24,213 nt of DNA from a virus: positions 1-24,213 of the IMG/VR virus record IMGVR_UViG_3300034198_012756, one strand, 5' to 3'. This document shows positions 1 through 24,213 of this stretch, in pieces; the stretch's first letter is position 1, and the number at the start of each line of letters is the position of its first letter. The position numbers and the translations under genes are program-made. A model generated the notes under the pieces. That model was given only the letters and a program-made list of their open reading frames with translations. It made no database searches and was not told the DNA's origin.

Positions 1-53
1 AGACGGGCGATAGTGATTGCTTTAGTGGGATCTACGTTCCACTTAAACTTCAT
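1..53 (-). CDS. Conserved phage protein, N-terminus only (cut by window edge)
   Basis: An ATG at 53 opens a frame that runs off the left edge of the window; only 17 residues are visible (MKFKWNVDPTKAITIAR). It overlaps the end of the upstream gene by 11 bases, which is the normal packing style here. The opening resembles that of small cyanophage proteins, but 17 residues do not allow a family call. No clear Shine-Dalgarno sequence precedes the ATG. Confidence 0.5.
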   Translation of the reverse strand, partial: MKFKWNVDPTKAITIAR

Positions 54-255
54 AATAGGCACTAATCACTCTATCATCCCAAGCAGTCGGCAACTGGTGC
101 TCTCTTGCTCTCATATGATTTACTCCAGAAATAGGAAGACCCTCCAAGTCCTCTTCATGTAAAATTCCATCTAACTGGCGGATTTCGCTGAATGTATGTG
201 GAAACCTAAAGGCTCCACTGTGCCATCCTTCTGTGTTTCTGTAAGTCCTAGACAT
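43..255 (-). CDS. Conserved cyanophage hypothetical protein (70 aa)
   Basis: This is a small soluble protein beginning MSRTYRN. The open frame extends upstream to a GTG at 273, but the first ATG is at 255 and gives the more likely start. No catalytic motif is recognisable. It follows speD after a short intergenic gap that contains a candidate promoter, so it may be transcribed separately. It looks like one of the short conserved proteins of T4-like cyanophages; the function is unknown. Confidence 0.65.
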   Translation of the reverse strand: MSRTYRNTEGWHSGAFRFPHTFSEIRQLDGILHEEDLEGLPISGVNHMRAREHQLPTAWDDRVISAYYEV

Positions 256-280
256 AATGTGTATAGCAAACACATTAGTA

Positions 281-309
281 ATTATACAATATTTTTTCTT
301 TTTTGACTA
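281..309 (-). promoter_or_regulatory. Candidate sigma70-type promoter
   Basis: Read on the minus strand, a perfect TATAAT at 286-281 lies 17 bases downstream of TAGTCA at 309-304 (4 of 6 matches to TTGACA). It sits between the speD stop codon and the next gene, and initiation near 274 would leave a leader of about 19 bases before the ATG at 255. In such AT-rich DNA a chance match is possible. Confidence 0.35.
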
Positions 310-633
310 TCTTTCAATATAACTTAAAGTATGATTTGTTGCATAAAGTTGTTGAATGATAATATCACAACCAATCTTTGGATTACAATCTCCACAGGTA
401 TAAACATCTACTGCTGCTTTTCCGTCTTCTGGCCATGTATGAATACTAATATGACTTTCTGATAATAGACACAATACGGTTACTCCTTGGGGATCAAACT
501 TCTTAAAGATTGTTTGACACACTGTAGCACCTGATGCTGCTGCAGCATTTTCTAGAAGATCCATAAGATAATGCTCGTCATTCAAAAGAACAAACGAGCA
601 TCCAAATAGGTTAAGTAAGTAGTGTTTTCCCAT
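307..633 (-). CDS. speD: S-adenosylmethionine decarboxylase proenzyme, prokaryotic type (SpeD)
   Basis: The product decarboxylates S-adenosylmethionine to give the aminopropyl donor for spermidine synthesis. It is 108 residues long, near the size of the short bacterial SpeD class. The self-cleavage motif LLSESHISIHTWPE starts at residue 57. Cleavage between Glu59 and Ser60 would make the pyruvoyl cofactor, and His65 and Cys80 fall exactly where the catalytic His and Cys of short bacterial SpeD enzymes sit. So the proenzyme appears intact. The start codon directly abuts the stop of the upstream gene (TAA then ATG). No spermidine synthase is present in the window, so the phage presumably feeds the host pathway. 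speD is a known auxiliary metabolic gene of cyanophages. Confidence 0.95.
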   Translation of the reverse strand: MGKHYLLNLFGCSFVLLNDEHYLMDLLENAAAASGATVCQTIFKKFDPQGVTVLCLLSESHISIHTWPEDGKAAVDVYTCGDCNPKIGCDIIIQQLYATNHTLSYIER

Positions 634-822
634 TTACGGCGGAGTGTCGGTTACATCCTTGAGTAGTTTACTCACAACTTTTTCGTTGCCATCCATAATC
701 TTCACAGCAAAAAGAGGAGATCTCATATACTTTTTGATCTTCTTATACTTTTTCTTGACCTCTTTAAGAGCATCAAGGTTCATTGTAACATTCAATTCGT
801 TGGGGTTTTGTTCAGTATTCAT
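634..822 (-). CDS. Lysine-rich conserved hypothetical protein (62 aa)
   Basis: A short protein with a strongly basic centre (KEVKKKYKKIKKYMRS, from about residue 20). The basic helix could bind nucleic acid, but no family is recognised. Its ATG overlaps the stop of the upstream 85-aa gene (ATGA), and its stop abuts the speD start, so it sits inside a translationally coupled string. Confidence 0.65.
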   Translation of the reverse strand: MNTEQNPNELNVTMNLDALKEVKKKYKKIKKYMRSPLFAVKIMDGNEKVVSKLLKDVTDTPP

Positions 823-1076
823 CGTTTTTTCTTAGTCTCAGGAGGTTTATAATTCCAAAGTTTTGGACTAACTCTACCATCAGTCCATTCAATACCCCTC
901 ACTTCTCCATATCTATCGTGATAATGGTCAAAGATAGAAACCCGACCATCTCCCTGAGCAACATCATATTGAACTTCACCTTCACAAACATAGGTGACCA
1001 AGTAAGCATTTATGGGAAGTTCCCTATTTTTTGCTACACTTGGATCACAGTTTGCATGAATAATATTAATTCCCAT
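819..1076 (-). CDS. Conserved cyanophage hypothetical protein (85 aa)
   Basis: A small soluble protein with alternating strand-like segments (NAYLVTYVCEGEVQYDV, then VSIFDHYHDRYGEVRGIEW) and a basic tail (ETKKKR). The pattern is familiar from T4-like cyanophage proteins of unknown function. It begins one base after the stop of the preceding gene and ends in an ATGA overlap with the next. Confidence 0.7.
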   Translation of the reverse strand: MGINIIHANCDPSVAKNRELPINAYLVTYVCEGEVQYDVAQGDGRVSIFDHYHDRYGEVRGIEWTDGRVSPKLWNYKPPETKKKR

Positions 1077-1077
1077 A

Positions 1078-1653
1078 TCAGGACCTATTCCCCCATTGAA
1101 TGTCTGGATAGGCTTCAGAAACTAATTCTTTAGTGATACTATATTTAGATTGTAGATTTTTATCCTTTACAAGAATTAAAATCTCTGCCTCACTAGGATG
1201 TAAAGTCTCAAGAATATTGATAAACATCGTTTCTTTACGAAGTTTATTCATTGCATCATTACCACCTTTCACAAAGTTATAGAGTTTATCCCATTCTTTG
1301 CGAAGATTGGAACCAGGGCGTTGATCTGCATCTTCTTTTGCAGTAAGGGGAACTTCTCCAGGAGGAAGATCCGATAGAATACTTTCATCAAAGTTCCAAA
1401 TCAGGATAGACTTGATGAAGTTTGCATTATACCTTTGGAGAATTTCTACTTTCTTCTCATTAGTTTTTTCTACAGAAACTGCTGCAAGAATGTCGTGAAC
1501 TGGAGAAGTTTCCGTAAGTTCTACCGTCTGAACCACAACTTTTGGAGTTGCAGGTTTTCTTGCAGGAGTTGTAGGTTTCTTTGTAGCAGTTGCAGGTTTC
1601 CTTGCAGCTGGTTTTCTAGTCGTCGTCGTGGTCGTCGTCTTCTTCGTAGCCAT
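1078..1653 (-). CDS. Phage protein with Lys/Thr/Pro/Ala-rich N-terminal tail (DUF6433-like body)
   Basis: The N-terminal 40 residues or so are low complexity: a Thr run after ATKK, then repeats of RKPA, RKPAT and KKPTTP, like bacterial histone-H1-like tails. The remaining 150 residues form an ordered helical domain. Its C-terminal part (MFINILETLHPSEAEILILVKDK, split here only in description; about residues 145-165) resembles a family found in T4-like phages that I recall as DUF6433. The open frame extends to a TTG at 1665 and contains ATGs at 1659 and 1653; I chose 1653 (MATKK). The 5' end overlaps the preceding gene by 38 bases in a different frame. The tail suggests DNA or anionic-surface binding, but that is inference. 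Confidence 0.7.
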   Translation of the reverse strand: MATKKTTTTTTTRKPAARKPATATKKPTTPARKPATPKVVVQTVELTETSPVHDILAAVSVEKTNEKKVEILQRYNANFIKSILIWNFDESILSDLPPGEVPLTAKEDADQRPGSNLRKEWDKLYNFVKGGNDAMNKLRKETMFINILETLHPSEAEILILVKDKNLQSKYSITKELVSEAYPDIQWGNRS

Positions 1654-1852
1654 AATCATTTTCAAATCGTACTGCTAAAATTTCGTCAGGAATGATATTC
1701 CCATTTCTATCAAACATTTCTGGATGGACAAATCCTGGTTGTGGGACCGTGGAATAAACTACATGTTCTTTCCATAACCAACCTACTATACCACCAATTA
1801 ACAAGAACATTAGAGATACCATGCAAAAGATGGCAACTAAAGGAACTGTCAT
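1616..1852 (-). CDS. Small membrane protein with acidic C-terminal tail (78 aa)
   Basis: Residues 4-27 form one hydrophobic transmembrane segment (VPLVAIFCMVSLMFLLIGGI onward), followed by WKEH and a soluble part ending in an almost pure Glu/Asp tail (EEDDDHDDD). A strong ribosome binding site, GGAGGT, lies 6 bases upstream of the ATG. The acidic tail is encoded by the same bases that encode the threonine run of the next gene. Related membrane proteins occur in cyanophages; the function is unknown. Confidence 0.75.
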   Translation of the reverse strand: MTVPLVAIFCMVSLMFLLIGGIVGWLWKEHVVYSTVPQPGFVHPEMFDRNGNIIPDEILAVRFENDYGYEEDDDHDDD

Positions 1853-1871
1853 GGTCCTACCTCCGAGAGAT

Positions 1872-2045
1872 TTACTTCTTTGTTATGTCAAATGAAAATT
1901 CAAAATAGATGTGTACCTCTCGTCTGAAGAGGGCAAGCATCTTTCCAAAACTAAGTTTAAACGTCTTAGATTTGTCAGGCTTATTCCTCCTCCTTAGTAT
2001 TAACTCCACACCTCTATTTATGTGTAGGGTGGATGGCTTACTCAT
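1872..2045 (-). CDS. Small basic conserved protein (57 aa)
   Basis: An intact frame from ATG at 2045 to TAA at 1872 encodes 57 residues. It begins MSKPSTLHINRGVELILRRR and continues through KSKTFKLSFGKM and LFRREVHIYFEF to DITKK. It starts 3 bases after the glutaredoxin stop codon and ends 19 bases before the next gene, filling what would otherwise be an empty gap. The coherent alternation of basic and hydrophobic residues supports a real gene. No known domain is recognised. Confidence 0.65.
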   Translation of the reverse strand: MSKPSTLHINRGVELILRRRNKPDKSKTFKLSFGKMLALFRREVHIYFEFSFDITKK

Positions 2046-2048
2046 AAA

Positions 2049-2285
2049 TTAAATTACCGCAAGTTCTTTTAGATATTGAATTGTATCAGTACATCCACCA
2101 AGTTTTTTATCATTACAGATGACTTGAGGAAAGGTTGAACCTTCTCCAAATTCAGAATAAAATTCACCCTTGGTAAAATGTTCGTCTAAAGTGTAGACAA
2201 CAAAGTTTTTACCACACAATTCTAACACTTGTTTGATTTTATAGCAATAAGGACAATCCTCTTTGGAATAAACAGTAAAATTCAT
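2049..2285 (-). CDS. Glutaredoxin
   Basis: A 78-residue thioredoxin-fold protein with the CPYC redox site at residues 11-14, the cis-proline motif TFPQV (Pro53) and the glutathione-binding GG pair at 63-64. This is the full length of a classical small glutaredoxin. In T4-like phages glutaredoxin reduces the phage ribonucleotide reductase and so supports deoxynucleotide supply; the reductase itself is not in this window. A late-promoter-like box lies 22 bases upstream of the ATG, so the gene may have its own transcript. Confidence 0.93.
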   Translation of the reverse strand: MNFTVYSKEDCPYCYKIKQVLELCGKNFVVYTLDEHFTKGEFYSEFGEGSTFPQVICNDKKLGGCTDTIQYLKELAVI

Positions 2286-2307
2286 TTTTACATTAATTAT
2301 TTTGTAA

Positions 2308-2315
2308 TATTTATT
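2308..2315 (-). promoter_or_regulatory. T4-type late promoter box (AATAAATA)
   Basis: One mismatch from the T4 late consensus TATAAATA, in the intergenic gap 22 bases upstream of the glutaredoxin ATG. The same box occurs at nearly the same distance before five other genes in the window, which argues against chance. Confidence 0.45.
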
Positions 2316-2324
2316 GTAACATAA

Positions 2325-2501
2325 TTAGTTGTTGATTGCACTATCTTTAGTCTGCCAAGATCGTACAAGTAATTCTGTGAACAATTCCATTTTTTCTGGA
2401 GACACTGTGCGGGGATCGTAATTGATTGCTTCTTTCAAAGCAACAAGTTCATTCCACTCTTCTTTTGTAAGATCAGAAGTGCCAGTTCGTGAGAGTGTCA
2501 T
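2325..2501 (-). CDS. Small conserved cyanophage protein (58 aa)
   Basis: A frame of 58 residues from ATG at 2501 to TAA at 2325. It begins MTLSRTGTSDLTKEEWNELV and has mainly helical, acidic character (LKEAINYDP, SPEKMELFTELLVRSW). The composition and the SRTGTSDLTKEEW opening are typical of a short protein I recognise from cyanophage genomes; its function is unknown. A gap of about 100 bases precedes it, holding a TATAAT candidate. Confidence 0.75.
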   Translation of the reverse strand: MTLSRTGTSDLTKEEWNELVALKEAINYDPRTVSPEKMELFTELLVRSWQTKDSAINN

Positions 2502-2538
2502 AGTGTTTTTCCAGGAATTGTGTGTATTCTAACACACG

Positions 2539-2544
2539 ATTATA
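2539..2544 (-). promoter_or_regulatory. Possible -10 element (TATAAT)
   Basis: In the 104-base gap 2502-2605 a perfect TATAAT (minus strand) lies 37 bases upstream of the ATG at 2501. No convincing -35 box is seen. Just downstream, a 6-bp inverted repeat (GTGTGT/ACACAC, 2520-2537) could form a weak hairpin in the leader. Nothing else is visible in this gap. Confidence 0.25.
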
Positions 2545-2605
2545 TGATTATCTATAAACTTAATACTCTCTTCAGAATTGGGAAACACTCTGTTACAATT
2601 GAGAT

Positions 2606-2827
2606 TTACTCTCCGAATGGACCCCACTTTCCACTCTCACCTTCCATACGATTTTCAAGTCTATCCATAAGTTCATCAGTTGCGATGAGATTATCAATAT
2701 CACAAATCATTTTTGCGATATGTTTCCCAATATATGGTTTTTCTTGACGAGCAGCAAATGCGAGTGCATTACGAAGATTTTGTTCTGCTTCCTTCAAACT
2801 TTCTTCAACAGATTTGGATAGTGCCAT
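2606..2827 (-). CDS. Helical conserved phage protein (73 aa)
   Basis: A mostly helical protein (ALSKSVEESLKEAEQNLRNA, then AFAARQEKPYIGKHIAKMI) with no recognised domain. An ATG at 2833 is also in frame, but the Shine-Dalgarno sequence GGAGG lies 7 bases before the ATG at 2827 and only about one base before the one at 2833. The start at 2827 also forms a TGATG junction with the upstream stop. Confidence 0.7.
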   Translation of the reverse strand: MALSKSVEESLKEAEQNLRNALAFAARQEKPYIGKHIAKMICDIDNLIATDELMDRLENRMEGESGKWGPFGE

Positions 2828-3441
2828 CAACATTCCTCCATTCCAAGTGGCTTAGTTACTTTAATCATTTTATAAGATCCATCACCTTGATCAATCCATT
2901 CAATTTGATCACCTTCTTTGAGATCTGATGCTTCTAACAAATCATCAGGAAAGGTAAGAAAGTATTCAATTTCATCAGTATCTGCATCTTTTGTTTCTTC
3001 AACAGGAAGAATCCACTTCTTTACCTTATCTTTCTTCGCTGAAGTTGCAGCATCACACATTGCATTCAGTTCTTCATCAGTGTATTGTTGATGTTCCCAA
3101 AAGTCATTCCAAGAGTTTTTACATTCTTCTGATGGATCATCTTTATCGCAGGTCTTTTTTACTGGTTTATTACGATCATAATCATAATAATGTTCAGAAT
3201 GATTTTTTGGTTCATAATACTCCTTTTCCCGAAGTACTTCTTCAAGAGTGGATGTACCATTCCCATTCAAAAGAGCAAGAAGTTCATATGCTTTTGATGT
3301 GGCATTCTTGTAGACATAATAGTTATCCTGAACAACACCTTTAATCACGTCATAGATTTCTTGCGGCGTTGCATCTGTACTCATCGCATCGTACAGAAAA
3401 TTTTCAACTTGATCTAGTGCGTATTTTTTGTAGTCAGTCAT
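2827..3441 (-). CDS. Acidic phage protein with C-terminal AbrB/SpoVT-like domain (204 aa)
   Basis: The N-terminal three quarters is helical and charged and is not recognised. It includes a Tyr/His/Lys-rich stretch near residues 75-95 and cysteines near 98 and 107. Residues about 157-195 read EIEYFLTFPDDLLEASDLKE, then GDQIEWIDQGDGSYKMIKV. This is the strand-LPxxLLxxxxLxEGDxxEW pattern of swapped-hairpin AbrB/SpoVT DNA-binding domains, so a transcription-regulator or DNA-binding role is plausible. The frame opens further upstream at a TTG (3462), but ATG 3441 is the natural start and overlaps the previous gene by 8 bases. Confidence 0.7.
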   Translation of the reverse strand: MTDYKKYALDQVENFLYDAMSTDATPQEIYDVIKGVVQDNYYVYKNATSKAYELLALLNGNGTSTLEEVLREKEYYEPKNHSEHYYDYDRNKPVKKTCDKDDPSEECKNSWNDFWEHQQYTDEELNAMCDAATSAKKDKVKKWILPVEETKDADTDEIEYFLTFPDDLLEASDLKEGDQIEWIDQGDGSYKMIKVTKPLGMEEC

Positions 3442-3655
3442 TGTTGGTTTCCAACTCCACAAGATGATTTTTGATGGCGTCCTCCATAATAACCTGAATT
3501 TCTGCGTCAGTCAACCCATTCAACCAAGACCATCGTGGATCATTCTTATCCCACTCCAAAGCAAAAGATCCATCATCATTCTCAATTATATTGAGACCTG
3601 ATGGGTGCATTGAAACTCCTTTTCCCTCATACATTTGTGATTTTTCTTCAGTCAT
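3434..3655 (-). CDS. Conserved phage hypothetical protein (73 aa)
   Basis: A small acidic, Trp-containing protein (DPRWSWLNGLTDAEIQVIM) ending in a helical, acidic tail. No domain is recognised. It overlaps the end of the amidinotransferase gene and the start of the AbrB-like gene by 8 bases each, so it is probably co-translated with both. Confidence 0.7.
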   Translation of the reverse strand: MTEEKSQMYEGKGVSMHPSGLNIIENDDGSFALEWDKNDPRWSWLNGLTDAEIQVIMEDAIKNHLVELETNND

Positions 3656-4613
3656 CTCTCTCTAAATCTAAAGTTACACAGTGAAAAAATCCACTTAAAG
3701 TTCTTCCGTGTCTCATCGGAAGCATTGCACACTCAATTCCGTGTTTTTCCAATTCTTTTCTAGTAGGTTCTTGATGTTCTTCAAGAGCAACCAGATTTGG
3801 ATTGACACTGAATAAATTCATATTTGACCATACTGAAGCATGATTATAACCTGGATAATATCCAATGTCAACTGCTTCTGGGCACCAAATCACATCCCAG
3901 TTTCTGAATGGTTCAGGAAGAACATTCACATCTTTAATTCTTTCTGGGTTCAATAACATCAAACCTTCACGGAGAAAAGCAATCGTTGTATCAATGTGCA
4001 TATAACTGTAGACACCTTGAAGTAGATGTACTTTTGCCCGATCACCCAACATCTCCTGAAGCAAGTTTGCACCTGCAATATTTCCGCTATTAGAAACCAA
4101 GTAAAGTAAGTCATCATTTGCACGAAGAATATTGGCAGCATCAAATGCAGGAGTAATTTCAGTCAACGCAAGAATATCTGGATTTCCAAGACACTCTTGA
4201 TTGTATAGTTGATCACTATGTTTGCAGGGAACAATGATTGTTGTTCCGAGATGATCAATAAACGATTTCCAGTTATCCTTACGAGATACCAAAGGCATTG
4301 GAGTTGTCAACGTAAAATCTTTGTGAGTAAAAACTACATCTCTTGGACAGAAGTTATAGTAACTGGTTGTGTTCCTTTGGGGTCTTACAACTTCCACATC
4401 TTCATCCAGAAGAAAACTCACAAAGGTCTCTAGATCCTCGTTGGCATCGTCTATTACTTGTTGGGGGTATGGACCTACCTTTACAGTAGAAAGGTCTTGG
4501 CGGTCTGCGTAGTTGACTGTACGGAGACTTATATCAATCTCTGGAACTGTTGCATAGTCAGCAACACCAACAATGACCTTCTTTAGTTTTCCCCATTCAT
4601 TTTGCGACTTCAT
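3648..4613 (-). CDS. Amidinotransferase (glycine amidinotransferase-like)
   Basis: This enzyme family moves the amidino group of arginine to an amine, releasing ornithine. At 321 residues it matches the core of the family. The Asp-His-Cys catalytic set is visible: Asp158 in PAFDAANILR, His206 in YMHIDTTIAFL, and the nucleophile Cys312 in GFFHCVTLDL. Conserved glycines in NSGNIAGANLL (175-185) also fit. All three residues are intact, so activity is likely. It overlaps gmd by 4 bases (ATGA). The acceptor is unknown: the setting among sugar genes suggests an amino sugar or amino-alcohol (as for the inosamine-phosphate enzymes), but glycine or another amine is possible. Confidence 0.88.
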   Translation of the reverse strand: MKSQNEWGKLKKVIVGVADYATVPEIDISLRTVNYADRQDLSTVKVGPYPQQVIDDANEDLETFVSFLLDEDVEVVRPQRNTTSYYNFCPRDVVFTHKDFTLTTPMPLVSRKDNWKSFIDHLGTTIIVPCKHSDQLYNQECLGNPDILALTEITPAFDAANILRANDDLLYLVSNSGNIAGANLLQEMLGDRAKVHLLQGVYSYMHIDTTIAFLREGLMLLNPERIKDVNVLPEPFRNWDVIWCPEAVDIGYYPGYNHASVWSNMNLFSVNPNLVALEEHQEPTRKELEKHGIECAMLPMRHGRTLSGFFHCVTLDLERDD

Positions 4614-5581
4614 TTCAATTTATTTTTCCAAAACTCTATCATTTCATCAATCATTGTATCAAATGTATATTTTGGTTTCCATCCAAGAACTTGACGAATT
4701 TCAGAAGAATCTCCCCTAAGATAATTTACTTCTTCTTTTCTTAGATACTTTTCATTTTGAACAACGTAATCCTCATAGTTCATTCCCAAAGAATTAAATG
4801 TATATCTACAAAGATCTCTCACAGTTTTTGTTTCTCCTGTAGAAACCACCCAATCTTTAGGAGTTTCATAATTCAAAATCATATGCATCGCTCTTACATA
4901 ATCGTAAGAATGTCCCCAGTCTCTACTAGAATCCAAGTTTCCGAGTTCTAGTTTATCTCTGAGACCCAGTTTGATTTCCACAGCAGTCTTCACAACTTTG
5001 TTTGTCACGAAGTTAGTTCCTCTGCGTGGCGATTCATGATTAAAAAGAATCCCATTACAAGCGTGTAACTTATATCCCTGACGATACTGTCTGGTTAGAT
5101 TAAATCCCATAAGTTTAGAACAACCATAAGGACTTACAGGTTGCATAGGAGTGGTCAATCTTTGGTAGTTATCTTCATCAATGTTATTTCCAAACATCTC
5201 GGAAGAACTTGCTTGATAAAATTTTGCGTGAGGAACTTCAGTTCTCATAGATTCCAACATATTGAGAACACCAATAGAGTTGGTTTTAATCGTAAATGAA
5301 GGTACATCAAAACTAACTCTTACGTGACTCATTGCAGCAAGATTATAGATTTCATCTGGATTAACTTCCTCCATAATACGATAGAGTGAATGTTCATCCA
5401 ATAGATCTCCATAATGACAAGTTACCTGATCATCAATATGCTGAATCCTTTCAGTTTGATTTTCCGCAACAGATAGTCTACGAACTACTCCGTGTACTTC
5501 ATATCCAAGTTCCAGAAGATACTCGGAAAGATACGATCCATCTTGGCCCGTAAGACCAGTAATCAGAGCAACTTTACTCAT
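4610..5581 (-). CDS. gmd: GDP-mannose 4,6-dehydratase
   Basis: A short-chain dehydrogenase-type enzyme that converts GDP-mannose to GDP-4-keto-6-deoxymannose, the precursor of GDP-fucose, GDP-rhamnose and GDP-perosamine. The nucleotide-binding motif is GLTGQDGSYL (9-18). The catalytic residues are visible as SSSEMFG (125-131) and Tyr152/Lys156 in SPYGCSKLMG. The family hallmarks NHESPRRG and RDWGHSYDYV are also present. The length of 323 residues is close to the bacterial enzyme. It sits between a cupin gene and the amidinotransferase with 4-base overlaps on both sides. No downstream reductase, epimerase or aminotransferase is seen in the window, so later steps may use host enzymes. Confidence 0.95.
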   Translation of the reverse strand: MSKVALITGLTGQDGSYLSEYLLELGYEVHGVVRRLSVAENQTERIQHIDDQVTCHYGDLLDEHSLYRIMEEVNPDEIYNLAAMSHVRVSFDVPSFTIKTNSIGVLNMLESMRTEVPHAKFYQASSSEMFGNNIDEDNYQRLTTPMQPVSPYGCSKLMGFNLTRQYRQGYKLHACNGILFNHESPRRGTNFVTNKVVKTAVEIKLGLRDKLELGNLDSSRDWGHSYDYVRAMHMILNYETPKDWVVSTGETKTVRDLCRYTFNSLGMNYEDYVVQNEKYLRKEEVNYLRGDSSEIRQVLGWKPKYTFDTMIDEMIEFWKNKLK

Positions 5582-5988
5582 AAAAATACCTTGTCATTCT
5601 CAATTCCCGTATAAGGACCTGTTTTGTATTCATAAACAACTGTATCTTCTTCCAAAATCTCATAGGTATGTCCACCTTCAAAGGTCATTGAACAATCACC
5701 TTTATTGATAATCTCTGTCTCAAGAAGAGTTCCATCAATATCATACATATAAATTCTCACAGAACCTTGAATTACAACCCAAGATTCCTGTGCGATTATT
5801 TTATCTCTAGAGGAATCCTTCCAAATATGTTGGTGTGGTCTAAATGTTTTACCCTTCTCCATTCTTAGTGTTGCAAGTTGAATGAACTGATCATCTGGAG
5901 CAACATTAGTTCTCTCAGTAATCTCATCCAATCTATTGATGAGATGGAGAAGTTTATCAGGTTCTTTTTTGGAATAGATGTATTTCAT
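5578..5988 (-). CDS. Cupin-fold metalloprotein (WbuC-like)
   Basis: A 136-residue single-cupin protein. The cupin motifs are visible as FRPHQHIWK (His52, His54), QESWVVIQGSVRIYMYD (Glu68 region) and FEGGHTYEIL (His107), giving a His/His/Glu/His metal site. Short cupins of this type are often found in lipopolysaccharide or capsule gene clusters, for example next to sugar dehydratases; their reaction is mostly unproved. The 4-base overlaps with gmd and with the fused oxygenase gene place it in the same transcription unit. Confidence 0.8.
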   Translation of the reverse strand: MKYIYSKKEPDKLLHLINRLDEITERTNVAPDDQFIQLATLRMEKGKTFRPHQHIWKDSSRDKIIAQESWVVIQGSVRIYMYDIDGTLLETEIINKGDCSMTFEGGHTYEILEEDTVVYEYKTGPYTGIENDKVFL

Positions 5989-7079
5989 AGGGGAGAAAAT
6001 TCTAAGTATCTTTGAATTAAATTGAGATCATCTTGAGTTCTCAAGACAAGATATTCATTTGCAAAATGAAGTTCAACTCCATTTTCTAATGCAAGATTCA
6101 AGATCTTATCTCTCCATTTCTTTTTATCGGGAAGAGAAAAGATACTCAACATTACGATACCTTCTGGTTTCTGACTAATAAAGTGTTGAAGAGAGGGGCA
6201 CCAATCAAGATATTCATTTTCAAATTGACTGTCTGAATAAGAAATTTTATTCTTGTCGCAATAAGAATCAATAACATCTCTCTGCATTGGTAGAGGAATG
6301 TGTTTTGTATATTTACTACTCCAACAATCATACGTTATAAAATGTCTACCAGTATGATCTTCATTAATATCCGATTGATAATCACCGGGAAATCTTAGAT
6401 ATCCTCCAGGAAGTCTGCGATGATATTCCTCACCTTGTACTAAGATGCGAATATCCATACTAACTCTAGTGATATCAGTATCGTTATTTACATTACCGTG
6501 AATATGTTCCTGAAAAAATAGGTGGGCTTGACCATAATCTAAATCAATTGGAAAAGAATGTTCAATTGATACATCTTCAAATTTTTCTAAAGACCATTGA
6601 TTACGAAGACACTGTTTTGTAATCTTTCTAGAAATACCCAAGGGAAGCATTTGCATACTATTTGTACCATAACACCTTGTAAAAGGCATCCAAACAGTTC
6701 TAAGACCCCTACCATTTCCTACCCAAATCCCTTGGTGAAAAGCAAGTCTTCTTGATTTCTTTGCCTGGTTTGGTTCTACAATTCTAAGAGTTGGATATCT
6801 TTGAATTAAGTACTCTTTATTACAAATTCTTTGTGGGATATTTTCTTCCATAAAGAGATCAACCATTTCCATAAATTCCTTTCTGGTGGAAGCTTTGTGG
6901 AAATGTTTTCTGATTTGAGAAAGTTCTTCTGGAGAAACATTTAAGTGAAGCGTCTCCAATTCAGTAATTTCTGGTTTTACTTCTTGAATTACTGATATAG
7001 CCCATTCCCTAAAAGGAAATTTTGACTTATCGTAATTTAAAGTTTTATTGTCCCATTCAATTTGAGTTTTCTTTATCAT
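5985..7079 (-). CDS. Fusion: 2OG-Fe(II) oxygenase-like domain plus LIC12192-like domain ('sporadic carbohydrate cluster' families)
   Basis: Residues about 50-215 resemble the oxygenase family known as 'sporadic carbohydrate cluster 2OG-Fe(II) oxygenase'. The matching parts are FHQGIWVGNGRG (114-125), TVWMPFTRCYGTNSMQML (128-145), DYGQAHLFFQEHIHGN (181-196) and TRVSMDIRIL (204-213). The family's first iron-binding motif is normally H-x-D; here it reads His115-Gln-Gly117, so the carboxylate ligand is missing, while the distal His194 and Arg205 remain. Residues about 246-350 resemble the LIC12192 family (IPLPMQRDVIDSYC, GIVMLSIFSLP, GVELHFANEYLVL), normally a separate protein in the same clusters. 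Both assignments are from memory of the families and not from a search. The 5' end overlaps the 167-aa gene by 23 bases. Confidence 0.7.
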   Translation of the reverse strand: MIKKTQIEWDNKTLNYDKSKFPFREWAISVIQEVKPEITELETLHLNVSPEELSQIRKHFHKASTRKEFMEMVDLFMEENIPQRICNKEYLIQRYPTLRIVEPNQAKKSRRLAFHQGIWVGNGRGLRTVWMPFTRCYGTNSMQMLPLGISRKITKQCLRNQWSLEKFEDVSIEHSFPIDLDYGQAHLFFQEHIHGNVNNDTDITRVSMDIRILVQGEEYHRRLPGGYLRFPGDYQSDINEDHTGRHFITYDCWSSKYTKHIPLPMQRDVIDSYCDKNKISYSDSQFENEYLDWCPSLQHFISQKPEGIVMLSIFSLPDKKKWRDKILNLALENGVELHFANEYLVLRTQDDLNLIQRYLEFSPL

Positions 7080-7560
7080 TTTTATGGAAATCTTCTATTA
7101 CTTCATTAAGCATTTTAGACCATTTTGATCTGAGATCTTTGAAATGATTATATTTGATATCAGTTACTTCCTTAGATAAGTCATATTTAATTTCATCTAA
7201 AGTGATTTGATACATTCTATAATCACAAAAATATATTGCGTGGGCTAGAACCTCACGAAATACTTGTTTGTTTTTATCAACTACTCCATCTCCAGTGGTT
7301 TTATTTACCTTGTTATGATGATTCACCAAACAAAAATAATCATCTTTTAACTGAAATTCTATTTGATCGTCATCACCTCTTGACATCAAACACACAACCA
7401 TAAAATAATCTTGGAAATATTCTTTGACCCATACTTTATAATCTTCAAAAGACATAAGTGGGTTGATATCACCAAAGGATTTGAAAACTGGTGTTTCCTC
7501 TCTTTGGTAATTTTGCATCGCATAGTTTTGTGCAAGATCCAAGAATGATTCAATCTGCAT
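7057..7560 (-). CDS. Unknown protein in carbohydrate island (167 aa)
   Basis: I do not recognise this protein. It is soluble, charged and probably mostly helical, with an aromatic stretch (YFQDYFMVVCL) near the middle of the N-terminal half and an Asp/Glu/Lys-rich C-terminus. It overlaps the fused oxygenase gene by 23 bases and the first glycosyltransferase paralogue by 11 bases, so it is surely part of the same operon and may act on the same glycan. Confidence 0.7.
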   Translation of the reverse strand: MQIESFLDLAQNYAMQNYQREETPVFKSFGDINPLMSFEDYKVWVKEYFQDYFMVVCLMSRGDDDQIEFQLKDDYFCLVNHHNKVNKTTGDGVVDKNKQVFREVLAHAIYFCDYRMYQITLDEIKYDLSKEVTDIKYNHFKDLRSKWSKMLNEVIEDFHKNDKENSN

Positions 7561-8437
7561 ATTTAATATTTTCTAGGTCTTCTTCTAGAGGTGTAATAAT
7601 TCTATCATTTGATTTGCCATATGTAAAGAACTCCTCAAGAGTGTAACTATCTCTGAGTGTCATCCACCATTTTTTATAAGCTTTACGAGAAAAATTTAAA
7701 TCCAGTCGGTCTTTTTCTCTGGGAACATTATGTGCATAACTACCAATATCTTTATTGATTGTTATTAATGGGATGCAATAAGTTCTTCCACAATGACCCA
7801 AAAAATAATCCCCCGTGACATTAGGACTTCCCATTCCTTTGTAGAACCCATATCCAATTGGTGACCATTTGTAATTACAAATCGTTTTACTTAAATCAAA
7901 CTTACCATCTTCATAGTGAAGATCCATAAGTTTCTTAGCATATCTTCTATTAATTAAAGATGCCCCAGTACCGTGATTGGGGTGAATAGGATGTAAAAAA
8001 CAAGGAATTGATTTTTCATTTTCAAAACTTATTTGAATACAATCCCAATCATAAGGGATATTGTTCATCAAATAGTTCCAGTCAAAATGCCAATATTCAA
8101 TCAGACTTAGATCATAATCATCTTCCATAAGAAGAAGATACGGATCATTAGTAGTTTCCAACCAATTTTTAATCGTAATTAAGTAGAATAAAGATATAGA
8201 AATTTCAACAATATGATGACTTTTTTTCTTATAAGAATCCGAAATCTCATTTATAGTTACAATATCTTTCCATTCTTCATAATTAATGAGTTGATAATTG
8301 GATCCAGATATTTTTTTATAGTTTCGTATTCCCCAATAATCATACTGGATTTCTGTATACTCTTGTCTATCTTTTCTTTCATCAAGAGTCAACAAATATA
8401 TTGGTGGTAAATCTTTAAGTTTATTTTTGAGATCCAT
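7550..8437 (-). CDS. GT25-like glycosyltransferase, paralogue 1
   Basis: A 295-residue protein of the glycosyltransferase family 25 type. It has an N-terminal strand and basic motif (YLLTLDERKDRQEY, 14-27), then the acidic site LLLMEDDYDL with Glu105-Asp106-Asp107, expected to bind the metal and nucleotide sugar. The block HFDWNYLMNNIPYDWDCIQ is shared with the next paralogues. The C-terminus carries LEEFFTYGK. GT25 enzymes typically add galactose or similar sugars to lipopolysaccharide or protein. It is one of four tandem copies and overlaps the next by 17 bases. Confidence 0.85.
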   Translation of the reverse strand: MDLKNKLKDLPPIYLLTLDERKDRQEYTEIQYDYWGIRNYKKISGSNYQLINYEEWKDIVTINEISDSYKKKSHHIVEISISLFYLITIKNWLETTNDPYLLLMEDDYDLSLIEYWHFDWNYLMNNIPYDWDCIQISFENEKSIPCFLHPIHPNHGTGASLINRRYAKKLMDLHYEDGKFDLSKTICNYKWSPIGYGFYKGMGSPNVTGDYFLGHCGRTYCIPLITINKDIGSYAHNVPREKDRLDLNFSRKAYKKWWMTLRDSYTLEEFFTYGKSNDRIITPLEEDLENIKYAD

Positions 8438-9230
8438 CAGTATATAATTTGTAATCTTTCAATCTTATGAATTCATCATTTACTTTTCCGTGTTCTTCTT
8501 TTACCTTTCCATAAGTAAAGAAATTTCTTTTTTTGGATTCATCCCACTCTTTCCACCATTTGTCATAAGCATAACGAGTCAACTCATTACAATCATTGTC
8601 TATGATTATTGGTACAGCATAAGTTCTCCCACAATGAGTCAAAAAATAATTCAAAGGAACACCAGAACTATCCCATTTCCAATGACAATTAGAAATTTTA
8701 TGGAAAAAATTCACTTTATCATCCACAAAATGCAATGAAACTAATTTTTCTGCGTAATTTCTGTTTATCAAAGAAGGTCCGTGACCGTGAGAAGCCAAAA
8801 TTGGATGTAAGAAACAGGGAATAACATTTTCATTATTGAATCCAAGTTGAATACAATCCCAATCGTATGGAATATTCTTCATCAAATAGTTCCAATCAAA
8901 GTCAATATAACTTAGAAATCTAAAATCATAGTTATCTCCCATCACTATCATAAGTTTTTCGTCGGTTGTTTCCAACCACTTCCGAATAAACTTCATATAT
9001 GATAATTTAATTGCGGCTTGAGTTATTTCAACCTCCGTCTCCAATTGATGTGGACCAAGAATTAAGTCTTTCCAATCATCATAATTATCAACCGTATATT
9101 TTGACAAAGAAACTCTAGAAAATTCTTGGACTTCCCAATACTTCAATTGGGATTCCATATATTCTTTACGATCAGTTCTATCATCTTGATTTAAATAATA
9201 AATCTTTGAAATTCCTCTAAGATTTTCCAC
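8421..9230 (-). CDS. GT25-like glycosyltransferase, paralogue 2, with altered acidic motif
   Basis: A 269-residue copy of the tandem GT25-like family (YYLNQDDRTDRKEYMESQL at 11-29; FDWNYLMKNIPYDWDCIQ; FFTYGK near the end). The acidic motif that reads E-D-D in the three siblings reads Gly98-Asp99-Asn100 here. Two base changes, GAA to GGA and a GAT/GAC codon to AAC, would account for it. The protein may be inactive, have a changed metal requirement, or act as a partner. The start is a GTG at 9230, two bases after the TAA of the upstream paralogue; no strong ribosome binding site is seen. Confidence 0.8.
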   Translation of the reverse strand: MENLRGISKIYYLNQDDRTDRKEYMESQLKYWEVQEFSRVSLSKYTVDNYDDWKDLILGPHQLETEVEITQAAIKLSYMKFIRKWLETTDEKLMIVMGDNYDFRFLSYIDFDWNYLMKNIPYDWDCIQLGFNNENVIPCFLHPILASHGHGPSLINRNYAEKLVSLHFVDDKVNFFHKISNCHWKWDSSGVPLNYFLTHCGRTYAVPIIIDNDCNELTRYAYDKWWKEWDESKKRNFFTYGKVKEEHGKVNDEFIRLKDYKLYTDGSQK

Positions 9231-9232
9231 AA

Positions 9233-10051
9233 TTATCTTATAATTTTTAAAGTCATTTCGTGATCATATGGTTTTCCATATGTAAAAAAGTCTTCCAATG
9301 TAAACCATCCACTTCTTTCTCTCCACCAATAATAACAAGCAATCTTTGATAATAGATGATGATCTTTTGGATTCTCGTCTAAGTATGGATTTTGTGTGAG
9401 AATTGGTAAGGCATAAGCGCACCCATTTGACTGGAGATAATCGTCCACATCTATGGGATAAAACAGTCTACTTTGTCTAAATCTTCTGATCCTACCATAA
9501 TCACGAATTAGAAGATACTTATTCGCAATATAATGAAGTCTTACTAATTTTTCAACATAAAATCTGTTGAACAATGTAGGTCCATTGTATGAATGATGAG
9601 GTTTTTTATGTAAGAAGAATGAAATAGAATGATTTGAAGTATATCCCAACTGAATGCAATCCCAATCATAGGGGATATTATTCATCAAATAGTTCCAATC
9701 AAAATGCCAATAGGTGATTAAATCAAGATCCGTATCATCTTCCATTAGAATAAGATATGGATCGTCAGTGGTTTCCAACCAATTCCTAAGTGTTTCTAAC
9801 GTAGATAAAGAAACTGCAAGAGATCTATGAGTATGTGGTGCTTTCTCAAATGCTTCATGTTTATGCAACATGTGTTTCCAGTTATCAAATTCTTTTGCAA
9901 GAAATTTTGAAGAAGATACTCTTGTAAAATCCGCAATTCCCCACTTATCAAACTGGGACTCCATATATTCTTTACGATCAATTTTATGATCTAAATTAAG
10001 ATAATAGATGTGAGGAATTCCCTTGAGTTTATTTCTTAAATCAATTTCCAT
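9233..10051 (-). CDS. GT25-like glycosyltransferase, paralogue 3
   Basis: A 272-residue member of the tandem family, with YYLNLDHKIDRKEYMESQF (17-35) and an intact acidic motif ILMEDDTDLD (Glu104-Asp105-Asp106). It also has HFDWNYLMNNIPYDWDCIQ and LEDFFTYGK near the end. It is closest to paralogue 1 at the DNA level around the central block. The gap upstream (10052-10083) holds CATAAATT, a poor match to the late promoter box, 24 bases before the ATG. Confidence 0.85.
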   Translation of the reverse strand: MEIDLRNKLKGIPHIYYLNLDHKIDRKEYMESQFDKWGIADFTRVSSSKFLAKEFDNWKHMLHKHEAFEKAPHTHRSLAVSLSTLETLRNWLETTDDPYLILMEDDTDLDLITYWHFDWNYLMNNIPYDWDCIQLGYTSNHSISFFLHKKPHHSYNGPTLFNRFYVEKLVRLHYIANKYLLIRDYGRIRRFRQSRLFYPIDVDDYLQSNGCAYALPILTQNPYLDENPKDHHLLSKIACYYWWRERSGWFTLEDFFTYGKPYDHEMTLKIIR

Positions 10052-10083
10052 ATTAATAAAGTGGTCCTATAGAATAATTTATG

Positions 10084-10893
10084 TTAGTTATATGAAACTC
10101 TTAAAAATAGTTCTTCTTTTTTAGAATTGTCTAGGTAAAAAATATCTTCCAGTGAATACTGGGAACTTTTAGTTTTCCACCAGTCTAACACTACTTCATC
10201 AGATTTTTCAGCCATATAATTTGGACGACCATTACGATATCCATCACTCTCAAAAATTGAATTTGTAATAAAAATAGGAATGGAATATGTAATTCCCACT
10301 TGATACAAAACAAAATCTACTGATTGATAGTGATACTGTGGAAAATCTTTGCCGTATCCATAATTTGAACGAAAAACAAATTTATCTTGATAACGATAAA
10401 GTCTAATGAGTTTTTCCGCATAAGATCTGTTTATCAGAATACATCCAGTAGAATGATTATTTCTAAACCACTTTGAAAGATGCATCTGAATAAATCTTTC
10501 ACCAATGATGTGAAACTGAACGCAATCCCAATTATATGGAATATGTTTGATTAAAGTTTTCCAATCAAAAGTCCAGTACTGAACTGTATCCAAACAAAAA
10601 TCATCTTCAACTATTAAACAAGTTTCGGATGTATTGGAATTATACCAGTCAATAATTCCTTCAATTCTATCAATTGTGGTCGCTAATCTATGAATAGATG
10701 TTCTAAGTTTATCGGTGATTACTTTAGATTTCCATTCATCAAAATTATCTGTTGAATATCTTGATGAATGGACTCTTGTATAATTTTCTATTCCATATGT
10801 AGAAAATTGATTTTCAATATATTCTTTGCGATCCTTTCTATGATCTAAATTGAAATAATATATTGGAGGCAACCCTTCCAATTTCTCATTCAT
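10084..10893 (-). CDS. GT25-like glycosyltransferase, paralogue 4 (most divergent)
   Basis: A 269-residue member beginning MNEKLEGLPP. The motifs are YYFNLDHRKDRKEYIENQF near the start, the acidic site LIVEDDFCLD (Glu96-Asp97-Asp98) and a divergent centre, FDWKTLIKHIPYNWDCVQF. The C-terminal box is SLEDIFYL instead of LEDFFTYGK. The open frame extends to a TTG at 10902, but the ATG at 10893 forms an ATGA overlap with the upstream oxygenase and is the better start. The gene differs enough from the other three to have another donor or acceptor. Confidence 0.85.
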   Translation of the reverse strand: MNEKLEGLPPIYYFNLDHRKDRKEYIENQFSTYGIENYTRVHSSRYSTDNFDEWKSKVITDKLRTSIHRLATTIDRIEGIIDWYNSNTSETCLIVEDDFCLDTVQYWTFDWKTLIKHIPYNWDCVQFHIIGERFIQMHLSKWFRNNHSTGCILINRSYAEKLIRLYRYQDKFVFRSNYGYGKDFPQYHYQSVDFVLYQVGITYSIPIFITNSIFESDGYRNGRPNYMAEKSDEVVLDWWKTKSSQYSLEDIFYLDNSKKEELFLRVSYN

Positions 10894-12101
10894 ACAAACC
10901 AAGTAATAATAGAATAACGAGTTCCTTTTGTTACTGGCATAATTTCGTGAGGATACATAAAGTTTGATGGGAACATAATTGCAGAACCTTTTGGAGCACG
11001 AATCATAACTTCCCTATCAAAAAATGCAAACTCACCACCTTCATAATCATCATTCAGTTGAAAAGAACAAGAAACAGATCGTTGTTGTTCTTTGAATGAA
11101 TCGGTATGTTGTAGATAGAATTGACCTTCTTGATATCTTAGTAACTCATATCCAGTATCAATTTCAATTGCAAAGTTATTGAAATCATTATGATATGATT
11201 TCATTGCAAGAGAAGCACTTTCAAATAGTTTTTTATCAATGTTTGATCTTATCTCTGGATTTTTTTGAATTATAAACTGGTGTGATAAAGCTATTACGTT
11301 ACAACTTCTAACTTGATCATCAACTCTTCCACCAGATAATCTAGTTGGAGACCAATCATCAGAATCCACATATTCTTTTAGAAGATCGTCACAGAGATCT
11401 TCTGGAACAATATTATTATAGACTTTAATAAAAGAATCTAAAGTTGCAGTTGATGAATAAACAATTGGAGTTGAGGAAGTAGTAGTTTCTTCAATTTTTT
11501 CTTCACTTACTTTAACTTCAGATTTTGGTTGATTATTTGTTACGATACTCTCATTTACTCTATTGTCCCTAACTTTATCAAAATAAGCATAGGAACGACT
11601 GCCCCTACTTTGAACATAATGTAAAAATACTTGAGCGTACCAAGTACCTTCATATGCATCTCTCCAATGTTCTGCAGTGCATCCAAGATACATCATTGCA
11701 TCACCGGAATTCAAACTTACATAACGTTTTTCTCCTTCTGGAGTTTCAATCCAAATAGGCCAGGGTTTATCTCCATCCAAATGAAGAGTAAAAGAAATTT
11801 CACAAGCATCTCTGTCTTTGTGTTTTTCTAAAATACTTCCATTTTTATATACCCTAGAATAGGCATAAGTTGGTAATACGGTTTCTTCTAAAATTGAAGA
11901 TACCTCTGGAGTTTTTTCACAAAGAAGTTCAAGAAATGAAATATAATTTTCACTTGAATGTGAATTTAGTGCCTGGGCATCCCCATCTATATTATTCTCT
12001 TCAGAATATTTCTTATATTCTTCAGCAAGTTGTTTTGCTCTTTCCGTAGAAATAAAATTTGGAATAATTACATAATTATTCTTGATTAACTTTTCATTCA
12101 T
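10890..12101 (-). CDS. Protein with two 2-oxoglutarate/Fe(II) oxygenase domains
   Basis: A 403-residue protein with two double-stranded beta-helix oxygenase domains. The N-terminal domain (about 1-175) has His94-Lys-Asp96 and His145 (TAEHWRDAYEGTW). The C-terminal prolyl-4-hydroxylase-like domain (about 220-403) has YQEGQFYLQHTDSF with His332-Thr-Asp334, then GGEFAFFD, the distal His385 in MYPHEIMPV, and Arg395 for 2-oxoglutarate. A Ser/Thr/Glu-rich linker (about 180-220) joins them. Both iron sites look complete. Such enzymes hydroxylate proteins or small molecules; here sugars, lipids or tail fibres are candidates. It is the first gene upstream of the glycosyltransferase array, with an ATGA overlap. 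Confidence 0.88.
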   Translation of the reverse strand: MNEKLIKNNYVIIPNFISTERAKQLAEEYKKYSEENNIDGDAQALNSHSSENYISFLELLCEKTPEVSSILEETVLPTYAYSRVYKNGSILEKHKDRDACEISFTLHLDGDKPWPIWIETPEGEKRYVSLNSGDAMMYLGCTAEHWRDAYEGTWYAQVFLHYVQSRGSRSYAYFDKVRDNRVNESIVTNNQPKSEVKVSEEKIEETTTSSTPIVYSSTATLDSFIKVYNNIVPEDLCDDLLKEYVDSDDWSPTRLSGGRVDDQVRSCNVIALSHQFIIQKNPEIRSNIDKKLFESASLAMKSYHNDFNNFAIEIDTGYELLRYQEGQFYLQHTDSFKEQQRSVSCSFQLNDDYEGGEFAFFDREVMIRAPKGSAIMFPSNFMYPHEIMPVTKGTRYSIITWFV

Positions 12102-12122
12102 AATAAAATTTTATAATTTTAA

Positions 12123-12506
12123 TTAAATTTGACTTAGTATATCTTCAATATTGAAAGAGTCTTCGTACTCAGCTCTATATTTTGCCAATTCTTCTTCCAG
12201 TTGTTTTTCTTTTTCCAATCTTTCTGCTTCTGATTTTGCAAAAAGTTCTTGTACTTTCTTTTCTTCCTCTAGAACTGTTGCATGTTTTTCTTGGAACATT
12301 GCAACTGCTTTTTGGTAAATTCCCAACTCTGTAATATCTAGATTTGGAACAGTCGTTCTGAATTCAATTTCACCGTGATCTTCATACCATTGAACAGCAT
12401 GAACTTGTTCCCCATCGTACTCTGGAATCCAACTTAGATCAAAGTCATGGTATCCAATGTTATCTACGGCAATAAAACCACTACCGGTCAATATCGTTAG
12501 TCTCAT
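12123..12506 (-). CDS. Tail-fibre-associated phage protein with coiled-coil C-terminus (127 aa)
   Basis: The N-terminal half holds small beta elements and the motif VHAVQWYEDHGEIEFR (about 35-50), a pattern seen in proteins next to tail-fibre genes in marine phages. The C-terminal half (about 70-120) is a long charged helix (EEEKKVQELFAKSEAERLEK and onward) likely to form a coiled coil. It overlaps the Cys4 protein gene by 26 bases, just downstream of the tail-fibre-tip genes. A fibre-assembly or chaperone role is an inference from position and shape. Confidence 0.6.
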   Translation of the reverse strand: MRLTILTGSGFIAVDNIGYHDFDLSWIPEYDGEQVHAVQWYEDHGEIEFRTTVPNLDITELGIYQKAVAMFQEKHATVLEEEKKVQELFAKSEAERLEKEKQLEEELAKYRAEYEDSFNIEDILSQI

Positions 12507-12852
12507 TTGATTCTTCTCCTTCTATTAAACTTGGTGTAGTTAATGGTGTTACGTTTACTGGTAGAATTCCAGTTTGAGATAATCCTTCAATATATAGTTG
12601 TCTATTTTGTTCATTGGCTTTGACAACTTCATTTCTAAAGGATTCCACAGCAGCTGATGTAGATCGTTGTTGTTTGGAATTTTCAATTGTCAAGGTAGGC
12701 AACCAAGCAACAGAACATCCCCAATGATCTATATCTTCCCCAGTATTTGGATCCATACCTCTGATGTGCATATACCATGCACATTCATTTTCTACGCATT
12801 CTTTTTTAATTAATGGGCAAAAATTTCCCGACTGAGATTTTTTCTTAAACAT
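12481..12852 (-). CDS. Conserved phage protein with four-cysteine motif (123 aa)
   Basis: The N-terminal domain has Cys12, Cys19, Cys24 and Cys46 (FCPLIKKECVENECAWY, then DHWGCSVAWLP), a spacing fit to bind zinc or possibly an iron-sulfur cluster. It is followed by a helical QQRSTSAAVESFRNEVVKA segment and a disordered, acidic C-terminus. I recognise this organisation from T4-like marine phages, where the function is unproved. A possible -10 element (TATAAT, 12874-12879) lies upstream. Confidence 0.7.
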   Translation of the reverse strand: MFKKKSQSGNFCPLIKKECVENECAWYMHIRGMDPNTGEDIDHWGCSVAWLPTLTIENSKQQRSTSAAVESFRNEVVKANEQNRQLYIEGLSQTGILPVNVTPLTTPSLIEGEESNETNDIDR

Positions 12853-12873
12853 TTTATATCAACAAATAAAAAT

Positions 12874-12879
12874 ATTATA
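12874..12879 (-). promoter_or_regulatory. Possible -10 element (TATAAT)
   Basis: A TATAAT on the minus strand in the short gap between the third tail-fibre-tip gene and the Cys4 gene, 21 bases before the ATG. There is no clear -35 box, and the surroundings are very AT-rich. Confidence 0.25.
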
Positions 12880-12886
12880 GGATAAA

Positions 12887-13426
12887 TTAGTTAAAACTGC
12901 AAGCAATAGTATCAATATATTGGCATCTTAAATCAATACTAGTACTCCACGGACCACTCCCAGTCCATGGGTGAGCGTGGCCAACATTAGCTCCATAACC
13001 TTGATAAGTACTATTAATTGGATCATATGATCCTGGTCTTCCCCAAGGTCCAGCATTAAAACTGCCATCTGGGTTTTGTGGAGCTTGTTGAAATCCACGT
13101 AACCCCGATGGGTGGTTATGACTGGGAATCATATTAACGTCAAGAGTGGTATTTCCTACAGTTCCAGCCACGTTTGCAGTACCAGAAATTGGTTTTGCGC
13201 CTGCATTCGGAAATGCACTTGTAAAGGAAATTGATCCGCCAGAACCACCACCAGTTCCAGATACTACTCTAAGTGCTTTATCATTATGTGTAGTTACTTG
13301 AGTCCAACCAGTTGGAGCAGAGGCCTGAAAGAAAATAGCTACGGAAGATTGAGGAATAAGAGTATATCTACTGGAATATGAAGTAGAATCCCCAAATGTA
13401 ATTCCTGATGCGTTTAAAATTGCCAT
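12887..13426 (-). CDS. Tail-fibre-tip / collar-like protein A (179 aa)
   Basis: One of three tandem paralogues. The N-terminal part is conserved (FFQASAPTGWTQVTTHNDKA about 32-51; then a Gly/Ser-rich strand and TVGNTTLD). Two His-x-His motifs follow, His103-Asn-His105 and His150-Ala-His152 (GHAHPW), bracketing a variable loop (106-147) rich in Gly, Pro, Asn and aromatics. The end, DLRCQYIDTIACS, is conserved. His-x-His pairs bind iron in the receptor-binding tip of T4 gp37, so a receptor-contacting fibre tip is likely. An AATAAATA box lies 21 bases upstream. Confidence 0.75.
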   Translation of the reverse strand: MAILNASGITFGDSTSYSSRYTLIPQSSVAIFFQASAPTGWTQVTTHNDKALRVVSGTGGGSGGSISFTSAFPNAGAKPISGTANVAGTVGNTTLDVNMIPSHNHPSGLRGFQQAPQNPDGSFNAGPWGRPGSYDPINSTYQGYGANVGHAHPWTGSGPWSTSIDLRCQYIDTIACSFN

Positions 13427-13447
13427 AACTAGTAATTCTCTTAGGAG

Positions 13448-13455
13448 TATTTATT
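13448..13455 (-). promoter_or_regulatory. T4-type late promoter box (AATAAATA)
   Basis: Lies in the gap between tail-fibre-tip genes B and A, 21 bases before the ATG of gene A, with one mismatch from TATAAATA. Confidence 0.5.
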
Positions 13456-13995
13456 TTAGGCTAAAGAACAAAAAATAGTATCAATATATTGACATCTCAA
13501 ATCAACGGTGGTGGAAAGACTCGCTGGACCAGACCAAGGATGAGTATGAGCCCCACTGTTTCCAGTTGAACTTGTCACATTACCAAAAACCTCTATATTA
13601 CCTGGAGCAACTCCCATAAATGGTCCACCACCACCTGGGGTAATACTGAAGGTGGGGAAGGCATTTCCTGGTGCAGATCCGTGGGAATGATTTGGAATTG
13701 TGTTAACATCAAGTGTAGTATTTCCAACTGTTCCAGTTACAGCGGCAGAACCAGAGACTGTCTTAAGACTGGCAGGAAATGCACTTGAAAAATTAATAGT
13801 TCCTCCAGTTCCACCGCCAGTTCCATTTACAACTCTTAGTGCTGCATCATTATTTACACTACTTATTGTCCATCCAGTTGGAGCAGAAGCCTGGAAAAAA
13901 AGAGCAACAGTACTCTGAGGGACGATCCCATACCTACTGTTTAGTGATGTCCCATCACTGAAAGTAATTCCACTTGAAGTAAGTACTGCAGCCAT
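13456..13995 (-). CDS. Tail-fibre-tip / collar-like protein B (179 aa)
   Basis: The second paralogue, with the same frame of conserved parts: FFQASAPTGWTISSVNNDA, GTVGNTTLDVN, His103-Ser-His105, His150-Thr-His152 (AHTHPW) and DLRCQYIDTIFCS. The loop between the two His-x-His motifs (106-147) is Gly/Pro/Phe-rich and unrelated in sequence to those of A and C. The scaffold beyond the loop is closest to A. Such conserved-ends, variable-middle proteins fit a role in host recognition. It has its own late promoter box. Confidence 0.75.
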   Translation of the reverse strand: MAAVLTSSGITFSDGTSLNSRYGIVPQSTVALFFQASAPTGWTISSVNNDAALRVVNGTGGGTGGTINFSSAFPASLKTVSGSAAVTGTVGNTTLDVNTIPNHSHGSAPGNAFPTFSITPGGGGPFMGVAPGNIEVFGNVTSSTGNSGAHTHPWSGPASLSTTVDLRCQYIDTIFCSLA

Positions 13996-14023
13996 AATAG
14001 TAGTTTATCAATCTTACTAAGTT

Positions 14024-14031
14024 TATTTATT
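14024..14031 (-). promoter_or_regulatory. T4-type late promoter box (AATAAATA)
   Basis: Found in the gap between genes C and B, ending 28 bases before the ATG of gene B and directly abutting the stop codon of gene C. Confidence 0.5.
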
Positions 14032-14544
14032 TTAATTTAATGAACAAACAATGACATTACTATATTTACATCTCAAATCAATTGAAGATGTTATTGTTGT
14101 AGAACCTGACCAAGGGTGAGCATGAGCACCACTATTACCATAAGTACCAGTACCTGCTTGCAATAAAGTATAACTGGCAGCAGCGGAAATAAGACTTCCC
14201 CCATTCAATGCATTTTCCCCTGATCCAGTGTTATGTTGGTGACCTGCCATAGTATTACCATCAATAGTGGTGTTTCCGACTGTTCCACTTACAGTGACAC
14301 CAGAGGAAAGTGGTGTTACAGCAGTAGGAAATGCACTCGTAAATGCAATAGAACCACCAGAACCAGCACCAGTCCCACTTACAACTCTCAAGGCTTTATC
14401 ATTGTGTGTAGTATTTTGTGTCCACCCACTTGGAGCTGAAGCTTGAAAAAAAGTCCAAGTAGTTGTTTGTGGGATAAGACCGTACTTAGAATTAAGTACG
14501 CTGTTATCACTAAAAGTAATTCCTGTTGAGGTTAAAACAGCCAT
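14032..14544 (-). CDS. Tail-fibre-tip / collar-like protein C (170 aa)
   Basis: The third paralogue and first in transcription order. It shares FFQASAPSGWTQNTTHNDKA, GTVGNTTIDGN, His102-Gln-His104, His141-Ala-His143 (AHAHPW) and a C-terminal DLRCKYSNVIVCS. Its variable loop (105-138) is shorter, rich in Gly, Ser and Ala, and unlike those of A and B. It is preceded by a perfect TATAAATA late promoter, consistent with late structural expression. Confidence 0.75.
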   Translation of the reverse strand: MAVLTSTGITFSDNSVLNSKYGLIPQTTTWTFFQASAPSGWTQNTTHNDKALRVVSGTGAGSGGSIAFTSAFPTAVTPLSSGVTVSGTVGNTTIDGNTMAGHQHNTGSGENALNGGSLISAAASYTLLQAGTGTYGNSGAHAHPWSGSTTITSSIDLRCKYSNVIVCSLN

Positions 14545-14572
14545 TTATCACAACTATTGCTTTTCGTAAGAA

Positions 14573-14580
14573 TATTTATA
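14573..14580 (-). promoter_or_regulatory. T4-type late promoter (perfect TATAAATA)
   Basis: An exact match to the T4 late promoter consensus, 28 bases before the ATG of tail-fibre-tip gene C. It overlaps the stop codon of the upstream oxygenase gene. Confidence 0.7.
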
Positions 14581-15154
14581 ACTGATCTGCATGAAGCCAT
14601 CCAGTACAGATATATTTAATTAAACCTTTGGAGGGACTTATTCCCCTATGTACATAGTTCCAAGTTGCAGGAAAGAAGAGTAATTTTCCTTGTTCTGGTT
14701 TTATTTTATCGCCAGAATAAAACTCAGTTTCTCCACAATCAATAACATCATTGAGATACCAAATAAAAGTTATAAATCTAGAACCCATCTTCAGATCAAA
14801 AAAATAATCGTGATGCCAATGATAAAATCCAGATCCACCTATGGTTTTTTGTATCTGATATCCACTATCAGATAAAGTTGTATGTGATAACATCTTGGGA
14901 TTTATGGTTTTCAGGTATGTTCTATATTCCTCTAATCCACTATTCAGGGATTTAAAAAATACACTATCATATTCTTTCCAATCATCCAATCCACTGATTG
15001 CTAAGTCTGTTGATACTTTAACTTTAGTATCTACTCTTTGAAGTCCAACTCTACCCTCATATTTGTTTGGATCTTTTTCAAATTTATCAATTACCTTTTC
15101 ACAGAAAGATTTATCCAAGGCATCTTTTTTGGTCCAAATAAGTTTATCTTCCAT
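14576..15154 (-). CDS. 2-oxoglutarate/Fe(II) oxygenase (prolyl hydroxylase-like, 192 aa)
   Basis: A single-domain oxygenase. The motif GFYHWHHDYF gives the iron ligands His114-His-Asp116; the distal ligand is His169 in NYVHRGISPSKG, and Lys180 may hold 2-oxoglutarate. The middle strands FITFIWYLNDV and CGETEFYSG match the prolyl-4-hydroxylase fold. Enzymes of this type are common in T4-like cyanophages close to tail-fibre genes; their substrates are not established. It starts in a TAATG overlap with the glycosyltransferase-like gene and ends at a late promoter that serves the fibre genes. Confidence 0.88.
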   Translation of the reverse strand: MEDKLIWTKKDALDKSFCEKVIDKFEKDPNKYEGRVGLQRVDTKVKVSTDLAISGLDDWKEYDSVFFKSLNSGLEEYRTYLKTINPKMLSHTTLSDSGYQIQKTIGGSGFYHWHHDYFFDLKMGSRFITFIWYLNDVIDCGETEFYSGDKIKPEQGKLLFFPATWNYVHRGISPSKGLIKYICTGWLHADQL

Positions 15155-16341
15155 TATCCCACACTTATACCAAATTCTATTATTTTAGAAATCAATTGAT
15201 TTTTCGTTCTTTTTATATACCAATCTTGCATATTGTCCGCTACTTTGCAATTAAGATCAAATCTATCCACTCTTTCTTCCCACAAAGAATCTAAATCAGA
15301 ACTACCATCCAACAAATGAATATTATCTGTTATTGCTTTGACTAATCTTTTTGATGGATCAAGAATAAAATCATACTCATGGTTAATTATATCATCAAAC
15401 ATATCAAATCCATAACTTCTCCAACGTTGAACAGACCCAGGACTTGATAAGAAAAGTATGAAATTTTTACCATAAACGGATTGTATTTCTTTTTCAGAGA
15501 AGATAGGAGTTGGTTCAAAAAACAATCCCCCAGAAATAATTTCTAGTTTTGTGTTTTGATACAATGATAATATATTTTTATTATAATTCTCAATTAAATT
15601 ACAAGAATTAATTTCATTAACAGATCTAAATGGTTCAATTACTTCTCTTTCAAAATCTCCATTTTTTAAACGAAGAAACCCTTTGTTTAATTCAAGAAGA
15701 GTCTGAATATCAAACTGGAAATAATCTCCACATAAACTGTAAAAATTATTATGTTCTTTTGACTTGGATAAGATCTTTTCTGATGCAGTAATGTATCCAA
15801 ACTTATCAAGTTGTTTTGATAAAAGATAAGATATAAAAGATATTCTGTATAGTTTTGGATTTGCATTTAGCATTATCCATTGTTTTGATTGATTGGAATT
15901 TTTTTCTTGACAAATATCATACTTGAATTTTGATCTGTCGTACATAAAATTTATCGTGGGCAAATCAACAAATTTTAAATTATCAACCTCACATAATTTT
16001 TCAAGTTCATATTGTTCAGTCATCAATATAAACTTTTTATCTGGATACATTCTACATATCCTTTCAAAAATTAACAATGCATAAGGTTTCTTATCCTTAT
16101 ACCAATTAAATTCTTCTTTGCCGCACATATCATCTGTCACTATCCAAATGATTAGATCAGCCTCGTATTTAATTTTGATCAGTTCTCTAGGTTCAGTACC
16201 ATATCCAGATGTACAGGATATAAATGCATAAGATTCATAATTTTGGAGATTAATTGAGTTTAAAAATTCAAAAATAAAGTCGTGATACCCCAAAGTGTCA
16301 TAGTAACACTCGGATAACACGACTTGTTTATTGATTGTCAT
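15154..16341 (-). CDS. Glycosyltransferase-like protein (395 aa)
   Basis: A large protein of weakly recognised type. Residues 281-317 (FSEKEIQSVYGKNFILFLSS, then PGSVQRWRSYGFDMFDD) follow a pattern, F-x-(T/S)-E-K, then P/N-FI, G/S-SPG, R-x-x-GF-x-x-F. I associate this pattern with exostosin- or fucosyltransferase-like proteins of phages and large viruses, and the upstream LNANPKLYRISFISYL (158-173) fits the same type. The N-terminal 130 residues have alternating strands and helices (ADLIIWIVTDD, KKFILMTEQYE), consistent with a first Rossmann-like domain. A sugar-transfer role is inference, though neighbours support it. Confidence 0.6.
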   Translation of the reverse strand: MTINKQVVLSECYYDTLGYHDFIFEFLNSINLQNYESYAFISCTSGYGTEPRELIKIKYEADLIIWIVTDDMCGKEEFNWYKDKKPYALLIFERICRMYPDKKFILMTEQYELEKLCEVDNLKFVDLPTINFMYDRSKFKYDICQEKNSNQSKQWIMLNANPKLYRISFISYLLSKQLDKFGYITASEKILSKSKEHNNFYSLCGDYFQFDIQTLLELNKGFLRLKNGDFEREVIEPFRSVNEINSCNLIENYNKNILSLYQNTKLEIISGGLFFEPTPIFSEKEIQSVYGKNFILFLSSPGSVQRWRSYGFDMFDDIINHEYDFILDPSKRLVKAITDNIHLLDGSSDLDSLWEERVDRFDLNCKVADNMQDWYIKRTKNQLISKIIEFGISVG

Positions 16342-16636
16342 CTTTCTTTTTGGGTTTGTTACACTCGTTACAGTAATATGAGAACCCAGATTTAAATAAA
16401 GATATCTTTTGAAAATTATCTAAATTCAAAAATTTTTCTTCCTTGCACTTACTGCACTTTCGTGGTCCCGATGCCCGAGTTTCCCCAGATGCGTCGTTCT
16501 TTCTTACGGAGTTTCTTAAGGTCTTTATAAAGTTCCTTGATTTCCTGATATGCTTGTTCAGGAGTAATTTTATCTGTGATTTCAAGTCCTGCAATGAGGG
16601 CACATTTATCACCAAACCGTGCGAGTGCTCGTTCAT
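16328..16636 (-). CDS. Zinc-ribbon frame, start unclear (possible +1 frameshift product or remnant)
   Basis: Only the last 45 residues or so look like protein: RKCSKCKEEKFLNLDNFQK, then YYCNECNKPKKK, with Cys61/Cys64 and Cys89/Cys92 forming a zinc ribbon like those in phage HNH endonucleases. The upstream part of the frame overlaps the 69-aa gene and looks like a shadow of it. The ribbon has no ATG, GTG or TTG near its beginning, and it lies in the +1 frame relative to the 69-aa gene. It could be read by frameshifting, from the distant ATG at 16636, or be a leftover fragment. It ends 14 bases inside the next gene. Confidence 0.4.
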   Translation of the reverse strand: MNEHSHGLVINVPSLQDLKSQIKLLLNKHIRKSRNFIKTLRNSVRKNDASGETRASGPRKCSKCKEEKFLNLDNFQKISLFKSGFSYYCNECNKPKKKDDNQ

Positions 16637-16658
16637 ATTGAGTAAGATTTTCGTACAT
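16449..16658 (-). CDS. Conserved cyanophage protein (69 aa)
   Basis: It begins MYENLTQYERALARFGDKCA and has a helical, basic C-terminal half (EIKELYKDLKKLRKKERRIW). I recognise this as a short conserved cyanophage protein type of unknown function. Its start overlaps the preceding stop (TAATG). The last 50 bases overlap the zinc-ribbon frame. Confidence 0.75.
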   Translation of the reverse strand: MYENLTQYERALARFGDKCALIAGLEITDKITPEQAYQEIKELYKDLKKLRKKERRIWGNSGIGTTKVQ

Positions 16659-16936
16659 TACTTATCAAGTCCATAACTGTTTAAATTATAAGTCACTGGA
16701 TGAATACTGTCAATTTGTGATTGCAATCTGTTTTCAACTTCATACAAACAATTCGTGAGTTCTACATTCTCTGATTCCAGTTTTGTGATGCGTTCTTTCA
16801 GTCTTATAACTTCTTTTGCCAATGAAGAGCAAAGTCCAACAAGAGAATGTTTGGTGCCATCAACATCAGTAACTAAAAGTTCAAAAGTTTCAGGAACTTG
16901 ATATCTTTTTAAAAAATTATCCATCCATTTAAACAT
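16658..16936 (-). CDS. Coiled-coil phage protein (92 aa)
   Basis: The central part (about 36-75) is a heptad-rich helix, LAKEVIRLKERITKLESENV, continuing to the LYEVENRLQSQID region, so the protein probably dimerises. The N-terminal 35 residues form a small ordered part (FELLVTDVDGTKHSLV). No catalytic motif is seen. TAATG overlaps lie at both ends. Confidence 0.7.
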   Translation of the reverse strand: MFKWMDNFLKRYQVPETFELLVTDVDGTKHSLVGLCSSLAKEVIRLKERITKLESENVELTNCLYEVENRLQSQIDSIHPVTYNLNSYGLDK

Positions 16937-17154
16937 TAGATTACTCCGACTTCCTTCAAATAACGACGATAACCCAAAAACCTACCGATGTGTGGTTGGT
17001 TCTTTACTCCCAAACTCTCACAGACTTCACAATACGATAGCCACTCAAACCACGGCGTTGTTGGATCCAGTGTCGGGTGTTGGCTTGTCTGTGTGCAACT
17101 CTGTAAGGAGTTTAAGAAGTTCTGGAGTTTCGTTCCATTCCCAAATTGTTCCAT
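16936..17154 (-). CDS. Small conserved protein with uncertain start (up to 72 aa)
   Basis: The C-terminal 40 residues (TPWFEWLSYCEVCESLGVKN, then QPHIGRFLGYRRYLKEVGVI) are well ordered and look conserved. The first 30 residues (Gln/Ser/Thr/Pro-rich) look like a shadow of the 45-aa gene that covers the same DNA in another frame. No ATG, GTG or TTG lies between 17154 and the ordered part. So the protein either starts at 17154 with a 110-base overlap, or is reached by a +1 shift from the 45-aa frame. Confidence 0.55.
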   Translation of the reverse strand: MEQFGNGTKLQNFLNSLQSCTQTSQHPTLDPTTPWFEWLSYCEVCESLGVKNQPHIGRFLGYRRYLKEVGVI

Positions 17155-17182
17155 CTTTCTGTGTATAGGTGCGAGTTGTCAT
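17045..17182 (-). CDS. Small conserved protein (45 aa)
   Basis: It begins MTTRTYTQKDGTIWEWNETP, followed by a helix (ELLKLLTELH) and a polar end. The ATG at 17182 makes an exact ATGA overlap with the stop of the upstream membrane-protein gene, which supports this start strongly. The opening resembles short cyanophage proteins. It ends inside the 16936-17154 gene in another frame. Confidence 0.65.
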   Translation of the reverse strand: MTTRTYTQKDGTIWEWNETPELLKLLTELHTDKPTPDTGSNNAVV

Positions 17183-17388
17183 AGTTTAATTCCCGTTTCT
17201 TTAGTGTCAATTTGAATATAAATGTCCTGACTGTCATTCCAATGATGAATGACCCCAGCACAAATGAATACATTAGTAATTAGGTAGGTTGCAAAGATGA
17301 TTGTTCTGACTATAGCAATCCTATCAGATTCTTTATTGCATTTACTTGCTTTTTGTCCTAGTGATTTAGCCCACACCCTCCACATCAT
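17179..17388 (-). CDS. Small membrane protein (69 aa)
   Basis: An amphipathic basic N-terminus (RVWAKSLGQKASKCNKESDR) is followed by a single hydrophobic segment (about 27-47: VRTIIFATYLITNVFICAGV), then HHWND and a polar tail. The frame opens at a TTG (17391); ATGs at 17388 and 17385 follow a GAGGGG ribosome binding site. The similar size and plan of membrane proteins in other cyanophages suggests conservation; no function is known. Confidence 0.7.
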   Translation of the reverse strand: MMWRVWAKSLGQKASKCNKESDRIAIVRTIIFATYLITNVFICAGVIHHWNDSQDIYIQIDTKETGIKL

Positions 17389-18034
17389 CAATACCCCTCT
17401 CTTTCTTTGATTTTACACCAGTCCATACTTGTTCGTCAAGCCAATACTGTTCCACATATTTGATATACTTTTTATTTGGATCTTCGGTAATAAAGTTGAA
17501 TATCTCTGGATTATTGTAGTCAACTGGAAAATCTAGTGTTTTACTTACCCACTTAAGATAGTGTTCTCTATGCAAAAATAATGCTTCATTATCTAAGAAA
17601 TGAACTTTAAGATCACTGTGCAGTAAAGTATTATAGTAATAATATTGTGCGATTGGTGTTGTTACTTCCCCACGAACTCTTAATTGTTGTTGTTCATTAA
17701 TGTTCTTATCTCTTACAATGATTGCAATTTGAACATCAACACCAAAAGACTTTGCACATTCTGCAACTTCCAAAATCTTTGGAATGTATCTTTGTCCATC
17801 ATAAAAGAATGGGCAACTAACATTCGCAAGAAAATAATTGGAATTCTCAAACATTTCTTCAGTTAATCTTTCTGGATATACCCAGAATTCTGCAAAAGGT
17901 TCTTCATCACTGGGAACCCAATACTTTTTGATTAAACTTTCCCATCCAGAAACTTCTGGATGAATACTGAATATTCTACTGAACAAATGATTACCAGAAC
18001 CTTGAGGTCCGGTTATAATGAGAAGTTTCTTCAT
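17366..18034 (-). CDS. Sulfotransferase-like P-loop protein, copy 1 (222 aa)
   Basis: The N-terminal strand and loop LLIITGPQGSGNHLFSRIFS (4-23) match the 5'-phosphosulfate-binding loop of sulfotransferases, and equally a P-loop kinase. IIVRDKN (105-111) fits the 3'-phosphate-binding strand. The following QQQLRVRGE segment is shared with its neighbour. The expected reaction is transfer of sulfate from PAPS to a hydroxyl or amine, perhaps on a glycan. It is a paralogue of the gene directly upstream, with an ATGA overlap between them. Confidence 0.7.
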   Translation of the reverse strand: MKKLLIITGPQGSGNHLFSRIFSIHPEVSGWESLIKKYWVPSDEEPFAEFWVYPERLTEEMFENSNYFLANVSCPFFYDGQRYIPKILEVAECAKSFGVDVQIAIIVRDKNINEQQQLRVRGEVTTPIAQYYYYNTLLHSDLKVHFLDNEALFLHREHYLKWVSKTLDFPVDYNNPEIFNFITEDPNKKYIKYVEQYWLDEQVWTGVKSKKERGIDDVEGVG

Positions 18035-18663
18035 TTTGGAAGGTCTTTCAAAGGTATTCCAGTACGATTACAATTATCCAAGACATAATCATTCACGGAA
18101 TGAACGTACTTGTCATTTGGATCTTCCTCTAGTATATCATTAATTTTTGAATTATTCCAGTCAATTGGAATACCTACATCCAATGACTTCAAATAATCCT
18201 GTTTATAGAGGTACAATAACTCATAACTTAGGAAGATTGGATTAGGAAACTTCGGAAGTTGTGACATAAAATGATGTAATGTACTTTCTCCACGAAGTCT
18301 GTTTTGTTGGTGTCTAAGAATATTTTGATCTCTACCCACTACAACGATCTGAGTTTCAATTCCCAATTCCTCCACAGCATTCACAAATCCCATAATATCT
18401 GGTTCCCATTTAGTATCTTGAATACCCAATGGAATACTGATGCTTGTAAAGAAATACTGGTGAGTAGACCAATCAAATTCTTTGAGTAAATTATGATCTC
18501 TCCAACATTTACAAAATGGTTCCGCAAACCTATGAGCTTCCCAATAATTCTCCAACAAACTCTTCCATCCAAAGACTTCTGGATGTAAGGAGAATATTTT
18601 AGACCATAAATGATTACCCGATCCCTGTGGACCAGTAAGTAGCAATATTTTTTTTGAATTCAT
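18031..18663 (-). CDS. Sulfotransferase-like P-loop protein, copy 2 (210 aa)
   Basis: A paralogue of the 17366-18034 product: LLLTGPQGSGNHLWSKIFSL (7-26) and VVVGRDQNILRHQQNRLRGE (107-126), with a shared EDPNDKYVHSV region near the C-terminus that matches EDPNKKYIKYV in the sister copy. Both likely arose by tandem duplication. The 5' end overlaps the upstream gene by 50 bases in another frame. The acceptor cannot be read from sequence. Confidence 0.7.
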   Translation of the reverse strand: MNSKKILLLTGPQGSGNHLWSKIFSLHPEVFGWKSLLENYWEAHRFAEPFCKCWRDHNLLKEFDWSTHQYFFTSISIPLGIQDTKWEPDIMGFVNAVEELGIETQIVVVGRDQNILRHQQNRLRGESTLHHFMSQLPKFPNPIFLSYELLYLYKQDYLKSLDVGIPIDWNNSKINDILEEDPNDKYVHSVNDYVLDNCNRTGIPLKDLPK

Positions 18664-19522
18664 CTAATTTCACCATCCACATTTTGTAAGCAACAGAAAT
18701 AACTTTTTCGTTATATCCTTCTAATCCCAATAAATCATATAAGTTTTTAATATTTTCTAAGGTATCTTTTTCCGTCAAGAACCATTCTACATTCCAGGTA
18801 TGAAAAATTTTATCAGGATATTTTTCAGTAAGAATTCTCATATCATGAGCTTTCCACGGTTTTACTGGTTCTTCATTAAAATCATCATCATCAGTATTTT
18901 CAGTAACAGGAAATAAACCAGTTCTTACATCATTTTTCTTTAGAGCATCCAATTTTCCATATTGTTCAAAAGTAATGGGTAAAAATTCTTCATCCATTCC
19001 GTTATAACCATAACCATATCTTATTTTTTTGAAGAGATTAGAATTTTCAAAAAGAATAACATGTTTAGAATTATTCCAAAACTCCAAAGATTGTTCAACT
19101 TCGTTTCCGGTCAAAGGATGTAATTTCAACAATATAACAGTATTATTAGAATTAATCAAGTCATCAGGGTTCTCATTAACCTGAAGGTGCATACAAAAAT
19201 AATCATTCCAAATTCTACCTTTTTCCTTGAGCAATGTTTCACGAAAATATGAAAGTTTCTGTTTTAAACTAAGATTTCTAAAATTAACACTATTTGAGAA
19301 AGTTAAACAATTGATTAAAAAATTAGCCCCATCACCACCTGGATGAGATACGGTTACTATTTTATCACATTTTCTATCAACTTTATATAATCTATGAGGA
19401 TTCTTTATCATATCATTTGTTAACTTATTATTCTCATAATGATAACTAACACTACTCCCCCGACTAGCTCCACTACCGTCATTAAAATACATCAAATGCA
19501 TTTCGTTAGTATTATTTCCCAT
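18614..19522 (-). CDS. P-loop-like protein, related to the next upstream gene (302 aa)
   Basis: Residues 54-75 read KIVTVSHPGGDGANFLINCL, a glycine-rich loop followed by a helix like the nucleotide-binding loop of sulfotransferase-type folds. The C-terminus (HTWNVEWFLTEKDTLENIKN, then LYDLLGL) matches the end of the neighbouring 19527-20534 product, so the two are paralogues. The N-terminal 50 residues are polar and extra. A sulfotransferase or other group-transfer role is possible but unproved. An AATAAATA late box lies 24 bases upstream. Confidence 0.6.
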   Translation of the reverse strand: MGNNTNEMHLMYFNDGSGASRGSSVSYHYENNKLTNDMIKNPHRLYKVDRKCDKIVTVSHPGGDGANFLINCLTFSNSVNFRNLSLKQKLSYFRETLLKEKGRIWNDYFCMHLQVNENPDDLINSNNTVILLKLHPLTGNEVEQSLEFWNNSKHVILFENSNLFKKIRYGYGYNGMDEEFLPITFEQYGKLDALKKNDVRTGLFPVTENTDDDDFNEEPVKPWKAHDMRILTEKYPDKIFHTWNVEWFLTEKDTLENIKNLYDLLGLEGYNEKVISVAYKMWMVKLDEFKKNIATYWSTGIG

Positions 19523-19526
19523 GAAA

Positions 19527-20534
19527 CTACCCTTCTTTGTTAAGACTATTTATTTTTATTTCATCCAATTTATCTATCCACAAATCATAATACTTTGATA
19601 TTTTATCTTCATTAAACTCAGTAAGTTGTAACAGATCATATATTTTTTTAATATTCATCAACGTACTTTCTTTAGAAAAATACCAATTAACATTCCAATC
19701 ATAAATTGCATTTACATTTTCATCTTCTTGAGAAAACTCTTCAGCAAATTTTTCTTCAATTTTAATTTTCAATTCTTCTGGATATGAAATATATCCTCTC
19801 AATGTTTGTGGGGGAGTTTGTTCCCAATCATCATCTCTCAATTTATTCCATATGAATTCAAAACTATCTTTTTTACGTTGTTCTTTGACTTTTTCCACAA
19901 ACTCAGTATTTCTGAGATTTAGTTTAATGTCACTATGAATTTGTTTTGGAAACTTTGACATATTCTCCAGAGAAAGAAAACTACCTTTTACATTTTGATA
20001 GTATTCTGGCCAAGAACTTTTATCAATAACATCCCATACTGTGGCAATTTTTTGAGAATACCAATTTCTAATTTTATAAAAAAGGTTACCCCTAGAAAAT
20101 TTAATTACTTTTGCATTTTTCCAAAGATTTAACACCAAATCAAGTTCTACTTTTCCATGTGCAGTTAAAAATAAGTATTTTGTACTTTCATTTGTAACTT
20201 TAATTAAAACAGGGTTATCTTTGAACTTTTCAATATTAATTTGACTACAAGGAAATCTACAATCATCCTCAGATGATATTCCAAAAAGTCTATAATCACA
20301 AAGACCAAGATCATCCCATTTGGTATTTGGAACCATCTCCATTCTTTTATGGAGAAAAGATACTTTTTTATCAAAATCAAAATTATTTTCTAATTGAAGT
20401 TGAACCAAACGATTATGTTGGAAGAATACTTCTTTACTGAGACCAAGAGAATTTATTAAAAACTTACCTCCGTGACCTGGATCAAAATATACTACAATAA
20501 CTTTATTATAATCAAAATTAATTTTACTTTCCAT
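19527..20534 (-). CDS. P-loop-like protein, related to the next downstream gene (335 aa)
   Basis: Residues 12-31 read VIVVYFDPGHGGKFLINSLG, a glycine-rich loop and helix shared with the 18614-19522 product. The C-terminal part (DWNVNWYFSKESTLMNIKKI, then YDLLQL) is also shared. The middle is lysine-, aspartate- and aromatic-rich and has no recognised domain. Proteins with P-G-x-G-G-x-F-L-I-N openings occur in marine phages, usually unannotated. It may be a sulfotransferase-like enzyme; confidence in function is low, in the gene high. Confidence 0.6.
   Translation of the reverse strand: MESKINFDYNKVIVVYFDPGHGGKFLINSLGLSKEVFFQHNRLVQLQLENNFDFDKKVSFLHKRMEMVPNTKWDDLGLCDYRLFGISSEDDCRFPCSQINIEKFKDNPVLIKVTNESTKYLFLTAHGKVELDLVLNLWKNAKVIKFSRGNLFYKIRNWYSQKIATVWDVIDKSSWPEYYQNVKGSFLSLENMSKFPKQIHSDIKLNLRNTEFVEKVKEQRKKDSFEFIWNKLRDDDWEQTPPQTLRGYISYPEELKIKIEEKFAEEFSQEDENVNAIYDWNVNWYFSKESTLMNIKKIYDLLQLTEFNEDKISKYYDLWIDKLDEIKINSLNKEG
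19547..19554 (-). promoter_or_regulatory. T4-type late promoter box (AATAAATA)
   Basis: Lies inside the last codons of the 19527-20534 gene, 24 bases before the ATG of the 18614-19522 gene. Confidence 0.4.
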
Positions 20535-20769
20535 GCAGGTACAAATAAATCAATCCAGGAATGATAATAAAAAATTGTGGAAGGAAGTTCATAACAATTG
20601 AACGTTCCTTCCACTTAAGTCCCACATAAGTCCAACCAGATGCACCGATTAGTTGTAGAATACTATTCCAAGGGGTTAGTCCCAGTACATGAAACACCAT
20701 TGCGATGAGTATTGTACAGGCACTAACCCACTTGATTATACGAGTTTTATCACGCGAACGAGAAACCAT
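20524..20769 (-). CDS. Small membrane protein (81 aa)
   Basis: It begins MVSRSRDKTRIIKWVSACTI and has two or three hydrophobic segments (about 14-32, 37-47 and 59-78) separated by WTYVGLKWKERS. It resembles small phage membrane proteins, possibly the group I recall as DUF6552. The frame opens at a TTG (20781), but ATG 20769 is the natural start. It overlaps the di-iron gene upstream by 20 bases and the P-loop-like gene downstream by 11. Confidence 0.7.
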   Translation of the reverse strand: MVSRSRDKTRIIKWVSACTILIAMVFHVLGLTPWNSILQLIGASGWTYVGLKWKERSIVMNFLPQFFIIIPGLIYLYLHGK

Positions 20770-21454
20770 AAGATTGTTCAATTAATTCACGAGCCTCTGG
20801 AAGTGCAGTGGTATTTGCACGAGAGATTGCAAAGAGATCATAACGCATTTGATTGATTAGTTCAACCAATTTCTGTTGTGCTGCTTCAGTTACAGCAAGC
20901 ATTTCCAACTTACGACGACCAATTTTGGAATGCACACCTTCATCACGACCGATCTTAGCATAAGAACGAGCAATAAACTCATCCTCTACACATTCCGCCA
21001 TTTTATTCCATACTCTTTCTGCACGTCCTTCAGCAACAAACTGATATGCTGCCATCGCCATTTCATCATTAGATGCCTCATACTTATCAAGAAGTGCAGC
21101 ACCTTTTGCAGTTGGTTTTGCAGCTTCTGCAGCAATTGCTTCTTCTACATTCAATTCTTCACCAGTAATATGTTCAATCACTTCTTTTACCATACGGAAG
21201 TGATTTGCTTCATCTTGTGCTTGTTTTGCAAGAAGTTGGAGTTCTTTTGCAGGAGTAGACAAAGGCATGAGTGCAACTTTCTTTGAGATCGCAACCATAT
21301 TTTGTCTTTCATTAACCATACGACCAATGAAATGTTCCACCATTTCCTCTTTTGAAGGATTGCTTGCAAAGTAAGCTTCTACTTGCATTTCAGATGCACG
21401 ATATAGAGCTTCATTCTCCTCAGCAAGTTTATTAACAAATTGTTTTGAGTTCAT
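20750..21454 (-). CDS. Ferritin-like di-iron protein (234 aa)
   Basis: An all-helical protein with the two E-x-x-H pairs of a four-helix di-iron site: Glu82-x-x-His85 (QDEANHF) and Glu172-x-x-His175 (DEGVHSK). The matching single glutamates Glu49 (MVNERQN) and Glu142 or Glu146 (VAEGRAERVW) are on the other helices. This ligand set is typical of ferritin-like oxygenases such as the PaaA, MiaE or aldehyde-deformylating types, so it probably activates oxygen or stores iron. The exact reaction cannot be named. It has a late-type promoter box overlapping the stop of the upstream gene. Confidence 0.8.
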   Translation of the reverse strand: MNSKQFVNKLAEENEALYRASEMQVEAYFASNPSKEEMVEHFIGRMVNERQNMVAISKKVALMPLSTPAKELQLLAKQAQDEANHFRMVKEVIEHITGEELNVEEAIAAEAAKPTAKGAALLDKYEASNDEMAMAAYQFVAEGRAERVWNKMAECVEDEFIARSYAKIGRDEGVHSKIGRRKLEMLAVTEAAQQKLVELINQMRYDLFAISRANTTALPEARELIEQSYGFSFA

Positions 21455-21478
21455 TTTAATCTCTAGTTTAACTAATTT

Positions 21479-21486
21479 TATTTATT
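21479..21486 (-). promoter_or_regulatory. T4-type late promoter box (AATAAATA)
   Basis: Lies 24 bases before the ATG of the di-iron gene and overlaps the stop codon of the upstream sulfotransferase-like gene. Confidence 0.45.
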
Positions 21487-22060
21487 TGAGGATAGTAACC
21501 AAAATATCAGAATGTATTGTATCAATTTTTACTTCCCGATTAAAGTTATCATAAACCCAATCATAAGTAAAATACTCCCATTTGCAATTATGTTTCATAC
21601 CAAATTCAAGAATTGCATTATTTTGTTTAACAATCTCTGACATCATATTTGGGCTATTTTTATATGCACTATAATTGGGATATTTAATTTGAAATCCTCC
21701 AGCTTCATGCCACCAACCATAACTATTCACATCAGGTCTATAAACCATCATGATCCAATCTTTATGAAAGGAATGTTTAATATCACTCAAAACATAAGAC
21801 CACTCATGACTTTTAACTACTTTACATCCACCTGGATTGGACCAAGCTTTATCAATATAATTAACGTCTAATAATGGTTCAAACTCCATTCCTGGTCCAA
21901 AATAAGCACCTCGGTGACCATTATAACTATGATGGGAGTATTCACGTTCGGCAGTTCTATCAGAAGTATTCATTCCACTCATTGTTTCCAATGTTTGGGC
22001 AATACCACTCCAACGGGAACCAGGAACACCAGTAAAAAATATTCTTTCAGGTAATTTCAT
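21482..22060 (-). CDS. Sulfotransferase-like protein (192 aa)
   Basis: The N-terminus RIFFTGVPGSRWSGIAQTLE (6-25) has the strand-loop-helix of a sulfotransferase PAPS-binding site. KSHEWSYVL (83-91) resembles the conserved K-(S/T)-H segment, and MMVYRPDVNSYGWW (104-117) the 3'-phosphate-binding strand. It belongs to a different subgroup from the 17366 and 18031 products. Since the binding loop starts at residue 10, the ATG at 22060 is the only sensible start; it overlaps the start codon of the divergent methyltransferase gene. Confidence 0.7.
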   Translation of the reverse strand: MKLPERIFFTGVPGSRWSGIAQTLETMSGMNTSDRTAEREYSHHSYNGHRGAYFGPGMEFEPLLDVNYIDKAWSNPGGCKVVKSHEWSYVLSDIKHSFHKDWIMMVYRPDVNSYGWWHEAGGFQIKYPNYSAYKNSPNMMSEIVKQNNAILEFGMKHNCKWEYFTYDWVYDNFNREVKIDTIHSDILVTILK

Positions 22061-22061
22061 G
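22058..22061. other. Shared start-codon overlap of divergent genes (CATG)
   Basis: The palindrome CATG holds the ATG of the plus-strand methyltransferase (22059-22061) and the ATG of the minus-strand sulfotransferase-like gene (22060-22058). The ribosome binding site and any proximal promoter of each gene must therefore lie inside the coding region of the other. On the plus strand AGGTAA precedes the ATG; on the minus strand only a weak GAGA is seen. Confidence 0.8.
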
Positions 22062-22580
22062 CAACAATCTCAACTTAATGAATATTTTTCCACAAAATGG
22101 AAAAGTAATGTAGACCAATACTTATATACTGGATGGAGTTTGATTGATAAAGTTAAAGAGGATGAATGGGTATTAGATGTAGGTTGTGGACATAATCCAT
22201 TCAAAAGTAAAATCAAAAATCTTATAGGTATTGATCCAGCATTTGATGAATCAGACCATAAGGTAACAATAGAAGACTTTAAGTTTCCTCAAAAGTTTGA
22301 CGTTGCTTTTTGTCTAGGTAGTATCAACTTTGGTTCTAAAGATACCATTATAAAACAAATCAGTTCAGTTGTAAATCATTTACAACCAAACTGTAGAATT
22401 TATTGGAGATGTAATCCGGGATTAAAAGACCACGGAAATCTAGAGTGTGAGGACATAAACTTTTTTCCGTGGTCTTATGATTTACACTTTGAGTTCTGTG
22501 ATTTATTTGGATTTGAATGCACAGAATTGAAGTATGATGTTAATAATAGAATTTATGCAGCGTGGGAAAAACAATCATAG
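22059..22580 (+). CDS. SAM-dependent methyltransferase (class I)
   Basis: The only plus-strand gene in the window, 173 residues. Motif I, WVLDVGCGHNPFKS (37-50), and the following acidic strand NLIGIDPAFDES (54-65) form the S-adenosylmethionine site; DVAFCLGSINFGS fits motif IV. The type resembles small-molecule or sugar methyltransferases. It starts within the start codon of the divergent sulfotransferase-like gene and converges on the 69-aa gene with a 6-base overlap at the stops. Its orientation and lack of an upstream gap suggest late insertion or local inversion. Confidence 0.82.
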   Translation: MQQSQLNEYFSTKWKSNVDQYLYTGWSLIDKVKEDEWVLDVGCGHNPFKSKIKNLIGIDPAFDESDHKVTIEDFKFPQKFDVAFCLGSINFGSKDTIIKQISSVVNHLQPNCRIYWRCNPGLKDHGNLECEDINFFPWSYDLHFEFCDLFGFECTELKYDVNNRIYAAWEKQS

Positions 22581-22588
22581 TTTCCCAC
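22562..22588. terminator. Hairpin at convergent gene ends, possible bidirectional terminator
   Basis: A perfect 8-bp inverted repeat, GTGGGAAA at 22562-22569 and TTTCCCAC at 22581-22588, with an 11-base loop that contains the stop codons of both converging genes. There is no T-run after the stem on either strand, so intrinsic termination is uncertain; it may instead protect 3' ends. Confidence 0.4.
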
Positions 22589-22784
22589 CAACTACCCCCT
22601 CATAAGTTTCGGATTCAGTGAAACCTTCCTGCCGTCCTTTAAGATAAAAACGGGTTGCTGATATACACTGTTCTTCAGAGAGAGATGTGACAAGTTCTTT
22701 TCCGTTTTTGTCATAAGATTGGTAAGTTCCCCAGCGTTTTTTCTCAACATAAAATGCATCATCAATCCAATTGTGTTCTGTCAT
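22575..22784 (-). CDS. Conserved cyanophage protein (69 aa)
   Basis: It begins MTEHNWIDDAFYVEKKRWGT and continues through SYDKNGKELVTSLSEEQC and ATRFYLKGRQEGF to GVVGGKL. I recognise this as a short conserved T4-like cyanophage protein type; its role is unknown. The start overlaps the previous stop (TAATG) and the end overlaps the plus-strand methyltransferase by 6 bases. Confidence 0.75.
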   Translation of the reverse strand: MTEHNWIDDAFYVEKKRWGTYQSYDKNGKELVTSLSEEQCISATRFYLKGRQEGFTESETYEGVVGGKL

Positions 22785-22960
22785 TAGGGTTTTGTACTCA
22801 CAGTAATATCTTTTTTCTTAAGATTATAACGTTTGATATGTTTGTTCAAATGATCTTCAGTTTGAAACCAACAAACTCTCACATCTTTTCCCTCTTTGTG
22901 ATCTAACCTATATGGAAATCCACTATGAGGAAATTTTTCTTTTTGAATTGGTTTAATCAT
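22784..22960 (-). CDS. Small conserved cyanophage protein (58 aa)
   Basis: A frame from ATG at 22960 to TAA at 22784 encodes MIKPIQKEKFPHSGFPYRLD, then a lysine-rich helix (EDHLNKHIKRYNLKKKDI). It is joined to its neighbours by ATGA and TAATG overlaps, and a GAGGAGG site lies about 10 bases before the ATG. This tight fit and the composition support a real gene. No function is known. Confidence 0.8.
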   Translation of the reverse strand: MIKPIQKEKFPHSGFPYRLDHKEGKDVRVCWFQTEDHLNKHIKRYNLKKKDITVSTKP

Positions 22961-23355
22961 CGTCTAGTAACCTCCTCATAATCTTGTAGTATACCACATT
23001 TGAAGTGTAATCTCAACCGTGGCCAATGATTATAATCACCTTCCCATTTCTCTGGATACACTTCAATATATTTGGTGATTTTATGAGGAACAAACTTTCC
23101 GTGTTTACCTGTCGGTATCCATTGAAAGTTTAAAAAGGCAAGTTTATCATTATACCCCTCATCATCCTTTCCAATTTCTTGGAATGTATGAGTGCCATAG
23201 TATTTTGGACACCACAATTTGCCTTTCGGATCTAACCAGAAGTCAGTCATTGATCCACCAATACCATAATCTTCAATGTCTTTGGTTTGGCATAATGTAT
23301 TAGTGAATTGTTCACCCAGATCGTAGGATGAACGAAAGTAATCAAACATCCCCAT
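22957..23355 (-). CDS. Conserved phage protein (132 aa)
   Basis: It begins MGMFDYFRSSYDLGEQFTNT and is rich in aromatic residues and glycine, with likely beta structure (DFWLDPKGKLWCPKY, FLNFQWIPTGKHGKF). I recognise the opening from cyanophage genomes, without a known role. GAGG 6 bases before the ATG at 23355 supports that start over the in-frame ATG at 23349. It overlaps the upstream gene by 14 bases. Confidence 0.75.
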   Translation of the reverse strand: MGMFDYFRSSYDLGEQFTNTLCQTKDIEDYGIGGSMTDFWLDPKGKLWCPKYYGTHTFQEIGKDDEGYNDKLAFLNFQWIPTGKHGKFVPHKITKYIEVYPEKWEGDYNHWPRLRLHFKCGILQDYEEVTRR

Positions 23356-23704
23356 CGTCTTCCTCTTCTAACCATTCTTTCAGGTTTTCCATAACATCTT
23401 CCATAGGATAGGTTTTTACCTTACCAGTATTTACGTCATCTACCATTTGCATCAGTTCTTCTAAAAAGTGTTTTGGATAAATCTCATCCCCCAAACTATC
23501 CCAGAAATAAAGAATACATTGTTCTAATGGATCATCAGATACAAGAAGTGCATATTCTTGATAGTTGTCTCCCATCAAATCTGCCCAGTTCTTAAAAGCA
23601 TACCAACAATTATACCATCCTTGTTGAATACAAGAGAACAAAATGTATTCAACCCAAGAAAGTTTCTTTTTATTTGTTCCCAAAAGTGGTTTAGAATAAG
23701 TCAT
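23342..23704 (-). CDS. Hypothetical phage protein (120 aa)
   Basis: An acidic helical protein rich in Trp and Tyr (SWVEYILFSCIQQGWYNCWY), ending in a Glu/Asp-rich helix (LKEWLEEEDDGDV). The frame opens at a GTG (23716), but ATG 23704 makes a TGATG junction with the upstream stop and is preferred. I do not recognise a domain. It lies downstream of the antitoxin-like gene, but nothing in it suggests a toxin. Confidence 0.65.
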   Translation of the reverse strand: MTYSKPLLGTNKKKLSWVEYILFSCIQQGWYNCWYAFKNWADLMGDNYQEYALLVSDDPLEQCILYFWDSLGDEIYPKHFLEELMQMVDDVNTGKVKTYPMEDVMENLKEWLEEEDDGDV

Positions 23705-23964
23705 CAGTGATAACACATACTCTCAAGATACCCTATGATTTTACTCATAGATTGCTCATCTGTCAATCGTGCAGCAGGACAGTATCCCAAGTGGTTGTTA
23801 TGAGTATTCAACCAGTGTATCATAAGTTCATCGTCACCTCCAAGTAGTATATGAAGGCACGAAAACATTTCTAACATTTTTAGTGGGTCAATATCACCCA
23901 AAGGCATATGAAGAGCATTTGCTGCTTTGGTTGCGGTCTGTTTGAGAAACTCTTCGTCAGTCAT
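23704..23964 (-). CDS. MbcA/ParS/Xre antitoxin-like protein (86 aa)
   Basis: The C-terminal half (about 40-83) reads GGDDELMIHWLNTHNNHLGY, then CPAARLTDEQSMSKIIGYLE. This is the A/E-x-x-WL-x-x-x-N-x-x-LG-x-x-P-x-x-L pattern of the toxin-binding domain of MbcA/ParS antitoxins (DUF2384 type). The N-terminal helices (EEFLKQTATKAANALHMP) do not show a clear helix-turn-helix. No RES-domain toxin is near, so it may counter a host toxin or have another use. The frame opens further upstream, but ATG 23964 forms a TGATG junction with the phosphoesterase stop. Confidence 0.5.
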   Translation of the reverse strand: MTDEEFLKQTATKAANALHMPLGDIDPLKMLEMFSCLHILLGGDDELMIHWLNTHNNHLGYCPAARLTDEQSMSKIIGYLESMCYH

Positions 23965-24213
23965 CAGTATTTCTCCAAACAATAAACACCATTCTTCTCT
24001 GTAATAGCAGAACAAGTATCAACGAAATCTCCGCAGCACATATAAGTCATCTTACCAAACTTGCGAATGTTTGCCGAATGAATGTGCCCACAGATAATAC
24101 CATCGTACTTCTTATCTTGCTGAATGCAATACCCAATAATATCATTCTCATACTTATCAATATAACTCTTTCCTCTTACACTATTTTTGAGTGAATACAC
24201 CAAAGAGAACCGA
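23964..24213 (-). CDS. Calcineurin-like metallophosphoesterase, C-terminal part (5' end outside window)
   Basis: The visible part ends with the hallmark YDGIICGHIHSANIRKFGKM and CCGDFVDTCSAI, the C-terminal metal-binding G-H-x-H block of metallophosphoesterases. It is closest in my recollection to the UDP-2,3-diacylglucosamine hydrolase (LpxH-like) group. The frame is open to the right edge of the window, so the metal sites of the N-terminal half cannot be checked. If the LpxH-like assignment holds, it could act on host lipid A precursors, fitting the glycan theme; other phosphoesterase roles are possible. Confidence 0.8.
   Translation of the reverse strand, partial: RFSLVYSLKNSVRGKSYIDKYENDIIGYCIQQDKKYDGIICGHIHSANIRKFGKMTYMCCGDFVDTCSAITEKNGVYCLEKY

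Follow-up and report, generated by a model that had tools for sequence, protein, structure and literature searches.

Tandem standalone tail-fiber tips with diverged loops and a conserved four-cysteine partner gene in a probable T4-like cyanophage

Little is known, to our knowledge, of the parts with which marine T4-like phages bind their receptors. A 24,213-base IMG/VR virus record, analyzed here over its whole length (the window) and probably derived from a T4-like virus of ocean cyanobacteria (cyanophage), carries three tandem genes on the minus strand whose products have similar ends and dissimilar middles. These genes are designated T1, T2 and T3 in the order of transcription. Their occurrence raises the question of what such proteins do, why one phage would keep three of them, and whether their variable parts arose by exchange or by slow divergence.

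T1, T2 and T3 (Table 1) share a common scaffold, with overall pairwise identities of 54-58%, reaching 61-68% in the segment before the His-x-His (HxH) pairs and 48-63% in the segment after them. Each protein contains exactly two HxH motifs (HNH/HAH, HSH/HTH and HQH/HAH), an arrangement that arose by chance in 17-85 of 20,000 composition-preserving shuffles. The loops between these motifs were 19-33% identical, which is at chance level (29.5 +/- 6.1% for shuffled loops). A preliminary description of this locus, made from the sequence, had reported three proteins with one scaffold and a loop between two HxH pairs, and coordinates, strand, sizes and identities all confirmed it. The loop does lie between the two pairs, but its length had been given as about 34-42 residues and was measured as 36, 44 and 44 in T1, T2 and T3.

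Table 1. Tip genes, neighboring genes and promoter-like sites in the window (L numbers are loci of relatives)
Feature	Position	Strand	Details
Late-promoter-like TATAAATA, upstream of T1	14573..14580	-	Motif search
Tip gene T1, 170 aa	14032..14544	-	HxH at 14233-14241 and 14116-14124; 36-residue loop 14125-14232
Late-promoter-like AATAAATA, upstream of T2	14024..14031	-	Motif search
Tip gene T2, 179 aa	13456..13995	-	HxH at 13681-13689 and 13540-13548; 44-residue loop 13549-13680
Late-promoter-like AATAAATA, upstream of T3	13448..13455	-	Motif search
Tip gene T3, 179 aa	12887..13426	-	HxH at 13112-13120 and 12971-12979; 44-residue loop 12980-13111
C4 (four-cysteine protein), 123 aa	12481..12852	-	Next gene after T3; CPLIKKxC..CAWY..RG.(N/D)PNTGEDxD.WGC..AVESFRNE
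Third module gene	12123..12506	-	Tail-assembly-chaperone domain Phage_tail_APC (PF16778) present in relatives from L028, P-SSM2 and CRP-361
2OG-Fe(II) oxygenase, downstream of module	10890..12101	-	Same order in L016, L017, L026, L087 and L175
2OG-Fe(II) oxygenase, just upstream of array	14576..15154	-	Common to the three-tip locus L175; also in L088

In IMG/VR, 410 relatives were detected and 80 loci kept from these; a second scan was queried with the neighboring gene. At least two HxH motifs were present in 180 of 181 distinct tip domains. In an alignment of 72 diverse homologs, taken from the two-HxH set (a filter that dropped only one of the 181), the four HxH histidines (H103, H105, H150 and H152 of T3) were invariant, as were A37, P38, L52 and R53. 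Column entropy peaked in the loop (2.76 bits vs 1.66 and 1.47 in the flanks), and in homologs the loop site accommodated insertions as long as 365 residues. Two forms of the domain were found. In one it makes up the C-terminus of long fibers, such as the fiber of Roseobacter phage CRP-361 and the collagen-like P-SSM2_028; in the other it is a standalone protein of approximately 160-205 aa, encoded in tandem arrays of two or three genes. Two-tip and three-tip arrays with the same flanks as in the window recurred among the relatives, and T2 was 44% identical to SSCSM1_244, a tail fiber protein of Synechococcus phage S-SCSM1. Another protein of that phage, S-SCSM1_95, which is of similar size and also tagged as a tail fiber protein, proved to lie outside the HxH tip family.

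Searches of T1, T2 and T3 against Pfam, PHROG and NCBIfam gave no match, and in Pfam and PHROG the long-fiber relatives matched just Gp10_C, below threshold, and, weakly, PHROG tail families. Several arrays among the relatives had features of their own. In some tandem pairs (L004:9542-10807, L116, L135, L136, L139, L142, L145 and L157), the second tip contained an insert of 275-365 residues exactly between the HxH pairs; most of these inserts were 24-29% Arg and Pro-rich, with almost no Lys. Three-tip arrays in L087, L088 and L175 were syntenic with the window, and the neighboring C4 protein was 72-75% identical in them, whereas tip scaffolds were just 37-44% identical.

The tip profile matched two solved tail-fiber proteins, 9qgo (1.5e-11) and 9nxk (6.8e-7), and these alignments retained the two HxH pairs. 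Together with the presence of the domain at the ends of long fibers and a layout of the T4 gp37 type, these matches support the earlier view of the three proteins as tail-fiber tips. The T4 gp37 sequence, read directly, has HxH motifs on both sides of a segment of approximately 33 residues between EHSHY and NHSHT; comparison of gp37 with the tip profile by hhalign detected no similarity (probability 0.9%). An AlphaFold2 monomer of T3 (mean pLDDT 78.6, pTM 0.49), a single-chain model that is unreliable for an intertwined trimer, placed long strands at residues 78-90 and 152-164 on either side of a low-confidence HxH-loop region. The best Foldseek matches of this model included the fiber tip 6ov6 and the fiber 9nxk of phage Pa223, all weak (E 0.3-1.1). 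No paper citing 9QGO or 9NXK was found in the literature collection searched.

These comparisons suggest how a tip might be built. Each would probably be an intertwined homotrimer, with a collar made of the N-terminal ~100 residues and a strand that descends to the first HxH. The loop of 36-44 residues would be the head that contacts the receptor; beyond it the chain would pass back via the second HxH, and the C-terminal ~27 residues would close the trimer. On the model of T4 gp37, whose HxH pairs bind iron, each HxH level may bring six histidines around a single metal ion, giving two ions per trimer. A collar-needle-head protein of vibrio phages, similar to gp37 and to C24 of a Bizionia argentinensis prophage, was proposed to bind its receptor via the head (PMC12028318). 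The C24 tip has itself been likened in structure to that of T4 (PMC11821841).

S-SCSM1 offers a hint that such tips may be parts of the virion. Its standalone tip SSCSM1_244 is annotated as 'tail fiber protein (virion protein)', one of about 48 CDS with virion tags in that record. Mass spectrometry of purified S-SCSM1 virions is reported to have identified 45 proteins (PMC9602691), and because this number is close to that of the tagged CDS, the tag most likely denotes detection in virions. By this analogy, it is plausible that the tips of the window are built into virions. The second tip of S-SCSM1, its C4 (S-SCSM1_246) and its third gene are without the tag; C4 is small, and small proteins are easily missed. 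With the tag on just one of two tandem tips, some copies may be left out of the virion. The tips could instead be adhesins, soluble or on the cell surface, that are produced in the course of infection; this would fit short standalone proteins whose gene neighbors are of glycosyltransferase-like, oxygenase and epimerase type and not structural. We regard this as highly improbable in view of the S-SCSM1_244 tag, the use of the same domain to end long fibers, the adjoining gene of a tail-assembly-chaperone family, and the late-promoter-like sites described below.

The motif WATAAATA, which resembles the T4-type late promoter, occurred six times on the minus strand of the window and zero times on the plus strand. 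All six sites were located 29-36 nt upstream of gene starts, in zones that make up 11% of the window, and three of the six belonged to T1, T2 and T3. The perfect TATAAATA had its single occurrence in the window ahead of T1, the first gene of the array. Among standalone tip genes elsewhere (104 distinct), 41 had [ATC]ATAAATA within 80 nt upstream, compared to 5% in mononucleotide shuffles. The proposal that each tip gene has its own late promoter thus holds at the level of a sequence motif, and all three tips would probably be expressed late, which could allow their simultaneous use, perhaps in the mixed fibers that the preliminary description proposed.

Other genes of the window are likewise organized in tandem. 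Positions 7550-10902 contain four consecutive paralogs that resemble proteins of phage S-SCSM2R annotated as family-25 glycosyltransferases and encoded next to the same genes, and this glycosyltransferase-like cluster accompanies the tip arrays of relatives. Two pairs of tandem paralogs were found upstream of the array (17366-18663 and 18614-20534); the former pair, which starts with a TGPQGSGNH P-loop-like motif, was conserved in L016 and L026. In addition, positions 1078-1665 encode a protein with a low-complexity N-terminus rich in Thr, Lys, Pro and Ala (TTTTTTRKPAARKPATATKKPTT).

The preliminary description suggested that the array might serve as a store of alternative tips, with loops swapped by recombination through the constant ends; such swapping would permit rapid host switching. 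At first sight this agrees with unrelated loops on like ends, and recombination at the gp37/C24-like tip of vibrio phages was linked to a receptor switch (PMC12028318). The DNA of the array argues against it. Between copies of the array, the longest exact tracts measured 18 and 14 nt. At residues that the copies share, codons agreed no more often than expected by chance, and they are saturated. The three genes are therefore old paralogs and poor substrates for homologous recombination.

Relatives outside the window's own lineage allowed loops and scaffolds to be compared at shorter distances. Among standalone tips with scaffolds 80-90% identical, loops were 83% identical on average, and all 60 pairs had loops at least 65% identical. 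In contrast, long-fiber relatives at the same scaffold identity had loops only 30-39% identical, which is chance level, in 6/6 pairs. Unrelated loops on near-identical scaffolds were thus found in none of the 60 standalone pairs and in all six long-fiber pairs. In these sequence comparisons, wholesale loop replacement was seen in the long-fiber class, to which it appears confined, whereas standalone arrays appear to diverge gradually. The term hypervariable, previously applied to the loops, is apt when T1, T2 and T3 are compared with each other but not among related standalone tips, whose loops are conserved. The preliminary description had itself counted loops that are invariant across related phages as evidence against its proposal, and the standalone class largely shows this pattern, because its loops co-diverge with their scaffolds and its tip groups match groups of the flanking oxygenases. 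With wholesale replacement in long fibers as a point in its favor, the exchange of loops within such a store nevertheless appears improbable for the window.

A tree based on the scaffold alone revealed two ancient paralog types in two-tip arrays. These types were position-stable, with type-specific and conserved loops, and T1, T2 and T3 grouped together near the second tip of L017. Groups in the tree of type-2 tips were the same as groups in the tree of flanking 2OG oxygenases. The window has no resolved place in the 2OG and C4 trees, and thus no conflict between tips and flanks emerged in this test for exchange of the whole array as a cassette. One trace compatible with exchange came from T3, whose loop scored 17.4 bits against the loop profile of the type-1 paralog, the best of 2,000 shuffles reaching 16.8 and six such comparisons having been made. 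This likeness runs through a common NPDGSFN stretch. As the T3 loop resembles a type-1 loop on a type-2 scaffold, a point that would suit loop swapping, a single ancient exchange is possible. The T2 loop was not significantly similar to the type-2 loop profile (p 0.07).

The same position-stable types and type-specific loops would be expected if the tips cap different fibers or virion sites as fixed, subfunctionalized parts, rather than recognize alternative receptors. In agreement with such a division of labor, the two tips of S-SCSM1 are strongly different, one of them having a 284-residue Arg/Pro-rich insert. However, all three scaffolds of the window belong to one type, so that position-specific roles would need rebuilding. 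In addition, the N-terminal tip segment of approximately 20 residues, sought in the other proteins of S-SCSM1 as a sign of an attachment partner, was found in tips alone. We consider fixed roles at different sites rather unlikely, if worth keeping in mind. Our preferred reading, which we hold with fair confidence, is that T1, T2 and T3 are standalone C-terminal receptor-binding tips, old paralogs whose loops have diverged for different receptors. The array would have been inherited vertically, its loops coming to fit different receptors or receptor variants.

C4 was a very regular neighbor of the tips. It was located within 1.2 kb downstream of the tip gene in all 74 tip-found viral loci with room for it, and within 100 nt in 66. 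Conversely, when C4 was the query, 76 of the 80 viral loci recovered had a tip upstream. As many viral loci are near-duplicates, a scan of bacteria and archaea served as an independent test of this pairing: by profile, a tip gene was upstream of C4 in 26 of 27 loci from many lineages, and the 27th (L200) had an HxH-bearing ORF. The four Cys residues of C4 were 99-100% conserved among 112 distinct sequences. C4 had no family match in Pfam, PHROG or NCBIfam, its structure model was of low confidence with no fold match, and these family and fold searches revealed no homology to a known fiber chaperone. Nor was a paper on the family found in the literature collection searched. A relative of the third module gene often followed C4 in other loci; the PF16778 domain was not detected in the window's own copy.

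The gene order suggests that C4 is probably a dedicated tip-assembly factor. Arrays of two and of three tips, whose loops are unrelated, each have one C4 gene, which therefore presumably acts on the constant scaffold. In Hyphomicrobium (L199:2580-3419), a tip domain has lost both HxH pairs yet kept the scaffold and an adjoining C4 gene, which favors a role in folding over one limited to metal loading. A different arrangement was observed in S-SCSM2R, where C4 (L168:6001-6390) lies in a window-like neighborhood without adjoining tips and the tips are found at a distance of approximately 38 kb, in the company of genes with baseplate annotations. Gene order also suggests that one downstream pair, C4 and the tail-assembly-chaperone-like protein, may serve in the folding of all three tips. 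A broader proposal, that the HxH tips of many tailed phages and prophages depend on the downstream C4 family to fold the tip trimer or load its metal, seems to us evenly poised between true and false. If true, one C4 would serve a whole array of unrelated heads, and heads could diversify with the assembly machinery unchanged.

These data describe a recognizable tip domain together with its variable head and the arrays of its genes, for which Pfam, PHROGs and NCBIfam gave no dedicated family match. They also distinguish two ways in which heads evolve, by replacement in long fibers and by gradual divergence in standalone arrays. If C4 is a needed assembly factor, it would be the missing ingredient for laboratory production of such tips, as well as a marker for receptor-binding genes in metagenomes.

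Among known systems, the T4 gp37 tip (PDB 2XGF) has the same C-terminal position and HxH motifs flanking a distal segment of ~33 residues (36-44 in the window), but gp37 has seven HxH motifs instead of two and is a long fiber subunit, whereas the window tips are standalone proteins of 170-179 aa. A dedicated chaperone gene (gp38) adjoins gp37, and a candidate chaperone gene likewise adjoins the window tips, although neither C4 nor the PF16778-type gene had a family match to gp38-type chaperones. For the T3 model, Foldseek ranked the B. argentinensis C24 tip (PDB 6OV6) first, albeit with a weak match (E 0.31, probability 0.33), and no sequence match to the window tips was found. The tail fiber of Alteromonas phage R22Y is also an HxH fiber of a marine phage, proposed to bind iron, but its HxH sites are in the N-terminal part and not in the tip (PMC11705849). 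Both 9NXK, the tail fiber of Pseudomonas phage Pa223, and 9QGO share the HxH-loop-HxH segment matched by profile; their solved chains are longer (215 and 434 aa) and their loops unrelated. In P-SSM2, a C-terminal tip is followed by C4, a PF16778 chaperone and PiuC (P-SSM2_028 with PSSM2_029/030), similar to the window, but the tip is fused to a collagen-like shaft and present in a single copy. In S-SCSM1, tandem standalone tips (S-SCSM1_244/245) precede C4 and further 2OG oxygenases, as in the window, with two copies instead of three and the long insert in one loop. The fold family is thus already known; the window tips are its standalone, tandem variant, and their unnamed four-Cys partner is the main new point.
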